Source of the DNA: Allomuricauda sp. CAU 1633
GTDB lineage: Bacteria > Bacteroidota > Bacteroidia > Flavobacteriales > Flavobacteriaceae
Direction: 5' to 3'
Assembly (NCBI RefSeq): GCF_017313225.1
Contig: NZ_JAFLNE010000011.1
Span: 1-64,000, forward strand
Length of the DNA: 64,000 bases
The number at the start of each line of letters is the position of its first letter. The stretch's first letter is position 1. A program made the position numbers and the translations under genes. Below are positions 1 to 64,000 of the stretch, one piece after another. The notes below the pieces were generated by a model. It was not told where the DNA came from. It was given only the letters and a program-made list of their open reading frames with translations, and made no database searches.

Positions 1-311
1 GCCACCAATACAAGTGATATTACCACCAACGCAACCAATATCGCCACAAATACAACTGATATAGCAACCAATGCAACAAACATCGCAACGAATGCTGCTG
101 ATATAGCTACAAACACAGCTGACATTGCAACGAATACTGCTGATATCGCAACCAATGCCACGGACATTGCGAACCACATCGCGGCCGATGGTGACACGGA
201 TGCGGGGAACGAGTTCAACACCTCTTTGGGCCTTAATGGTACGGTTCTGGAGCTTGTTGACGGCGGCGGACTTTTGAGCGACGACCTAGATGCGGTCTTC
301 GCCACGGATGC
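1..311 (+). repeat. Near-identical direct duplicate, copy A (copy B at 1708-2018)
   Basis: Bases 1-311 match 1708-2018 at a constant offset of 1707. I see only two mismatches by eye, at 147 and 293; the second changes Ala to Glu in the globular module. Similarity drops abruptly after about 311. Such nucleotide identity among otherwise diverged modules points to a recent duplication or gene conversion. Confidence 0.8.
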
Positions 312-3300
312 GGAGCTGGCCGCTGCCAGTGACGACGACATCACGGGTGCCACCCTTGATGCACCGAGCAACGTGTTGACTATAAGCGAGGGCACCACGG
401 ATGTCACAGTTGACCTCAGTGACCTTGACGACAGCGCCGGTGTGGCCGCCAACGCTGCCAACATCACAACGAACACAAGTGACATCGCAACAAATACAGC
501 AGATATCGCAACGAACGCGACCAATATCGCGACCAATACAGCTAATATTGCTACGAACACGTCAGATATTGCCACCAATGCTTCGGACATTGCAACAAAT
601 GCAACCGATATTGCAACGAATACTGCTGATATCGCCACCAATGCCACTGACATCGCGAACCACATCGCGGCCGATGGTGACACGGACGCTGGGAACGAGT
701 ACAATACGGGAAGTGGTATCACCGGGGGGAGTCTTGAGATCACTGATGGTGGCGGCACGGAGTCCGTCAACCTGATCAGTGGTGACGCCAACAACAACTT
801 AACCGCTGGTTCCGATGGGGCACTGTACCTCAACGTGGCATCGGTATCGATAGCCGAGACCAACACCTCTTTGTCTTTTAATGGAGCAACGAGTGAGCTG
901 ACCTATACCAATGAGTTGGGGAATAATCCCGTTGTTGACATATCCAGCCTTGACGACAGTTCGGGTGTGGCCGCCAACGCTGCCAACATCGCAACCAATA
1001 CAACTGATATAGCTACGAACACGTCAGATATTGCCACGAATGCAAGTGACATCGCAACAAATACAGCAGATATCGCAACGAACGCGACCAATATCGCGAC
1101 CAATACAGCTAATATTGCTACGAACACGTCAGATATTGCCACCAACACGTCTGACATCGCAACCAACACGACCAATATAGCGACAAATACATCAGATATT
1201 GCGACCAATGCAACAAACATCGCCACAAATACGAGCGACATTGCAACAAACGCTGCAAATATCACCACGAACGTGACCAATATTGCAACCAACACAGCTG
1301 ACATTGCCACAAATGCTTCGGACATTGCTACAAATAGCAGTAACATCGCAACAAACACAGCTGACATAGCCACCAATGCCACTGATATTGCAAACCACAT
1401 AGCTGCGGATGGTGACACGGATGCTGGGAACGAGTTCAATACCTCTTTGGGCCTCAACGGCACGGTACTGGAGCTTGTTGACGGTGGTGGGCTGTTGAGC
1501 GACGACCTTGACGCCGTCTTTGCCACGGATGCGGAGCTGGCCGCTGCCAGTGACGACGACATCACGGGAGCCTCCCTGGATGCACCGAGCAACGTATTGA
1601 CAATCAGCGAAGGCACCACGGATGTTACCGTTGACCTCAGCGATCTGGACGATAGCGCAGGTGTGACCGCCAACGCTGCCAATATCGCCACAAATACATC
1701 TGATATAGCCACCAATACAAGTGATATTACCACCAACGCAACCAATATCGCCACAAATACAACTGATATAGCAACCAATGCAACAAACATCGCAACGAAT
1801 GCTGCTGATATAGCTACAAACACAGCTGACATTGCAACGAATACTGCTGATATAGCAACCAATGCCACGGACATTGCGAACCACATCGCGGCCGATGGTG
1901 ACACGGATGCGGGGAACGAGTTCAACACCTCTTTGGGCCTTAATGGTACGGTTCTGGAGCTTGTTGACGGCGGCGGACTTTTGAGCGACGACCTAGATGA
2001 GGTCTTCGCCACGGATGCCGAGCTTGCCGCTGCAAGTGACGACGACATCACGGGGGCCTCTTTGGATGCGCCGAGCAACGTCTTGACGATAAGCGAGGGC
2101 ACCACTGATGTCACGGTTGACCTGAGCGACCTGGACGACAGTGCGGGCGTGGCGGCCAACGCTGCCAACATCGCAACGAACACATCCGACATCGCCACAA
2201 ATACTGCTGATATCGCTACCAATGCTACTGACATTGCAACGAATGCTTCGGATATTGCAACCAATACAGCTGACATCGCTACCAACACATCCGATATCGC
2301 AACAAACGCGACCAATATTGCCACCAATGCCACGGACATCGCGAACCACATAGCTGCGGATAGTGACACGGATGCCGGGAACGAGTTCAATACCTCTTTG
2401 GGCCTCAACGGTACGATACTGGAGCTTGTTGACGGTGGCGGACTTTTGAGCGATGACCTAGATGCGGTCTTTGCCACGGATGCAGAGCTGGCCGCTGCCA
2501 GTGACGACGACATCACGGGTGCCTCTCTGGATGCACCTAGCAACGTCTTGACGATAAGCGAGGGCACCACGGATGTGACCGTTGACCTTAGCGACCTGGA
2601 TGACAGCGCCGGTGTGGCCGCCAACGCTGCCAACATCGCTACAAATACGTCTGATATAGCGACAAATGCTTCGGACATTGCTACAAATAGCAGTAACATT
2701 GCAACCAACGCTACCAATATAGCCACCAATACAGCAGACATTGCCACCAATGCCACTGATATCGCAAACCACATAGCTGCCGATGGTGACACGGATGCTG
2801 GGAACGAGTTCAACACCTCTTTGGGCCTCAACGGCACGGTACTGGAGCTTGTTGACGGTGGTGGGCTGTTGAGCGACGACCTTGACGCCGTCTTTGCCAC
2901 GGATGCCGAGCTGGCCGCGGCCAGTGACGACGACATCACGGGAGCCTCTCTGGATGCACCGAGCAACGTTTTGACGATCAGCGAGGGCACCACCGATGTG
3001 ACGGTTGACCTGAGCGATCTGGACGACAGTGCGGGAGTTGCGGCCAACGCTGCCAATATTGCAACGAATACAAGTGACATTACTTCGAATACATCAGATA
3101 TTGCGACCAATGCAACAAACATCGCCACAAATACGAGCGACGTCGCAACAAATACAGCAGATATCGCCACAAATACTACTGATATCGCCACCAATGCCAC
3201 TGACATCGCGAACCACATCGCCGCGGATGGTGACACGGATGCTGGGAACGAGTTCAATACCTCTTTGGGCCTCAACGGTACGGTACTGGAGCTTGTTGAC

Positions 3301-6300
3301 GGTGGCGGACTCTTGAGCGACGACCTTGATGCGGTCTTCGCCACGGATGCGGAGCTGGCCGCTGCCAGTGACGACGATATCACGGGTGCCACCCTTGATG
3401 CACCGAGCAACGTGTTGACGATAAGCGAGGGGACCACGGATGTTACGGTTGACCTGAGCGATTTGGACGACAGTGCGGGTGTGGCCGCAAACGCTGCCAA
3501 CATCGCCACAAATACAAGTGACATTGCAACGAACACAGGTGACATCGCAACGAATGCTGCTGATATCGCCACCAACACGTCAGATATAGCCACGAACGCT
3601 ACAAATATTGCTACAAACACAAGTGACATTGCCACCAATGCCACGGACATTGCGAACCATATCGCGGCCGATGGCGACACGGACGCGGGGAACGAGTACA
3701 ACACTGGAAGTGGTATCACCGGGGGGAGTCTTGAGATCACTGATGGTGGCGGCACGGAGTCCGTCAACCTGATCAGTGGTGATGCCAACAACAACTTAAC
3801 CGCAGGTTCCGATGGGGCACTGTACCTGAACGTGGCATCGGTATCTATAGCCGAGACCAACACTTCTCTGTCCTTTAACGGTGCGACCAGCGAGCTGACC
3901 TACACCAATGAGTTGGGGAATAACCCGGTTGTGGATATTTCCAGCCTTGACGACAGTTCGGGTGTGGCCGCCAACGCTGCCAACATCGCCACAAATACGT
4001 CTGATATAGCGACAAATGCTTCGGACATTGCAACGAATGCTTCGGATATTGCAACCAATACAGCTGGCATTTCAACTAATGCAACGAACATCACCACCAA
4101 CACATCCGATATCGCAACTAACGCGACCAATATTGCGACCAATGCCACTGACATCGCCAACCACATAGCTGCGGATGGTGACACGGATGCCGGCAACGAG
4201 TTCAACACCTCTTTGGGCCTCAACGGTACGGTACTGGAGCTTGTTGACGGGGGCGGACTTTTGAGCGATGACCTAGATGCGGTCTTCGCCACGGATGCCG
4301 AGCTGGCCGCGGCCAGTGATGACGACATCACGGGAGCCTCTCTGGATGCACCGAGCAACGTGTTGACGATAAGTGAGGGCACCACGGATGTCACGGTTGA
4401 CCTTAGCGACCTTGACGACAGCGCAGGTGTGGCCGCCAACGCTGCCAATATTGCAACCAATGCTTCGGACATTGCCACGAACGCGACCAATATTGCAACA
4501 AACACAACCAATATTGCCACCAACACGTCTGACATCGCAACAAACACAAGCGATATCGCCACAAATGCAACAAACATCGCTACCAACGCTACCAATATTG
4601 CGACAAATACATCTGATATAGCCACCAATGCCACGGACATCGCCAACCACATAGCTGCGGATGGTGACACGGACGCTGGGAACGAGTTCAACACCTCTTT
4701 GGGCCTCAACGGTACGGTACTGGAGCTTGTTGACGGTGGCGGACTTTTGAGCGACGACCTTGATGCGGTCTTCGCCACGGATGCCGAGCTGGCCGCGGCC
4801 AGTGACGACGACATCACGGGAGCCTCTCTGGATGCACCGAGCAACGTTTTGACGATCAGCGAGGGCACCACCGATGTGACGGTTGACCTGAGCGACCTTG
4901 ACGACAGCGCGGGTGTGGCCGCCAATGCTGCCAACATCGCCACGAACACAACTGATATAGCGACCAACGCAACGAATATTGCTACAAATGCAAGTGATAT
5001 CGCCACAAACACAAGTGATATTGCAACTAATACAACAAACATTGCAACAAATACAGCAGATATCGCAACGAACGCGACCAATATTGCGACCAATGCCACT
5101 GATATCGCGAACCACATCGCAGCGGATGGTGACACGGATGCCGGCAACGAGTTCAACACCTCTTTGGGCCTCAATGGCACGGTACTGGAACTTGTCGACG
5201 GGGGCGGACTTTTGAGCGATGATCTTGACGCCGTCTTTGCCACGGATGCCGAGCTGGCCGCTGCGAGTGACGACGACATCACGGGCGCGACCCTCGATGC
5301 ACCGAGCAACGTCTTGACGATAAGCGAGGGCACCACGGATGTTACCGTTGACCTTAGCGACCTTGACGACAGCGCAGGTGTGGCCGCCAATGCTGCCAAC
5401 ATCGCCACGAACACATCCGACATCGCAACCAACGCGACCAATATCGCCACCAATGCCACTGATATCGCGAACCACATCGCAGCGGATGGTGACACGGATG
5501 CCGGCAACGAGTTCAACACCTCTTTGGGCCTCAACGGTACGGTACTGGAGCTTGTTGACGGTGGCGGACTCTTGAGCGACGACCTTGATGCGGTCTTCGC
5601 CACGGATGCGGAACTGGCCGCAGCCAGTGACGACGACATCACGGGGGCCTCTTTGGATGCACCGAGCAACGTGTTGACGATAAGCGAGGGCACCACGGAT
5701 GTCACCGTGGACCTGAGCGATCTTGACGACAGTGCGGGAGTGGCGGCCAACGCAGCCTACATCGCTACCAACGCTACCAATATTGCGACAAATACATCTG
5801 ATATAGCGACCAATGCTTCTGACATTGCAACGAACACAAGTGATATCGCCACAAATGCAACAAACATCGCTACCAATACATCTGATATAGCAACGAATGC
5901 TTCGAACATCGCCACAAATACGGCTGATATAGCTACAAACACATCCGACATTGCCACCAATGCCACAAGCATCGCGAACCATATCGCGGCCGATGGTGAC
6001 ACGGACGCCGGAAATGAGTACAACACTAACTTTACGGTTACCGGTGGTAATCTTAGGATAACTGATGGGGGAGGGAACCTTGATGTGCCCTTAACTTCAA
6101 TAGATACAGATGATCAAACTGCATCAGAAGTAAATTCAGACAGCCCTGTGGATGTTGACGGTGATGGAAATACAGAGTCAACGGTGGAAGATGTAATTCA
6201 AGATATTGCACCAATTACTTCCAAAGCGGCAAGAATATTTTATCCACCGTCCATAGCCATTGATGCTTCAACCAATGGTACGGGAAGAACTGTGGATTTG

Positions 6301-6528
6301 TATGCTCAATATGTTGCTCAATATGGAACCCCAACGGTTGCCAGTACAGGCGCGCCAGCAGCGATTCCAACCTACGCGGCCACTGACCTATATTACTATG
6401 TGACCTATGCAGACCCATCGGTTTTTGATAATATGAGTATTGATGCCAATGGTGAACTAACCTATGATATTGTTGGACAGCCTGCAGATTACAATGCTTT
6501 GATCAATGTGGTATTTGTCGTAAAATAG
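1..6528 (+). CDS. Giant repetitive surface protein with heptad-repeat stalks (5' end outside window)
   Basis: The frame is open from base 1, so the true start lies upstream; the Met at 226 is internal. The visible part (about 2175 codons) alternates two elements. One is a roughly 90-100-residue acidic globular module, anchored by DTDAGNE and ending in LDDSAGVAANAAN. The other is a stalk of exact heptads I-A-T-N-(T/A)-x-(D/N). Twelve complete stalks carry 9, 19, 9, 8, 6, 7, 7, 8, 9, 8, 3 and 10 heptads, with no broken heptad. Ile at a and Asn at d matches the N@d motif (IxxNTxx) of trimeric autotransporter stalks, so a long trimeric fibre is inferred. The last 170 residues are non-repetitive and end in aromatic, strand-rich sequence. 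No CHU_C sorting domain is visible. Neighbours (a CHU_C protein and PorP/SprF) suggest cell-surface display through type IX secretion. Confidence 0.85.
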   Translation, partial: ATNTSDITTNATNIATNTTDIATNATNIATNAADIATNTADIATNTADIATNATDIANHIAADGDTDAGNEFNTSLGLNGTVLELVDGGGLLSDDLDAVFATDAELAAASDDDITGATLDAPSNVLTISEGTTDVTVDLSDLDDSAGVAANAANITTNTSDIATNTADIATNATNIATNTANIATNTSDIATNASDIATNATDIATNTADIATNATDIANHIAADGDTDAGNEYNTGSGITGGSLEITDGGGTESVNLISGDANNNLTAGSDGALYLNVASVSIAETNTSLSFNGATSELTYTNELGNNPVVDISSLDDSSGVAANAANIATNTTDIATNTSDIATNASDIATNTADIATNATNIATNTANIATNTSDIATNTSDIATNTTNIATNTSDIATNATNIATNTSDIATNAANITTNVTNIATNTADIATNASDIATNSSNIATNTADIATNATDIANHIAADGDTDAGNEFNTSLGLNGTVLELVDGGGLLSDDLDAVFATDAELAAASDDDITGASLDAPSNVLTISEGTTDVTVDLSDLDDSAGVTANAANIATNTSDIATNTSDITTNATNIATNTTDIATNATNIATNAADIATNTADIATNTADIATNATDIANHIAADGDTDAGNEFNTSLGLNGTVLELVDGGGLLSDDLDEVFATDAELAAASDDDITGASLDAPSNVLTISEGTTDVTVDLSDLDDSAGVAANAANIATNTSDIATNTADIATNATDIATNASDIATNTADIATNTSDIATNATNIATNATDIANHIAADSDTDAGNEFNTSLGLNGTILELVDGGGLLSDDLDAVFATDAELAAASDDDITGASLDAPSNVLTISEGTTDVTVDLSDLDDSAGVAANAANIATNTSDIATNASDIATNSSNIATNATNIATNTADIATNATDIANHIAADGDTDAGNEFNTSLGLNGTVLELVDGGGLLSDDLDAVFATDAELAAASDDDITGASLDAPSNVLTISEGTTDVTVDLSDLDDSAGVAANAANIATNTSDITSNTSDIATNATNIATNTSDVATNTADIATNTTDIATNATDIANHIAADGDTDAGNEFNTSLGLNGTVLELVDGGGLLSDDLDAVFATDAELAAASDDDITGATLDAPSNVLTISEGTTDVTVDLSDLDDSAGVAANAANIATNTSDIATNTGDIATNAADIATNTSDIATNATNIATNTSDIATNATDIANHIAADGDTDAGNEYNTGSGITGGSLEITDGGGTESVNLISGDANNNLTAGSDGALYLNVASVSIAETNTSLSFNGATSELTYTNELGNNPVVDISSLDDSSGVAANAANIATNTSDIATNASDIATNASDIATNTAGISTNATNITTNTSDIATNATNIATNATDIANHIAADGDTDAGNEFNTSLGLNGTVLELVDGGGLLSDDLDAVFATDAELAAASDDDITGASLDAPSNVLTISEGTTDVTVDLSDLDDSAGVAANAANIATNASDIATNATNIATNTTNIATNTSDIATNTSDIATNATNIATNATNIATNTSDIATNATDIANHIAADGDTDAGNEFNTSLGLNGTVLELVDGGGLLSDDLDAVFATDAELAAASDDDITGASLDAPSNVLTISEGTTDVTVDLSDLDDSAGVAANAANIATNTTDIATNATNIATNASDIATNTSDIATNTTNIATNTADIATNATNIATNATDIANHIAADGDTDAGNEFNTSLGLNGTVLELVDGGGLLSDDLDAVFATDAELAAASDDDITGATLDAPSNVLTISEGTTDVTVDLSDLDDSAGVAANAANIATNTSDIATNATNIATNATDIANHIAADGDTDAGNEFNTSLGLNGTVLELVDGGGLLSDDLDAVFATDAELAAASDDDITGASLDAPSNVLTISEGTTDVTVDLSDLDDSAGVAANAAYIATNATNIATNTSDIATNASDIATNTSDIATNATNIATNTSDIATNASNIATNTADIATNTSDIATNATSIANHIAADGDTDAGNEYNTNFTVTGGNLRITDGGGNLDVPLTSIDTDDQTASEVNSDSPVDVDGDGNTESTVEDVIQDIAPITSKAARIFYPPSIAIDASTNGTGRTVDLYAQYVAQYGTPTVASTGAPAAIPTYAATDLYYYVTYADPSVFDNMSIDANGELTYDIVGQPADYNALINVVFVVK
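1708..2018 (+). repeat. Near-identical direct duplicate, copy B (copy A at 1-311)
   Basis: Second copy of the segment at 1-311, covering one stalk and the start of the next globular module. It carries Glu rather than Ala at the position encoded near 2000. Confidence 0.8.
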
Positions 6529-6551
6529 GAATGATATAAAGACTGAACGAT

Positions 6552-8573
6552 TTGAAATCAAAAAACCAACATAAGTCTTTATTCATTGGATTGTTCGTCC
6601 TGTTTTTGGGGATGAACTTTGCGAATGCCCAGTTTCTGCTTCAAGCACCAAATACAGGGGATGAAACCAACTATCAATGGTTTGAAGCTTCAGATGTAGG
6701 AACTGTTCTAGGAACAAACTCCTTTTATGAAGCCACTCAACCTGGGGCATACTTCGCCACCTATGACGGTACACTCTGCGGATCAAATGCTACGGGCTAT
6801 TTCATTTTAACCAACTGCAATGCTCCTGATAATGAAGTTATACTTGATATTTCGGCAAGTGTGCCATCTGGTACAACCGTGAGTTGGAATCCTGCATTAT
6901 CTGGAGACCAAACCCGACCAATGGTCACTAGTACTCAAACGGTAATGCGTTACACGGCCACGATCACCAAAGCCGGAAATGCCAAAGCACTTCCACGATT
7001 TACGGTGGTGTGCATGAGCCAAGCTGCTAATTTGGTAGATGATTTAATTGTGGTGAATGAAGACGAATCCGTTGGAGTTCCCATTTTTGACAATGATTCA
7101 GATTTGCCAACTACGGGAACACTTACCACAACGAATCCATCCAACGGTTCGGTTAACATCAATAACAATGGTACGGCCAATGACCCATCGGATGATATGG
7201 TTACCTATACACCGAATCCAGATTACAATGGAAGTGATTCTTTTGATTATACCATCTGTAATTCGTTAGGGGATTGTAGTACGGCTACGGTAACTGTGAA
7301 TGTGCTTCCCATTGTGGACACTAGTGATGATTCAGTTTCAACAGATGTTAACATGGATATTGTGGTTCTGTGGAGAGGTAATGATAATGATATCCCTACT
7401 TCAGGTTCCATTTCGGCTACAGATCCATCCAATGGAACCATCGTGCTAAATGATAATAGTACCCCAAATGATCCGTCTGATGATGATATCACCTATTTAC
7501 CCAATCCAGACTTTATCGGAACGGATACGTTTGAGTATACGGTTTGCGACACCAATGGAAATTGTGATACTGCTACGATAACAATACTTGTCAATTCGCT
7601 CGGCATTGATTTGGATAGTGATGGGGACGGTATTGTGGACAGCTTTGAAGACCTTAATGCCGATAATGATAATGATCCATCCACCAATCCAACAGATACG
7701 GACGGGGATGGTTTCCCAGACTATTTGGATATTGATAGTGATGATGATGGTATTCCGGACAATATTGAAGCACAACCTGCACTGGGTTATATAGCCCCAA
7801 GTCTGGTAGATGCCAACGGTAACGGTTTGGATGATGCCTATGAAATGGATGGTAATATTGGTTTGATTCCAATGGATTCTGACAATGATGGTATTCCAGA
7901 TTATGTTGATACTGATAGCGATGACGACAATGTGCCCGATGCCATTGAGGGTCATGATCTTGATCACGATGGAATTGCTGATGTAATCTTGATAGGTTCA
8001 GACAAGGACAATGACGGATTGGACGATGGCTACGAAGCGGATACTGTAATCGATATCGATGTCAATGATAAAATTGATAACCCAAGCTTAGACTTACCCG
8101 ATACAGATTCTGATGGTATTCCAGATTTTAGGGATTCTGATGATGACGATGACGGTATTGAAACCATTGATGAAGATCTGGACCAAGATGGAAATTATGC
8201 CAATGATGATTCCAACGAAAATGGAATCCCCAACTATCTAGACCCAGATCTTGGAGAAACTACAGCGGAGACAGTCGATGTGATTAACGTAATCACACCC
8301 AATGGAGATGGAATCCATGATGTATTGACTATCAACGGACTTGAAAATTATCCGAACAACACGGTCAAAATTTATAACCGATGGGGTGTTATGGTCTATC
8401 AGACCAGAGCCTATGATACTGTTGGGAATGTCTTCGATGGCACTTCCCAAGGAAGGGTCACCGTAGATCAGGACAATAAACTTCCTGTAGGCACCTATTT
8501 CTATATCATAGACTACCAAGATGATACTGGGAATATGAAACAACTTTCAGGGTATATATACATAAACCGATAA
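6552..8573 (+). CDS. Secreted cadherin-like / thrombospondin type 3 / CHU_C protein (type IX secretion cargo)
   Basis: 673 residues. A signal peptide (1-26, ending ANA before Gln) is kept only if translation starts at TTG 6552; the first downstream in-frame ATG (Met21) would remove most of it, and the ATG at 6531 meets a stop at once. After a first domain come two tandem cadherin-like Ig modules (about 160-345, NDNDIP and YTPNPDYNGSDSF-type motifs). An Asp-rich thrombospondin type 3 repeat tract follows (about 350-570, DSDGDGI-type calcium loops). The last ~95 residues are a CHU_C (gliding-motility-associated, type B) sorting domain: ITPNGDG, KIYNRWG, GTYFYIIDY. It lies 23 bp after the repeat protein and 4 bp before a PorP/SprF gene, the usual arrangement for type B cargo. 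Confidence 0.9.
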   Translation: MKSKNQHKSLFIGLFVLFLGMNFANAQFLLQAPNTGDETNYQWFEASDVGTVLGTNSFYEATQPGAYFATYDGTLCGSNATGYFILTNCNAPDNEVILDISASVPSGTTVSWNPALSGDQTRPMVTSTQTVMRYTATITKAGNAKALPRFTVVCMSQAANLVDDLIVVNEDESVGVPIFDNDSDLPTTGTLTTTNPSNGSVNINNNGTANDPSDDMVTYTPNPDYNGSDSFDYTICNSLGDCSTATVTVNVLPIVDTSDDSVSTDVNMDIVVLWRGNDNDIPTSGSISATDPSNGTIVLNDNSTPNDPSDDDITYLPNPDFIGTDTFEYTVCDTNGNCDTATITILVNSLGIDLDSDGDGIVDSFEDLNADNDNDPSTNPTDTDGDGFPDYLDIDSDDDGIPDNIEAQPALGYIAPSLVDANGNGLDDAYEMDGNIGLIPMDSDNDGIPDYVDTDSDDDNVPDAIEGHDLDHDGIADVILIGSDKDNDGLDDGYEADTVIDIDVNDKIDNPSLDLPDTDSDGIPDFRDSDDDDDGIETIDEDLDQDGNYANDDSNENGIPNYLDPDLGETTAETVDVINVITPNGDGIHDVLTINGLENYPNNTVKIYNRWGVMVYQTRAYDTVGNVFDGTSQGRVTVDQDNKLPVGTYFYIIDYQDDTGNMKQLSGYIYINR

Positions 8574-8577
8574 GAAA

Positions 8578-9534
8578 ATGGTCGCTTTGGAAAAAAAGGC
8601 TTTTAGAAATACAATTAAGGGGCTACTTACCGTGTTGCTGCTAGGGGTAATGGGAGCAGTTTATGCACAACAAGATGCACAGTACACGCAATACATGTAC
8701 AACACGGTAAGTGTAAACCCTGCCTATGCCGGTTCTAGGGGACATTTGAGCATAGCCGCCCTGTATCGTAACCAATGGTTGGGATTGGATGGCGCACCCG
8801 AGACGCAGACCCTTAATATTCACACCCCAATGGGATACCGAGGGGTTGGTTTGGGGCTTTCTGTAGTAAATGATAAAATAGGCCCAACTTCAGAGACGTA
8901 TTTTGATGTGGACTTTTCCTATACCATCTATACCTCTTTGGAGGGCAGGTTGAGTTTTGGTCTGAAGGCCAGTGCCCACATGCTCGATATTCGATATTCA
9001 GAACTGGATGAGTTTGAAATTGACCCGCAATTGCAATCACAGCAGGATATCCAAAATAAGTTTTCGCCCAACATAGGTGCCGGGGTGTATTATCATACCG
9101 ACAGATTTTATGCTGGACTTTCTGCACCAAGAATACTGGAAACCACCCATTTTGATGAGTCTTCCGTGTCTACGGCCAAAGAACAGATAAATTTATACGC
9201 CATTACAGGCTATGTTTGGGATTTGAATCCTTTCTTAAAATTCAAGCCCACCCTTTTGACCAAGGTAGTGCAAGGAGCTCCATTGCAGGTTGACCTTTCC
9301 GCCAACTTCATGCTGAATGAACGGTTTATCGGGGGAGTGGCCTACCGATGGGATGCTGCTTTCAGTGGCTTGTTCGGCTTTATGGTCTCCGACCAATTTA
9401 TGATCGGTCTCGCCTATGACCGTGAATTCACCGAATTGGGGGCCGCTACTTTCAATGATGGTTCTTTTGAGGTCATTCTTCGATATGATTTCATCAGAAA
9501 CGTGGGCAATCTTAAATCGCCACGGTTCTTTTAA
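8578..9534 (+). CDS. PorP/SprF family type IX secretion outer-membrane protein
   Basis: 318 residues, with a signal peptide to about Ala30 and then the family hallmark QYTQYMYN followed by VNPAYAGSRG. The rest is an alternating-strand outer-membrane beta-barrel ending in an aromatic C-terminus. PorP/SprF proteins pair with CHU_C cargo and help bring it through, or attach it to, the outer membrane; SprF does this for SprB in Flavobacterium. The 4-bp gap to the CHU_C gene makes co-expression and partnership likely. The specific cargo, CHU_C protein or giant repeat protein or both, is inference. Confidence 0.92.
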   Translation: MVALEKKAFRNTIKGLLTVLLLGVMGAVYAQQDAQYTQYMYNTVSVNPAYAGSRGHLSIAALYRNQWLGLDGAPETQTLNIHTPMGYRGVGLGLSVVNDKIGPTSETYFDVDFSYTIYTSLEGRLSFGLKASAHMLDIRYSELDEFEIDPQLQSQQDIQNKFSPNIGAGVYYHTDRFYAGLSAPRILETTHFDESSVSTAKEQINLYAITGYVWDLNPFLKFKPTLLTKVVQGAPLQVDLSANFMLNERFIGGVAYRWDAAFSGLFGFMVSDQFMIGLAYDREFTELGAATFNDGSFEVILRYDFIRNVGNLKSPRFF

Positions 9535-9591
9535 GGACAATTTAAAAGTCTTACTTCCGATAAATTCCGCCAAAGGTCATATTTTTACCGC

Positions 9592-10125
9592 ATGGTAGAG
9601 GAACATGTGATATTGGTGAATGAGGCTGATGAGCCCATTGGATTAATGCCCAAAATGGAAGCCCATGAAAAAGCATTGCTACATCGGGCTTTTTCTGTTT
9701 TTATAATGAATGATAAGGGAGAGACCATGCTACAACAGCGTGCTAAGGATAAATACCATTCCCCTTTGTTGTGGACCAACACCTGTTGTAGCCATCAGAG
9801 AGAGGGGGAATCAAATATTGAAGCGGGTAAACGTCGGCTTATGGAAGAAATGGGCTTTAGCACAGAACTTACCGAGCTGTTTTCATTCATTTACAAAGCT
9901 CCTTTTGATAATGGCCTTACCGAGCATGAGTATGACCATGTAATGATTGGCACCTTCAATAAAATACCTAATATTAATCCTGATGAAGTAGCAGATTGGA
10001 AATGGATGCTGCCGAAAGACATTAAAACCGATATTTCCAATAATCCTGACCAATACACGGCTTGGTTCAAAATTATTTTTGAACGTTTTTACGATCATCT
10101 TATGAAAAACATTCCGGCACAATGA
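9592..10125 (+). CDS. idi: Isopentenyl-diphosphate delta-isomerase, type I
   Basis: 177-residue Nudix-fold enzyme that interconverts IPP and DMAPP in isoprenoid synthesis. The catalytic-cysteine motif TNTCCSH is at residues 62-68, and the acidic metal/catalytic pair lies in EHEYDH at about 111-116. Length matches the family. It overlaps the next gene by 4 nt (ATGA), so it heads a small operon. The carotenoid genes at 54-57 kb would be a downstream consumer of its product. Confidence 0.95.
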   Translation: MVEEHVILVNEADEPIGLMPKMEAHEKALLHRAFSVFIMNDKGETMLQQRAKDKYHSPLLWTNTCCSHQREGESNIEAGKRRLMEEMGFSTELTELFSFIYKAPFDNGLTEHEYDHVMIGTFNKIPNINPDEVADWKWMLPKDIKTDISNNPDQYTAWFKIIFERFYDHLMKNIPAQ

Positions 10126-10529
10126 AGGTAAAAGTGAGTAGAAAGGCCACCTTTAACGCTGCACATAGATTACATCGGCCTGATTGGGATGAAGAGAAGA
10201 ACAATGCTGTTTTTGGAAAATGCAACAATCCAAGGTACCACGGTCATAATTACGATCTTATTGTAAGCGTAACTGGTGAAATTGACCAGGAAACAGGTTT
10301 TGTGATGGATTTAAAGGTACTCAAGGATTTGGTTATGGAGCAGGTGGTGGAGGCATTGGATCACAAAAACCTCAATGCAGATGTACCCGAGTTTAAAAAT
10401 CTGAATCCCACCGCAGAAAATATAGCTGTGGTCATCTGGAACAAACTACGACCTCATATAGACAGTGCCAAGGACTTGGAAGTTGTCCTATATGAAACCC
10501 CCCGAAATTTTGTAACTTACTCAGGATAA
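10122..10529 (+). CDS. 6-pyruvoyl-tetrahydropterin synthase / 6-carboxytetrahydropterin synthase (QueD-like)
   Basis: 135 residues. Zinc ligands are visible as His15 (AAHRLH) and His40/His42 (RYHGHNY), with the candidate catalytic Cys34 in GKCNNP. The family acts on dihydroneopterin triphosphate, giving 6-pyruvoyl-tetrahydropterin or the queuosine intermediate 6-carboxytetrahydropterin. The sequence alone does not separate the two, and no other queuosine gene is nearby. Its start overlaps idi by 4 nt and its stop abuts manA directly. Confidence 0.88.
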   Translation: MKVKVSRKATFNAAHRLHRPDWDEEKNNAVFGKCNNPRYHGHNYDLIVSVTGEIDQETGFVMDLKVLKDLVMEQVVEALDHKNLNADVPEFKNLNPTAENIAVVIWNKLRPHIDSAKDLEVVLYETPRNFVTYSG

Positions 10530-11498
10530 ATGGACCTATACCCTTTAAAATTCAAACCAATCCTTAAAGAACGTCTTTGGGGAGGAACAAAACTTAAGGA
10601 CGTACTCAACAAGCCCATAGAAAGTGATATCACAGGGGAAAGTTGGGAGCTTTCGGGCGTACAAGGCGATATTTCCGAGGTATCCAATGGAGCTTTGGCA
10701 GGGACATCCCTAAAAGAATTGCTTGTAATGCAAGGGGAGGAGTTGTTGGGAAAAAGTGTAGTGGAACGTTTTGGTACCGAATTCCCCATCCTTATTAAGT
10801 TTATAGATGCCAAGCAAGACCTTTCCATCCAATTACATCCCAATGATGATTTGGCACGGGAAAGACACAATTCCTTTGGAAAAACGGAGATGTGGTATAT
10901 TATGGACGCCGACCCTGGAGCCAAACTCATTGTAGGCTTCAACAAGGATGTTGAAAAATCTGAATATATCCAAAGCCTTGAGGAAGGTAGTTTATTGGAT
11001 TTAATGAATTACGAGAAAGTTACCGAAGGGGATACGTTCTTTATCAATACTGGAAAAATCCATGCCATTGGTGCCGGGGTTATGTTGGCCGAGATTCAAC
11101 AAACATCGGATATTACCTACCGAGTCTACGATTTTGACCGCAAGGACAAGAATGGCAATCTTAGGGAATTACATACCGGTTTGGCCGTTGATGCCATCGA
11201 CTATGAGCTGAAAGACGATTTTAAGGTGGATTATCTTCATGATAAGGATGCTGTGAATACCATGGTCGACTGTCCCTATTTTAAAACCAGTTTTTTGGAT
11301 TTGGATAAAACCATGAAACAAGATGTATCCAATCGCGATTCCTTTACCATTTATATGTGTGTTGGCGGAGAGGGAACAATCACTAACGATTGGGGCAGTG
11401 CATCCATAAAAAGGGGTGAAACCGTTTTGGTTCCTGCTTGCAGCGGTGCTATTGAGATCAATACACATGGAACCAAACTTTTAGAAGTTACCATTTAG
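10530..11498 (+). CDS. manA: Mannose-6-phosphate isomerase, class I
   Basis: 322 residues. N-terminal KFKPILKERLWGG and the metal-site stretch QLHPNDDLA, followed by GKTEMWYI, are typical of short bacterial type I phosphomannose isomerases. GKIHAIGAG is the second part of the cupin site. It interconverts mannose-6-phosphate and fructose-6-phosphate for sugar use or GDP-mannose supply. It begins the base after the upstream stop, so it is translated from the same operon as idi. Confidence 0.93.
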   Translation: MDLYPLKFKPILKERLWGGTKLKDVLNKPIESDITGESWELSGVQGDISEVSNGALAGTSLKELLVMQGEELLGKSVVERFGTEFPILIKFIDAKQDLSIQLHPNDDLARERHNSFGKTEMWYIMDADPGAKLIVGFNKDVEKSEYIQSLEEGSLLDLMNYEKVTEGDTFFINTGKIHAIGAGVMLAEIQQTSDITYRVYDFDRKDKNGNLRELHTGLAVDAIDYELKDDFKVDYLHDKDAVNTMVDCPYFKTSFLDLDKTMKQDVSNRDSFTIYMCVGGEGTITNDWGSASIKRGETVLVPACSGAIEINTHGTKLLEVTI

Positions 11499-11524
11499 TA
11501 GTACATTTAAATAAAATACTAACC

Positions 11525-11797
11525 ATGCCAAGTATTCGTGATTTAAAAAAAGATGTCAATTTTGTGCTGGGAGACATCATAGAAGCGGTGTATATCTGGG
11601 AAGCCGGTTCGGGCAACAAAGAGTCAGAAGAAGGAACCGTGATCATTGACAAGGCCATTGCCGTGTTCGATGAATTAATGGGTAAAATCCACCAGAAAGA
11701 GGTAAAAGACTCCAAGGCCCATTTCAAGGATATACGATCCCAATTGGAAGTAAAGGCTACAGAACTTGTGGAAGAACTGAACAATCTTGCCAGCTAG
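11525..11797 (+). CDS. Small conserved hypothetical protein
   Basis: 90 residues, highly charged, predicted mostly helical, without signal peptide or membrane segment. It contains GSGNKESEEGT between two helical stretches and ends in an amphipathic helix. I do not recognise a named family, although proteins of this size and pattern are common in flavobacteria. It follows manA by 26 bp and its stop abuts the stop of the convergent lipoprotein gene. Confidence 0.7.
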   Translation: MPSIRDLKKDVNFVLGDIIEAVYIWEAGSGNKESEEGTVIIDKAIAVFDELMGKIHQKEVKDSKAHFKDIRSQLEVKATELVEELNNLAS

Positions 11798-12499
11798 TTA
11801 ATTCTGTTCCTTTAAAAATGCTGAAAGGGCTTTTCCATATTTGGATGAAGCCACTTCAGGAGAAAGTCCATTGTAAACAGAATCCAAATATTTGGGATTT
11901 GCCTCTCTGGCCTCTGTGACCATAATATATGGTGTGGCATAAGAATCGCCATTATTCAACCCAAAATTGAGGATGTATCGGTATCTATTGACCAAGTTTT
12001 GATCCGCCAATCTTTGAAGGGAATCCAAAGCTTCTTGATTTTCTTGGTATTCCGGTTGTGCAGCTGCCTGCATCAAGCTCAAATCTTTTAAGTTGAATTT
12101 GGATAGCATTTCGGAAAATTCGGATAATTTTTCATGTGATACTGACCCTGATATTTCAGGATTTTTATCAAAAGTGTTCCAGGACGTATTGATGACTATC
12201 TCACCAGCTTCCCCAAAGAACATGATTCTATCATTCACTTCGTTTTTGTCTTCTTTTTCCAAATAGAGGTAAAACACATCGGGATCTTCAACTTCTTCTG
12301 AAAAAGCAAAGTTCCCATCGCCCTCAATTTTAAGGGAATCCAATACCACTAGGGATGAATCGTTGAATTGTTGTAGAAAAAGGGTGCCTTTTTTTAACCC
12401 TTTGATGTTTCCGGAGACAGTCATGGTGTTTTCCGTGTTCTTTTCACAAGAGGCAACGATCAATGCTAATAGTGCTACAGTAAGGATTCTCTTCATCAT
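11798..12499 (-). CDS. DUF4369-like lipoprotein
   Basis: About 233 residues. An upstream extension to 12577 is open, but the start at 12499/12496 gives a clean lipoprotein signal with lipobox VASC, so it is preferred. The N-terminal part (TVSGNIKGLKKGTLFLQQF) resembles the DUF4369 beta-sandwich that often precedes thioredoxin domains in TlpA-like lipoproteins. No CxxC or thioredoxin domain follows; the rest is helical. Export and lipidation are inferred. The longer ORF would overlap the DUF819 gene upstream by 37 nt. Confidence 0.75.
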   Translation of the reverse strand: MMKRILTVALLALIVASCEKNTENTMTVSGNIKGLKKGTLFLQQFNDSSLVVLDSLKIEGDGNFAFSEEVEDPDVFYLYLEKEDKNEVNDRIMFFGEAGEIVINTSWNTFDKNPEISGSVSHEKLSEFSEMLSKFNLKDLSLMQAAAQPEYQENQEALDSLQRLADQNLVNRYRYILNFGLNNGDSYATPYIMVTEAREANPKYLDSVYNGLSPEVASSKYGKALSAFLKEQN

Positions 12500-12540
12500 T
12501 AAAATTTTGCTCGGCAAATATGCATAAACTTCTGAACTTT

Positions 12541-13803
12541 TTAAACTTTGGAGGCCACTTCCATCAACAAAGCACAAATATAAGCCCCTGCCGTACCCAC
12601 AACATAACCAAAAACAGCCAGAAGAATGCCCACTGAAGTCAAGGAAGGATGAAATTCAGCTGCTACAACCGGTGCTGAGGCAGCACCTCCCACATTGGCC
12701 TGACTTCCAACCGCCAGAAAAAAGTAGGGTGCCTTGATGAGTTTGGCCACTAGAATCAAAAGTCCCGCGTGAATGGTAATCCAAACAAATCCTACAATTA
12801 TCAAACCAGGGTTTTCAGCTATTCTACTTAAATCCATTTTCATCCCAACCGTAGCAACCAAAACATATACCAACATCCCTCCGATTTTGCTGGCACCAGC
12901 TCCTTCATAGTTTTTGGCTTTGGTAAATGACAACCCAATACCAATAATGGTCGCAAAGACTACCATCCATAAAAATGGAGAGCCTAGGGAAGAGAATATT
13001 TTTTCTTTGTCCCTGACAATTTCAAAATTGTTTACCAAAAATTCAGTGAAATATTGTCCTAGAAAGTGTGCTAAACCAACCCCTACAAAGGCGTAAAACA
13101 GTAGCATCATCAAATCTGATAAGGAAGTTACTCTTGCGATTTTTTGTGTATATGTCGATACCTTTTGTTTGAGTTGCTCGATGGAAGACGTATCTGCTTT
13201 AAGCCATGTGTCGATTCTTTTTGTCTTCCCAACACCAAATAATAAAAAGCCAAGCCAAAGATTAGCCATAATGATATCTACCAAAACCATTCCGGAGTAT
13301 TTGGATTCATTGAATTCAAATATTTCAAGCATTGCGATTTGGTTGGCACTTCCCCCAATCCAACTTCCGGCGATGGTAGCCAAGCCTCGCCAAACAGCAT
13401 CGATGCCAACTCCACCTACTGTGTCAGGGGAAAAAATGGAGACAATTAAAATGGCCAAAGGCCCCCCGATGATAATGCCCACAGTGCCAGTAAAAAACAT
13501 AATCAAGGCTTTAGACCCCAAGTTTATTATGGCTTTTAAGTCAATGCTCAAAGTCATCAAAATTAAAGCGGCAGGAAGCAAAAAATTACTTGCAGTTTCA
13601 TCCACGTTACTCTGTTCAGCTGATATTATCCCAAAAGATGCTAAGATTCCAGGTAATAAATAGCACATGAGCACTGTGGGTACCACGCCATAAAATTTAG
13701 TCCAAAAGCCGGTTTTGATGGATGAGGTATAAAAAACAAACCCCAAACAGAGGCAAAGCAATCCAAAGATGACCGTGTCATCGGTAAAAGGTAGTTGGTC
13801 CAT
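12541..13803 (-). CDS. DUF819 family membrane protein
   Basis: 420 residues with about ten hydrophobic segments. Glycine-rich motifs GSWIGGSANQIAM and QANVGGAASAPVVAAEFH are characteristic of the DUF819 (YjcL-like) integral membrane family. The two halves look like an internal repeat, as in some secondary transporters. Substrate is unknown. It lies upstream of the lipoprotein gene on the same strand, and co-transcription is possible. Confidence 0.85.
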   Translation of the reverse strand: MDQLPFTDDTVIFGLLCLCLGFVFYTSSIKTGFWTKFYGVVPTVLMCYLLPGILASFGIISAEQSNVDETASNFLLPAALILMTLSIDLKAIINLGSKALIMFFTGTVGIIIGGPLAILIVSIFSPDTVGGVGIDAVWRGLATIAGSWIGGSANQIAMLEIFEFNESKYSGMVLVDIIMANLWLGFLLFGVGKTKRIDTWLKADTSSIEQLKQKVSTYTQKIARVTSLSDLMMLLFYAFVGVGLAHFLGQYFTEFLVNNFEIVRDKEKIFSSLGSPFLWMVVFATIIGIGLSFTKAKNYEGAGASKIGGMLVYVLVATVGMKMDLSRIAENPGLIIVGFVWITIHAGLLILVAKLIKAPYFFLAVGSQANVGGAASAPVVAAEFHPSLTSVGILLAVFGYVVGTAGAYICALLMEVASKV

Positions 13804-13861
13804 GATATCTAAATAGTGATATCCCCAAATATAGGAAAATCAAAAAGTGTGGAAGCTAAGC

Positions 13862-16060
13862 CTAAATGTTCAACCAATAGGTGAGCTTTAAGTTGATGGA
13901 CCTACTCCTGGGCATAATGGTGTTGACATAGTAATTGTCGTTGTACACCAAAAAGAGGTCGGAGAGTGGTGCAAAGCGCCACTGCAATCGAGAATTGAAC
14001 CCGATATTGTCCAGTTGGTTGCTGTATTGCACCAAGGTGGACCAAAAAACAGACTTGTTGAAGGTGATATTTATGCGAGGGCTCACCAACCACAGATCTT
14101 CACTTTCGTAAGGGTCTGGTAGTTTAATACTGTTGTAATTAAATCCCAAAGATAGGAACACCGTAGGTTGGAGTCGAAGGCTCATATCCCCCTCAACGGC
14201 AAACTGGGTACCATTATAAAATTCTCCATAACCTGGTTCTAGAGAATAGGAAAACACCTTTCTTCGATCACTTTGAAACTCAACTTCAAAACTAGTGTAA
14301 TAATATCCTTGATCGGCAGGAAGTTCGGTTCCACCATCGGTATTGGTGGGGTCAAAGGATTCCGTTAAATAGGTGAAGCGGTTGAACATACGGGCAGAAA
14401 GCTCTTCTTGGGTTTTGAATTGGGCCTGCCAGCCTGTGAAAATCATATAGTCCGTGTTCTGGTAATCCAAAGTGGGTCTCCAAAGCACATTGGGATTAAA
14501 ACGAAACCCATGAAAGTTCATATTTCCTTTTTTGGGCCAGAAATTTACCTCAACAAAAGGCCTGGTGACAATAAAATCATCTCGTCGAATATAACCAAGA
14601 TCGGACCGGAAGTCGTCTCCCACAAAGTTGCTACTAAGCCCAAAATTCAGATATCGGGAGTTGTATTGCAAATCTACCCCACCTGCGGCATCACGACTCC
14701 CAATGGCATGGGCAAAGGATTTATGGTAGAAAAACTTACCGGTCCATGTGTTATCTGCGGATGCCAAATTATAGTCCAGTCCCACCACGCGATTGTAACG
14801 GTCTTCTTCAGCCAAAAAATCATAATCGTCAAAGGTTTGGCGGTTTACAAAAATGAAGCTGAGGTTGGATCGGGAGAACATCTTTTTTTGAAGGGCAAAA
14901 ACAGTGTTGTTGTTACTGGGAATTTCGTTGGCCTCATCTTCTTCTGTTTGAATATTGAGAAAGCCCAATCGCCAATCTTCATTGACTTTTCCGCTAAGAC
15001 GAACACCTCCAATAATTCCATTTTCAATGGTTTCACCATCCAGATTTTCAGCAATACCTATTCTTCTTGAAAAGAAAGGGTTGGAATCCCGTTCATTACC
15101 AAAAGAGCCAAAAAGGTCACTGTTGTCAATAAAAAACTGCCTACGCTCCGGGAGGGAAATCTCAAATCGGGTAAGATTGGTGACCAAATTGTCCACTTCT
15201 ACGTTGGAAAAATCAGGGTTCACCGTAATGTCCAGATTCATGCCATTGCCAATGGATATTTTAGCGTCACCTCCAAAATTCAACTTGCTCTTGTCCTCAT
15301 TGGTCTCATAGTCCTTTCCAACAATAGCATTGGTGTAGGGGATGATAGCCATGGGTGTTCTGGATTTTCCCAAAGGTTTTTCAAAGACCATATCGCCCAT
15401 AAAGGCCAAACTGTAGATCAATTGGTTTTGGGGAATTTCTATCCAAGTACTTTGTTCATTACTTTGCATATCGAACCGATAGCTGTTGAACCGCCATTTG
15501 GTTTCCCCTTGTTTAAATTTAAAAGAGGTGAGGGGGATGGCAATTTCACAGATATAGTACCCATCATAGAGTTTGGTCTCTCCCTGCCATTTTACATCCC
15601 ATGATGTAGTAAAACCGCTTGGCCCGGAACCTCCATTGGAAATAAGGGCCTCTCTTCGAACCCCGTAGGGGTTCATTCCAAAAAGAAATGCGTTGGTGCC
15701 ATCATTAAAGGTATCAAACAGCAGGCTTATATTATCATTGCCGCCAGCTCTGTAGTCCCTTTCCAGAGAAGGAATTACATAATTATCACCCTCAGTGTCC
15801 ACTTTAATGCCAATGAAAAGGGTGGTGGCATTGTACAGCATTTTAATATCGGTTTGCTGCATGGCAGGCACAGAATCTGATGGGAAATATTGTTGAAAAC
15901 CATGGGCGCTCTCCGCTATTTTCCATACTGGATCATCAAGAATCCCATCGATCATCAAGGGCTCTTCGGTATACTTTACAGTAAATTGCTTCGGGCTGGT
16001 TTGCGCAAAAAATAGGAATGGAAAGAGTAGTGCACTGAGTACAAAACGAAAATAAAACAT
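13862..16060 (-). CDS. DUF5916 outer-membrane protein with N-terminal CBM9-like domain
   Basis: 732 residues. A signal peptide ending near FFAQ is followed by a carbohydrate-binding family 9-like beta-sandwich (about 25-220), with PLMIDGILDDPVWKIAE at its start. The remainder is a long strand-rich region with LPERRQFFIDNSDLF and alternating aromatic residues, ending in TYWLNI, consistent with an outer-membrane barrel of the DUF5916 type. Family members are common in Bacteroidota and their ligand is not established. It is divergent from the S1/P1 nuclease gene, with 166 bp between them. Confidence 0.85.
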   Translation of the reverse strand: MFYFRFVLSALLFPFLFFAQTSPKQFTVKYTEEPLMIDGILDDPVWKIAESAHGFQQYFPSDSVPAMQQTDIKMLYNATTLFIGIKVDTEGDNYVIPSLERDYRAGGNDNISLLFDTFNDGTNAFLFGMNPYGVRREALISNGGSGPSGFTTSWDVKWQGETKLYDGYYICEIAIPLTSFKFKQGETKWRFNSYRFDMQSNEQSTWIEIPQNQLIYSLAFMGDMVFEKPLGKSRTPMAIIPYTNAIVGKDYETNEDKSKLNFGGDAKISIGNGMNLDITVNPDFSNVEVDNLVTNLTRFEISLPERRQFFIDNSDLFGSFGNERDSNPFFSRRIGIAENLDGETIENGIIGGVRLSGKVNEDWRLGFLNIQTEEDEANEIPSNNNTVFALQKKMFSRSNLSFIFVNRQTFDDYDFLAEEDRYNRVVGLDYNLASADNTWTGKFFYHKSFAHAIGSRDAAGGVDLQYNSRYLNFGLSSNFVGDDFRSDLGYIRRDDFIVTRPFVEVNFWPKKGNMNFHGFRFNPNVLWRPTLDYQNTDYMIFTGWQAQFKTQEELSARMFNRFTYLTESFDPTNTDGGTELPADQGYYYTSFEVEFQSDRRKVFSYSLEPGYGEFYNGTQFAVEGDMSLRLQPTVFLSLGFNYNSIKLPDPYESEDLWLVSPRINITFNKSVFWSTLVQYSNQLDNIGFNSRLQWRFAPLSDLFLVYNDNYYVNTIMPRSRSINLKLTYWLNI

Positions 16061-16226
16061 TAGTTGAGTTAGTTGGTACTACAAATTTAAGAGTTAGGTT
16101 CGTTAAAAAAATCCCAAAGTTTGTTTCAAGGCATTGTCTTTCAAAAAAGATGATGAAAATTGGCAGTTATAAATATTAACAGTGATTTCATATCTTGTTC
16201 CCTTCTTTTTGAAGTAATCATCAATC

Positions 16227-16994
16227 ATGAAAAAAATCATCCTCCTTTTTGTATTGGCCCCGGTTCTTGCCTTTGGTAATTTTTGGGGAAAAACCGGACA
16301 TCGTGTCACGGGACACATTGCCCAAAATCATTTATCTGGAAAGGCCAAGCGAGCCTTAAACGATTTGTTGGAAGGACATAGCCTTGCTTTTGTCTCAACC
16401 TACGCCGATGAAATAAAGGCAGACCGGAAGTATTCCAAATATTCGGCTTGGCATTATGTGAATTACCCTTTGGGAATGCGTTATATAGATTCTGAGAAGA
16501 GTAAATATGGGGATATTATCACCGCCATTGAAGAGTGCAAACGGGTAGTGAAAGATAAAAACAGGAGTAGAGAAGACCGTGTTTTTCATCTTAAAATGTT
16601 GGTTCACCTTATTGGCGACCTACATCAGCCACTACATGCGAGTAGGGCAGAGGATAAAGGAGGGAACGATATCCAAGTACAGTGGTTTGGTGAAGGTAGT
16701 AACTTGCATCAGGTTTGGGATAAAAATTTAATTGTTTCCTATGGGATGACCTACACGGAACTGGCCAATGAGTTAGATCAGGTGTCGCGAAAAGAGCGCA
16801 AAAAGATTCAAGAAGGGACCATTTATGATTGGGTGGATGAATCCCATGAAATTTGCGCAACCTTATATGACTCCGCAGAAGTTGGGGAAAAGTTGGGGTA
16901 CAGGTACACCTATGACTACAACGATATCCTATTCCAACAACTACAAAGGGGCGGATTGCGTTTGGCCAAAGTGCTTAACGACTTGTTTGCCTAA
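16227..16994 (+). CDS. Secreted S1/P1-type zinc nuclease
   Basis: 255 residues. A signal peptide runs to about residue 17-19, leaving Trp20 near the mature N-terminus; in this family the N-terminal Trp itself binds zinc. Further ligands follow in order: GH (WGKTGH), Asp in YADE, His in AWHYVN, H..D..H in HLIGDLHQPLH, and H..D in LHQVWD. The full tri-zinc set of P1 nuclease is therefore present, so an active single-strand nuclease/3'-nucleotidase in the periplasm or outside is likely. Its stop is 8 bp from the stop of the convergent AraC gene. Confidence 0.93.
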   Translation: MKKIILLFVLAPVLAFGNFWGKTGHRVTGHIAQNHLSGKAKRALNDLLEGHSLAFVSTYADEIKADRKYSKYSAWHYVNYPLGMRYIDSEKSKYGDIITAIEECKRVVKDKNRSREDRVFHLKMLVHLIGDLHQPLHASRAEDKGGNDIQVQWFGEGSNLHQVWDKNLIVSYGMTYTELANELDQVSRKERKKIQEGTIYDWVDESHEICATLYDSAEVGEKLGYRYTYDYNDILFQQLQRGGLRLAKVLNDLFA

Positions 16995-17002
16995 TAGACC
17001 AA

Positions 17003-17881
17003 TTATTGCAATACAGCCTTTAATTGGTTCCTGTATTCAGACGGGTTTTGCCCAGTAAATGCTTTAAAGGATTTATTGAAGTGCGAAAAGTTGTTGAAAC
17101 CACTTTCGTAACACACTTGGGTAATGCTCATGGGCTGTTCCGCCAAAAGTTTTGAAGCGTGCACCAAGCGGTATTCATTTACGAACTGTGTAAAGGTCTT
17201 ATTGGTGATTTTTTTGAAGTATCTACAGAACGAGGGCACGGTCATACTTACCATATCCGCAATTTCATCCAAGCTGATGTCTTCCTTAAAATTGGTCTTC
17301 ACGTGATTAAAGACAATATTGATGCGATCATTGTCCTTCACCTCGGTCTCTATGGAAAAGCCTTCCCCGTTCAATACCTTGATTTCATCCGAAGTAGCCA
17401 GGATGTTCAATATATTAAGGATGGATAACAGCCGTTGAAAATCGGTCTGGTACTCCAAGATTTCCATTTTTTCGCCAACCTTTACCTTGGTCATGCCAGA
17501 AAAGGCGATACCTCCCTTGGCAACTTCAAACAGTTTATGAATGTTCTTCATTTCTGGAATATTGAAGAAATCACTCCCCAGAAAATCAGCTTTCATCTGA
17601 ATAAGGGTCTCGCTTTTATTTCCAGTTAGTTTATCGGTAAAGCCGCAATGGGGTAGATTGGAACCAATAAGAATAAGGTCTCCGTTCCGAAAATAGGAAA
17701 CATGGCTCCCTATTTGCCGTTTTCCTGATCCTCCGTTAACATAGACCAGTTCCAGTTCGGGGTGATAATGCCAGCCATTGTTCTTGTTCTCGTTGTTTTC
17801 GTTGAACTTTTGATACGTAAACGAGTGACCAAAACTAGGCGCAATTGCCTCAAAAGCAGGTTTTTGAATCATTTTTGCCAT
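17003..17881 (-). CDS. AraC family transcriptional regulator with cupin sensor domain
   Basis: 292 residues. The N-terminal cupin-like part contains GWHYHPELELVYV and the turn GSNLPHCGF. The C-terminal ~100 residues hold the two AraC helix-turn-helix motifs, ending FNNFSHFNKSFKAFTGQNPSEYR. The cupin half usually binds a sugar or small metabolite; its ligand here is unknown. A -7-like TAATTTTG lies on the minus strand at 17932-17939. The regulator is divergent from the small secreted protein gene at 18084, which could be a target. Confidence 0.92.
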   Translation of the reverse strand: MAKMIQKPAFEAIAPSFGHSFTYQKFNENNENKNNGWHYHPELELVYVNGGSGKRQIGSHVSYFRNGDLILIGSNLPHCGFTDKLTGNKSETLIQMKADFLGSDFFNIPEMKNIHKLFEVAKGGIAFSGMTKVKVGEKMEILEYQTDFQRLLSILNILNILATSDEIKVLNGEGFSIETEVKDNDRINIVFNHVKTNFKEDISLDEIADMVSMTVPSFCRYFKKITNKTFTQFVNEYRLVHASKLLAEQPMSITQVCYESGFNNFSHFNKSFKAFTGQNPSEYRNQLKAVLQ

Positions 17882-18083
17882 TTTAAATTTGGTAATGTAA
17901 AGTTACTGCCATGTTGTGTAGGGCATATCTACAAAATTAACTAAAATATATACTATTTTAACCTTAGCACAAAGTTAACACATTTACCATGTTAAAATTG
18001 CACATAAACTGGAAAAGATGGTGGTATTCCAGCCTTCTATTCCGCCATACATTTGTCCTGTAATCTTAAAAAAACGAAATGTT

Positions 18084-18437
18084 ATGAAGTCAGTAGTAAA
18101 TTATTTAGTAGCAGGAGCATTCCTATTAGTATCTACAGTAGGGTTTGCTAACGGACCAGCAAAGAGCGAAGTTGAAAAGAAATTGGTTAAAGTTGAACTT
18201 GATCCAGTTTTTGTTAAGAAAGGTGACAAGTTGATGATGAACCTTTTGAACATCTCCCAAGGAATGGTGATTCTTAAGGTATACGATAGCCAAGATAGAT
18301 TGGTTTACAATGAGTCTATCGATGGAAAACTTATCGTAGAAAAAGCATTCAACTTTGAAAAAGCTTTTGAAGACGAATATACCATAGTTGTAGTTGATAA
18401 GTTTGGTACTTACAAAGAAACTATGGCAGTAAGATAG
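18084..18437 (+). CDS. Small secreted beta-sandwich protein
   Basis: 117 residues from the ATG at 18084; the upstream in-frame extension to 18018 would bury the signal peptide. The signal peptide ends near GFANG. The mature part (about 95 residues) is strand-rich with Lys/Asp/Glu, pattern VILKVYDSQDRLVYNE, ending in TYKETMAVR. It resembles the small DUF3244-like or sorting-domain-like folds of Bacteroidota but is too short to assign. A strong terminator follows at once. Its upstream region is shared with the AraC regulator. Confidence 0.8.
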   Translation: MKSVVNYLVAGAFLLVSTVGFANGPAKSEVEKKLVKVELDPVFVKKGDKLMMNLLNISQGMVILKVYDSQDRLVYNESIDGKLIVEKAFNFEKAFEDEYTIVVVDKFGTYKETMAVR

Positions 18438-18461
18438 TTTGTTTAGTTAATTTTTATGTGC

Positions 18462-18490
18462 AAGGGGCCCTTTCGAGGGCCCTTTTTTTA
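18462..18490 (+). terminator. Rho-independent terminator after the small secreted protein gene
   Basis: GGGCCC stem arms around a TTTCGA loop are flanked by AAGG and CCTTTTTTT. The T run overlaps the stop end of the convergent MOSC gene. Confidence 0.85.
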
Positions 18491-19120
18491 TAGCCATTTT
18501 TCAAGACGTTCCCTTTTTCCGGGAGGTAGGGCATCATTTGCAATGGCGAGTTTAAGATGTTCCTGGTTTTTTTCTTTGGAAAAGAGCAATCGATAAAATG
18601 CTTGGGTGGTCAATGAGCTTTTGGATTCTTCCACCAATTCCATTTTATCACCTGTACTGACTTGTCCCACTTCCAAAATGCGGATATAGGTTCCTGGAAA
18701 GCCATGCTCAATAAATTCCTTCAAGATTTCTTGGGATTCAAACCGAATTCCTAGCTTGAAACAGGGTTCCCTGGGCTGGGTGATCTGCACCAAGGCAGTT
18801 CCCAGTTTATAGATGCTGCCGATTTTTAATTGGGCTTCATCCAAACCTTCAATGGTTAGGTTTTCTCCAAACATGCCCCAGTTCCATTCCAAATGGGGAT
18901 ATTTTTCTTTCCAATACGGGTAATGGTCAGTTGAAAAAAGATAGCAGGCCTTAAAAATTCCACCATGTACCCTTCGGTCTGCAATGGTGTCCTTGGCCAC
19001 GCTTTCTGCTTCCAAGAGCAATGGCTCTGTAATGGGGGATTTAAATATCCCTGTTGTGGTTTGTTTGCCGTTCCAAACTATTGGGGTGGGATGACCGATG
19101 TTGGTAGAGATGACTTTCAT
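18488..19120 (-). CDS. MOSC domain protein (YiiM-like)
   Basis: 210 residues. The motif order DRRVHGG, FGENLTIEGL, and QPREPCFKLG with the conserved Cys fits the MOSC (molybdenum cofactor sulfurase C-terminal) domain of stand-alone YiiM/YuaD type. These proteins are associated with sulfur transfer to, or use of, molybdenum cofactor. The C-terminal ~50 residues form a helical extension as in YiiM. No other Moco gene is in the window. It is separated from the DUF6249-like gene by a terminator. Confidence 0.9.
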   Translation of the reverse strand: MKVISTNIGHPTPIVWNGKQTTTGIFKSPITEPLLLEAESVAKDTIADRRVHGGIFKACYLFSTDHYPYWKEKYPHLEWNWGMFGENLTIEGLDEAQLKIGSIYKLGTALVQITQPREPCFKLGIRFESQEILKEFIEHGFPGTYIRILEVGQVSTGDKMELVEESKSSLTTQAFYRLLFSKEKNQEHLKLAIANDALPPGKRERLEKWL

Positions 19121-19130
19121 GGATTAAAAA

Positions 19131-19162
19131 TAAAAAAACCATCGCAGATGAGACGATGGTTT
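19131..19162 (-). terminator. Rho-independent terminator of the DUF6249-like gene
   Basis: The inverted repeat AAACCATCG / CGATGGTTT (19136-19144 and 19154-19162) is followed on the minus strand by a run of seven T. It separates this gene from the MOSC gene. Confidence 0.85.
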
Positions 19163-19188
19163 CTTCATTGTTTTTTTGAAACTGAATG

Positions 19189-19536
19189 CTATTTTTCCAA
19201 ACGCTTTGTCATTGTAAAGCCAACCAGCAATCCAATACCGGCCATAAGGAAAATAGTGCCAGGGTATGCTACTTCTTCTTCAACATTAAAATTGTTGGAA
19301 AGTATGGACGCCAAAAAAATTGCCGTACCAATGCTCATTAAGAGCACTGCAAAATTAATTAGGATGATTTTCCATCGTGGAATACTATCCTCGCCTTTTG
19401 CCTTAAAGAAGATGTTGGCATCCACTCCTTTTTCAATCAATGCCATCCGTTCTTTGTTACGGGTTGTAAAGTACAAGTAGGTAACCGCAAAAATTGCCAA
19501 GAAAAAACTGATGGGGATTATTATCGCCTCTGCCAT
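19189..19536 (-). CDS. DUF6249-like small membrane protein
   Basis: 115 residues with three hydrophobic segments (about 4-24, 56-80 and 90-108) and a cytoplasmic loop RNKERMALIEKG, which matches my memory of the DUF6249 family. It is divergent from the ECF sigma gene. Its upstream region carries the same TGTAACC-N16-CGTC motif as the sigma gene, so it is probably a regulon member. Role unknown. Confidence 0.75.
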   Translation of the reverse strand: MAEAIIIPISFFLAIFAVTYLYFTTRNKERMALIEKGVDANIFFKAKGEDSIPRWKIILINFAVLLMSIGTAIFLASILSNNFNVEEEVAYPGTIFLMAGIGLLVGFTMTKRLEK

Positions 19537-19581
19537 TTTAATTGTTTTTTAATTGATTAATAAACTCCTTTTGCACAATAT

Positions 19582-19608
19582 GACGACCTAATTTGTTGGT
19601 AGGTTACA
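19582..19608 (-). promoter_or_regulatory. Candidate ECF-sigma promoter for the DUF6249-like gene
   Basis: Read on the minus strand: TGTAACC, 16 bases, CGTC. The AAC...CGTC form with about 16-17 bp spacing is the common ECF promoter pattern. It would start transcription about 40 nt before the ATG at 19536. The same motif faces the other way at 19636-19662. Confidence 0.45.
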
Positions 19609-19635
19609 CCCCAATCTATTTTTTTTGATTTTTAA

Positions 19636-19662
19636 TGTAACCTTATCTTGTTATACATCGTC
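19636..19662 (+). promoter_or_regulatory. Candidate ECF-sigma promoter for the sigma factor operon
   Basis: TGTAACC, 16 bases, CGTC, ending 10 nt before the ATG at 19673, so the transcript would be nearly leaderless. It is the mirror image of the motif at 19582-19608. Confidence 0.45.
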
Positions 19663-19672
19663 TTATGTACAA

Positions 19673-20251
19673 ATGGAGCAAACTGTTGACCAACCTAATA
19701 TTGAGGCCATTATTGGTGGCGACTCCCAGGAGTTTGCCAAACTTGTGGATAAATATAAAGTGTTGGTCTTCACTATAGCCATGCGAATGTTGAAAAATAG
19801 GGAAGAGGCTGAAGAAGTTGCGCAAGACTCCTTTCTAAAGATATACAAGTCCTTAAAAAAGTTCAAAGGAGACGCAAAATTGTCCACATGGATTTATAGA
19901 ATTGCCTATAATACCTGTTTGGACCGAATCAAAAAAAACAAAAAGGAGCTTAACAATAGATCAATTGATGAGGTTAGTGGCTACCAAGTTGCAGAATTGG
20001 GCAACGCATTGGAAGAAATGCTGCAAAAGGAAAAATCAGCATTGATAAAAAACAGCATTCAAAGTTTGTCACCGACTGATGCGGCCATACTTACCTTATA
20101 TTATTTTGAAGAAAATAATTTAAACGAACTTGCTAAGACGTTGAAAATTAGTCCAAATACGGCAAAAATAAAGCTATATAGGGCCAGATTGAGATTGGCG
20201 GAGGTACTAAAAAAGCAGATGGAACCGAATAAAATTGAGAGTTATGAATGA
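19673..20251 (+). CDS. ECF-type RNA polymerase sigma factor
   Basis: 192 residues from ATG 19673. A TTG at 19625 extends the frame but would place the candidate promoter inside the gene. Sigma-70 region 2 covers about residues 12-80 (FAKLVDKYKVLVF, EEAEEVAQDSFLKIYKS, WIYRIAYNTCLDRIK). Region 4 covers about 120-175 (LSPTDAAILTLYYFE, ISPNTAKIKLYRARLRL). Region 1 and region 3 are absent, as in ECF sigmas. It overlaps by 8 nt a small membrane gene that may be its anti-sigma factor. Confidence 0.92.
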   Translation: MEQTVDQPNIEAIIGGDSQEFAKLVDKYKVLVFTIAMRMLKNREEAEEVAQDSFLKIYKSLKKFKGDAKLSTWIYRIAYNTCLDRIKKNKKELNNRSIDEVSGYQVAELGNALEEMLQKEKSALIKNSIQSLSPTDAAILTLYYFEENNLNELAKTLKISPNTAKIKLYRARLRLAEVLKKQMEPNKIESYE

Positions 20252-20645
20252 CAATGAGCATTTGGAAAAGTTGGTGAATGAACTGATGGAGGATGCATCC
20301 TATGAAAAACCATCGCACAATTTCACTGATACAGTGATGAAGAAAATAGAGGCGTTGGATAAGCCTTCTCCTATTTTTAAATCAGTAATGCCCAAATGGC
20401 CCATAGTGGTCTTTGTTTCCATTTTGGTGCTACTTGCCGCTTATGGCGTAGCCACGAATCCATCTGTCGAAGAAACTACACCATTTTATACCCAAGAAAT
20501 AGATAAGGTAGGCCAATGGTTGTCTTATCTTTTTTCAAAGATTGTAATTTCCAAAAAAGCACTCTATACATTAAGTATGATAGGAATTGTAATTGGGCTT
20601 CAAACGCACATCCTAAAAAAGTACTTTAATAGTAGACTTACTTAA
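20244..20645 (+). CDS. Small membrane protein, candidate anti-sigma factor
   Basis: 133 residues; ATG 20244 is chosen over TTG 20235. The N-terminal ~45 residues are soluble and acidic-helical, then come a membrane helix (about 49-68) and a second hydrophobic stretch (about 105-122). Position directly after, and overlapping, an ECF sigma gene and the cytoplasm-membrane layout suggest an anti-sigma role. No zinc-binding HxxxCxxC is present, so the assignment rests on context only. Its stop overlaps that of the convergent DoxX gene by 8 bp. Confidence 0.7.
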   Translation: MNDNEHLEKLVNELMEDASYEKPSHNFTDTVMKKIEALDKPSPIFKSVMPKWPIVVFVSILVLLAAYGVATNPSVEETTPFYTQEIDKVGQWLSYLFSKIVISKKALYTLSMIGIVIGLQTHILKKYFNSRLT

Positions 20646-21000
20646 ACTGCAGATACCAATACGCCCAATACATCAGTCCAAATTGCAAGGGAATTCGAAG
20701 CACAAGAATCCATTTGGGAATTCCAGCCGAGGCTTTTTCGCCCGAAAGCATGTAAAAATGGACTAACAGGAATACGATCAGCATTAAAATGATTCCGTAG
20801 ATGCTAAGGTTCCTTGTTTCCTTAAAGCACAGTCCAACTCCCAAAACAATTTCTGCTACCCCGCTCAAAAAAACCAAAAGCTTATGATTGGGAAGGTAGC
20901 GGGGCATAATCCGCAAATACGCCTTCGGAAAAATAAAATGGGCCATGCCTGCAACCACGTACATGCCAGCCATCAGATACAAATGCCACGGAGTTTCCAT
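20638..21000 (-). CDS. DoxX-like membrane protein
   Basis: 120 residues with four hydrophobic segments, pattern YVVAGMAHFIFPKAYLRIMP and LSGVAEIVLGVGL, typical of DoxX/DoxD-like small membrane proteins. Function in this family is not settled (links to quinone or thiosulfate metabolism and oxidative stress). It is monocistronic between convergent and co-oriented neighbours. Confidence 0.82.
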   Translation of the reverse strand: METPWHLYLMAGMYVVAGMAHFIFPKAYLRIMPRYLPNHKLLVFLSGVAEIVLGVGLCFKETRNLSIYGIILMLIVFLLVHFYMLSGEKASAGIPKWILVLRIPLQFGLMYWAYWYLQFK

Positions 21001-21064
21001 AGCTTAAAAATAAGAAAGGCAGACCAAATTGGCCTACCTTTTCAATTCTATTTTCTTGTGACCC

Positions 21065-22951
21065 TTATTTGATCATATCATAACTACGGGCAATGAACTT
21101 GGTCAATTCCTCACCTTTCAATAATCCTTTTGACAAACGAGCCAAATCCAACGATTGATTGATCAAACGTTCCCTTTTTTTAGCCGTTTTGGTGTTCAAT
21201 ATCTCGCTTACCAATTCGTGATTGGTGTTTACAATAAGATTGTACATATCGGGCATATTGCCCATACCGAACATACCACCTCCACCGGTGCGTTGCATTT
21301 CCTTCATTCGGCGCATAAACTCTGGTTCAGTAATAATAAAAGGGGATGCGCTGCTTTCCATGGCTTCCATTTGAATGGTATAGCCCCGGTCTTTCACGAC
21401 TTCCTCAATTTCACCCTTCAAGGTTTCTTTTTCCTCGTCAGAAAGTTTGGAAATGGCGGTATCTTCTTTCTTGATAAGATTATCAATATGGTCTGAATCT
21501 ACCCGTACAAAAGAGAGGTTTTCTTTAGAGGTCTCCAATTTTTGAAGCAAGTGGGGCACAATGGGTGAATCCATCAATAAGATTTCATAGCCTTTGGCTT
21601 TGGCGGCTTCAATATAGCTGTGCTGCGCCTCTTGGTCCGAAGCGTACAACACCACCAATTTGTCATCCTTGTCAGTTTGGGTATCCTTGATTTTGGCCTC
21701 CAACTCTTCAAAAGTGAAGTATTTGTTGTCCACCGTTGGATAAAGGGCAAACTTATCAGCTTTTTCAAAGAACTTTTCTTCGGAAAGCATACCGTATTCA
21801 ATCACCACTTTGATGTCGTTCCACTTTTGCTCAAAATCCTCTCTATTGTTTTTGAAAAGCGAATTCAACTTATCGGCGACCTTTCTGGTAATGTAGGATG
21901 AAATTTTCTTTACCGCACCATCAGCCTGAAGATATGACCGGGAAACATTCAAAGGAATGTCTGGTGAATCGATGACTCCACGTAACATGGTCAAGAATTC
22001 GGGAACAATACCTTCTACGTTATCGGTTACAAATACCTGGTTTTGGTACAGCTGTATTCTATCTTTTTGAATGTTGAGGTTGTTGGTCAACTTGGGGAAA
22101 TACAGAATACCCGTTAAGTTGAAGGGATAGTCCACATTAAGATGAATGTGGAACAAGGGCTCTTCAAACTGCATTGGATAGAGTTCCCTATAAAATTGTT
22201 TGTAATCATCGTCCTCTAAATCAGCGGGTTGCTTGGTCCAAGCTGGGTTGGGATTGTTGATGATGTCATCCACCTCTTTGGTCGGAGCAGGGTCTTCCTC
22301 TTTGGCGCCCTCCGGTTTTGGCAAGGTTTCCGTTTTTGTACCAAATTTGATGGGAATGGGCATGAACTTGTTGTATTTGGTCAACAGTTCACGGATTTTG
22401 GAATCCTCCAAAAACTCCGTGGAGTCTTCCGCAACGTGAAGAATAATTTCGGTACCCCTGTCTTTTTTCTTGGCTTCTTTTAGGGTGAATTCTGGTGACC
22501 CGTCACAAATCCAGTGCACGGCTGGCTCATCCTTAAAACTTTTGGTAATGATTTCCACTTTTTCGGCCACCATAAAGGCTGAGTAGAAACCGAGACCAAA
22601 ATGCCCAATGATTCCGGCATCTTTGCCAGCATCCTTGTATTTGTCCAAGAATTCCTCTGCACCGGAAAAGGCCACCTCATTGATGTACTTTTTTACCTCC
22701 TCTTCGGTCATCCCGATACCTTGGTCTGTAATATGGATGCGTTTTTTATTCGTATCCACCTTCACCTCAATAATAGGATTTCCATATTCAACTGTGGCCT
22801 CGCCAATGGAAGTTAGGTGCTTTAGTTTTAAGGTTGCATCTGTAGCATTTGATATCAATTCCCTTAAAAATATTTCATGATCACTGTACAAAAACTTCTT
22901 GATCAAGGGAAAAATGTTCTCTACGGAAACATTGATTTTACCTGTTGCCAT
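21065..22951 (-). CDS. htpG: Molecular chaperone HtpG (Hsp90)
   Basis: 628 residues, full length. The N-terminal GHKL ATPase contains FLRELISNATDA (catalytic Glu and the ADP-binding Asn), ITDQGIGMT and GHFGLGFYSAFMVA. The middle domain contains NLNIQKDRIQLYQNQVFV and SRSYLQ; the dimerisation domain is at the end. An ATP-dependent cytosolic chaperone. Single gene with a 400-bp upstream region that also holds an unrelated terminator on the plus strand. Confidence 0.97.
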   Translation of the reverse strand: MATGKINVSVENIFPLIKKFLYSDHEIFLRELISNATDATLKLKHLTSIGEATVEYGNPIIEVKVDTNKKRIHITDQGIGMTEEEVKKYINEVAFSGAEEFLDKYKDAGKDAGIIGHFGLGFYSAFMVAEKVEIITKSFKDEPAVHWICDGSPEFTLKEAKKKDRGTEIILHVAEDSTEFLEDSKIRELLTKYNKFMPIPIKFGTKTETLPKPEGAKEEDPAPTKEVDDIINNPNPAWTKQPADLEDDDYKQFYRELYPMQFEEPLFHIHLNVDYPFNLTGILYFPKLTNNLNIQKDRIQLYQNQVFVTDNVEGIVPEFLTMLRGVIDSPDIPLNVSRSYLQADGAVKKISSYITRKVADKLNSLFKNNREDFEQKWNDIKVVIEYGMLSEEKFFEKADKFALYPTVDNKYFTFEELEAKIKDTQTDKDDKLVVLYASDQEAQHSYIEAAKAKGYEILLMDSPIVPHLLQKLETSKENLSFVRVDSDHIDNLIKKEDTAISKLSDEEKETLKGEIEEVVKDRGYTIQMEAMESSASPFIITEPEFMRRMKEMQRTGGGGMFGMGNMPDMYNLIVNTNHELVSEILNTKTAKKRERLINQSLDLARLSKGLLKGEELTKFIARSYDMIK

Positions 22952-23104
22952 GGTGTATATAGTTTTTTATACCCTTCACGACAAAAAAAATACCATAGTT
23001 ACAAAGCTGACAAACTGACACAGCTTCCCACTTTTAACATCAAAATGCAAACTTTAACACAGTTTTGTTTATTCTTTTTTTCAAAATGATAAACAAAATT
23101 CGTA

Positions 23105-23221
23105 TATTTATAGTGTTATAGGAGAAATTGCTATGAAATAGTTCAACACTATAACAGTTTGTTTATTTATTGGTTAGGTTGTTGAAAATGCACTTTCGCC
23201 TGAAAGTGCATTTTCTTTTTG
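23105..23221 (+). ncRNA. Candidate small RNA ending at an orphan terminator
   Basis: A terminator sits in a divergent intergenic space where no annotated plus-strand gene precedes it. Directly upstream, TATAGTGTT and AACACTATA can form a 9-bp stem with a 27-nt loop. The loop holds an AGGAG sequence and the two-codon frame ATG AAA TAG. Start point and promoter are not identified; the left boundary is a guess. Confidence 0.35.
23184..23221 (+). terminator. Strong Rho-independent terminator without an annotated upstream gene
   Basis: GAAAATGCACTTTC and its exact complement, 14 bp each, enclose a GCCT loop, followed by CTTTTT on the plus strand. The minus strand lacks a T run, so termination is rightward. 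Confidence 0.85.
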
Positions 23222-23354
23222 TAATTGTATGCATCATGGGTAATGTAGAAAAAGTTTATTTTGTTAATAAATAGGCAGTTCTTTGGATATATTTTTTACT
23301 TTTCCCTTCAAAAACACTTTGTTTTTTCAATAATTAGTATTTAATCAGAAAGTA

Positions 23355-24368
23355 ATGTACAATTCAAGAATATCGGGTTTAGGGTTTTATGTTCCTGACA
23401 ATGTGGTCACCAATGATGACTTGTCCAAAGTAATGGACACCAATGATGAGTGGATTCAGGAGCGTACTGGAATCAAAGAGCGACGCCATGTGGTAAAGGG
23501 TACCGATACCACTACAAGCATGGGGGTAAAAGCGGCTCAAAAGGCCATTGAACGCGCGGGCATTGATAAAAATGATATTGACTTTATTGTCTTTGCCACA
23601 CTAAGCCCTGACTACTATTTTCCGGGCCCTGGTGTTCTGGTACAACGCGATTTGGGACTTAAAACCGTAGGGGCGTTGGATATTCGCAACCAGTGTTCCG
23701 GTTTTGTGTATGGTATCTCCGTAGCCGACCAGTATATTAAAAGTGGTATGTACAAAAATGTACTTGTAATTGGGTCGGAGCTTCATTCCCACGGATTGGA
23801 TATGACCACAAGGGGTAGAGGCGTATCGGTCATTTTTGGCGATGGCGCCGGTGCCGCTGTTGTAACGCGGGAGGAAGATACATCCAAAGGAATCTTATCA
23901 ACCCATTTACATTCAGAAGGAGAGCATGCCGAAGAACTTTCCCTCATTGCTCCGGGAATGGGAAAAAGGTGGGTGACGGATATTATCGCAGATGCTGATT
24001 CAGGTACGGAGGATACTTCTTATTTTCCCTATATGAACGGACAATTTGTGTTTAAAAATGCTGTGGTTCGCTTTAGTGAGGTAATTATGGAAGGATTGCA
24101 GACCAATAATTTGGGTCCACAGGACATTGATATGTTGATTCCCCATCAAGCCAATTTGCGTATCTCCCAATTCATTCAGAAAAAATTTGGACTGTCTGAT
24201 GACCAAGTGTTCAATAATATTATGAATTATGGCAATACCACGGCAGCATCCATCCCAATTGCACTGACTGAAGCCTGGGAGCAAGGAAAGATAAAAGAAG
24301 GAGATTTAGTGGTTCTTGCTGCTTTTGGTAGTGGTTTCACTTGGGGCAGTGCCATAATTAGGTGGTAA
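23355..24368 (+). CDS. 3-oxoacyl-ACP synthase III family protein (FabH-like)
   Basis: 337 residues. The catalytic triad is visible as Cys114 in NQCSGF, His264 in PHQANLRI and Asn294 in NYGNTTA. The N-terminus (ISGLGFYVPDNVVTN) is typical. FabH condenses acetyl-CoA or a branched acyl-CoA with malonyl-ACP to start fatty acid synthesis. This copy stands alone and is not next to plsX-rpmF, where flavobacterial fabH usually lies, so it may be a second, specialised paralogue. A terminator follows. Confidence 0.9.
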   Translation: MYNSRISGLGFYVPDNVVTNDDLSKVMDTNDEWIQERTGIKERRHVVKGTDTTTSMGVKAAQKAIERAGIDKNDIDFIVFATLSPDYYFPGPGVLVQRDLGLKTVGALDIRNQCSGFVYGISVADQYIKSGMYKNVLVIGSELHSHGLDMTTRGRGVSVIFGDGAGAAVVTREEDTSKGILSTHLHSEGEHAEELSLIAPGMGKRWVTDIIADADSGTEDTSYFPYMNGQFVFKNAVVRFSEVIMEGLQTNNLGPQDIDMLIPHQANLRISQFIQKKFGLSDDQVFNNIMNYGNTTAASIPIALTEAWEQGKIKEGDLVVLAAFGSGFTWGSAIIRW

Positions 24369-24389
24369 TTCCTAAAAAGCAAAATAAAC

Positions 24390-24423
24390 AAAGCCCCGAC
24401 CTTTTTTAAGACCGGGGCTTTTC
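24390..24423. terminator. Terminator after the FabH-like gene
   Basis: AAGCCCCG and CGGGGCTT arms around a loop of about 14 bases, followed by TTTTC on the plus strand. It lies 22 bp after the stop. Confidence 0.8.
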
Positions 24424-24480
24424 ATTGTTACGCTTGCCAACTAACCAACCAACACTCGGGCAAAGCGCACCAATTCTTTA

Positions 24481-26931
24481 TTATAATATTCCTCCACTGG
24501 ATTGCTTGGTTCTGTCATCTCTTCGTTTACGTTGCTTGGCGCGATTCTTTCCACTTCCAAAGCGATAGGAAAGGCCTACATAGACATTATTGCTTTCCCA
24601 GTTGAATCCTCCCGCTTGCTCATACGGCTGATCTGCTTTGAAGGCAAAACGCATGGTGTTGAAAATGTCATTGTAATTAAAACTGATGGTTCCATTCCCT
24701 TCATCAAAGCTGTAGCGAGCTCCCATGTTTACAAAATACATAGGCTCAGCATTAAACTGTATGGTTCGGTTTTTTCCACGATAAAAACCGAATGCTTGAA
24801 GCGTTAACTTCTTGGTCACGGTAAAACTGTTGTTCATACGGAGATTCCATGCGGTGTTGTCCACTTGCACGCTTTCCTCAACAATGTCATCTTCAGTAGG
24901 GTTGGGTACATTCCCAGGGACACTTTCCGTGATACCTCGATTGGTTTGCGAGAACATATCAAAACTTCCGTTGATATTCCACCATTTTGTGGGGCGGTAA
25001 TTGCTGGACAACTCAAAACCATAGGCAGAGGTCTTAGCAAAGTTGTCAAACGTCAATATAATCTTGTTGAAATCCAATCGGTCTATGTACACGGCTCGGT
25101 TGATTTCATCCTTGATACTTCGGTAAAAAACACCTGCTGTTATGCTTCCGTTTTTGATACGGCGTGTATAGTTAGCTTCATAGGAATTGGTAAACTGAGG
25201 CACCAAATTTGGATTTCCGAAGGAAGAAATCAGTGGGGTGGCAAATTCCCGGATAGGATTTACCTGTTCAAGCCCCGGTCTGTCCACCCTTCTACTATAG
25301 CTCACCTGCAATTGATCCTTTTCATTGGGGCTATAGGTCACAAATGCTGATGGGTACACTTCAGTATATTTATCGGTAAAAGACCTAATGTTGTTGGTAT
25401 CCGCAGTAACCTCAACATCCTCTATACGGACTCCCATTTGATAGGACCATTTTTGATAGGATTGACTAAAAGTTGCATAGGCAGAGTAGATGTCCATGGC
25501 ATATACAAAGTTGGTGTTGGGAGTAGGTACCAAGTTGCCCCCAGAATTGAAGGAAAATCCGGTGGACGAATAGTCAACATCAGTTTCAAAATTCCGGGAT
25601 TCAATTCCAATTTCCAGTTTTGATATGCTGTCCAAGGGATTCACATAATCCAAATTGGCAATAGTCTGAGTGCGCTCCGTATCCACAAAGTCCATGTAAT
25701 TGGGGTAGAGACTTGCGCCAACAGATCTAAAATCGGCATCTTGACCGCTTTCAAAACGATTGTGGTCCACTTCCAATTCTATGTTGTGCCCTTCTTTGTT
25801 GAAGTCCAGTTTGTAATCAAAATTGTATTGTTCGCTACGGTTGTCAGAGATGTCACCAAAGAATTGGGTCACATTTCTGGAAGCATCCGTATTGTAGGTA
25901 ACTTGGGTTTCGCCAGTACCAGAACCATCAAAAATATTTTGGTTGGTAAAGAAAGAAATGGTGTTCTTATCATTTAGGTAAAAGTCCACCCCCAATTTGT
26001 AAAGATGTGATTTGTTGTTGTTGAAGAAATCGAACTCTTGGAGCGAGTTTTCATCAGTTCTAAATATGGTTCCATCATTCACATACTTCCCTATGTTATT
26101 GCCATAGTTTCCATAAAAATTGAATTTTCCATTGCGGTAATTCAAATCGATGGAACTGTTAAACTTGGCCTCAATGCCTTTGGTCAAACCCAGATTTACG
26201 TTTCCGTTAAAACCAATATTGGCATTTTTGTGCAATACTATATTGATGATGCCACTCATGCCCTCCGGATTGTATTTAGCGGAAGGATTGGTAATCAATT
26301 CAATGGATTTAATGGAGGTTGATGGAATCTGGCGTAGTAATTGGGCCACCGGAACATTGGATAGTTTTCCATCTACCATGACCCGCACATTGGAATTTCC
26401 GCGAAGGGTAATGTCCCCAGTTTGGGAATCCACGTTAACCGAAGGAATATTGTTCATAATATCGGAGGCGGTTGCCCCGGCCGTAGTGAGGTCCTTCCCT
26501 ACGTTAATGACTTTGCGGTCCACGCGCTGTTCAATGGTGGTACGCTCGGCCACCACTTCAACTTCGTCCAGTTCCCGGGTTTCCTCTTCCAAGGTAATGG
26601 TTCCCAAATCTTGGTTTCTGTTGTTTTTATTGATGACCAATTCTTGGGAATAGGTCTTGTAGCCAATAAATTGAACTTCAAGAATAAAAGAACCATCGGG
26701 CAATTTTTTGATTTCAAAACTTCCATCGTCTTCTGTGATTCCACCTGTAATGGTTTCAGTACCATTTTCAGATTTGATGACAATGGCCGCATAAGCAACA
26801 GGTTGTTGCAAGGTGTTGTCTACAACGGTTCCAGAGATGGAGCCCAAGGCAGTTTCCGGTTCGTTGTTGTTTGCAAAATTTGATTGAATGCTGCACAAGA
26901 AGAGTGCAACAACTAAGAAAAGCTTCTTCAT
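24481..26931 (-). CDS. TonB-dependent-receptor-like outer-membrane barrel with carboxypeptidase-regulatory domain
   Basis: 816 residues. A signal peptide (to about residue 20) is followed by a CarboxypepD_reg-like beta-sandwich (about 30-115, GSISGTVVDNTLQQPVAYA). Next is a plug-like domain (about 130-235, ASDIMNNIPSVNVDSQTGDI, MSGIINIVLHKN) and then a large beta-barrel related to the outer-membrane beta-barrel family 3. The C-terminus is basic and does not end in a classic barrel signature. No SusD-like partner is adjacent. The ligand is unknown. The upstream region contains a minus-strand terminator that could attenuate it. Confidence 0.88.
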   Translation of the reverse strand: MKKLFLVVALFLCSIQSNFANNNEPETALGSISGTVVDNTLQQPVAYAAIVIKSENGTETITGGITEDDGSFEIKKLPDGSFILEVQFIGYKTYSQELVINKNNRNQDLGTITLEEETRELDEVEVVAERTTIEQRVDRKVINVGKDLTTAGATASDIMNNIPSVNVDSQTGDITLRGNSNVRVMVDGKLSNVPVAQLLRQIPSTSIKSIELITNPSAKYNPEGMSGIINIVLHKNANIGFNGNVNLGLTKGIEAKFNSSIDLNYRNGKFNFYGNYGNNIGKYVNDGTIFRTDENSLQEFDFFNNNKSHLYKLGVDFYLNDKNTISFFTNQNIFDGSGTGETQVTYNTDASRNVTQFFGDISDNRSEQYNFDYKLDFNKEGHNIELEVDHNRFESGQDADFRSVGASLYPNYMDFVDTERTQTIANLDYVNPLDSISKLEIGIESRNFETDVDYSSTGFSFNSGGNLVPTPNTNFVYAMDIYSAYATFSQSYQKWSYQMGVRIEDVEVTADTNNIRSFTDKYTEVYPSAFVTYSPNEKDQLQVSYSRRVDRPGLEQVNPIREFATPLISSFGNPNLVPQFTNSYEANYTRRIKNGSITAGVFYRSIKDEINRAVYIDRLDFNKIILTFDNFAKTSAYGFELSSNYRPTKWWNINGSFDMFSQTNRGITESVPGNVPNPTEDDIVEESVQVDNTAWNLRMNNSFTVTKKLTLQAFGFYRGKNRTIQFNAEPMYFVNMGARYSFDEGNGTISFNYNDIFNTMRFAFKADQPYEQAGGFNWESNNVYVGLSYRFGSGKNRAKQRKRRDDRTKQSSGGIL

Positions 26932-27248
26932 GAGTTGTTCGTTTTTGATTAGATTGATGATACCTACAAGACGTGCATCTATAAAAAATGTTACAGGCTA
27001 ATCTGATTTTAACATTTGAAGGCTGTCCGGTAAGGTTATGGGTTTAAAACGAACCAATAGGGTGTAGGACGGAAAAAAGAAACCCTGGCATACAAGATAC
27101 CAGGGTTTTACATTGATAAGCTATACTAAACACTAACCATTAACTATAAAAAATACAGTCTTACCAATGATAATATTTTACAGATAAAAGACGTCTTTTT
27201 TTTTAAATAGTTACAATCTTTATATCAGTTTAACACATAAATTAACAA
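26932..27248. other. 317-bp divergent intergenic region
   Basis: Lies between the TonB-type receptor gene (leftward) and the CoA-binding gene (rightward). It holds a bidirectional-looking hairpin at 27080-27108 with its T run on the minus strand, a 14-bp palindrome centred on GACGTC near 27192, and a minus-strand AAC-N16-CGTC motif. No protein gene was seen. Confidence 0.7.
27072..27108 (-). terminator. Orphan terminator or leader attenuator upstream of the receptor gene
   Basis: AAACCCTGG / CCAGGGTTT, a 9-bp perfect stem with an 11-base loop. On the minus strand it is followed by CTTTTTT. It lies 140 bp before the receptor start, in the direction of receptor transcription. Confidence 0.75.
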
Positions 27249-27614
27249 ATGAATACTACACTTGTTTTTGGGGCTTCTTCAAACCCGGGGAGATACAGTA
27301 ATTTGGCAATTCGTAGATTGGTTGAAAACGACATTGCAACAGTCGCGTTCGGAGTAAGTGGGGGAACTGTATCTGGAGTGCAAATTAAAGACAACTTGGC
27401 TGAATTTCAAAATATTAACACCATAACCTTGTACCTAAACCCAAAAAATCAAAAAGAATACTACCAAAAGATAATCGACCTTAAACCCAAGAGGGTAATT
27501 TTTAATCCGGGCACAGAAAACCCTGAGTTTTACAAACTTCTTAAAAATGCAGGCATTCAGGTGGAAGTGGCCTGTACGTTGGTGCTTTTGGCTACTGGGC
27601 AGTATTTGATGTAG
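27249..27614 (+). CDS. CoA-binding (Rossmann) domain protein
   Basis: 121 residues. [21 protein letters not shown] is the nucleotide-binding start of the CoA_binding_2 fold, and [12 protein letters not shown] and EVACTLVLL are typical later motifs. These small proteins resemble the CoA-binding domain of succinyl-CoA synthetase, but their role is not defined. The last 23 bp overlap the end of the convergent symporter gene. Confidence 0.88.
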
Positions 27615-29073
27615 TCTTTCCCTTGCGTATCAACCATAGCCCTAAAAAGGTCAATAACCCATTTAAGGGCAGAAGTTCGTACCCCATAACATACCCACCC
27701 AGATAGGAAGAAGGGATGTTGGCCACAAGAACAATGATGCCTACAGAAAGCACCGATACCACCCAAACATAACGATCCCAGATTTGGTACTTGGTGAAAA
27801 TACCAAAGGCGAACAATCCCAGTAAGGGGCCGTAGGTGTATCCTGCAACGGTCAGGAGGCTATCTATCACATTGCTGCTTAAAATGTATTTAAAGGCAAT
27901 GATGACAATGACCAACATAATGCTCATGGCTACGTGGGTTTTTTTACGGATTTTCTTTTGTTCTTTCTCGCTTTTCTTTTCAACATTCAAGAAGTCCACA
28001 CAAAAAGAAGTGGTCAATGAGGTCAGGGCACTATCCGCACTACTGTAGGCTGCTGCGATGAGCCCCAACATAAATGTAATGGCCAAAGTAAGCCCCAAGC
28101 CCCCGTTCAATGCAATTTCGGGAAAGAGTAAATCGGTTTTTGGTGTTCCATCCATCAGAGGAATGCCTATTCCGTTTCGTTTGGCATAAATGAAGAGCAA
28201 TACACCCAACAACATAAACATAAAAGTGACTGCCACCAGTACAAAACTGAAAGAGACCATATTTTTTTGGGCATCTTTCAAGGATTTGCAAGTGAGGTTT
28301 TTTTGCATCATATCTTGGTCTAGTCCCGTCATACAAATGGTCACAAACATACCCCCCACAAAAGATTTAATAAAGTAGTTGCGATCCAAGAAGCTCTCCG
28401 TATTCAAAAAGGCATTGTAGTCTTTTAACTCATCCGAAGCTAAAAACTCCCCAAAACTCCAACCCAATTCTCGGTTGATCAATACGATCGAAAGAATCAC
28501 TGCTACAATCATAAAAAGGGTCTGGAGTGTATCCGTCCAAACAATGGTTTTGATACCCCCACGGTTGGTATAGATCCAAATCAACAAAATGGAAATGACC
28601 ACGGTAAACTCAAACCGAACCCCTAAGTCATCAAAGACAAACTGCTGCAATACAATGGCCACTAAATATAGCCGGAAGGCCGCCCCCAAAACCCTCGACA
28701 AGAAAAAGAAAAATGCCCCTGTCTTATGACTGGTACTGCCAAAACGTTCCAAGAGGTATTCATAAATAGAGGTAACGTTCAATCGATAATAAAGCGGTAA
28801 CAACACAAAAGCCACAACCATATACCCAAAAAGGTAGCCAATAACTACCTGCATATAGTTAAATTGAGTGGCCTCTACCCAACCTGGAACCGATATAAAT
28901 GTGACACCCGAAAGTGAAGCTCCAACCATACCAAAAGCGACCACGTACCAAGGCGATTGCTTGCCAGCTTTAAAAAAATCTATGTTGGAATCGTTTTTTC
29001 CCGTAAAATAGGAGATCAGGATCAGTACCAAGAAATAAGCACCAATGAGCAAGAGAATTTGCGTCGCCGACAT
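27592..29073 (-). CDS. Sodium:solute symporter (SSS family)
   Basis: 493 residues with about 13 transmembrane segments. Motifs [28 protein letters not shown] and [18 protein letters not shown] place it in the SSS family and include the Ser/Thr residues that usually bind sodium. Substrate cannot be inferred from sequence or neighbours. It is divergent from recR with a 76-bp spacer. Confidence 0.92.
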
Positions 29074-29125
29074 ATATGAAATTTGATTTGCAAAGTACGA
29101 AAGTAAATTGGTAAGTGTAAAATTG

Positions 29126-29133
29126 TAATTTTG
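29126..29133 (+). promoter_or_regulatory. -7 element of the recR promoter
   Basis: TAATTTTG fits the Bacteroidota -7 consensus TAnnTTTG, 16 nt before the start codon. A TTG at 29108-29110 could be the -33 element, although its spacing of 15 bp is short. Confidence 0.5.
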
Positions 29134-29149
29134 TGGGAGAATAAAGGAT

Positions 29150-29770
29150 ATGGAATTTTCATCGAAGCTTTTGGAAAATGCAGTTTATGAAATGTCGCAA
29201 TTGCCAGGGATTGGCAAACGTACGGCATTACGCTTGGTGCTGCACCTCTTGAAGCAACCCGAAGAAAGAACCCACTATCTATCCAATGCATTGATGAAGC
29301 TCAAGAGCGAGGTCAATTTTTGCAAAAGCTGCCATAATATTTCAGATACCGAAATTTGTGAAATATGCGGGAATCCAAAACGGGATGAAAGCCTGGTCTG
29401 TGTGGTGGAGGACATCCGGGATGTTATGGCCATTGAAAACACTTCGCAGTACAATGGATTGTACCATGTTTTGGGGGGTAAAATATCACCTATGGAAGGT
29501 GTGGGTCCACAAGATTTGAACATTGGCTCATTGGTGAATCGTGTAAAGGAAGGAACCGTAAAAGAACTGATTTTTGCCCTGAGTTCCACAATGGAAGGCG
29601 ATACCACCAATTTTTATATCTATCGACAATTGGAAGGATTGGAAATTACCACTTCCACCATTGCCAGGGGAATTTCGGTGGGCGATGAGTTGGAATATGC
29701 CGATGAGGTGACTTTGGGTAGAAGTATTTTAAACCGAATTCCTTTTGAAAGTTCCATGAAGGCCAACTAA
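29150..29770 (+). CDS. recR: Recombination mediator protein RecR
   Basis: 206 residues. A helix-hairpin-helix ([13 protein letters not shown]) is followed by a four-Cys zinc finger (CKSCHN...CEICGN). The Toprim domain ([28 protein letters not shown]) and a C-terminal Walker-like stretch complete the protein. It loads RecA on gapped DNA with RecF and RecO. Length is as usual. Confidence 0.97.
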
Positions 29771-29819
29771 TGGATGATTAATTAATGAACATAAATCAAT
29801 AATAAGTCGATTTCTTTAG

Positions 29820-29827
29820 TATTTTTG
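29820..29827 (+). promoter_or_regulatory. -7 element upstream of the E2 gene
   Basis: TATTTTTG matches TAnnTTTG. The chosen ATG at 29865 lies 37 nt downstream. No clear -33 TTG at standard spacing. Confidence 0.45.
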
Positions 29828-29864
29828 CAAAACAGAAGTCAATATTATATTGTTAACTAAGAAT

Positions 29865-31226
29865 ATGTCAAAATTCGAATTGAAATTACCGCAAATGGGA
29901 GAAAGTGTCGCCGAAGCTACTTTGACCAGTTGGTTGAAGGAAGTGGGCGATACCATTGAGATGGATGAGGCCGTTTTTGAGATTGCCACAGACAAGGTAG
30001 ATTCTGAAGTGCCCAGTGAAGTGGAAGGTGTATTGTTGGAAAAGCGATTTAATGTTGACGATGTTATCCAAGTAGGTGATGTGGTGGCCGTTATCCAAAT
30101 TGAAGGTGAAGTTGAAAGTTCATCAAACGGAGCTGACTCCGTAGATGAGGTGGAAGATATAGTTGAAGAACCGGCCGTGGCCTTGGAAAGTCAAATGGCT
30201 CAGGTAAAGGAATCTGTATCCGCACCTACACCCAATTTTTCAAGTTCGGAGCGTTTTTATTCCCCATTGGTAAAAAATATTGCCAAGGAAGAGGGGGTTT
30301 CCATGGATGAATTGGAAGCCATAGTGGGGACTGGCCTGGAAGGCAGGGTGACCAAAAACGATATTATGGCATTTTTGGAGCATCGTTCCACTAATGGCAG
30401 TAAACCAGCGGAAACTACCAAGGCACCGGTTCAAGAAGTTCCAAAAGCAACTTCAGAACCCAAAGTGCAAAAAGAAACTACGGAGAAACCCAAGTCGGCC
30501 CCAATTCAAGTAGGAAAAGAAGATGAGATAATCCCATTGACCCGTATGGGGAAACTCATTGCCCACCACATGGTGGAAAGTATAGCCACATCGGCACATG
30601 TTCAAAGTTTTGTGGAGGTGGATGCAACCAACGTGGTCAATTGGCGAAACAATGTGAAGAACGCTTTTGAGGCTCGAGAAGGTGAAAAACTCACTTTTAC
30701 CCCCATCTTTATGGAAGCCGTGGCCATGGCCTTGAAAAAATATCCTATGATGAACATTTCATTGGATGGGGACAAGGTCATTAAAAAGAAGCACATCAAT
30801 TTGGGAATGGCGGCAGCCCTCCCTGATGGCAACCTGATTGTTCCAGTCATCAAAAATGCAGACCAATTGAACTTAGTGGGCATGGCAAAAACTGTGAATG
30901 ATTTGGCCAGTAGGGCCAGAAACAATCAACTAAAACCTGAAGAGGTCAAAGATGGTACCTACACAGTGACCAATGTGGGGTCTTTTGGTAGTGTTTTTGG
31001 AACGCCCATCATCAATCAGCCCCAAGTGGGTATCCTGGCTCTCGGTGCTATTCGTAAAATACCTGCAGTCATAGAAACCGACCAAGGAGAGTATATTGGC
31101 ATCCGAAGTAAAATGTTCCTTTCCCATAGCTATGACCACAGGGTGGTGAACGGTGCTTTGGGCGGAATGTTCGTAAAAGCCGTGGCCGATTATTTGGAAG
31201 CATGGGACCTAAACCGGGAAATCTAA
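29865..31226 (+). CDS. Dihydrolipoamide acyltransferase (E2) of a 2-oxoacid dehydrogenase complex
   Basis: 453 residues from ATG 29865; a TTG at 29850 would add five residues. A lipoyl domain (2-78) has the lipoylation Lys44 in ATDKVDSE. A peripheral-subunit-binding domain (about 125-165, FYSPLVKNIAKEEG) and a catalytic domain (about 220-450) follow. The family catalytic motif HxxxDG reads HRVVNG (His425, Asn429): the His is kept but the Asp is Asn. It is probably the E2 of a branched-chain-type complex; the E1 and E3 genes are not adjacent. Confidence 0.9.
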   Translation: MSKFELKLPQMGESVAEATLTSWLKEVGDTIEMDEAVFEIATDKVDSEVPSEVEGVLLEKRFNVDDVIQVGDVVAVIQIEGEVESSSNGADSVDEVEDIVEEPAVALESQMAQVKESVSAPTPNFSSSERFYSPLVKNIAKEEGVSMDELEAIVGTGLEGRVTKNDIMAFLEHRSTNGSKPAETTKAPVQEVPKATSEPKVQKETTEKPKSAPIQVGKEDEIIPLTRMGKLIAHHMVESIATSAHVQSFVEVDATNVVNWRNNVKNAFEAREGEKLTFTPIFMEAVAMALKKYPMMNISLDGDKVIKKKHINLGMAAALPDGNLIVPVIKNADQLNLVGMAKTVNDLASRARNNQLKPEEVKDGTYTVTNVGSFGSVFGTPIINQPQVGILALGAIRKIPAVIETDQGEYIGIRSKMFLSHSYDHRVVNGALGGMFVKAVADYLEAWDLNREI

Positions 31227-31300
31227 CAGAAAACAGGCATATTCCTTTTACAATCCTTAATTTAGACCGATGAAGCCTATTCATCGTTTAACATCCCCAC

Positions 31301-32077
31301 ATGCAATTACAACTAACAAAACCAATTTGTTTTTTTGATTTGGAGACCACGGGAACCAACGTGGTCAAAGATAGAATCGTTGAGATTTCCATATTAAAGG
31401 TGTATCCCAATGGCAATAAAGAAAGTCGAACATGGTTGGTAAATCCTGAAATGCCCATTCCACCAGAATCGGAAGCCATTCATGGTATATCCGATGAAAA
31501 AGTGGCTAACGAGCCCACGTTCAAGCAGTTGTCAAAAGAGATTTATAAAATGATCAAGGACAGCGATTTGGCTGGATTTAACTCAGATCGCTTCGATATT
31601 CCACTTTTGGTAGAGGAAATGTTGCGTGCTGATGTGGATTTTGATATGAAGAACATGGTGTCCGTAGATGTGCAGACCATCTTCCATAAAATGGAAAAGC
31701 GCACCTTGGAAGCTGCTTATCAGTTCTATTGTGAAAAGAGCTTGGAAGATGCCCACAGTGCAGAGGCCGATACCTTGGCGACTTATGAAGTGTTGTTGGC
31801 CCAGCTGGACAGATATCCGGAACTCGAAAACAACGTTAAAAAGCTATCTGAGTTCACCACAAGGAAACAATCGTTGGATTTTGCAGGATTTATTGGCATA
31901 GATGAAAATGATCAGCCTATTTTTGCCTTCGGAAAACACAAAGGGAAAACGGTGGATGAAATCATGGAAACAGAACCCGGTTATTTTGGCTGGATTTTAA
32001 ATGCCGATTTTCCACTGTACACCAAAAAAGTGCTTACCCAGATTAAGTTGAGCAAGCTCAACAACAAGTTGTCCTAA
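31301..32077 (+). CDS. 3'-5' exonuclease, DnaQ-like with ExoX-type C-terminal domain
   Basis: 258 residues. The DEDDh nuclease motifs are present: FFDLETTG (ExoI), FNSDRFDIPLL (ExoII) and HSAEADTLAT (ExoIII). A C-terminal domain of about 60 residues with FGKHKGKTVDEI resembles the extra domain of exodeoxyribonuclease X-like proteins. Likely a DNA repair or proofreading-type exonuclease rather than the polymerase III epsilon subunit. It is followed by the FAH gene after 15 bp. Confidence 0.88.
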   Translation: MQLQLTKPICFFDLETTGTNVVKDRIVEISILKVYPNGNKESRTWLVNPEMPIPPESEAIHGISDEKVANEPTFKQLSKEIYKMIKDSDLAGFNSDRFDIPLLVEEMLRADVDFDMKNMVSVDVQTIFHKMEKRTLEAAYQFYCEKSLEDAHSAEADTLATYEVLLAQLDRYPELENNVKKLSEFTTRKQSLDFAGFIGIDENDQPIFAFGKHKGKTVDEIMETEPGYFGWILNADFPLYTKKVLTQIKLSKLNNKLS

Positions 32078-32092
32078 TTAATTTAGAACCCC

Positions 32093-32704
32093 ATGAAGTT
32101 GATATGCATTGGCAGAAATTATGCCGCCCATATTGATGAGTTGAAAAACGAAAGGCCAGAAGAGCCCGTCGTTTTCATAAAGCCAGATTCAGCCGTTTTG
32201 CCCAAGGAACAGGATTTTTACATCCCTGAATTTTCCGATGATGTGCACTATGAAGTTGAGGTTTTGGTGAAAATAAAGAAAGTAGGAAAGCACATTGCAA
32301 AGCAATTTGCCCACAAGTATTATGATGAAATTGGTCTAGGCATCGATTTCACGGCTCGGGATCTTCAATCCAAACTCAAGGCAAAGGGCCTTCCCTGGGA
32401 AAAAGCAAAGGGTTTTGATGGAGCCGCGGTTATTGGCAAATGGGTTTCCAAGGACAAGTTTAAAAATATTGATGCTATAAATTTTTCACTATTTAAAAAT
32501 GGAGAAAAGGTGCAAGATGGAAACACGTCCTTGATGTTGTGGAAGATAGATGAACTCATTGCACATGTTTCTACCTATTTTATGCTGAAAAAAGGTGATA
32601 TACTCTTCACGGGTACACCAGCAGGTGTTGGTAAAGTAAGCCCAAATGACTACCTTTCAGGTATGCTTGAAGGAGAGCAGCTATTTGAAATTAATGTAAG
32701 ATAA
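32093..32704 (+). CDS. Fumarylacetoacetate hydrolase family protein
   Basis: 203 residues, the short single-domain FAH form. CIGRNYAAHIDEL, the metal-site VHYEVEVLVKI (Glu-x-Glu), DFTARDLQ and FTGTPAGVGKV are visible. Members include oxaloacetate tautomerases/decarboxylases and acylpyruvate hydrolases; the exact reaction is not decidable here. Its stop shares a base with the next start (TAATG). Confidence 0.9.
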   Translation: MKLICIGRNYAAHIDELKNERPEEPVVFIKPDSAVLPKEQDFYIPEFSDDVHYEVEVLVKIKKVGKHIAKQFAHKYYDEIGLGIDFTARDLQSKLKAKGLPWEKAKGFDGAAVIGKWVSKDKFKNIDAINFSLFKNGEKVQDGNTSLMLWKIDELIAHVSTYFMLKKGDILFTGTPAGVGKVSPNDYLSGMLEGEQLFEINVR

Positions 32705-33042
32705 TGATTTACAACCTCGATAAGATAAATGAAATGGCGGAAGGGGACGAGGATTTCGTAACCTCTGTAGTTTCGGTCTTTCTGGAAGAAGTTCCTGCGG
32801 ACTTGGATGGTCTGGAAAAAGCCATTGCAGAAAGAGATTATGAAAATGTGTATAAGTTGGCACACAAAATCAAACCCAATGTAGATATTTTGGGGATGGA
32901 GCAAACCCGTGCCAGAGCTCTTGAAATTGAAACCATGGGTAAGAGCACGGCTAGCTTTGAAGAGATTGAGGAGAAATTCCCAATGCTCAAAAAAGATGTG
33001 CTCCAAGTGGTGGCCGAATTGAAAAAAGACTTCGATTTATAG
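32704..33042 (+). CDS. Hpt (histidine phosphotransfer) domain protein
   Basis: 112 residues, one domain. His54 in KLAHKIKPN is the expected phospho-accepting residue of an Hpt four-helix bundle. It probably relays phosphate between a hybrid histidine kinase and a response regulator encoded elsewhere. Translationally coupled to the FAH gene; its stop abuts the cinA start codon. Confidence 0.9.
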   Translation: MIYNLDKINEMAEGDEDFVTSVVSVFLEEVPADLDGLEKAIAERDYENVYKLAHKIKPNVDILGMEQTRARALEIETMGKSTASFEEIEEKFPMLKKDVLQVVAELKKDFDL

Positions 33043-34290
33043 ATGCAGGCCGAAATCATCACCATTGGGGATGAAATCCTTATTGGGCAGATAGTGGATT
33101 CCAATTCCGCTTTTATCGCCAAAGAACTCAATAAAATTGGTGTTTCCGTGTACCAAATCACTTCGGTGCAAGATGACAGAAGCCATATTTTACAGGCATT
33201 GGAAGAGGCGGGCAAGCGTTCATCTGTAGTGATTATCACTGGTGGATTGGGACCAACCAAGGACGATGTTACCAAACATACGCTCTGCGAATTCTTTGAA
33301 GATGAGTTGATTCAGGATGAGCAAGTACTCAATCACATTGAAGAAATCTTTAAGAAATATATTAGCACTCCCATTTCAGGCTTAAATCGGCAACAAGCTT
33401 TGGTGCCTACCAAAGCTACGGTTTTGCCTAATGATTTTGGCACCGCACCGGGACTCTGGATGAAAAAGGGAGATACAGCCTATGTTTCGCTTCCAGGAGT
33501 GCCCTATGAGATGAAAAACCTCATGACCCGCTCGGTTTTGCCCAAAATCGTGGAAGAATTTGAGCGACCTTATATTTTGCATAAGACCATAATGACCTAC
33601 GGACTTGGGGAAAGTTCCATTGCTAATAAGATTGAGGATTGGGAGAACAACCTCCCCAGTTTTATCAAGTTTGCCTATTTGCCCAATTTGGGGCGGGTAC
33701 GGCTTCGACTTTCTGCCAAAGGAACGAATAGGGATTTTTTGATGGCTGCTATAACCGATGAGGTGAAAAAATTGTATCCCATCATTGGAGACATCATTGT
33801 TGGTGAAGAAGAGGATGAATCCATAGAATATCAGATAGGCAAGTTGCTTACGGATAAACAATTGACCTTATCCACAGCGGAGAGCTTTACCGGAGGCACA
33901 ATTGCGGAGCGTATTACTTCCATTTCTGGTGCTTCCCAGTATTTTAAAGGGAGTGTGGTCAGCTATGCCACGGAAATGAAGGTGAAATTGCTAAATGTTC
34001 CTGCTGAACTTATTCAAAAACACTCCGTGGTCAGTGAAGAAGTGGCGATTGCCATGGCCCAAAATGTAAAAAGTATCATGAATACCGACTTTGCCATTGC
34101 CACTACGGGCAATGCAGGGCCCACAAAAGGGGATTCCAATGCCGATGTGGGAACGGTCTTTATTGCCATTAGCACGCCAGAACGTACATTTGCACAGAAA
34201 TTTACGATGGGAAACCTTCGGGAAAGGGTAGTGGAGAAGTCTGTGAACAAGGCATTTGAGCTACTATGGAAAGAAATTTTAAAATTCTGA
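33043..34290 (+). CDS. cinA: CinA family protein (NMN deamidase-related)
   Basis: 415 residues, two domains. The N-terminal MoCF-like (COG1058) domain starts [17 protein letters not shown] and contains [11 protein letters not shown]. The C-terminal CinA amidase domain contains [15 protein letters not shown] and [12 protein letters not shown]. The C-terminal domain usually deamidates nicotinamide mononucleotide in pyridine nucleotide salvage, and the N-terminal domain is an ADP-ribose pyrophosphatase in studied members. Confidence 0.94.
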
Positions 34291-34298
34291 AAAAGAAT

Positions 34299-34330
34299 TT
34301 TGTACGTCCCACCAAAATGGTATAAATTTG
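34299..34330 (+). promoter_or_regulatory. Promoter of the rpmB operon
   Basis: -33 TTTG ending at 34302, a 20-bp spacer, and -7 TAAATTTG at 34323-34330. This is a good match to the Bacteroidota sigma consensus. It would give a leader of about 30 nt. Confidence 0.65.
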
Positions 34331-34364
34331 CAGCCTCAATAAAATCACTCAAATAGTTAGGGAG

Positions 34365-34592
34365 ATGTCTAAAGTTTGTGAAGTTACAGGAAAAAAGGTG
34401 ATGTTTGGAAACAACGTTTCCTTTTCCATCAATAAAACCAAGAGAAGGTTCGATGCGAACATTTCCAAAAAGAGATTTTACGTTCCTGAAGAGGATCGTT
34501 GGGTGACCTTGAACGTTTCAACCCGTGGATTGAAGATCATCAATAAAAAAGGAATCTCTGCTGTATTGAAGGAAATCAATTCCAAAAAGTAA
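34365..34592 (+). CDS. rpmB: 50S ribosomal protein L28
   Basis: 75 residues beginning SKVCEVTGKKVMFGNNVS, with the usual RRFDANISKKRFYVPEE stretch. First gene of the rpmB-rpmG-DUF4295-ftsY cluster that is common in Bacteroidota. Confidence 0.96.
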   Translation: MSKVCEVTGKKVMFGNNVSFSINKTKRRFDANISKKRFYVPEEDRWVTLNVSTRGLKIINKKGISAVLKEINSKK

Positions 34593-34619
34593 GTAGTCTA
34601 AGCGTTTAAGTACAATACA

Positions 34620-34802
34620 ATGGCAAAGAAAGGAAATAGGATTCAGGTAATTTTGGAGTGCACAGAGCACAAAGAATCTGGTCAACCGGGTACTTCCAGG
34701 TACATTACCACCAAGAATAAAAAGAACACGCCAGATAGGATGGAAATCAAAAAATACAATCCTATCCTTAAGCGTATGACCGTTCATAAAGAAATTAAGT
34801 AA
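34620..34802 (+). CDS. rpmG: 50S ribosomal protein L33
   Basis: 60 residues with [25 protein letters not shown] and [15 protein letters not shown]. The four zinc-ribbon cysteines of C+ L33 are reduced to one (in LECT), so this is the zinc-free form. Confidence 0.95.
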
Positions 34803-34833
34803 TAGGTTTATAGAACCGATAAAAAGATAAGCC

Positions 34834-34986
34834 ATGGCAAAGAAAACAGTAGCAACACTTCAATCCTCTTCCAAAAGATTGACCAAGGCCATTAAAATGG
34901 TAAAATCTCCAAAAACTGGAGCTTACACTTTTGTGGAATCCGTTATGGCACCTGAAATGGTCAACGATTGGTTGAACAAACAATAA
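34834..34986 (+). CDS. DUF4295 protein
   Basis: 50 residues, starting MAKKTVATLQSSSKRLTKAI and ending DWLNKQ; basic N-terminal half. The family is a small Bacteroidota-specific protein nearly always found after rpmG, so a ribosome-linked role is suspected but not shown. A terminator follows 24 bp after the stop. Confidence 0.9.
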   Translation: MAKKTVATLQSSSKRLTKAIKMVKSPKTGAYTFVESVMAPEMVNDWLNKQ

Positions 34987-35009
34987 GGATTGACCCATAG
35001 AAAAGATTG

Positions 35010-35036
35010 AAAGCCACTTTTTAAGTGGCTTTTTTT
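35010..35036 (+). terminator. Terminator of the rpmB-rpmG-DUF4295 operon
   Basis: AAAGCCACTT / AAGTGGCTTT stem with a 3-base loop and a T run. It separates the ribosomal protein genes from ftsY, which has its own -7 element. Confidence 0.9.
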
Positions 35037-35116
35037 ATGGCCGACTTTGGGTACGTTGTGAGGGAAGTGGCCTGTGCGCCAGTGATTTTATGTTAAAAAA
35101 ACTCCCCGTACTTTCC

Positions 35117-35124
35117 TATCTTTG
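35117..35124 (+). promoter_or_regulatory. -7 element of the ftsY promoter
   Basis: TATCTTTG matches TAnnTTTG, 21 nt before the ATG at 35146. No standard -33 TTG. Confidence 0.5.
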
Positions 35125-35145
35125 AACATTCACTAGCTAAACAAA

Positions 35146-36105
35146 ATGAGTTTATTCAAGAATATATTTTCAAAGGACAAAAAAGAGACTTTGGACAAGG
35201 GATTGGAAAAATCCAAGAGCAGCTTTTTTGGCAAGTTGGGAAAGGCTGTAGCTGGAAAGTCCAAAGTGGATGATGAAGTTTTGGACAACCTCGAAGAGGT
35301 TTTGGTCACTTCCGATGTTGGCGTAAACACCACCCTAAAGATCATCGATAGAATTGAGGAACGGGTTTCCCGCGATAAATATATGGGAACCGATGAACTC
35401 AATACCATTTTGCGCGAAGAAATCGCTGGACTCCTTTCGGAAACCCATGTGGGTGAGGAAACCGAATTTACTGTTCCAAAGGATAAAAAACCCTATGTGA
35501 TTATGGTGGTTGGTGTAAATGGGGTGGGAAAGACCACGACCATTGGAAAACTGGCAAGCCAATTCAAGAAAAAGGGGCTAAAAGTGGTTTTGGGTGCTGC
35601 GGATACCTTTCGGGCGGCAGCCATTGACCAATTGCAGGTTTGGGCAGATAGAGTAGATGTTCCCATTATCAAACAAAAAATGGGAAGCGACCCGGCTTCT
35701 GTGGCCTTTGATACCTTAAATTCCGCGGTAGCGGAAAATGCCGATGTGGTTTTGGTGGATACCGCAGGCCGACTGCACAACAAAGTCAATCTGATGAACG
35801 AACTTTCCAAGGTAAAGCGGGTGATGCAAAAGGTAGTACCCGATGCACCCCACGATGTGCTATTGGTTTTGGATGGCTCCACGGGACAAAATGCCTTTGA
35901 ACAGGCCAAACAATTCACCAAAGCCACTGAAGTCACCAGTTTGGCCGTGACCAAATTAGATGGAACTGCCAAAGGCGGTGTGGTCATTGGCATCTCGGAC
36001 CAATTTCAGATTCCCGTAAAATATATTGGCGTAGGTGAGGGCATTGATGACCTTCAGGTGTTTAATAAATACGAGTTTGTGGATTCGTTTTTTAATCTGA
36101 ATTAG
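35146..36105 (+). CDS. ftsY: Signal recognition particle receptor FtsY
   Basis: 319 residues: a short acidic/basic N-terminus, then the NG GTPase. G1 is GVNGVGKTTT, G3 DTAGRLHN and G4 TKLDGTAKGG; ADTFRAAA is the SRP-family insertion motif and GVGEGIDDL the closing motif. It docks ribosome-SRP complexes at the inner membrane. Short A-domain as usual in Bacteroidota. As I recall, rimO follows ftsY closely in many flavobacteria; here over 4 kb intervenes. Confidence 0.97.
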   Translation: MSLFKNIFSKDKKETLDKGLEKSKSSFFGKLGKAVAGKSKVDDEVLDNLEEVLVTSDVGVNTTLKIIDRIEERVSRDKYMGTDELNTILREEIAGLLSETHVGEETEFTVPKDKKPYVIMVVGVNGVGKTTTIGKLASQFKKKGLKVVLGAADTFRAAAIDQLQVWADRVDVPIIKQKMGSDPASVAFDTLNSAVAENADVVLVDTAGRLHNKVNLMNELSKVKRVMQKVVPDAPHDVLLVLDGSTGQNAFEQAKQFTKATEVTSLAVTKLDGTAKGGVVIGISDQFQIPVKYIGVGEGIDDLQVFNKYEFVDSFFNLN

Positions 36106-36189
36106 ATTAAGAAAAGGCCTTTTAGTTGAATTTTGGTGACGTTTAGGATAAAAAGTATGTAGGAGCTTTTATATATGGGGTATAAGCGT

Positions 36190-36612
36190 TTAACTTTTTA
36201 GTTTGTTTATAAAACCCAGTACTTCATCAGCAATTTCAATAGGACAACCCCAATAGTCGAAAATTCCACCTTTCTTGGAGTTTTGACCACAAACTACAAA
36301 TAGTCCTGAGCCCAATTCTTCCTTAATACTACTCGCTAACCAACCTACAAACCCACTATTGTCCAAACCATCTTTGAAGTGGAAGCTAAAGATTTTAAAA
36401 TTTTCGTTTTGTGGGCTTTCCATAGGGATTAAATAGCTCCAAACTTCTTCATCTTTTACCATTGCCAAAGCTTCTGGGTCAAAATAAAAGTCATCAACCG
36501 AAGTTTCTTTAAAGTAATAAGGAGTTTCGTAGATTCTAAGCGTAGATGTCTTTAAAACCTCAATCAGTCTTTTCTTAGTTTGTTCTTTTGTTTCGTTGCT
36601 GATATCCATCAT
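36190..36612 (-). CDS. Hypothetical protein, possibly DUF6196-like
   Basis: 140 residues, soluble, acidic. The N-terminus NETKEQTKKRLIEVLKTS and a middle DPEALAMVKDEEVW recall what I remember of DUF6196, but I am not certain. The second half has FVVCGQNSKKGGIFDYWGCP. Its start overlaps the upstream gene's stop by one base (TAATG), so the two are translationally coupled. It lies in the AT-rich island. Confidence 0.65.
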   Translation of the reverse strand: MMDISNETKEQTKKRLIEVLKTSTLRIYETPYYFKETSVDDFYFDPEALAMVKDEEVWSYLIPMESPQNENFKIFSFHFKDGLDNSGFVGWLASSIKEELGSGLFVVCGQNSKKGGIFDYWGCPIEIADEVLGFINKLKS

Positions 36613-36941
36613 TAAATCTCTTTAAAAATGTTTGTACCCTTTTCTATGGTATCTTTTGAATTCATTTCAAATTTTTCTTCAAGGGTTATCTTGCCGTTAT
36701 CCGATGAAACTATACAATCTGATTTCCCATTATCCAGTTGCCCATCGGTCCGTATTTGGCAATAACTGAAATGTAGCATTCCATTATTTAATTGGCCTAC
36801 TAAATAACCGCGTCTAATTGGCCCTCCGGAATAATTGGCGGACACAAAATTTCCTTCTTGGGAGAAATGAAAAATTGTCAATTCATTTACCACGCCATTT
36901 TTTGCGGTTTGTACAACATTCATTTTTATGTTATCCAACAT
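36612..36941 (-). CDS. Small avidin-like beta-barrel protein, often annotated as N-acetylglutamate synthase
   Basis: 109 residues, or 103 if the second Met at 36923 is used. Features are ENGVVNELTIFHF-type opening, NYSGGPIRRGYLVGQL, HFSYCQIRTDGQLDNGKS and a final helix-poor tail. The pattern is a small beta-barrel family widespread in Bacteroidota and Firmicutes that databases often mislabel as N-acetylglutamate synthase. No GNAT acyl-CoA motif is present, so enzyme function is unlikely. Role unknown. Confidence 0.7.
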   Translation of the reverse strand: MLDNIKMNVVQTAKNGVVNELTIFHFSQEGNFVSANYSGGPIRRGYLVGQLNNGMLHFSYCQIRTDGQLDNGKSDCIVSSDNGKITLEEKFEMNSKDTIEKGTNIFKEI

Positions 36942-37024
36942 GTGTCAATTCAGTTTTCTTAAAAGTAGGAAAATTAGTTTAGGGGAGGAGGGAACAATGA
37001 ATTGTGCCAGTGTTACTTGTAGTT

Positions 37025-37690
37025 TTAATTATTTATTTCCTCAAATACAAACTTATGCACTTTAGGGCCATAATATGTAACGAATACTTTATCAGCTGTA
37101 ATTGAATCGATAAGTGTAGCTGTTGGTTCTAAATAGGTAATTATTAAGAAAGAATAACCATCCAAGCTTGTCAATTCCCAATCTCTTATATTAGTTTTTG
37201 ATATTTTACTGTGTTCAACTAAAGTGGTGTCTGTATTAAAGTCCATTACTATGGTTTCTGACTTCCAGTTTTTAAATTTATATGATTTGCCAACAGGCAA
37301 CCAATCCATTTTTTTATATTTCTTTGGTAATTTTTTATAAATCATCTTATACTTTAAACTGCTTGTGTGTCTAGATGGTGTTAGTAGAAGACTATCTCCT
37401 TTGATTGAGTCTAGGTTTAATTTATAAGTATCTCCAAGATTTAGTACACTTCCTTTTTTCTCAATTCTGTGAGTGTTGTTTTGGTCTTCAAATTCATACT
37501 TTTTATTGCCTACAATTAACTCAACAACTGAATCTTGGTAAAAGGCTAAAATACTAATGGGATTTGGAGAATAATGGATACTTCCATCACTAAATAGATC
37601 ATAACTATAAATCCATGAGCCTTCAATTGATTCTTCACTGTTACAGGAAAAAAGACAATAAAGCAATATTAATACGGAGAGATATTTCAT
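37025..37690 (-). CDS. Hypothetical lipoprotein of the AT-rich island
   Basis: 221 residues from ATG 37690; the longer frame to 37717 adds nine residues before the signal. Lipoprotein signal with lipobox LFSC. The rest is strand-rich, with GSWIYSYDLFSDG after the signal and WLPVGKSYKFKNW in the middle, suggesting a lipocalin-like or similar beta-barrel. No family recognised. AT-rich codon use like its island neighbours. Confidence 0.75.
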   Translation of the reverse strand: MKYLSVLILLYCLFSCNSEESIEGSWIYSYDLFSDGSIHYSPNPISILAFYQDSVVELIVGNKKYEFEDQNNTHRIEKKGSVLNLGDTYKLNLDSIKGDSLLLTPSRHTSSLKYKMIYKKLPKKYKKMDWLPVGKSYKFKNWKSETIVMDFNTDTTLVEHSKISKTNIRDWELTSLDGYSFLIITYLEPTATLIDSITADKVFVTYYGPKVHKFVFEEINN

Positions 37691-37700
37691 TAAATAATAG

Positions 37701-37855
37701 GTAACGGTCTTGTACAACCGTCAGTTACGGGTTTTAATACTGTTTTCGGTTTAGACTGGCATTAGCAATTCTAAGCGGTTTAGGACAGCTTGTCGGTCTT
37801 TGGCAGATAGTCGAATCTGCCATAATTACGGTTATACATTGTTGTAGTACGTTTT
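37701..37855 (-). repeat. attC-like imperfect inverted-repeat element between island genes
   Basis: Two stems are visible. GTAACGGT at 37701-37708 pairs with ACCG-TCAG-TTAC at 37717-37728, leaving four extrahelical bases on one side. TGGCAGAT at 37801-37808 pairs exactly with ATCTGCCA at 37815-37822. The layout (short stems, extrahelical bases, spacer between single small genes) resembles integron attC sites, and the sequence reminds me of a dispersed intergenic repeat in other flavobacteria. Confidence 0.5.
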
Positions 37856-38356
37856 TTATTCTCCAAGAGCTATTAAAATTCTATAAAATTCTTCTCCATT
37901 TTTGAAATTAAAGTAGCCATCTTGTCCACCAAGTTTATCCATAATGAATGTGTATTTAATTCTTTCTACTTTTTCTCTGTTTCTCTTGTCAATTATTTCG
38001 GCTTTTCCAGCTTTTAATAATTCCAAAAACTTTAATTCATATTCGGTAAATTCTAATTTTCCTTTCCATTCATTTTCAGGAAAAATTAAGTCCGATTTTA
38101 ATGAATTCAATTCGTTAATTTTATTTTGAACGCGTTGGTCATAAAAATCGGCTAAATCATTTTGGAAAAGAATAACCAATTCATTCTTGTCAAATAGAAT
38201 AAGTGCTTTTTCGTTTTCCGTTCCAACTTTTATAGATTTTTCATCTATTTCTTTCAGCTTTATGTTTTTATTTTTCGTTCGAGCGATAAATGAACTGGAA
38301 CAGCTTGTTAATCCAAAAATTAAAGTCAATAGTAAAGTTCCAATTTTTCTATTCAT
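37856..38356 (-). CDS. Hypothetical lipoprotein of the AT-rich island
   Basis: 166 residues. Lipoprotein signal with lipobox LTSC at residues 16-19, then a polar, Lys/Glu-rich helical protein (DFYDQRVQNKINELNSLKS and ELLKAGKAEII). No family recognised. Among the most AT-rich genes in the window. Confidence 0.75.
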   Translation of the reverse strand: MNRKIGTLLLTLIFGLTSCSSSFIARTKNKNIKLKEIDEKSIKVGTENEKALILFDKNELVILFQNDLADFYDQRVQNKINELNSLKSDLIFPENEWKGKLEFTEYELKFLELLKAGKAEIIDKRNREKVERIKYTFIMDKLGGQDGYFNFKNGEEFYRILIALGE

Positions 38357-38509
38357 TTCATTTTCCTCAAATGCTACACAACTTATTTATATGGATATAA
38401 AATACAACTATATACCCCCAAAATTGGGAGGTAATGAATGCAAAAGATACTCTTTTCAAAGAAACAATCTGACGGAGAAATCTTAAATTTATCAGGTAAG
38501 ACGCACGCC

Positions 38510-39283
38510 ATGGGACGCATACATCTATTCGAATTTGAAGATCAACAATGGTTTCCCAATTTTTTACGGGATTACGGTACCGATTTCCTGCAATTTCTTT
38601 CCAACAAGACGAAACTATACAAACCTGCCATCCCCATTTTGGAAAAGGGGTTAAAGGCTAGCAACACAAATCAGATTGTGGATTTGGCTTCTGGAGGGGG
38701 AGGCGGATTGCTATGGTTAAACCAAGAATTGCTAAAAACCCATCCAGACCTAAAGATTGTTCTGACGGATTACTACCCAAACCTTTCAGCTTTTGAACAT
38801 ACCAAGAAACAAGCACCCAATTTTGAGTTTATCAACACATCCATAGATGCCAGAAAGGTGCCCGAGAGTTTGAAAGGATTCCGGACCCAATTTTTGTCCT
38901 TGCATCATTTTCGGCCCGATGATGCCGTTCAAATTTTACAAAATGCAGTCGATTCCAATACAGGTATCGGAATTTTTGAGGCCCAGGAACGCAGTTTTCC
39001 AAGTATTTTGGCGATGTTGTTTTCCCCAATTTCCGTTTTGTTGACCACACCCTTCATCAGGCCATTTAAAATAGGACGGTTAATTTTCACTTACTTGATT
39101 CCACTTGTTCCCTTGTTCGTGCTTTGGGATGGAGTGGTTTCCAGTCTTCGGACCTATTCCGTAACAGAAATGGAAGATTTGGTGAGCAAGGTGAAAAACA
39201 ACGAAACCTATCATTGGGAAATTGGAAGGGAAAAGTCTGGTCCGGGCGTAATGCTGTATCTTTTGGGTACCAAAAAGAAATAA
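38510..39283 (+). CDS. Class I SAM-dependent methyltransferase-like membrane-associated protein
   Basis: 257 residues from ATG 38510, preferred over the in-frame ATG at 38438, which only extends into a non-conserved AT-rich stretch. IVDLASGGGGGLLWL is a glycine-rich SAM-binding motif I, followed by IVLTDYYPNL. A hydrophobic stretch (ILAMLFSPISVLLTT and LIFTYLIPLVPLFVLW) sits in the second half, unusual for a soluble methyltransferase. Substrate unknown. Its stop abuts the next start. Confidence 0.75.
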   Translation: MGRIHLFEFEDQQWFPNFLRDYGTDFLQFLSNKTKLYKPAIPILEKGLKASNTNQIVDLASGGGGGLLWLNQELLKTHPDLKIVLTDYYPNLSAFEHTKKQAPNFEFINTSIDARKVPESLKGFRTQFLSLHHFRPDDAVQILQNAVDSNTGIGIFEAQERSFPSILAMLFSPISVLLTTPFIRPFKIGRLIFTYLIPLVPLFVLWDGVVSSLRTYSVTEMEDLVSKVKNNETYHWEIGREKSGPGVMLYLLGTKKK

Positions 39284-40144
39284 ATGCTCAAAAAAATAGC
39301 AATCATACTGTGCTTGGCACTGCATATTCATGCTTTTGGACAAATACAACACCCCAAAGCGAGCCCTTTTTCCATAGTGGAACAAGAGGTTGGTTTGGCA
39401 AGTCTGCGAGTGGAATATTCACGTCCTTCTACCAATGGCCGGGAGATTTTTGGCAATTTGGTTCCTTATGATCGTATTTGGCGGGTGGGCGCCAATATAT
39501 CTACCAAGATTACGGTAAGTTCAACCATGGAGGTTATGGGGAATGTTTTGCCTAAGGGCACCTACGCGTTGTATGCCTTTCCAGAAGCCGAAGCGTGGGA
39601 AGTTGTTTTCCATACCAATACCAGCCATTGGGGAGATGGCCGTAATGATTATGATCCGCAGGAGGATTTGTTTCGAATAAAGGTACAACCGGAATCCATC
39701 CCATACTATCAAGAGAATTTTTTGATAGCCTTTGACTCTATTACCCATAATTCGGTCAATATGCAGTTGATTTGGGCCAATACCCAGGTGGTTGTTCCAT
39801 TTTCGGTGGATACCCATGCCCAAATGAAAGCTGAAATCGAAAATCAGATTGCCAAAAGCCCCACCGCACAGACCTATTACGAAGCCGCCCGTTATCTTCA
39901 GGAGCAAGGAAAAGACTATGAAAAGGCGTTGGCGTATCTCAATAAAGCCCTGGAATTGGGCGGAGACACCTATTATTTTCACAGAGTGAAATCCTTGGTT
40001 GAGGCGGCTATGGGAGATTACAACTCAGCGATACAATCTGCAGAAAAATCCTTGAAAATCTCAAAAGACTTGGAAAAGGATGAGTTTGTTCGGATGAATG
40101 AAGCCAAAATCCAAAAATGGAAAGCAATTTTGGAAAAAGAGTAG
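39284..40144 (+). CDS. DUF2911 protein with C-terminal TPR repeats
   Basis: 286 residues. Signal peptide to about AFGQ; a DUF2911 domain (about 25-175) with QEVGLASLRVEYSRPSTNG, NISTKITVSSTMEVMG and LPKGTYALYAFP; then two TPR-like helical repeats (about 185-280). Periplasmic or outer-membrane associated by its signal peptide; function of DUF2911 is unknown. Immediately follows the methyltransferase-like gene. Confidence 0.88.
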   Translation: MLKKIAIILCLALHIHAFGQIQHPKASPFSIVEQEVGLASLRVEYSRPSTNGREIFGNLVPYDRIWRVGANISTKITVSSTMEVMGNVLPKGTYALYAFPEAEAWEVVFHTNTSHWGDGRNDYDPQEDLFRIKVQPESIPYYQENFLIAFDSITHNSVNMQLIWANTQVVVPFSVDTHAQMKAEIENQIAKSPTAQTYYEAARYLQEQGKDYEKALAYLNKALELGGDTYYFHRVKSLVEAAMGDYNSAIQSAEKSLKISKDLEKDEFVRMNEAKIQKWKAILEKE

Positions 40145-40263
40145 CGGCTTTATTACACTCTTACTGCACGGGCTTCACATATTACCGAGTTGTAGGTAAT
40201 TAGGTCCAAAACCACCATCAGGAAAAATATGTACTGAAATCGATGTAATGCCTTGTGTTGTTG

Positions 40264-40271
40264 TATTTTTG
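40264..40271 (+). promoter_or_regulatory. -7 element of the rimO promoter
   Basis: TATTTTTG matches TAnnTTTG and lies 19 nt before ATG 40291, supporting that start over the in-frame TTG/ATG extension from 40255. Confidence 0.55.
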
Positions 40272-40290
40272 CAGACCATTTATAGCAACT

Positions 40291-41598
40291 ATGCGGACAA
40301 AATCCCTGAAGAAGAACAAAATTAATGTGGTTACCTTGGGTTGTAGCAAAAATGTCTACGATTCTGAAGTGTTGATGGGCCAGTTGCGCGCCAACAACAA
40401 AGAGGTGGTTCACGAGGAGGAAGGCAATGTGGTGGTGATCAATACCTGTGGTTTTATTGCCAATGCCAAGGAGGAGAGTGTCAATACCATTTTGGAATAT
40501 GTTCAAAAGAAGGAAGCCGGGGAAGTGGACAAGGTTTTTGTGACCGGATGCCTCAGTGAGCGGTATAAACCCGATTTACAGCAAGAAATACCCAATGTAG
40601 ATGAATATTTTGGGACCAGCGATCTGCCCAATCTCCTAAAAGCCTTGGGTGCCGATTACAAACACGAATTGTTGGGTGAACGTTTAACAACCACACCCAA
40701 AAACTATGCGTATTTAAAAATTGCTGAAGGCTGTGACCGTCCTTGCTCGTTTTGTGCCATTCCGTTGATGCGGGGAAAACACAAAAGCAAACCCATTGAG
40801 GAGTTGGTATCAGAATCCGAAAAATTGGCTGCAAAAGGGGTCAAGGAATTGATTTTAATCGCCCAAGACCTTACCTATTATGGTCTGGACCTCTACAAAA
40901 AGCGAAATTTGGCCGAATTGCTCCAAAAATTGGTTAAGGTGGATGGTATAGAATGGATTCGTTTGCATTATGCGTTCCCTACGGGATTTCCCATGGATGT
41001 TTTGGACGTGATGCGCAACGAACCCAAAGTCTGCAATTATATCGATATTCCTTTACAGCATATTGCCGACCCAATTCTAAAGAGTATGCGAAGAGGAACA
41101 ACGCAGGCCAAGACCACCAAATTACTTCAGGATTTTAGGGCAGCCGTTCCGGAGATGACCATTCGTACCACTCTGATTGTGGGGTATCCTGGGGAGACTG
41201 AGGAAGATTTCCAAACCTTAAAAAATTGGGTGACCAAAATGCGTTTTGAACGTTTGGGCTGTTTTACCTACAGTCATGAGGAGAATACCCATGCCTATTC
41301 TTTGGAGGATGATGTGCCTGAAGACGTAAAACAACAGCGCGCCAACGAGATTATGGAGATTCAGTCGCAGATTTCTTGGGAGCTCAATCAAAAGAAAATT
41401 GGGAAGACATTCCGTTGCGTCATTGATAGAAAAGAAGGGAATTATTTTGTAGGCCGAACCGAACACGATTCCCCCGATGTGGACAACGAGGTGCTCATTG
41501 ATGCAGCCAAACACTACGTGAAAATTGGCGATTTTACCCAAATAGAAATTACAGAAGCTTCCGATTTTGACCTTTACGGAGTGCCTGTTACTGCTTAG
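40291..41598 (+). CDS. rimO: Ribosomal protein S12 methylthiotransferase RimO
   Basis: 435 residues. The MTTase N-terminal domain has three cluster cysteines (LGCSKNVYDSE, NTCGFI, TGCLSERY). The radical SAM core has CDRPCSFC and a C-terminal TRAM domain follows. It adds a methylthio group to Asp88 of S12 using two 4Fe-4S clusters. VYDSE in place of the MiaB motif supports RimO rather than MiaB. Confidence 0.95.
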   Translation: MRTKSLKKNKINVVTLGCSKNVYDSEVLMGQLRANNKEVVHEEEGNVVVINTCGFIANAKEESVNTILEYVQKKEAGEVDKVFVTGCLSERYKPDLQQEIPNVDEYFGTSDLPNLLKALGADYKHELLGERLTTTPKNYAYLKIAEGCDRPCSFCAIPLMRGKHKSKPIEELVSESEKLAAKGVKELILIAQDLTYYGLDLYKKRNLAELLQKLVKVDGIEWIRLHYAFPTGFPMDVLDVMRNEPKVCNYIDIPLQHIADPILKSMRRGTTQAKTTKLLQDFRAAVPEMTIRTTLIVGYPGETEEDFQTLKNWVTKMRFERLGCFTYSHEENTHAYSLEDDVPEDVKQQRANEIMEIQSQISWELNQKKIGKTFRCVIDRKEGNYFVGRTEHDSPDVDNEVLIDAAKHYVKIGDFTQIEITEASDFDLYGVPVTA

Positions 41599-41624
41599 AT
41601 GACAGCAAGTTATAACGATTAAAC

Positions 41625-41667
41625 TGACAATTGTCATAGTCCATATTGGCTTTAGCTTGTAGATTTG
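41625..41667 (+). promoter_or_regulatory. Palindrome and -7 element upstream of the DoxX/oxidoreductase operon
   Basis: A perfect 12-bp palindrome TGACAATTGTCA (41625-41636) lies 23 bp before a -7 element TAGATTTG (41660-41667), 30 nt from the ATG at 41698. The palindrome falls where a -33 element would be, so repressor or activator binding is plausible. Confidence 0.45.
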
Positions 41668-41697
41668 ATGCTATTGTAACCATTAAATCGCATTGCT

Positions 41698-42186
41698 ATG
41701 GTCAACTCCCGCAACACTGGAAAAGTGAACCTTGCTGTTACCTTTCTCCGAATTTTAATCGGTTGGCATTTCTTGTATGAAGGTGTCATTAAACTGTATA
41801 ACCCAGAGTGGACTTCCTTTGGGTATTTGGCCACGGCCCAAGGCCCATTAAAACCATTCTTTTCAATTTTGATAGGAGAATCTGTCATTGGGTGGGTGGA
41901 TACATTAAATATTATTGCCCTTCTAGTGGTAGGTGCAACCTTCCTCTTAGGATTTTGGGAGCGTTTTGGTGCCATTGTGGGGATAGGGTTATTGGCGCTC
42001 TACTATTTGGCCCATCCACCATTCCCTTGGCTCCAACAACTCAAGGTAGAGGGAAACTATTGGTTTGTGAACAAGAACCTCATTGAACTAATCGGCTGTA
42101 TTTTGATTTTTTACCATCCAACGGGTCATTTCTTTGGATTGGGGCACTTAAAAAAGGGAGAACACCTCAAAATTGAACAATCATGA
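41698..42186 (+). CDS. DoxX family membrane protein
   Basis: 162 residues, four hydrophobic segments, with LRILIGWHFLYEGVIKLYNPEW, the DoxX-type opening, and ATFLLGFWERFGAI. It overlaps the next gene by 4 nt (ATGA). In this paired form DoxX proteins might act as membrane partners, perhaps for electron transfer, to the exported oxidoreductase; that is inference. Confidence 0.85.
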   Translation: MVNSRNTGKVNLAVTFLRILIGWHFLYEGVIKLYNPEWTSFGYLATAQGPLKPFFSILIGESVIGWVDTLNIIALLVVGATFLLGFWERFGAIVGIGLLALYYLAHPPFPWLQQLKVEGNYWFVNKNLIELIGCILIFYHPTGHFFGLGHLKKGEHLKIEQS

Positions 42187-43808
42187 AATGGACTAGAAGA
42201 GATTTATTAAAAGGTTTGGGAGGACTTCCCATTTTAGGTGCAGTTTGGTGGGCTGGAGCCATTAGTGCTACTTCAAACAAAAAAGAGCGATTGGAAATTC
42301 TGGAGCAATTGAACATCCGGCCATCATTACCGCCAACGGTTCCCGAAATTGGAGGTGAACCTGTGCGAGTGGGCATTATTGGGTTTGGTATTCGAGGGGA
42401 ACAACTCTGCAGGTCATTGGGGTTTGCCACCCCAGCTTGGATGGAAGAGATGAAACTTGCTACGGAAGAAGATCCCAACAATCACCAATTGGAAGATTTT
42501 TTAAAGCAGGACAAACTCAACGTGAAATTGGTGGGCATCTGTGATGTGTTCGATGTTAGGGCGGAGAATTTTATAGATGCTTTTACTACACCAGAGAATC
42601 CCATCAAAAGATACAACACCTACAAAGAAATGATTCAAAGTGGTGAGGTAGATGCGGTGGTGATTGCCACCCCGGACCATTGGCATGCCCCCATGTCCAT
42701 TGAGGCCCTTAACCACAATGTACATGTGTATGTGGAAAAACCCATGACCCATACCGTTCAGGAAACTTATAGATTGCGCACTGCAGCTGAAAATTCCAAA
42801 GCAATATTCGCTGTGGGACATCAACATAGGCAAACCTTGAGCTTCAGTACCGCCCGGGATATTGTGGAAAAGGGAACCTTGGGGCATGTGTCCCTCATCC
42901 AGACCAATACCAATAGAAATGATGATAATGGGGCATGGAATTATGACATTCATGAAAAAGCTAGTCCAGAGACCATAGACTGGGAACAATTCTTGGGTTC
43001 GGCCCCTGCTGTTCCGTTTAACAAAAACCATTTTTTTAGATGGCGAAAATGGTGGGCCTATGGTTCTGGACTTTCAGGTGATCTATTGACCCATGATTAT
43101 GACCGGCTTAATTGCGTTTTGAATATGGGGATTCCCACATCTGTCAGTGCCTCTGGCGGTATTTATACTCATAACGATGGCAGAAATGTACCCGATGTGA
43201 TTCAAGTAAACATGGAATTCCCCAATTTTAGCACCGGAAGCAGTCAGACCAAAGGCAAAGAAAAGGGAATGACTTTCTGCTACAGTGCTACCTTGGGCAA
43301 TGGCTTTAATAGGCCTACCATACTTATGGGACATGATGCTACCATGGAATTGGGTAATAAACTTTCGGTTTGGCCCGATGGAGCATCTACCCGTTATGCG
43401 GATATGATGGAAAATGAAAAGATGCGCCCAGGTGTTCCCATTTATCAATACGACCCAGCTGCCAATGTGCCTGATGCCATTTCATCGGCCACTTCACAAT
43501 ATTTTGCAGATAAGGGATTGATGTGGACCTATATTGATGGGGTACGGGTAGACTCTACCTTTTTGCACATGCGTGAATGGTTAAGTGTGATTAAAAATGG
43601 AGGAAAAGTAAGTTGTGGTATCAACGAAGGGTTTGATGAAGCCATTTCTGCCCACATGGCCGGCTTATCATGGAAATTGGGCCGTAAAATTGAGTGGGAT
43701 GCCGAGACCGAGACGTTGAAACCTATTGAAGGTATCGATTTTGACCAGGTGTTATTAGGTAATGAAAACTGGGAAATGACCAACAAGGATGTTGTGATTG
43801 GTTTATAA
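42183..43808 (+). CDS. Tat-exported Gfo/Idh/MocA family oxidoreductase
   Basis: 541 residues. The N-terminus MKWTRRDLLKGLGG is a twin-arginine signal (Arg5-Arg6) followed by a hydrophobic stretch, so the protein should fold with its nucleotide cofactor before export. The Rossmann domain starts VRVGIIGFGIRGEQ, and EKPMTHTVQE is the usual EKP catalytic-site motif. VGHQHRQTLSF and GSGLSGDLLTHDYD follow. Exported family members include NAD-dependent glycosidases and sugar dehydrogenases with tightly held cofactor. Coupled to the DoxX gene. Confidence 0.92.
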   Translation: MKWTRRDLLKGLGGLPILGAVWWAGAISATSNKKERLEILEQLNIRPSLPPTVPEIGGEPVRVGIIGFGIRGEQLCRSLGFATPAWMEEMKLATEEDPNNHQLEDFLKQDKLNVKLVGICDVFDVRAENFIDAFTTPENPIKRYNTYKEMIQSGEVDAVVIATPDHWHAPMSIEALNHNVHVYVEKPMTHTVQETYRLRTAAENSKAIFAVGHQHRQTLSFSTARDIVEKGTLGHVSLIQTNTNRNDDNGAWNYDIHEKASPETIDWEQFLGSAPAVPFNKNHFFRWRKWWAYGSGLSGDLLTHDYDRLNCVLNMGIPTSVSASGGIYTHNDGRNVPDVIQVNMEFPNFSTGSSQTKGKEKGMTFCYSATLGNGFNRPTILMGHDATMELGNKLSVWPDGASTRYADMMENEKMRPGVPIYQYDPAANVPDAISSATSQYFADKGLMWTYIDGVRVDSTFLHMREWLSVIKNGGKVSCGINEGFDEAISAHMAGLSWKLGRKIEWDAETETLKPIEGIDFDQVLLGNENWEMTNKDVVIGL

Positions 43809-43869
43809 TTTTGGTTAGTATAGGGAAGATTCGTGGTACCGTTCGATGGAATTGTTGAAATATATTTCT

Positions 43870-44775
43870 TTAGTATTTCAATAGTGGTCGGGATTCAATA
43901 AAAAAGGTATCGGCAGCTTGATTTCCTCGGGCAATCACCAATCTTTTTTTATGGGCGACAAGGTCCAAATCACCGCAATAATTGCTGTCCGATGCAATTT
44001 TTATGGCCTTGCCACTCTCATCAATATGCCATATTGCACTATTTTCAACCGTGGTTGCAAATAAACCACCATTACCATCCAAAACAAGGCCATCAATGTC
44101 AACCACTTGGGGTGTTGTAATCAGTTGGACCATTTTTGCTGATGTGGTATTGAGTTTTATAAGATGCATTCCCCCGATAATTAAATCTTCTCCTGAGGAT
44201 GCAATGCCGTTTGCCCATTTTAGTTTTTCATCATCTTTGGCAAGAATCAATAGGGAATCACCCTGTACTTTAAAAACAGAATGGACAAAGGAACCAGTTA
44301 CAAATACATCTCCTTTTTCATTGATAGCTACATCGTTCAACCCAGAATTCTGGGATGACTCTGGAATATTTTTCACAACCTTGGCAGTTGCAATTTCTAT
44401 TACCAAAAGCCGGTTGATATCTGCCACGAATAACTTCCCATCATGAATGGCCATTCCTGTAGGGCGGTTAAGATTTGTTATCCAATTCTGTTCTAAAAGA
44501 TTCCCTGTTGAGGATAATTTTGAAATAAACCCTTCATTTCCAATTTTATATGATTTTCCACAAGATGCATAGTAAACGTCGTTGTCAGAATCGTATATCA
44601 CGCTTTCCACGTTTTGGAGCTGCCTCCCGATAGCCCATCTTTGCACCAAAGAATCAGGTTGTATTTTCTTTGCGTCTACCGTTGGATTTGTTTTCTGTGT
44701 TACCGATTTTTTAGAATCCGTTTTACAAGAGATTGTAACCAGCAATAGAAATAGGATGAATGGAATCGCTTTCAT
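43870..44775 (-). CDS. Beta-propeller lipoprotein, SMP-30/gluconolactonase-like
   Basis: 301 residues. Lipoprotein signal with lipobox TISC, a short linker rich in Lys/Thr, then repeated blades such as GNEGFISKLSSTGNLLEQ, NRPTGMAIHDGKLFVAD and INEKGDVFVTGS. The pattern fits a six-bladed propeller. Metal-binding residues of the lactonases are not all obvious, so catalytic activity is open. Downstream on the minus strand of the SRPBCC gene, 15 bp away. Confidence 0.8.
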   Translation of the reverse strand: MKAIPFILFLLLVTISCKTDSKKSVTQKTNPTVDAKKIQPDSLVQRWAIGRQLQNVESVIYDSDNDVYYASCGKSYKIGNEGFISKLSSTGNLLEQNWITNLNRPTGMAIHDGKLFVADINRLLVIEIATAKVVKNIPESSQNSGLNDVAINEKGDVFVTGSFVHSVFKVQGDSLLILAKDDEKLKWANGIASSGEDLIIGGMHLIKLNTTSAKMVQLITTPQVVDIDGLVLDGNGGLFATTVENSAIWHIDESGKAIKIASDSNYCGDLDLVAHKKRLVIARGNQAADTFFIESRPLLKY

Positions 44776-44790
44776 AAGTAATGAATGCTT

Positions 44791-45300
44791 TTACATATTC
44801 ACAAATTCAAATCCGGACAATGGGATATTTCTCAGGTCGAACTCGGTTTCGTTGAGCAATATCCCATGTTCCAAATAGGCTTTTAGGTTGGCAAGCCAAA
44901 ACGTCCAGCCATTGCTGCATCCATGATGGATATTGAGCTTGCTGTCCTCATCCGTTGGAATTTCATGCTGTTTTAAAATAAGGAGCACGGCATTGCCATG
45001 GTCTTCCAGCGAGATGGAAACCTTGCTGTTGGTAAAGGTGATTTCCAAAAAATCCGTTCCATTGGCCTCAAGTACCTTTCCGGTTTCATGGCCATCCCAA
45101 TTGTGCCACTTCCATATGTAGTCATCGCCCGCTTGAATGTTTTCATTGGGTTCCCGCTGTTTTCCGTTGTAAGTATAAATGGCCTCGCTCAAAAACCAAG
45201 AGGCAATCCCTTCCGAAGTACCCCAACACCAATAGAGTTTTTCTTGGGGTGCCTTAATGAAAATTTTTTTGGTAAACTGGTCAAAAGTCAACTTGCTCAT
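44791..45300 (-). CDS. SRPBCC/AHSA1 domain protein
   Basis: 169 residues. KKIFIKAPQEKLYWCW is the typical first strand and helix of the AHSA1 START-like fold, with GIASWFLSEA and GWTFWLANLKAYLEHG later. Binds small hydrophobic ligands or acts as an Hsp90 co-chaperone in related families; role unknown here. Its start overlaps the stop of the upstream serine hydrolase gene by 4 nt. Confidence 0.88.
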   Translation of the reverse strand: MSKLTFDQFTKKIFIKAPQEKLYWCWGTSEGIASWFLSEAIYTYNGKQREPNENIQAGDDYIWKWHNWDGHETGKVLEANGTDFLEITFTNSKVSISLEDHGNAVLLILKQHEIPTDEDSKLNIHHGCSNGWTFWLANLKAYLEHGILLNETEFDLRNIPLSGFEFVNM

Positions 45301-46430
45301 CGTTTTCGTTTTAATTCGTACTCATATAATTCGCGTCCCAATTGCGCCAAAAAGGGAATGCCCACTTCATCATAATTATAGTCGTCATCATTGAAAATTT
45401 CATTACTGTTCACCAAAATAGTGGCATTAATGATAAAATCGATATTGTTTTTGGTGTCCCGGATATAGGCACAATCGGTTAGGGTGCCGTAGGCATACCC
45501 TACCTTATTATATATTTTGATGTGCTCTGGCATTGGGTCATAGTTGTCCCCAAACATGAAAAATTTTACATAACTATCGTAATATTCCTCTGGGTCGTAT
45601 CCCAATTTCGCAGGAAGGGTGTGCATGGCTTCCAACAAAAAGCTACGCTGTTCAACACTTAGGTCAAATTGCTGTGCTTTGGGAAAAGCTTCTGGAAAAA
45701 TGATGCGTTTTAACAGGGCATTTTGGGATTGGATGGGAAAGTAGTTTTTCAGGGAGAAATCAAAAGGTTCTTTCTGAAGCAAATCATCTTCATAATACGC
45801 TTTTCCTTTTTTTATTTTTCGCAATTTCAGGGGTTGTGCAGGTGTGTTGAGAATAGGTTTGCTTAGCACCGTGGTGGTATCATTTAAATAAATGACCAAG
45901 GGCTTGGTGGTGACATCATCCCCATTTGGAGCGGATAATCTATGCGCAATCCGGATGGGTTGCACACCTCTGTTCCGTATGCGTTGGTTGAGGTCATCTT
46001 GCCCCAAAAATTCAATCAAACGGTTGTTGGCAGCATTGTCCGAAACCGCAAAGATTTCTGAAATGGCCTTGGCAAAAGTGGTTTCCACAGAATCCCCTTC
46101 CACATAGAACCGGGTGTGCATGGAAAGGGAGTCAATTTCGTTTAGTTTTTCGAGTGCTGCCACAGCAGCGGGAAATTTGGCGGTACTGGCCGGATAAAAA
46201 TAGTTGTCTTGGTTTACCTGAAAATCAAAATCGGTAAAAAGGATGCTGTCGTTCCTTCGGTCTATTTGGGTGTACCGTATTTGGAGCTCATGCGCCTTTA
46301 GGTTGTCCATCACCCGTGTGATCAAAGGACTTTCTGAACTGAGCGCCTTCTCCAATGGGTCTTCGTAGTTGACACTACTGCAGCCCTCCGTGAATATGAT
46401 CAATCCCAAAAATATAAACCTACTCCACAT
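45297..46430 (-). CDS. Serine hydrolase lipoprotein of the class A beta-lactamase fold
   Basis: 377 residues. Lipoprotein signal with Cys17 in TEGC. Active-site motifs: Ser82-x-x-Lys85 in YPASTAKFP, Ser130-Asp131-Asn132 in AVSDNAAN, and Lys-x-Gly in NKVGYAYG. All three motifs of penicillin-recognising enzymes are present. The length (about 350 mature residues) and the KVG rather than KTG motif argue for a divergent serine hydrolase and against calling it a resistance enzyme. Confidence 0.85.
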   Translation of the reverse strand: MWSRFIFLGLIIFTEGCSSVNYEDPLEKALSSESPLITRVMDNLKAHELQIRYTQIDRRNDSILFTDFDFQVNQDNYFYPASTAKFPAAVAALEKLNEIDSLSMHTRFYVEGDSVETTFAKAISEIFAVSDNAANNRLIEFLGQDDLNQRIRNRGVQPIRIAHRLSAPNGDDVTTKPLVIYLNDTTTVLSKPILNTPAQPLKLRKIKKGKAYYEDDLLQKEPFDFSLKNYFPIQSQNALLKRIIFPEAFPKAQQFDLSVEQRSFLLEAMHTLPAKLGYDPEEYYDSYVKFFMFGDNYDPMPEHIKIYNKVGYAYGTLTDCAYIRDTKNNIDFIINATILVNSNEIFNDDDYNYDEVGIPFLAQLGRELYEYELKRKR

Positions 46431-46448
46431 GATGAATTATGGAATCTT

Positions 46449-46706
46449 TCAGTGTTCGTCTACATAAATTTCGCCCCTATGCGGCTTTAAAAGTTCCTTT
46501 ACCTCTTTCAACTCAAACTCGGCAACTACCAAAAAGGCAATACTGTGTGTTGAGCTAAAGTGTTCAAATCCAGTAATGTCAAATTTCAACTCCTCGATCA
46601 TTACAAACTCTTCAAGATGTTTCTGATAGTGTTCCGCAATATTGGCCGCACCGGGACTTCTAAAATCCCAGATTAACTTTATTTTTCTATCCAAAGCTTT
46701 TTCCAT
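46449..46706 (-). CDS. Small hypothetical protein
   Basis: 85 residues from the Met at 46706, which starts 5 bp after the upstream stop; an extended start at 46745 would overlap that gene. Contains KIKLIWDFRSPGAANIAEHY and ends GEIYVDEH; predicted alpha/beta, soluble. No family recognised. Likely co-transcribed with the SRPBCC gene upstream. Confidence 0.65.
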   Translation of the reverse strand: MEKALDRKIKLIWDFRSPGAANIAEHYQKHLEEFVMIEELKFDITGFEHFSSTHSIAFLVVAEFELKEVKELLKPHRGEIYVDEH

Positions 46707-46710
46707 AGGA

Positions 46711-47163
46711 TTAGAGGTCTTGTACCGAGGTGCCTTTTTCGGCAAACGCCTTAAAATCTTCCATGTATTTTTTTGACTGTTTTTTGAATGCGCCCGGCAT
46801 CAAAAAACCCATCAGTTTCATACCAAAACCAGAAAATTGGAATTCACTTTCCGAAATCCAACGGGTTTTTCCATCCTCTTCCTTAAAATAGTTTTTTTGG
46901 ATGTTGTGTACACCTTTGGTATCATAGGTGGTATGCATTTCTTCGGGAAGATTTCGCTTAATGATGGTCTCTACCATATCCATTTTACGATTGCCCATGG
47001 TATAGCTCAAGGCCATCTGGGCGCCTTCCTGGCCTGGGTTTTTTGAAAGTTGTTCATAGCCAACGAGCCCCCGCTGCCAGTGTTTCATGTTCTCCGGGTC
47101 ATCCAGTTTCTTGGTAAACTCATCTCGGGGGAGTTCAACAAGAATTTCTGTGGTGTATTTCAT
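46711..47163 (-). CDS. SRPBCC family protein
   Basis: 150 residues. TEILVELPRDEFTKKLDDPENMKHW opens the fold, in the pattern of START-like polyketide-cyclase proteins, and KNPGQEGAQMALSY and WISESEFQFSGFGMKLMG follow. Ligand unknown. First gene of a minus-strand run ending at 43870. Confidence 0.85.
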   Translation of the reverse strand: MKYTTEILVELPRDEFTKKLDDPENMKHWQRGLVGYEQLSKNPGQEGAQMALSYTMGNRKMDMVETIIKRNLPEEMHTTYDTKGVHNIQKNYFKEEDGKTRWISESEFQFSGFGMKLMGFLMPGAFKKQSKKYMEDFKAFAEKGTSVQDL

Positions 47164-47245
47164 TTTCTGATTGGTTTTGCACTAATGTAATGATTTCTTT
47201 GAAGGAACGGTCTACTAAAAATCTGTTAATGAGAAAGGAACCTAC

Positions 47246-47275
47246 TTGTATGGGATTTTGTAATTGTTATTTTTG
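47246..47275 (+). promoter_or_regulatory. Promoter of the PPIase lipoprotein gene
   Basis: TTG at 47246-47248, 19-bp spacer, TATTTTTG at 47268-47275. The start codon is only 5 nt downstream, so transcription should begin at or next to the A of the ATG. Confidence 0.55.
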
Positions 47276-47279
47276 CGGA

Positions 47280-48161
47280 ATGCTTACGCTCCAAAAAAAT
47301 AGTCTTATCCTACTTTGCATAACAGGTGTTCTTTTTATTTCATCCTGTGAAGGCCTTTTTAATAAGGAAGAAGAGCAGGAACCATTGGCCAGGGTTGGCG
47401 ATACCTACTTGTATAAGGAAGATATTGCATCCTTTATCCGTGATGATATGTCTGCCGAGGATAGCACCTTGTTTGTTACAGATTATATCAACAACTGGGC
47501 ATCCAAACAATTGTTGTTGTCCAAATCCAAAATTAACCTCCCTGAGGAAAAATTGGCAGAATTTGATCGTTTGGTCTCCAATTACCGATCGGATTTGTAC
47601 ACCAGGGCCTATATTGAGGCGTTGGTACTCCAAGCTCAGGATACTTCAGTGACCAATTCCCAACTTCAACAATACTATGAGCGGGAGAAGGAAAATTTTA
47701 AACTCAACGAAAAGTTGGTGCAGCTTCGATTTGTGGGCATGTCTGAACAATTTTTGGATAAAGACCAAGTAAAGGCACGCATCAGGGATTGGAAGCAGAG
47801 TGATAAAACGTATTTGGATTCCATTGCGGTACAATTCAAGAAAATGCATTTTAATGATTCCATTTGGGTAAGTGCCTCCAGGGTGATTGAAGAAATACCA
47901 CCTTTAACCCCTGTGAATGAGGTGACCTACTTAAAAAAATCACAATTTTTTGAGTTACAAGATTCGTTAGAGGTATATTTGGGAATGGTGACCAATGTAT
48001 TGGAAGTCAACGACACGGCTCCGTTTGAGTACATCGCTCCGGATATACGGCAATTGATTTTGAACCGACGAAGATTGGACTACGTAAAAAAACTAGAAAC
48101 CGAAATTATAGATGAAGCCATTAAGAAGAATGAATTTGAGGTTTATGATAAAGAAAAATAA
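47280..48161 (+). CDS. Periplasmic peptidylprolyl isomerase-like lipoprotein
   Basis: 293 residues from ATG 47280; upstream in-frame starts to 47190 fall in or before the promoter. Lipobox SSC (FISSCEG). The N-terminal helical part (ARVGDTYLYKEDIASFI) matches the SurA/PrsA chaperone core, but the central parvulin domain lacks clear PPIase residues, so it may act only as a chaperone. The gene overlaps the SurA-like gene downstream, suggesting a joint role in outer-membrane protein folding. Confidence 0.78.
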   Translation: MLTLQKNSLILLCITGVLFISSCEGLFNKEEEQEPLARVGDTYLYKEDIASFIRDDMSAEDSTLFVTDYINNWASKQLLLSKSKINLPEEKLAEFDRLVSNYRSDLYTRAYIEALVLQAQDTSVTNSQLQQYYEREKENFKLNEKLVQLRFVGMSEQFLDKDQVKARIRDWKQSDKTYLDSIAVQFKKMHFNDSIWVSASRVIEEIPPLTPVNEVTYLKKSQFFELQDSLEVYLGMVTNVLEVNDTAPFEYIAPDIRQLILNRRRLDYVKKLETEIIDEAIKKNEFEVYDKEK

Positions 48162-49548
48162 AATTGTTACAACTACGGCAATTTTTGCAGCCATGGGTAT
48201 GCTACAAGCGCAAGATTTGGATGAGTCCATTGCAATCAATGATAGCACCAGTACGTCCAATAAAATAAAATTGGATGGTATAGCAGCGGTTATTGGGGAT
48301 TATGTGATTTTGGAATCGGATATTGACAAAACTTTGATTGACTTAAAAAGTCAAGGTGCATCAACCCAGGATATAACCCGTTGCAGCTTGTTGGGAAAAT
48401 TGATGGAAGACCGATTGTATGCCCACCAAGCAGTACAGGATAGTTTGTTGGTTTCAGACGATCAGGTAAATGCCACAAGTGATGGGCAGATTCAGCAGCT
48501 CACCCAGCAGATTGGAAGCGTGGAAAAAATGCTGAAGTATTACAACAAACCCGATATGGAAAGCTTTAGACAAGAGCTTTTTGAAATCAATAAGCTGCGA
48601 ATGCTCTCCGAAAAAATGCAAAGCAAGATTGTTGAGGAAATTGAGGTGACCCCGGAGGAAGTACGTCAGTTTTTCAATAAGATTCCAGAGGATGAAAGAC
48701 CAGTTTTTGGCGCGGAATTGGAGATAGCACAGATTGTAAAGCAACCGGAAGCCACTGATGAAGAACGCCAAAAGGTCATCAATCAATTAAAGGAGATTAG
48801 ACAAGACGTATTGGAAAATGAGGCCAGTTTCAATGTTAAGGCAATTCTCTATTCCCAAGACCCTGGGTCAAAATCCAAGGGGGGATTTTACAGCATGACC
48901 CGTGAAACTCCTTTCGTAAAGGAATTCAAGGATGTCGCCTTTAGTTTGCAAGAAGGTGAAATTTCTGAACCCTTTAAGACAGATTTCGGATACCACATCA
49001 TCTATATTGAGAAAATTAGAGGTCAAGAAGTAGACCTTAGGCATATTTTGTTGATTCCAGAAATTCCTAAAGAATCCATTGAAAAGGCAGTGCAGGAATT
49101 GGATACCATCCGCCAACAGGTTTTGGACGGGAAATACACTTTTGCCGATGCCGCTTTGAATTTTTCGGATGAAAAAGAAACCAAATTTGATGGTGGTCTT
49201 TTGAGAAACCCTATCAATTTTGACTCCCGTTTTGAATTGACCAAAATGGACCCCACGCTGTATAACCAAGTGAGGAACATAAAGGATGGTGAAATATCAA
49301 AACCCATCCGTGAGGATGATCCAAGGGGAGGTGCGCCCAAGTTCAAAATCATGAAAATCTCCAACAGATATGACGAGCACAAGGCGGATTTTGCAAAAGA
49401 TTATCTAAAAATTCAAGAACTGGCGCTCAGGGAAAAGCAGTTTAAAGCCATCAAGGAATGGATGGATGAACATATAGAGGACACCTATATCCACGTAAAC
49501 ACCGAAAATAAGGAGTGCGATTTTGCAAACAACTGGGTAAAGGAATAA
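48145..49548 (+). CDS. SurA-like periplasmic peptidylprolyl isomerase
   Basis: 467 residues from ATG 48145; ATG 48130 and 48112 are in frame but put charged residues before the signal and increase overlap with the upstream gene. Signal peptide to about LQAQ. A SurA N-domain (IAAVIGDYVILESDIDKT), then two parvulin domains (about 165-265 with DPGSKSKGGFYSM and 290-400 with DEKETKFDGGLL). Escorts outer-membrane proteins. Confidence 0.88.
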   Translation: MIKKNKIVTTTAIFAAMGMLQAQDLDESIAINDSTSTSNKIKLDGIAAVIGDYVILESDIDKTLIDLKSQGASTQDITRCSLLGKLMEDRLYAHQAVQDSLLVSDDQVNATSDGQIQQLTQQIGSVEKMLKYYNKPDMESFRQELFEINKLRMLSEKMQSKIVEEIEVTPEEVRQFFNKIPEDERPVFGAELEIAQIVKQPEATDEERQKVINQLKEIRQDVLENEASFNVKAILYSQDPGSKSKGGFYSMTRETPFVKEFKDVAFSLQEGEISEPFKTDFGYHIIYIEKIRGQEVDLRHILLIPEIPKESIEKAVQELDTIRQQVLDGKYTFADAALNFSDEKETKFDGGLLRNPINFDSRFELTKMDPTLYNQVRNIKDGEISKPIREDDPRGGAPKFKIMKISNRYDEHKADFAKDYLKIQELALREKQFKAIKEWMDEHIEDTYIHVNTENKECDFANNWVKE

Positions 49549-49552
49549 ATAC

Positions 49553-50506
49553 ATGTCAGACGTTACAGCCGTTGAAAATCTTGTAAAAAAACATGAAGCC
49601 CTAAAAAAAGAGATTGCCAAGGCCATTGTAGGCCAAGAAAAGGTGATTGAGCAGATTTTACTTTCCATTTATACGGGGGGTCACTCCCTTCTAATAGGAG
49701 TTCCGGGTTTGGCAAAAACGCTAATGGTCAATACTATAGCACAGACCTTGGGGCTCGATTTCAAAAGAATTCAGTTTACCCCGGATTTAATGCCCAGTGA
49801 TATTCTAGGGAGCGAAGTTTTGGACCAAAATCGGAATTTCAAGTTTATTATGGGACCCGTTTTTGGAAACATCATCTTGGCCGATGAAATCAATAGGACA
49901 CCGCCAAAAACCCAAGCGGCACTTTTGGAAGCCATGCAGGAACGAGCTGTGACCATTGCGGGAAAACAGTATAAACTCAACCGCCCTTATTTTGTATTGG
50001 CCACCCAAAACCCTATTGAGCAGGAAGGAACCTATCCCTTGCCGGAAGCACAATTGGACCGTTTTATGTTTGCTATTGAGCTGACATATCCATCTATTGA
50101 AGAAGAAATCCAAGTAGTGAAATCAACTACTACGGATGACGAGGTCGAAATCAATACCTTGTTCACTGCAGATGAAATCATTGAAGTGCAACATTTGGTA
50201 CGAAGAATTCCTGTGCCGGACAATGTGGTGGATTACACTGTGAGATTGGTCAATAAGACACGACCCGGTTTGGAGGGAGCATCCGATTTTGTGAACAATT
50301 ATGTGGATTGGGGTGCGGGACCAAGAGCCTCGCAGAACCTCGTACTTGCCGCTAAGGCCCATGCTGCTGTTCATGGAAAATTCTCTCCTGACATTGAAGA
50401 TGTAAAAGCAGTGTCCTTGGGAATACTTCGCCATAGAATCCTAAAAAACTACAAGGCGGAAGCCGAAGGAATTTCTGAGGAAAGGATTATCTCCGAATTG
50501 TTGTAA
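49553..50506 (+). CDS. MoxR family AAA ATPase
   Basis: 317 residues. Walker A in GVPGLAKTLM, Walker B ILADEINR, sensor 1 in VLATQNPIEQEGTYPLPEAQLDR. The C-terminal lid is complete. MoxR ATPases assist maturation of protein complexes, usually with a DUF58 partner; no DUF58 gene follows here. It starts 4 bp after the SurA-like gene. Confidence 0.93.
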   Translation: MSDVTAVENLVKKHEALKKEIAKAIVGQEKVIEQILLSIYTGGHSLLIGVPGLAKTLMVNTIAQTLGLDFKRIQFTPDLMPSDILGSEVLDQNRNFKFIMGPVFGNIILADEINRTPPKTQAALLEAMQERAVTIAGKQYKLNRPYFVLATQNPIEQEGTYPLPEAQLDRFMFAIELTYPSIEEEIQVVKSTTTDDEVEINTLFTADEIIEVQHLVRRIPVPDNVVDYTVRLVNKTRPGLEGASDFVNNYVDWGAGPRASQNLVLAAKAHAAVHGKFSPDIEDVKAVSLGILRHRILKNYKAEAEGISEERIISELL

Positions 50507-50558
50507 ATATCAAATCTTCTGCACTATTTAGGGGAATTCTAATTCCGAAATCGTAGGT

Positions 50559-50588
50559 ATTTTAGTAAATTTACCAAATTACTAAAAT
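50559..50588 (+). promoter_or_regulatory. Perfect inverted repeat upstream of aconitase (candidate operator)
   Basis: ATTTTAGTAA, a 10-base spacer, and TTACTAAAAT, ending 19 nt before the aconitase ATG. The left part also contains the palindrome GTAAATTTAC, which resembles a -7 element (TAAATTTA). Position suits a transcription factor site or an mRNA leader stem-loop. Confidence 0.5.
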
Positions 50589-50607
50589 CTTAAAACTCGA
50601 TTATAGA

Positions 50608-52875
50608 ATGGCATTTGATATTGACATGATTAAGGGCGTCTACGCTTCCATGGGGGAACGTGTGGACAAAGCCCGGGAGTTGGTGGGAAAACCCCTTACC
50701 CTTGCTGAAAAAATATTGTATTCACATTTATGGGATGGAATGCCCACCAAGGAATTTATCAGAGGAAAGGATTATGTTGATTTTGCCCCAGATAGAATAG
50801 CCTGTCAAGATGCAACGGCCCAGATGGCTTTGTTGCAATTTATGCAGGCCGGTAAAGATAAAGTGGCTGTACCTACCACCGTGCATTGTGATCACCTGAT
50901 TCAGGCTAAGGATGGCGCTGCTACGGATTTAAGACATGCCAACGAGACCAGCAAGGAAGTATTTGATTTCCTTGGGTCGGTATCCAACAAATATGGAATT
51001 GGGTTCTGGAAGCCCGGAGCCGGTATTATTCACCAAGTGGTATTGGAAAACTACGCGTTCCCAGGGGGAATGATGATTGGAACCGATTCACACACGGTTA
51101 ATGCAGGTGGATTGGGCATGGTGGCCATTGGTGTTGGTGGAGCTGATGCAGTGGATGTTATGGCCGGAATGGCTTGGGAATTGAAGTTTCCGAAGTTGAT
51201 TGGGGTTAAATTGACAGGAAAACTATCCGGATGGACTGCTCCCAAGGATGTAATTTTAAAAGTGGCTGAGATTCTTACTGTAAAAGGGGGAACCGGAGCT
51301 ATTGTGGAATATTTTGGCCCTGGAGCCACTTCAATGTCCTGTACCGGTAAAGGAACCATCTGTAACATGGGTGCAGAAATCGGAGCGACCACTTCAACCT
51401 TTGGTTATGATGAATCTATGGAGCGTTACCTAAGAGCTACCGATAGGGAAGATGTAGCTGATGAGGCCAATAAAGTAAAAGAGCATTTAACGGCAGACCC
51501 GGAGGTATACGCCAACCCTGAGAACTATTTTGATCAGGTCATTGAAATCAACTTAACGGAATTGAAACCGTTGTTGAACGGACCTTTTACGCCAGATTTG
51601 GCTACTGAAGTAGGAACCATGACCGATAAGGCCACGGAAAACGGATGGCCGTTGGCTGTGGAATGGGGATTGATAGGTTCTTGTACCAACTCTTCTTATG
51701 AAGATTTGTCGAGAGCATCCTCCATTGCCCAACAAGCTTTGGACAAAAAATTGAAAACAAAAGCTGAATTTGGAATCAACCCGGGTTCCGAACAGGTAAG
51801 ATATACTACCGAACGTGATGGGATTCTTCAAATCTTTGAAAAATTGGATGCCAAGATTTTTACCAACGCTTGTGGACCTTGTATAGGCCAGTGGGCACGG
51901 TATAAGGATCCAAAGAATGCGCCTAAGAACAGTATTGTGCATTCCTTCAACCGAAACTTTGCCAAGCGTGCGGACGGAAACCCTAACACACATGCTTTCG
52001 TTGCTTCGCCAGAAATGACTGCAGCCATTGCTATTGCAGGCCGATTGGATTTCAATCCATTGACCGACAAATTGATCAATGAGGATGGAGAAGAGGTGAT
52101 GTTGGATGAGCCGACAGGATGGGAGTTGCCTCCAAAAGGATTTGAAGTCAAAGAAAATGGCTATGTAGATCCTCTTGAAGATGGTAGCGGGGTTGATGTG
52201 ATTGTTGCTCCTGACTCTGAGCGCCTACAATTGTTGGAACCTTTTGAACCTATGACACCTGCTAGTCTGCAGGGTATGAAACTATTGATCAAAGCCTTTG
52301 GAAAATGTACTACCGACCACATTTCCATGGCTGGTCCTTGGTTGCGCTTTAGAGGGCATTTGGACAACATTGCCAATAACACATTGATTGGAGCGGTGAA
52401 TGCCTTCAATCAAAAGACCAACTTTGTGAAAAATCAGTTGACTGGCGAATATGAGGGTGTTCCTGATGCACAAAGAGCCTATAAAAAAGCAGGTATCAAA
52501 ACGATTGTTGTAGGTGACCACAACTATGGTGAAGGATCTTCCAGAGAGCATGCAGCCATGCAGCCCAGACATTTGGGTGTTGCTGCCGTGTTGGTAAAAT
52601 CGTTTGCAAGGATTCACGAGACCAACCTGAAGAAACAGGGGATGTTGGCCTTGACTTTTGCCAATGAAAGCGATTATGATCTTATTCAAGAAGACGATAC
52701 CTTCAATTTCTTGGATATTGATGCCTTTGCTCCTGACAAGCCTTTGACCATTGAGATTGTTCATGCTGATGGTAGTAAGGACAGCATTAAAGTGAATCAT
52801 TCGTACAATAATGCACAAATCAAATGGTTCAATGAAGGTTCAGCCTTGAACCTGATCAAAAAAGAGAATGCTTAA
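50608..52875 (+). CDS. acnA: Aconitate hydratase
   Basis: 755 residues. Three Fe-S cluster cysteines are in [10 protein letters not shown] and [29 protein letters not shown] and the C-terminal swivel-domain [14 protein letters not shown] are active-site motifs. Length matches the mitochondrial-type aconitases typical of Bacteroidota rather than the 890-residue AcnA or the AcnB type, so the symbol is provisional. Interconverts citrate and isocitrate in the TCA cycle. A terminator follows. Confidence 0.94.
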
Positions 52876-52896
52876 ATTTTTTTAAGATTATTCAAT

Positions 52897-52933
52897 AAAA
52901 CTCCTGATATTGGCAAAATATCAGGAGTTTTTA
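52897..52933 (+). terminator. Terminator after aconitase
   Basis: ACTCCTGATATT and its exact complement (12 bp) enclose a 5-base loop, followed by TTTTT. Confidence 0.9.
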
Positions 52934-52955
52934 ATTTTAATACAGCCCCCAAAGC

Positions 52956-53516
52956 ATGAAAATCAGTAAAAAGACCGTACTCAATATTGTATTGATTCTT
53001 TTTATACTCTCTTTTTTTGTAACCCCCCTTGGATATTACGGCAAGATTTTTTTAAACCGATTGTTCGCTTTTTCACCACCTGTGATTGAAGAATCACAAC
53101 GAGAAAAAATCACCGACTACGATTGGCAATTGAAAGATGAGAATTGGGACTTTTTCAATTTTGAAAGATCGAAAGGAAATGTGGTATTCATTAATTTGTG
53201 GGCATCTTGGCGTTTACCCAGTGAAGCTGAACTGTCAAGTGTTCAGGAGCTTTACGACAAATACAAAGGCAAGGTGGATTTCTACATCATTACTAATGAA
53301 GAAAGACAACCTGTTGAAGCTTTTATGGAAGAGCACGAATTTACATTTCCGGTCACCTATTTGATCATTGGCGAGAAAATGCCTATTGACTCTAGTAAGG
53401 TACCCGCTTCCTACCTTATTGATAAATCTGGGAATATCATTGTCCATAAAGAAGGTATTGCCGATTGGAGCAATCGTAAATTCTATAAATTGTTGGATAA
53501 ATTGATTGCAGAATAA
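52956..53516 (+). CDS. Membrane-anchored thioredoxin-fold protein without active-site cysteines
   Basis: 186 residues. One N-terminal membrane helix (about 8-26), then a TlpA/thioredoxin-like domain. Where its neighbour has WCPPC, this protein reads WRLPS at 85-89: both catalytic cysteines are replaced (Arg86, Ser89). The cis-Pro region VPASYLIDKSGNIIV is kept. It cannot be a dithiol oxidoreductase; a binding or partner role is inferred. Same length as, and 5 bp from, the next gene. Confidence 0.88.
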   Translation: MKISKKTVLNIVLILFILSFFVTPLGYYGKIFLNRLFAFSPPVIEESQREKITDYDWQLKDENWDFFNFERSKGNVVFINLWASWRLPSEAELSSVQELYDKYKGKVDFYIITNEERQPVEAFMEEHEFTFPVTYLIIGEKMPIDSSKVPASYLIDKSGNIIVHKEGIADWSNRKFYKLLDKLIAE

Positions 53517-53521
53517 TCACT

Positions 53522-54082
53522 ATGAAGTTTTCCAGGGAACAGATTAGCAATGGCATTTGGATTTTGGCCATTATTCTGATTGTCTTTACCCCAATTGGGT
53601 TCCATCTTCGGGTGTTGGTCAGCAAAGTTATAGCTACTAGCGCTGATGTAGTTGAGGTTAATGAACAAAATACGCTGAAAAACTACCATTGGAATTTGGT
53701 TGATGCTGAAGGTCAGCACATGGATTTTACATCCCAACAAGGAGAAGTGGTATTGGTCAATTTTTGGGCCACGTGGTGTCCACCTTGTATTGCTGAGTTA
53801 CCAAGTTTGGTGGAACTCCATAAAGATTACACTAACAAGGTGGTTTTTGCCTTTGTGGCCAGTGATGAACGTGACAAAGTCACTGCGTTCCTTGAAAGGA
53901 AGGGATACCAACTCCCGGTCTATTTTGAGGCTTCTCAAACGCCCGATGCGTTGTACTCGAAAAGTATTCCTGCAACATATATTATCAGTAAATCAGGCAA
54001 AATTGTGGTGGATGAAAAAGGGGCTGCCAATTGGAATTCTGAAAGCACAAGGGCCTTGTTGGACAGCCTTCTTTTGGAGTAG
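53522..54082 (+). CDS. TlpA-like membrane-anchored thioredoxin
   Basis: 186 residues. N-terminal membrane helix (about 10-30) and a periplasmic thioredoxin domain with Cys86-Pro-Pro-Cys89 in WATWCPPCIAELP and the cis-Pro loop SIPATYIISKSGKIVV. It probably reduces disulfides in the periplasm, for example for cytochrome c maturation, fed by a CcdA/DsbD-like protein elsewhere. Tandem paralogue of the preceding gene. Its stop abuts that of crtZ. Confidence 0.92.
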   Translation: MKFSREQISNGIWILAIILIVFTPIGFHLRVLVSKVIATSADVVEVNEQNTLKNYHWNLVDAEGQHMDFTSQQGEVVLVNFWATWCPPCIAELPSLVELHKDYTNKVVFAFVASDERDKVTAFLERKGYQLPVYFEASQTPDALYSKSIPATYIISKSGKIVVDEKGAANWNSESTRALLDSLLLE

Positions 54083-54532
54083 TTATTTTTTAAAGTATTT
54101 AAAGGGAACAAAGAGCATCCCAAAACACTCTCCATCTTCCTTGCCCAAATGTTTATGGTGCATTTTATGGGCGCGTCGTACCCCTCGGGCATACCAATTG
54201 TTGGCATTTCTAAATAGCTTAAACCGTTGGTGGATAAAAATATCGTGCACCAAAAAATAGGCAATGCCATAGGCCAAAATACCAAAGCCCAAAGGCCATC
54301 CGTACCAAAATGAGGTATAACTGCCCAAAAAGAACAAGGTCATACTAACCACTGCGTAGAACAAGAAAAAAGCGTCGTTTCGTTCAAACCAAGAATCGTG
54401 GTCCTTTTTATGATGGTCTCTGTGGAGGCTCCATAAAAATCCATGCATTACATATTTATGGGTAAACCATGCCATGAATTCCATAAAACAGAAGGTTGCC
54501 AAAAAAATTCCTATCCAGAGCGCTATTTTCAT
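54083..54532 (-). CDS. crtZ: Beta-carotene hydroxylase
   Basis: 149 residues, four membrane segments. The histidine clusters of fatty-acid-hydroxylase-type di-iron enzymes are present: HKYVMH, HRDHHKKDHD, HDIFIHQRF and RRAHKMHHKH. It adds 3-hydroxyl groups to beta-carotene rings to form zeaxanthin. Its start overlaps the crtB stop by 4 nt. No lycopene cyclase gene follows, although its substrate requires one. Confidence 0.94.
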   Translation of the reverse strand: MKIALWIGIFLATFCFMEFMAWFTHKYVMHGFLWSLHRDHHKKDHDSWFERNDAFFLFYAVVSMTLFFLGSYTSFWYGWPLGFGILAYGIAYFLVHDIFIHQRFKLFRNANNWYARGVRRAHKMHHKHLGKEDGECFGMLFVPFKYFKK

Positions 54533-55371
54533 TGTACTAATTGTAGTTTGTAATTTAGATAAGATTGGGCTAAAAGTCCAAATTTTTGGTAGTTGGGTAC
54601 ACGGATTCTGGCATTTTTTATTTCAAGTGGAGCTGTGCCCTGTAGTTTTTGGAGCAACTTTTTGTAATAACGATACGCCGTATAGACCCCAAATTTAGCC
54701 TGCTCCGGTAGTTTTGTAATACCAGAGTATCCTATTGCAAAATCTGCTTTGATTTCATTCACAATCCGTTTTTTGGAATCTTCATCCAATTCCATTAGGT
54801 TGGTATTGGGGAAGTAGGTGCGGTTGAGGTCTTCGTAATCCGCTTTCAGGTCCCTGAGGAAGTTCACTTTTTGGAACGCAGAGCCCAAGGCCATAGCCGA
54901 TTCCTTCAGTTCCTCATACTTTTCTTTGTTTCCGTTAACAAAGACACAAAGGCACATCAACCCAACCACATCCGCTGAACCATAGATGTACTCTCGATAT
55001 TCATCAAAAGTTTTATAATTCTTTTTGGTCAAATCCATACGCATACTTTTCATAAAAGATTCCACCAAGTGGTGTGGGATGTCATATTTGTGATAGGTAT
55101 GTTGAAAGGAATTTAAAATGGGATTCAAGCTAATTTTGTTGGTAATGGCTTGTTCCATATCACTTTCAAAATCGTTAAAAAGCTGTGCTTTGTTATAGTC
55201 GTGGAATGTATCCACAATTTCATCGGCAAAGCGAACAAACCCATAAATGTTGTAAATATCGGCACGGATAGAAGGGGCGAGCATTTTAGTGGCCAAGGCA
55301 AAGGAGGTACTGTAGGACTGGGTAACAATCTTGCTACAGTGGTATGATACATCGTCAAAAATAGTTTTCAT
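54529..55371 (-). CDS. crtB: Phytoene synthase
   Basis: 280 residues. The two Asp-rich diphosphate-binding regions are RFADEIVDTFHD and FLRDLKADYEDLNR, with the squalene/phytoene synthase signature GLMCLCVF between. Condenses two GGPP to phytoene. Overlaps crtI and crtZ by 4 nt each, so the three are translationally coupled. Confidence 0.95.
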   Translation of the reverse strand: MKTIFDDVSYHCSKIVTQSYSTSFALATKMLAPSIRADIYNIYGFVRFADEIVDTFHDYNKAQLFNDFESDMEQAITNKISLNPILNSFQHTYHKYDIPHHLVESFMKSMRMDLTKKNYKTFDEYREYIYGSADVVGLMCLCVFVNGNKEKYEELKESAMALGSAFQKVNFLRDLKADYEDLNRTYFPNTNLMELDEDSKKRIVNEIKADFAIGYSGITKLPEQAKFGVYTAYRYYKKLLQKLQGTAPLEIKNARIRVPNYQKFGLLAQSYLNYKLQLVQ

Positions 55372-56828
55372 TCTTTTTGGTTTTTAATGATTAAATCAGA
55401 TACCAGTTTCCCTGAAATGAGTGCTGGTGGTACCCCAGGGCCGGGAACGGTAAGCTGACCGGTAAAGAACAGGTTCTTCACCTTTCTACTTTTGAGGTTA
55501 GGTCTTAAAAAAGCGGTTTGCCGAAGTGTATTGGCCAAACCGTAGGCATTTCCTTTGTAGGAATTATATTGTTCAACAAAATCGTTTACACAAAAACTTT
55601 CCTTAAATATAATGGAATCTTTGATATGTTGATGGGTTCTTTTCTCAAATCGGGCCATTATAAGGTCAAAATATTGTTCCCGCAATTGCGGGGTGTCCTC
55701 CAATGCAGGGGCAATGGGAACCAGAAAAAAACCGGTTTCACAACCTTTTGGAGCCATGGAGGCATCGGTCACCGATGGAAAATTGGCATAGAACAAAGGT
55801 TCGCTGGGCCATTGGGGTTCGTCATAAATTTCTTGGGCATGTTTTTCAAAATCGGTATCAAAAAAGAGGTTGTGATGTTCTATATTTTGCAATTTTTTGT
55901 CAAACCCAAGGTAAAAGAGTAAGGAAGAAGGTGCATAGGTCCTCTTTTCCCAATATGCTTCGGAATATTGTCTGTATTTGGCATCCAACAATGTTTCTGA
56001 ATGATGGTAATCCGCACCACTCACTACATAATCGGCCAAATAATTTTGCCCAGCACTTCTAATGCCCAGCACTTCCTTGTCTGATACTATAATTTTATCT
56101 ACTGGACTGTCCACATGAATTTTTACGCCCAGTTCTTCGGCCACACTTTTCATGGCCTTTATGATTTCATACATACCGCCTCTGGGGTGCCAGGTGCCCA
56201 ATCCGAAATCGGCAAAATTCATAAAGTTGTAAAATGAGGGGGTATTACTGGGTTTTGCTCCCAAAAAAAGTACAGGGAACTCCAAAGTGGAGATCAGTTT
56301 TGGATTTTTAAAGCGTTTACGTACCTCTTGACTGATGGTTTTGAAGAATTGATCAACCCGAAGCACGGTTTCCTTGGTCACTAATTCCAAAGGGGATAGA
56401 CCAGGGCGCAATACTACCTTGTTAATCGCAATGTCATAGTTTTCCTGGGCTTGGCCAATAAACCGTTTTAAATGGTCTCCGCTCCCGGATTCCAGTCGGT
56501 CAAACTCCTCACATATTTTGTCCAAGCAATCCCCAATGGTGACCACATCATCTTCAAAGAAAACTTTGTAGGCTGGGTCCAGCTTGTCCAGTTGGTAGTA
56601 GTCTGAAGTTTTTTTGCCAAAATCAGCAAAAAATTTGTCAAAAATATCAGGCATCCAATACCAACTTGGGCCAATATCAAAAGTAAAACCATCCTTGACC
56701 AATTGTCTTGCCCTTCCCCCAACGGTGCTGTTTTTTTCAAAGATTTCAACTTCAAAGCCGGCCTTTGCCAAATAGCAAGCAGTGGAAAGGGAGGAAAAAC
56801 CAGAACCAACAACAATGACGTTTTTCAT
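55368..56828 (-). CDS. crtI: Phytoene desaturase
   Basis: 486 residues from the Met at 56828; the in-frame extension to 56867 runs into the regulator gene and lacks conservation. FAD-binding VIVVGSGFSSLSTACYLAK and VGGRARQ at the N-terminus, and the C-terminal carotenoid-desaturase signature FFTGQLTVPGPGVPPALISG. Performs four desaturations of phytoene to lycopene. Lies 13 bp downstream of the MerR-type regulator. Confidence 0.95.
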   Translation of the reverse strand: MKNVIVVGSGFSSLSTACYLAKAGFEVEIFEKNSTVGGRARQLVKDGFTFDIGPSWYWMPDIFDKFFADFGKKTSDYYQLDKLDPAYKVFFEDDVVTIGDCLDKICEEFDRLESGSGDHLKRFIGQAQENYDIAINKVVLRPGLSPLELVTKETVLRVDQFFKTISQEVRKRFKNPKLISTLEFPVLFLGAKPSNTPSFYNFMNFADFGLGTWHPRGGMYEIIKAMKSVAEELGVKIHVDSPVDKIIVSDKEVLGIRSAGQNYLADYVVSGADYHHSETLLDAKYRQYSEAYWEKRTYAPSSLLFYLGFDKKLQNIEHHNLFFDTDFEKHAQEIYDEPQWPSEPLFYANFPSVTDASMAPKGCETGFFLVPIAPALEDTPQLREQYFDLIMARFEKRTHQHIKDSIIFKESFCVNDFVEQYNSYKGNAYGLANTLRQTAFLRPNLKSRKVKNLFFTGQLTVPGPGVPPALISGKLVSDLIIKNQKE

Positions 56829-56841
56829 CTTAAATGGGCCA

Positions 56842-57741
56842 TTAAAGGGATTCCAATAGTTGTTCAATGGAATTGAACGCTTTTACCGTGTCAGGGAAAG
56901 TATCCGCTGTAGCATGTCGTATTTGGTGTCCCAGAACATAAAGTCTGGAATCTGGCGAAGTCTCCAATATAGTAGAGAAACGCTCCATGTAGGTCTTCAG
57001 TTCATTTGGGGTTGGGGCAACTGTAAAATAAGAGACGAAATGAATGTTGTTGTAATACTTGAGTAAATCCGAAAGATTTTCCATAGGCATGGTCTGACCC
57101 AAATAAATGGATTTGTATCCTCGTAACGTTATCTCATAGTTGATATACAACAGCCCCAACTCGTGGATTTCATTTTCAGGCAGGAAAAGGACAAAAACCT
57201 TATCTTTTTTTGAGGGTTCTTCAAATTGCAGCTTTTCCGTTTGAATGTATATTTTCTGTTTTATAAGGTTGGAAATAAAGTGCTCATGTGCCGGACTGAT
57301 GGTATCAGTCTGCCAAAGCAACCCCAGTTCATTGAGTAATGGGATAAACACTTCGTAGAAAACATCCCTGAAGGACCTTTCTACCAATAGACTGTTGTAG
57401 GTTTTAAGGAAGAGGGATTGATCAAAATTGAGCATGGCCAGTTTAAAGGCATTAAGGGCATGGCTCTTTTTACTGTTTTGGGCCACAATTTCCTTTACCA
57501 TCATTGGAATTTGGGACTCATCCAATTTGGCAATCTTTGAAATCTTGTAACCACTGTTGTATAGCAACGTAATGTTCAACAGCTTTTGCAAACTCCCAAT
57601 GGAATAGGTTCTGATGTTGGTGCTAGTCCTTTCAGGACTGAAGAGATTGTAGCGTTTTTCCCAGATTCGGATGGTATGGGCCTTTATTCCGGAAAGATTT
57701 TCCATGTCCCGAATACTGAATGATTTTTTTACATTGTTCAT
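56842..57741 (-). CDS. CarH-like MerR transcriptional regulator with B12-binding domain
   Basis: 299 residues from Met 57741; the longer TTG frame to 57765 would start inside the -7 element. A MerR helix-turn-helix (about 7-75, IKAHTIRIWEKRYN) is followed by a four-helix bundle with Trp143, nine residues, then Glu153-His154 (the Wx9EH motif). A cobalamin-binding Rossmann domain with ExHxxG (His193) completes it. CarH uses these residues to bind adenosylcobalamin and to release DNA in light. As the first gene before crtI-crtB-crtZ, it is likely an autoregulated light-dependent repressor; light response here is inferred. Confidence 0.9.
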   Translation of the reverse strand: MNNVKKSFSIRDMENLSGIKAHTIRIWEKRYNLFSPERTSTNIRTYSIGSLQKLLNITLLYNSGYKISKIAKLDESQIPMMVKEIVAQNSKKSHALNAFKLAMLNFDQSLFLKTYNSLLVERSFRDVFYEVFIPLLNELGLLWQTDTISPAHEHFISNLIKQKIYIQTEKLQFEEPSKKDKVFVLFLPENEIHELGLLYINYEITLRGYKSIYLGQTMPMENLSDLLKYYNNIHFVSYFTVAPTPNELKTYMERFSTILETSPDSRLYVLGHQIRHATADTFPDTVKAFNSIEQLLESL

Positions 57742-57762
57742 CTTTTGAGAATAAAGATTAAA

Positions 57763-57770
57763 CAAATTTA
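57763..57770 (-). promoter_or_regulatory. -7 element of the regulator-crt operon
   Basis: Minus-strand TAAATTTG matches TAnnTTTG, 21 nt before the ATG at 57741. The -33 region contains TTCG rather than TTTG. CarH operators, if present, should overlap this stretch. Confidence 0.5.
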
Positions 57771-57875
57771 CAATTTAAACCATACGAACCTATTTTTTTA
57801 GGATAAAATTTGGGACGTATGCTCCGAAAAATTAATGATTTTAGCTGAAAAGTTTTTAAGGAAAAGGCCTATAAA

Positions 57876-57903
57876 CAAAAAAACCGCAAGTGATTGCGGT
57901 TTT
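57876..57903 (-). terminator. Terminator of the tRNA-Leu gene
   Basis: AAAACCGCAA / TTGCGGTTTT perfect 10-bp stem with a 4-base loop and a minus-strand run of seven T. It starts 2 nt after the tRNA 3' end. Confidence 0.9.
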
Positions 57904-57904
57904 G

Positions 57905-57988
57905 TGCCCACGACTGGAGTCGAACCAGCACGTCCTTACGAACACTACCCCCTCAAGGTAGCGTGTCTACCAATTCCACCACGTGGGC
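57905..57988 (-). tRNA. tRNA-Leu, anticodon GAG
   Basis: 84 nt. The acceptor stem GCCCACG pairs with CGTGGGC, discriminator A. The anticodon arm CTACC-loop-GGTAG has loop TTGAGGG, giving anticodon GAG. A long variable arm (TGTTCGTAAGGACG region) marks a class II tRNA, and the T-arm contains GGTTCGACTCC. CCA is not encoded. Confidence 0.95.
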
Positions 57989-58106
57989 TTATCTGTTTTT
58001 GGTCTGTACAGGCCAAAAATCTTTGGGGCGACAAATATAGGGGTTTTGTCCAAATATCTCCTGCACAATTATTCTGAAATTCTATGCTAGAGTAGCGCAT
58101 TTTTGT

Positions 58107-58784
58107 TCATTGTTTGAAAATCTTGCCGTCCTCCATTTCAATGATACGGTCTGTGCGTTTGGCAAAATCTTCATCATGGGTTACTACCAATAAGGACAAG
58201 CCTTGATTTTCTTTTAGATTCTTAAAAATAGTGAACACATTTTCCGAATTATGGCTGTCCAAATTCCCTGTGGGTTCATCCCCCATTAAAATGGTAGGGT
58301 CGTTGATAAGGGCTCTTGCAATGGCCACCCGTTGTTTTTCCCCACCAGAGATTCGGGAAGCTCTTTGTTCGGCCAGATGGCCAATGTGGAGCATTTCTAA
58401 TTTTTCACGAGCATTCTGTTCAATTTGCACATGGGATTTCTCACCCAATTTTTTAGCCGGTAGCATTACATTTTCCAAAACACTGAATTCTGATAAGAGA
58501 TAGTGAAACTGAAACACAAACCCAATATGTTTATTTCGTATACGGGAGAGTTCTTGATGAGATTTTCCAGTAATCAATTCATTGCCCAAGTACAATTCTC
58601 CGGTATAATCGGTATCCATGGTGGAAAGAACATATAACAATGTAGACTTTCCCGAACCGGATTTCCCCATGATAGAGGCAAACTCGCCTTCTTTAACTCC
58701 AAAGGAAATATCCTTTAACACATGAAAATCCTTGGGCTTGTAGAAATGCTTGTTTATATTTTTGGTTTCTAGAACGAGTTTCAT
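58107..58784 (-). CDS. ABC transporter ATP-binding protein (LolD/MacB type)
   Basis: 225 residues. Walker A GKSGSGKST, Q-loop, signature RISGGEKQRVAIARAL, Walker B ILMGDEPTG, and H-loop VVTHDEDFAK. The LolD/MacB subfamily fits its size and its FtsX-like permease neighbour. Last gene of the adaptor-permease-ATPase operon, 7 bp downstream of the permease gene. Confidence 0.94.
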   Translation of the reverse strand: MKLVLETKNINKHFYKPKDFHVLKDISFGVKEGEFASIMGKSGSGKSTLLYVLSTMDTDYTGELYLGNELITGKSHQELSRIRNKHIGFVFQFHYLLSEFSVLENVMLPAKKLGEKSHVQIEQNAREKLEMLHIGHLAEQRASRISGGEKQRVAIARALINDPTILMGDEPTGNLDSHNSENVFTIFKNLKENQGLSLLVVTHDEDFAKRTDRIIEMEDGKIFKQ

Positions 58785-58791
58785 AACTATC

Positions 58792-60054
58792 TTAGGTTCC
58801 CCGGATAATTTTTACCGGGTCTATTTTTTTTGCTCTGTTCGATGGCAAATACCCCGCCACAAAGGTTGAAATGAGCGCAAATGTGATTCCGATTACGTAA
58901 TACAGCACGTTGTAGTTTACCGGAAAGGTTGAAATAGTGGGCAATGCTTCCGTTTCAAATGGGGTTTGATCAATTACTTTTGATAGGAAAAATCCAATCA
59001 ATAGTCCCAAAACACCTCCTACCAAACCAATGATTACCGCTTGACTCATAAAAATGAGCTGTACATCCCTTCCAGAAAAGCCAGTGGCTTTTAAAATGGC
59101 AATGTCCTTCATTTTTTCATAGATGAGCATGTTCAAAATATTGTAGATGCCAAATCCAGCTACAATGAGCAATGTAATGGAAACTGCATAGGTGATGAGG
59201 TTCCGTATATCTGAACCTGTTTCAAACTGGGCATTCGCCTCATTGATGTCTATGGCTTTTATGTTGAACTGTTTTTCAAGTCGACGAGCCATAGGTTCGG
59301 CCTCATCAATATTCAATAGCTTAATATTGATATCGGTGACATAATTTTCAGCTTCTCCCAAAATACGTTGAACCGTCTTAAGGTTGGCAAAGCTTTGGAT
59401 ATTGTCAATTTCTGCTATACCACTTTGATAAATCCCGACTATTTTTAACGGAAAGATATTGCCCGCTACGGTACTCACTTGAACACGGTCACCAACGGAC
59501 AAAGACATTTTATCGGCCAGACCGGCACCCAGCAAGATGCCATTATCATTATTGTTTAGGGCTTCAGGGGTGCCTTCTACAATGTTATCCTGAATATTGG
59601 AAAGGCGAACTTCTTCCAAAATGTCCACACCAATAAGATTGCCCCCCAACTCAATGGAACCTGATAAATAAAAAATCTGGGCCCGAAGCTGTGGCGTGGC
59701 GCCTTTAACATTGGGTTGCTTTTTCAGATAGTTAAGAATGGGAAGAGCATTGTGAATTTTTTTCTGATTTTGTTTGGGCTTTATGGAATGTACTACGTTG
59801 AAGGCCTCCTTGAAATCATCATAAAGCGCAACTGGTTGGTTAGGGGATGGCCTTATTTCATTATACATGTGGATGTGGGGAGTTTGGTTCAATACCAAAT
59901 CATCCAGCATACCATTTAACCCAGTCATAAAACTTACCAAAGTGATGTAGGCACCAATACCAAAAGTGACGCCAAGCGTCGCCGTCGCTGTGGATTTCAT
60001 CTTGGTAAGAAGATGTGTTTTGGCAATGCCCAATATCACATTCCAGTTGATCAT
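58792..60054 (-). CDS. ABC transporter permease, FtsX/LolC-like
   Basis: 420 residues. A first membrane helix near residues 25-50, a large extracytoplasmic domain (about 50-280, GVDILEEVRLSNI, SLSVGDRVQV), then three helices, the FtsX/MacB permease layout. TGFSGRDVQLIFMSQA is the conserved coupling region. Its start overlaps the adaptor stop by 4 nt. Confidence 0.92.
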   Translation of the reverse strand: MINWNVILGIAKTHLLTKMKSTATATLGVTFGIGAYITLVSFMTGLNGMLDDLVLNQTPHIHMYNEIRPSPNQPVALYDDFKEAFNVVHSIKPKQNQKKIHNALPILNYLKKQPNVKGATPQLRAQIFYLSGSIELGGNLIGVDILEEVRLSNIQDNIVEGTPEALNNNDNGILLGAGLADKMSLSVGDRVQVSTVAGNIFPLKIVGIYQSGIAEIDNIQSFANLKTVQRILGEAENYVTDINIKLLNIDEAEPMARRLEKQFNIKAIDINEANAQFETGSDIRNLITYAVSITLLIVAGFGIYNILNMLIYEKMKDIAILKATGFSGRDVQLIFMSQAVIIGLVGGVLGLLIGFFLSKVIDQTPFETEALPTISTFPVNYNVLYYVIGITFALISTFVAGYLPSNRAKKIDPVKIIRGT

Positions 60055-61148
60055 TGCTCAGGTTTATAGATGACTGTGTTTTCGTCAATGCCCCCTAAAA
60101 TCTCTATCCTGTCCAAATTTTGTAGACCTATTGATACTTCTTTTTCACCATTATCAGTAAGTACGTGTGATTCGCCAATCAGGTATTCTTTTGGGATGGT
60201 AAGGGTCTCTTCTTTTTTAGCGATAATGATATTGCCCTCACCCGAAAGTCCGGGATACAAGGTGGCAGGCGGTTCATTAAAAAGGGCCTCGACCTTGAAG
60301 GTTTGGGAACGTTCGTCCTTTCTGGGATAAATTTTGTCCAAAGTGCCCTCAAAAACCTGTGAATTATAGGAATCCAGGGTAATGAATACGGGCTGTCCTA
60401 TTTTTAATTTTACGATGTCAACCTCGTCCACCAAAAGTTCCACCACAAACTTATCGCTTCTGCCCACCGCCGCCACGGGCTCCATGGTGGTTACAATTTC
60501 ACCTTGGTTTTTGTAAATGGCGTAGACCTTACCGTTGATTTTGCTGGTAATGGCGAAGTCGTTTGTATTGGTTAGTGCGGTTTTGTAGTTATTTTCAGCC
60601 TGACGCACTTGGGTTTCCAACTCATTTTTGGTTCTGTCGTATTTGCGTTTCAAAAGACTAAGGTTGTTTTGGGAAAGTTCATAGGCCAGTTCACGATTAT
60701 CGTACTCTATTTTGGAACCGATATTTTGATTCCATAGGTTTTTTTGACGGAAATAATTGATGGAATCGTTTTTCAGTTTGAGTTCTGCCGCTTGAATTTC
60801 ATCTTGGATGCCACGTAATACCGCGGCACTGCCACTGTAATTGTCACGTGCCAATTGCAGGGCCAATTTGGCGTTTTCCGTATTTAGTTCTGGGGAAGTG
60901 TTTGTAATTTGAAGAATGCGGTCGCCTTTTTTCACGGTATCACCTTCCTCCACCCAAATTTTGTCCAGAATGCCAACCACAACGGAATAGGCTTGGTATA
61001 GACTATCTGGCTGAACAGTGGCCGAAGCATATACCGATTCGGTCAAGGGCATTCGTTCCGGATATGTTTTTTCTTTTTTATCGGAACAAGAAAATAGAAG
61101 AGGAAAAGCAACGAGGACAAGTACACTATATTTCATGCTATGTTTCAT
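60051..61148 (-). CDS. Membrane fusion protein (HlyD/MacA-like adaptor) lipoprotein
   Basis: 365 residues. Lipoprotein signal with lipobox LFSC; start may be four codons later (61136). Lipoyl-like half motif VGILDKIWVEEGDTVKKGDR, a long coiled-coil hairpin (about 75-165), the second half motif GKVYAIYKNQGEIV, and a beta-barrel domain. With the permease and ATPase it forms a DevBCA/MacAB-like exporter; an outer-membrane TolC-type channel must be encoded elsewhere. Substrate unknown. Confidence 0.92.
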   Translation of the reverse strand: MKHSMKYSVLVLVAFPLLFSCSDKKEKTYPERMPLTESVYASATVQPDSLYQAYSVVVGILDKIWVEEGDTVKKGDRILQITNTSPELNTENAKLALQLARDNYSGSAAVLRGIQDEIQAAELKLKNDSINYFRQKNLWNQNIGSKIEYDNRELAYELSQNNLSLLKRKYDRTKNELETQVRQAENNYKTALTNTNDFAITSKINGKVYAIYKNQGEIVTTMEPVAAVGRSDKFVVELLVDEVDIVKLKIGQPVFITLDSYNSQVFEGTLDKIYPRKDERSQTFKVEALFNEPPATLYPGLSGEGNIIIAKKEETLTIPKEYLIGESHVLTDNGEKEVSIGLQNLDRIEILGGIDENTVIYKPEQ

Positions 61149-61264
61149 GAGTAAGTCTTCAAATTACCAATAATATTATTATCCATACCATGAGTTATGT
61201 CAGTAATTATCTATTTAAGCAAAATAATACTGAAACGCATCCCACTTTAAATTTCACCCCTATT

Positions 61265-61280
61265 AATGACCTAGGTCATT
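61265..61280. promoter_or_regulatory. Perfect 16-bp palindrome in a divergent promoter region
   Basis: AATGACCTAGGTCATT. It lies 116 bp before the adaptor gene and 42 bp before the ytfI-like gene, so a dimeric regulator could control either side. Confidence 0.5.
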
Positions 61281-61322
61281 GTGTGCCTTAGTGGATTATA
61301 TTTTATTTACTGCAAAAAGCTG

Positions 61323-61811
61323 ATGGTATTAACTGGGGTGATATTATTGGTTGTGCTGCTTGCCCTTGGACTTCTATTTGTTCCAATTCAAATATATATT
61401 GATACTGATACGCTACAGTACTTTGTTAGGATAAAAGGATTGGCAAAGGCCAGTGTGGAACCAGACAAGAAAGAGCTATTACGGATACGATTGAAAGTAC
61501 TCTTTTTTGAACGTTGTTTTTATCCCATAAAGAAATCTTCAAAACCAAAACCTCCGCAGAAGAAAACCAAACACAAAAGGAAGATAAAATTTGGGAAAAT
61601 TGTAGGGGTGATACGATCATTCGAAGTACGGCGATTTGCGTTGGACATGGATACGGGTGACTACGTTGTCAATGCAAAAATGTACCCGGTATTTATGCTC
61701 CTCAACCAATATGTAGCTTCTTTCCATATCAATTTTGAAGATAGAAACAGATTGTTGGTTGATATTCGGAACCGCCCTTACAGAATACTAAAATCATTTA
61801 TTAACAATTAA
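61323..61811 (+). CDS. Single-span membrane protein, DUF2953 (YtfI)-like
   Basis: 162 residues from ATG 61323 (the frame is open to 61281). An N-terminal membrane helix (about 2-22), then a basic linker (KPKPPQKKTKHKRKIKFGK) and a C-terminal MDTGDYVVNAKMYPVFMLLN that resembles the G-x-x-D-A core of DUF2953. In Bacillus, ytfI (DUF2953) is next to ytfJ, and the same order is seen here. The family call is tentative. Confidence 0.75.
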   Translation: MVLTGVILLVVLLALGLLFVPIQIYIDTDTLQYFVRIKGLAKASVEPDKKELLRIRLKVLFFERCFYPIKKSSKPKPPQKKTKHKRKIKFGKIVGVIRSFEVRRFALDMDTGDYVVNAKMYPVFMLLNQYVASFHINFEDRNRLLVDIRNRPYRILKSFINN

Positions 61812-61821
61812 ATATAAGGTC

Positions 61822-62193
61822 ATGGATTTACATTTTGAAGAATTACTGAACAAGGTAACTGACTTTATCAAGTCAGAGGCCAGGACTGACACCATTATTG
61901 GAGAGCCCTTTCAATTGGGCGAATTTAAATGTGTGCCGGTAATTAAAGTGGGTATGGGATTTGGCTCTGGAGGAGGCGAAGGAGTTGAAGGAAAAGGTCG
62001 AAAAGGCGAAGGTGCCGGTGCTGGAGCAGGTATTGGTATCCAACCCATCGGATTTTTGGTGACCAAAGGAGATGAGATTTCCTTCTTGGAAGCAGGAAAG
62101 ACTCATGGTTTGGCCGCAGCATTTGAAAAAGTACCTGATTTAATCGAACGCATTGTTTCCGAAAGAAACAAGCATGAAGAAGTAGTTTCCTAA
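61822..62193 (+). CDS. GerW/YtfJ family protein
   Basis: 123 residues. DTIIGEPFQLGEFKCVPVIKVGMGFGSGGGEG is the family signature, followed by a glycine-rich stretch (GAGAGAGIGIQPIGFLV). YtfJ/GerW is known from spore germination in Firmicutes, but homologues occur in non-spore-formers, where the role is unknown. It lies 10 bp after the DUF2953-like gene. Confidence 0.88.
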   Translation: MDLHFEELLNKVTDFIKSEARTDTIIGEPFQLGEFKCVPVIKVGMGFGSGGGEGVEGKGRKGEGAGAGAGIGIQPIGFLVTKGDEISFLEAGKTHGLAAAFEKVPDLIERIVSERNKHEEVVS

Positions 62194-62398
62194 ATAAGAG
62201 GAAATCTGCTTTTGAAAAGGACTGGATTGTCTATAGTGCAAAATATGGGCAATCCAGTTCGGATGTTGGGAGGTCCAATATCGTATCAGCTATAATATTA
62301 GCCTTATCTAATACTATTTTCCCAACTATAATCTTTCCTGTTGCCTTTTATTAACTTTAGTTGCAAATTTGAGGATACTCCTATACTATTTAACAAAG

Positions 62399-64000
62399 AT
62401 GCAATTCAAAGCGATAAACCAAAAGAATTTACTCTTATGGGCAACTTTATTTGTTTCCCTTGCCCTTACTGCCCAAAAAACAGACTTTACCCGCCAAGAT
62501 TCATTGCGGGGAACCATCAATAAAGAAAGATCGTGGTGGAATGTGTTGCGGTACGATATCACCGTAAAACCAGATTTCAACAAGAAGACCACTAGTGGGA
62601 AAAATACAATTACCTATAAAGTGGTTGAAGACTCGCATAGCGATTACATGCAAATTGACCTGCAGGAACCTTTGCGCATAGATAGTGTGGTTACCGATGA
62701 TTTCAGAAAACTGAACTTTACAAAAGAAGGCAATGCTTGGCATGTCGAAAATAAACTGATGCCTGGCAAGAAGGAAGGGAAAATCACGGTGTATTTCAAT
62801 GGAACCCCTAGAGAGGCCATTCGTGCACCTTGGGATGGCGGGTGGAGCTTTTCCAAGGATTCTCTGGACCGACCTTTGATGACCGTTACCTGTCAAGGGC
62901 TTGGAGCATCCATATGGTATCCCAACAAGGACCACCAGAGTGATGAACCTGATAATGGAGCCACCTTGACCATGACCGTTCCCAATGAACTTACCGCCGT
63001 AGCGAATGGTAGATTAAAGGAAAAGAAGGAGCATAAAGATGGCACAACTTCTTATACTTGGGAGGTCAAAAATCCTATAAACAACTATAACCTTATTCCA
63101 TACATTGGTCACTATGTTAATTTTAAAGAGACATATGCCGGGCTAAAAGGGAGTTTGGATTTGGACTATTGGGTGTTGGACTATAATTTGGAAAAAGCAA
63201 AATCCTATCTGCCCAATGAAGTGCACAACATGCTCGATAGTTTTGAGTATTGGTTTGGGCCCTATCCCTTTTATGAAGATGGCTTTAAATTGGTGGATGT
63301 AGACCATACTGGAATGGAGCACCAGTCTGCCGTAGCCTATGGGAACCACTACAAACCCGGTTACCGGGGTCGGGATGGTTCGGGAACAGGTTTGGGACTT
63401 TTATGGGATTTTATCGTTATCCATGAGAGTGGCCACGAGTGGTTTGGGAACAATATCACCACCAAGGATTTGGCCGATATGTACATTCACGAAGGGTTTA
63501 CCAATTATAGCGAGACCTTGTTCATAGAGAGTATGTATGGAAGGGATGCTGCGAATGATTATAACCATGGCATCCGACGAGGTATTCGGAATGATCGTCC
63601 CATTATTCCAGAATATGGGGTAAATGCCCAAGGAAGTGGAGATATGTACACCAAGGGCAGCAATATGATTCATACCATACGTCACAGTATAAACAACGAC
63701 CAGCTGTTCCGAAATATATTGACGGGACTTAACACAGTCTTCTACCATAAAACGGTGACTGCTGATGAGGTACATACCTATATTTCAAAAAAGGCGGGGT
63801 TTGACTATAGTCAGGTTTTCCATCAGTATCTAAAAACAACACAGATACCCGAAATACATTTGTATGCCGATGCCAAGAACAATCGCATGTATTTTAAATA
63901 TGCCAATTGTGAGAAGGATTTCAATCTTCCCCTCTCTTTGGTAGGAGAGCATACTAACCTAAAGATTTTCCCTACTACCAAATGGCAAAGTGTAGAGGTG
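62399..64000 (+). CDS. M1 family metallopeptidase (3' end outside window)
   Basis: 534 codons visible, open at the window end. Signal peptide to about LTAQ. An N-terminal beta-saddle domain, then the M1 catalytic domain with His342-Glu343-x-x-His346, 18 residues, Glu365 (HESGHEWFG...IHEGF). The exopeptidase motif reads TGMEHQS in place of GAMEN, a form I have seen in other Bacteroidota M1 enzymes. A secreted zinc aminopeptidase is likely. Confidence 0.93.
   Translation, partial: MQFKAINQKNLLLWATLFVSLALTAQKTDFTRQDSLRGTINKERSWWNVLRYDITVKPDFNKKTTSGKNTITYKVVEDSHSDYMQIDLQEPLRIDSVVTDDFRKLNFTKEGNAWHVENKLMPGKKEGKITVYFNGTPREAIRAPWDGGWSFSKDSLDRPLMTVTCQGLGASIWYPNKDHQSDEPDNGATLTMTVPNELTAVANGRLKEKKEHKDGTTSYTWEVKNPINNYNLIPYIGHYVNFKETYAGLKGSLDLDYWVLDYNLEKAKSYLPNEVHNMLDSFEYWFGPYPFYEDGFKLVDVDHTGMEHQSAVAYGNHYKPGYRGRDGSGTGLGLLWDFIVIHESGHEWFGNNITTKDLADMYIHEGFTNYSETLFIESMYGRDAANDYNHGIRRGIRNDRPIIPEYGVNAQGSGDMYTKGSNMIHTIRHSINNDQLFRNILTGLNTVFYHKTVTADEVHTYISKKAGFDYSQVFHQYLKTTQIPEIHLYADAKNNRMYFKYANCEKDFNLPLSLVGEHTNLKIFPTTKWQSVEV

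Follow-up and report, generated by a model that had tools for sequence, protein, structure and literature searches.

Background

The stalks of trimeric autotransporter adhesins (TAAs) are described (PMC4786415) as long and interrupted by beta elements, and the fibre treated here is like them in having long stalks broken up by beta elements. Compared with the TAA stalks in the PDB that carry Asn at position d of their heptads (N@d; 2wpq, 2wpr and 2wps, and UspA1, 2qih and 6qp4), the fibre has the same I-x-x-N-(T/A)-x-x heptad pattern; it differs from TAAs in having no YadA anchor, in its unrelated N- and C-terminal caps, in its neighbourhood of type IX secretion (T9SS) type and in carrying Asn at d in all of its heptads. 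The SprB-type giant adhesins and other type B substrates of T9SS with PorP/SprF partners (PMC12618676, PMC9143113) likewise involve in Flavobacteriaceae a giant repetitive gene beside porP/sprF-like and porE-like genes. Unlike those substrates, the fibre carries neither a type A nor a type B C-terminal domain (CTD); it is the neighbours that have the type B one. With prokaryotic collagen-like proteins the orthologues of the fibre share Pfam Collagen shafts, set between the same caps, whereas the protein described here has no Gly-X-Y shaft and is built on N@d heptads instead. Among the titles of the open-access literature we found none on such a fibre in Bacteroidota. Its most likely identity is a trimeric fibre of Flavobacteriaceae, shown at the surface with the help of T9SS.

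Results

A giant gene interrupted by a contig end

The window is the whole stretch of DNA analysed, 64,000 nucleotides of a marine flavobacterium. The giant fibre gene appears in it as a single open frame whose 5' end is open, and it is incomplete because the contig (C3) starts at base 1 of the window. Its 5' part was found separately in the same genome, while the middle stretch, between the two parts, is absent from the assembly.

1..6528, + strand: C-terminal part of the fibre gene, open frame of 2175 aa, interrupted by the contig end
Contig C14 (L009:1-1440), minus strand: 5' part of the fibre gene

The N-terminus begins with a signal peptide (judged by eye) and has a conserved cap (N-cap) with a CNC motif. 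The original prediction would have fallen if a full-length terminus had turned out to contain an autotransporter barrel or to lie in a phage context; the missing N-terminus, now located on C14, has neither.

Heptad stalks and the modules between them

The window protein contains 13 stalks, of which 12 are complete and the first is truncated, with modules of 92 or 105 residues between them.

1..165, + strand: first N@d stalk, truncated, with 7 complete heptads
967..1386, + strand: longest N@d stalk, 20 heptads with the lead one counted, also the source of PDB sequence matches
5740..5970, + strand: last N@d stalk, 11 heptads with the lead one counted
166..441, + strand: 92-residue module (coordinates, alignment and AlphaFold2 model of one copy)
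1387-1662, 1873-2148, 2338-2613, 2761-3036, 3205-3480, + strand: further 92-residue modules
4153-4428, 4639-4914, 5104-5379, 5464-5739, + strand: further 92-residue modules
652..966, with a second copy at 3649-3963, + strand: 105-residue variant of the module
6013..6093, + strand: sub-terminal module, NEYNTNFTVTGGNLRITDGGGNLDVPL

Leaving out the lead heptad of each, the complete stalks have successively 9, 19, 9, 8, 6, 7, 7, 8, 9, 8, 3 and 10 heptads, that is 103, with a range of 3 to 19, in agreement with the count given in the original prediction. The truncated stalk has 7 further heptads, and the total with the lead heptads is 122. Asn is present at d in 122 of 122; position a is Ile (109) or Val (13), and position e is mostly Ala (63) or Thr (56). 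The prediction that every stalk is made of I-x-x-N-(T/A)-x-x is right for 106 of the 122 heptads and wrong for 16, mostly lead heptads, while the strict form I-x-x-N-T occurs in 55. Ten of the 12 complete stalks start with the lead heptad VAANAAN, and the other 2 have a lead heptad with one residue changed. In all 12 the length is a multiple of 7 between identical module borders. The pattern I..N[TA].. is matched 106 times, whereas 500 shuffles gave 7.4 matches on average and never more than 17.

Pairwise DNA differences amount to 0.30, 0.04 and 0.64 at codon positions 1, 2 and 3, and there are 94 different 21-mers among the 122 heptads. The heptad repeat is maintained at the protein level; we rejected the idea of a satellite repeat at the DNA level because the divergence by codon position contradicts it.

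In a search of PDB sequences, the longest stalk (140 aa) matches four distinct entries at E<=0.01, and all four are stalks of trimeric autotransporters: UspA1 twice (2qih, 6qp4) and a "trimeric autotransporter adhesin fragment" twice (2wpr/2wps, 2wpq), the latter structures being presumably SadA fragments. A profile of module plus stalk has two PDB matches at this threshold, both named trimeric autotransporter adhesin fragment. In sequence the heptads match solved TAA stalks, which supports the N@d type predicted for them. In a single-chain AlphaFold2 model the stalk segments are helical (residues 2-29 and 111-140, block pLDDT 67-91). For heptads of such low complexity, PDB matches are in part an effect of composition. 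One could also suppose that the heptads form a dimeric coiled coil, a beta solenoid or a disordered spacer and only resemble N@d stalks, a reading which the composition of the stalks, rich in Thr, Asn, Asp and Ala, would accommodate; it is quite improbable in view of the strict a/d spacing of 3 and 4, of Asn at d in each heptad, of the match to solved trimeric stalks, of the helical model and of the collagen found at the same place in orthologues (see below). An exact ion-binding consensus for N@d heptads was reportedly given by Hartmann in PNAS in 2009; the stalks follow it only partly, because about half of the heptads have Ala and not Thr at e. The N@d stalks may have ion cores.

The AlphaFold2 model of one copy of the 92-residue module has six strands in two groups of three, and it is weak (pTM 0.42, single chain only). 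Fold searches gave no fold match for it, and no TAA fold is among the matches listed; this shows nothing, since only a single chain of what is presumably a trimer was modelled. The sub-terminal module occurs in the same form after N@d stalks (in the window and L010) and after other repeats (L011, L097), and in L029 it follows collagen and a linker of about 40 residues.

Conserved caps without a known family

6091..6525, + strand: conserved C-terminal domain (C-cap), 145 aa modelled, last residues LINVVFVVK

The model of the C-cap, based on an alignment of 52 sequences that took in 51 of the 60 loci, is a small domain made up of strands and a single helix, about 100 aa being mainly beta. The last 168 aa of the fibre match no family in Pfam (to E 1), NCBIfam (to E 0.5) or PHROGs, and neither C-cap nor N-cap has a family above cut-off in these libraries, which fits the "independent class" that had been proposed, as far as the caps are concerned. 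Fold searches with the C-cap gave nothing at E<=0.001 in the PDB or among viral models; the best VIA-align Z is 4.3 (a phage neck), discoidin and tailspike rows lie near 3-4, and no fold is claimed. The single match of a PDB profile search, at E 0.11, was disregarded.

The heptads, being the same as in TAA stalks, might suggest a type Vc trimeric autotransporter adhesin whose barrel was lost or missed. This is very improbable: the YadA anchor (PF03895) has no match in the organism's own genome, in a search whose E. coli control was positive. Among 70 genomes of the genus none reaches the cut-off, one of them falling just short of it. The modelled C-terminus, a small domain of strands with a single helix, is not a barrel segment. 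No known barrel family is found on the last 168 aa either, so that the predicted absence of an autotransporter barrel holds. Because the anchor is missing, membership of the TAA family is refuted; the fibre stands outside this family, even if it works as the stalk of a trimeric autotransporter does.

A search with the C-terminal domain, which had been named as a check of the original prediction, found one C-cap per genome in 63 of the 71 genomes that represent the genus. The neighbouring PorP and CHU_C genes are kept at 47 of 60 loci. In a sample of 395 genomes from the phylum, 13 have the C-cap, and these belong without exception to its own family or order. Eight C-cap proteins without the long shaft (207-690 aa) were scanned with Pfam, and none of them has a family above cut-off; one has a VacA2 match below it.

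The type IX neighbourhood

6552..8573, + strand: Big_9/cadherin-like protein with a type B T9SS sorting domain (CHU_C, TIGR04131), directly downstream of the fibre gene
8578..9534, + strand: PorP/SprF family outer-membrane protein

The neighbours of the fibre gene are two pairs of T9SS type-B-CTD and PorP genes and a PorE-like OmpA gene, and the type IX secretion genes noted beside the fibre are confirmed as a CHU_C/type B CTD protein and a PorP/SprF protein. PorP/SprF is the usual shuttle or anchor for type B CTD proteins (PMC12618676, PMC9143113). The OmpA neighbour stays below the NCBIfam cut-offs (PorE, 311 of 600 bits; CHU_0125_OmpA, 422 of 620), and the upstream CHU_C protein scores under that of TIGR04131. 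SprA is encoded in the genome. A T9SS-linked gene cluster is present, with PorP/SprF, PorE-like OmpA and CTD genes, together with SprA.

The T9SS route is drawn solely from these neighbours, because the C-cap is unlike a type B CTD and has no CTD family match. The type A and B families (TIGR04183/PF18962 and TIGR04131/PF13585) are not found on it in NCBIfam or Pfam, and kinship with type B CTDs was dropped, the hhalign probability against 23 of them being 0.2%. There is no NCBIfam match to a type C CTD on the fibre C-terminus, in a library which may lack a type C model; this type is ChiA-like (cl41395; PMC10202324). Taken alone, the display of the fibre through T9SS comes close to an even chance, on the lower side.

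The C-cap could instead be a new class of T9SS C-terminal signal and the fibre an ordinary substrate, with trimerisation elsewhere or absent. The C-cap does stand at the extreme C-terminus, is mainly beta over about 100 aa, has PorP genes beside it, is confined within the phylum sample to its own family or order, and ends like type B CTDs in a hydrophobic strand and Lys/Arg. Against this, it matches neither the type B profile nor any CTD family in NCBIfam or Pfam. CTDs are normally found on varied cargo, and the eight shaftless C-cap proteins have no Pfam family above cut-off. We regard this alternative as unlikely.

The position of the fibre locus is conserved, beside PorP, Nudix, PTPS and ManA-like genes. 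This chromosomal setting, the signal peptide and the C-cap in 63 of 71 genus genomes make a phage or prophage tail fibre scarcely credible, although the repetitive parts give matches to PHROGs profiles, a minor tail protein among them, and relatives contain DAATKAYVD-type repeats, which we take to be tail-fibre-like. C-cap, N-cap and module have no tblastn match in 50,697 phage records. The PHROGs matches, which comprise minor tail and minor head families among others, were taken as repeat or low-complexity matches, because the C-cap gives none and the N-terminal fragment matches at residue 227 and beyond. Other family matches were set aside as due to repeats or low complexity: Pfam Syntaxin and PI_PP_I on the window protein, which exceed their curated cut-offs over the whole protein although no single stretch does; COG3_N on L012 and POLO_box on L055; and NCBIfam TIGR04319, below its cut-off.

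Different shafts between shared caps

What is new beyond the first reading is that the caps are fixed and the type of shaft differs among orthologues. Orthologues keep both caps, and the shaft between them is built of N@d stalks in some, of collagen Gly-X-Y in others and of other repeats in the rest. With thresholds of at least 3 heptads for an N@d run and at least 6 triplets for a Gly-X-Y run, N@d runs occur in 10 of the 60 loci, Gly-X-Y runs in 11 and both in none, as judged on the visible frame; no visible fibre frame has the two together. Eighteen ORFs have both caps, of which 4 are N@d (L012, L102, L103, L105), 3 collagen (L055, L063, L100) and 11 other; N-caps in this set were partly picked by motif, so that the conservation of the motif there is by construction. 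Pfam Collagen matches L055 at E 5e-97 and L063 at E 3e-185. A comparison of gene spacing covered 57 C-cap frames.

When the shaft class is placed on a tree built from the two downstream genes, it requires at least 10 changes among 30 classified rows, a strict count which excludes 18 "other" rows with less than 450 aa visible and keeps N@d and collagen rows at any visible length. On the tree made first, which had all 48 rows, there were 12 changes. Of the 60 loci, 13 lacked both downstream orthologues at more than 400 bits and do not appear on the tree. What counts against the exchangeable shaft is that its classes are more clustered than in most shuffles (10 changes, against a shuffled mean of 13.2, a value as low being reached in 5 of 200 shuffles), and that N@d versus collagen alone needs only 3 changes. 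In these counts the shaft class is what is visible before the contig end, many frames from draft genomes being 5'-open and some having only 76-140 aa visible, and L023, with one run of 4 heptads, is classed as "other".

A coiled coil and collagen between the same caps are the best evidence for a trimer: with both elements between shared caps, a trimer is likely. A homotrimeric fibre with an exchangeable shaft is in our view probable.

Discussion

As a whole, the earlier interpretation is partly supported. We propose that three copies of the gene product assemble into a long homotrimeric surface fibre; surface display of the protein is probable. The chains would be exported by Sec and then trimerised through the caps. 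The stalks would form parallel three-stranded coiled coils in which buried layers of Asn at d fix the register and may hold anions, with the modules between them as spacers. The shaft would be exchangeable in evolution because any trimeric element fits between trimeric caps, be it the N@d coiled coil, a collagen triple helix or possibly tail-fibre-like repeats. The outer membrane would be crossed with the help of T9SS, and anchoring at the surface would take place via the co-encoded complex of CHU_C protein, PorP and PorE-like protein. The fibre could serve as a stationary adhesin or a surface brush.

In its fullest form, this amounts to an undescribed class of trimeric fibre with type IX display, fixed trimerising caps between which N@d (possibly anion-cored), collagen or other shafts are swapped, and a C-cap acting both as foldon and as export or anchor signal. 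We put forward this complete version tentatively, as a possibility.

If it is true, trimeric coiled-coil fibres would not be bound to type V autotransport, and Bacteroidota would have an independent way of building and displaying them. A locus at which the caps stay fixed while coiled-coil or collagen shafts take each other's place would be a natural experiment in fibre design. It would give a genetic and structural handle on how far a trimeric fold tolerates the replacement of its shaft, and on the way in which large oligomeric fibres get across the outer membrane next to the type IX machinery.

The heptad repeat of the fibre

The window opens inside the gene of a giant repeat protein, the fibre, contig C3 starting at window base 1:

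1-6528, + strand: fibre gene, C-terminal 2175 residues

A script split this frame into 13 stalks of exact heptads, mostly I-x-x-N-(T/A)-x-x (N@d stalks, with Asn at position d), separated by modules which are either 92 or 105 residues long. The original prediction had counted 103 complete heptads, 3 to 19 to a stalk, which is exactly what the 12 complete stalks contain without the lead heptad; counting the lead heptads, as well as the first stalk, which is truncated, brings the total to 122. Position d is Asn in all 122, position a is Ile (109) or Val (13), position e mostly Ala (63) or Thr (56) and position g mostly Asp (77) or Asn (42). Each of the 12 complete stalks has a length which is a multiple of seven residues, with identical module borders. 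The heptad motif is matched 106 times, against a mean of 7.4 and a maximum of 17 in 500 shuffles of the protein. These heptads are genuine and extreme.

Pairwise DNA differences between heptads amount to 0.30, 0.04 and 0.64 at the three codon positions, and the 26 copies of the peptide IATNTSD in 1-6528 are written in 22 DNA versions. This means that the repeat is maintained at the protein level. Identical heptads of this fibre seldom have common DNA, and such synonymous scrambling might shield the array from recombination.

The probable other end of the gene

A DNA search of the organism's own genome found repeats matching the fibre at the start of contig C14. This stretch (L009) encodes, toward the contig end, a signal-peptide-like start (judged by eye), a CNC motif and a WDG-type N-terminal domain, followed by a pair of stalks, one with 9 heptads and one with 7; it is the only one in the genome to match the conserved N-terminal domain (N-cap). 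C14 and C3 probably carry the two ends of one fibre gene, since in relatives both caps lie in a single frame in 18 ORFs, and since the combined neighbours of the two contigs reproduce the order found in the related loci L040 and L016. L016 has this same order, but its fibre is divided into two frames. There and in L099, N-cap and C-cap (the conserved C-terminal domain) occupy separate frames within one locus, which suggests a frameshift or an assembly error within the repeats.

Conserved ends and type IX secretion neighbours

We collected 60 loci that encode relatives of the fibre's C-terminus and aligned 52 sequences, the window's own included. The C-cap occurs once per genome in 63 of the 71 genomes of the genus; in a sample of the phylum it was found in 13 of 395 genomes (own genome counted), which all belong to the organism's own family or order. 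The fibre had been predicted to lie next to type IX secretion (T9SS) genes, and the neighbourhood search agrees. Both downstream T9SS-type genes are kept in 47 of the 60 loci. They follow 45 of the 57 C-cap frames examined, in which the next frame opens between -81 and +24 nt from the fibre stop. The gene order is type B CTD protein, PorP/SprF, OmpA/PorE-like protein, fibre, type B CTD protein, PorP/SprF, Nudix, PTPS and ManA-like; SprA is encoded in the same genome. The upstream CTD protein passed Pfam CHU_C (75 bits) but, with 32 of the 35 bits required, missed TIGR04131; the OmpA protein scores under the PorE and CHU_0125 cut-offs. The type B substrates tested in F. johnsoniae require PorP/SprF shuttles (PMC12618676), anchoring of type B substrates is a proposed role of PorP-like proteins, and PorE-like partners are proposed to fix non-mobile type B substrates to the wall (PMC9143113). 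No CTD was recognised in the fibre itself: its last 168 residues matched no family of any kind in NCBIfam or Pfam, and the C-terminal profile (52 rows) did not match that of type B CTDs (23 rows; hhalign probability 0.2%).

Distant C-caps with a different N-terminus were noticed in L065 (9582-10202; N-terminus GIGTTTPN...GLLLPR, unlike the fibre's) and L066 (8339-10408), hinting that the C-cap is older than the fibre locus. In Aquimarina (L051, 1777-16032; L057, 6167-14269) the C-cap belongs to a protein of 354-364 residues, whose gene adjoins separate collagen-like genes with another C-terminus and a CHU_C protein; the neighbours in L051 also include a large Calx-beta/CUB protein.

Different shafts between the same caps

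The repeats between the caps (the shaft) differ from one relative to another. Runs of at least three N@d heptads were present in 10 of the 60 loci and Gly-X-Y runs of at least six triplets in 11, the two together in no visible frame of the 60. The shafts of the 18 two-cap ORFs are N@d in 4, collagen in 3 and other in 11. Measured N@d frames have in common module lengths of 92 or 94, and 105; their stalk length varies. One N@d relative, L103 (G407:C2:1593200-1605500), contains 19 stalks, all with precisely 5 heptads, as if recently homogenised. One sub-terminal module (NEYNT...DGGG) recurs behind different shafts: it is preceded by an N@d stalk in the window and in L010, by collagen plus some 40 linker residues in L029, and by another repeat in both L011 and L097.

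A tree was built from both downstream genes with a careful method (48 rows); on it, shaft class changes at least 10 times among 30 classified rows. Shuffled classes gave a mean of 13.2 changes, and 10 or fewer in 5 of 200 shuffles. N@d versus collagen alone takes 3 changes over 16 rows. A locus from a MAG titled Algicola, by name Pseudoalteromonadaceae (L015), groups with Flagellimonas/Muricauda relatives; the title is probably a homonym or a mislabel.

Collagen is a triple helix, and the N@d stalks known from autotransporters are trimeric. Since both sit between shared caps, the best account of these sequences would be that the caps are trimeric, a reading which has support other than the heptads.

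Structure and nature of the fibre

The longest stalk gave 4 distinct PDB sequence matches at E<=0.01 and the module-stalk profile gave 2, all of them stalks of trimeric autotransporters. In single-chain AlphaFold2 models, module-stalk has helices at both stalk ends and a module of six strands (mean pLDDT 76, pTM 0.42), and the C-cap consists of strands along with helices (residues 32-39, 70-78; mean pLDDT 84, pTM 0.62). Fold searches with the C-cap and module models yielded no decisive match. The stalks may bind ions: one study describes chloride coordinated by Asn triads at d in trimeric coiled coils (PMC12933892). As it also reports that computed chloride binding was unstable in 2 of 3 systems, an ion core is not to be presumed.

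The fibre would work like the stalk of a trimeric autotransporter adhesin. Membership of that family was rejected, as the YadA anchor, looked for in the organism's own genome and 70 genomes of the genus, was absent (none over cut-off). One can notice a YadA_anchor-like match (22.1 bits, cut-off 22.7) in a 161-residue frame of a genus relative without C-cap match (L117, G439:C1:426110-426220). A phage fibre was also rejected, with nothing in its favour except profile matches on the repeats. The sequences show the anatomy of the protein, its gene neighbourhood, the conserved caps and the varied shafts between them. Most likely, this is a surface fibre of Flavobacteriaceae which is trimeric and has an exchangeable shaft, and which would be exported with the help of the T9SS; it would be displayed on the cell surface and may serve in adhesion.
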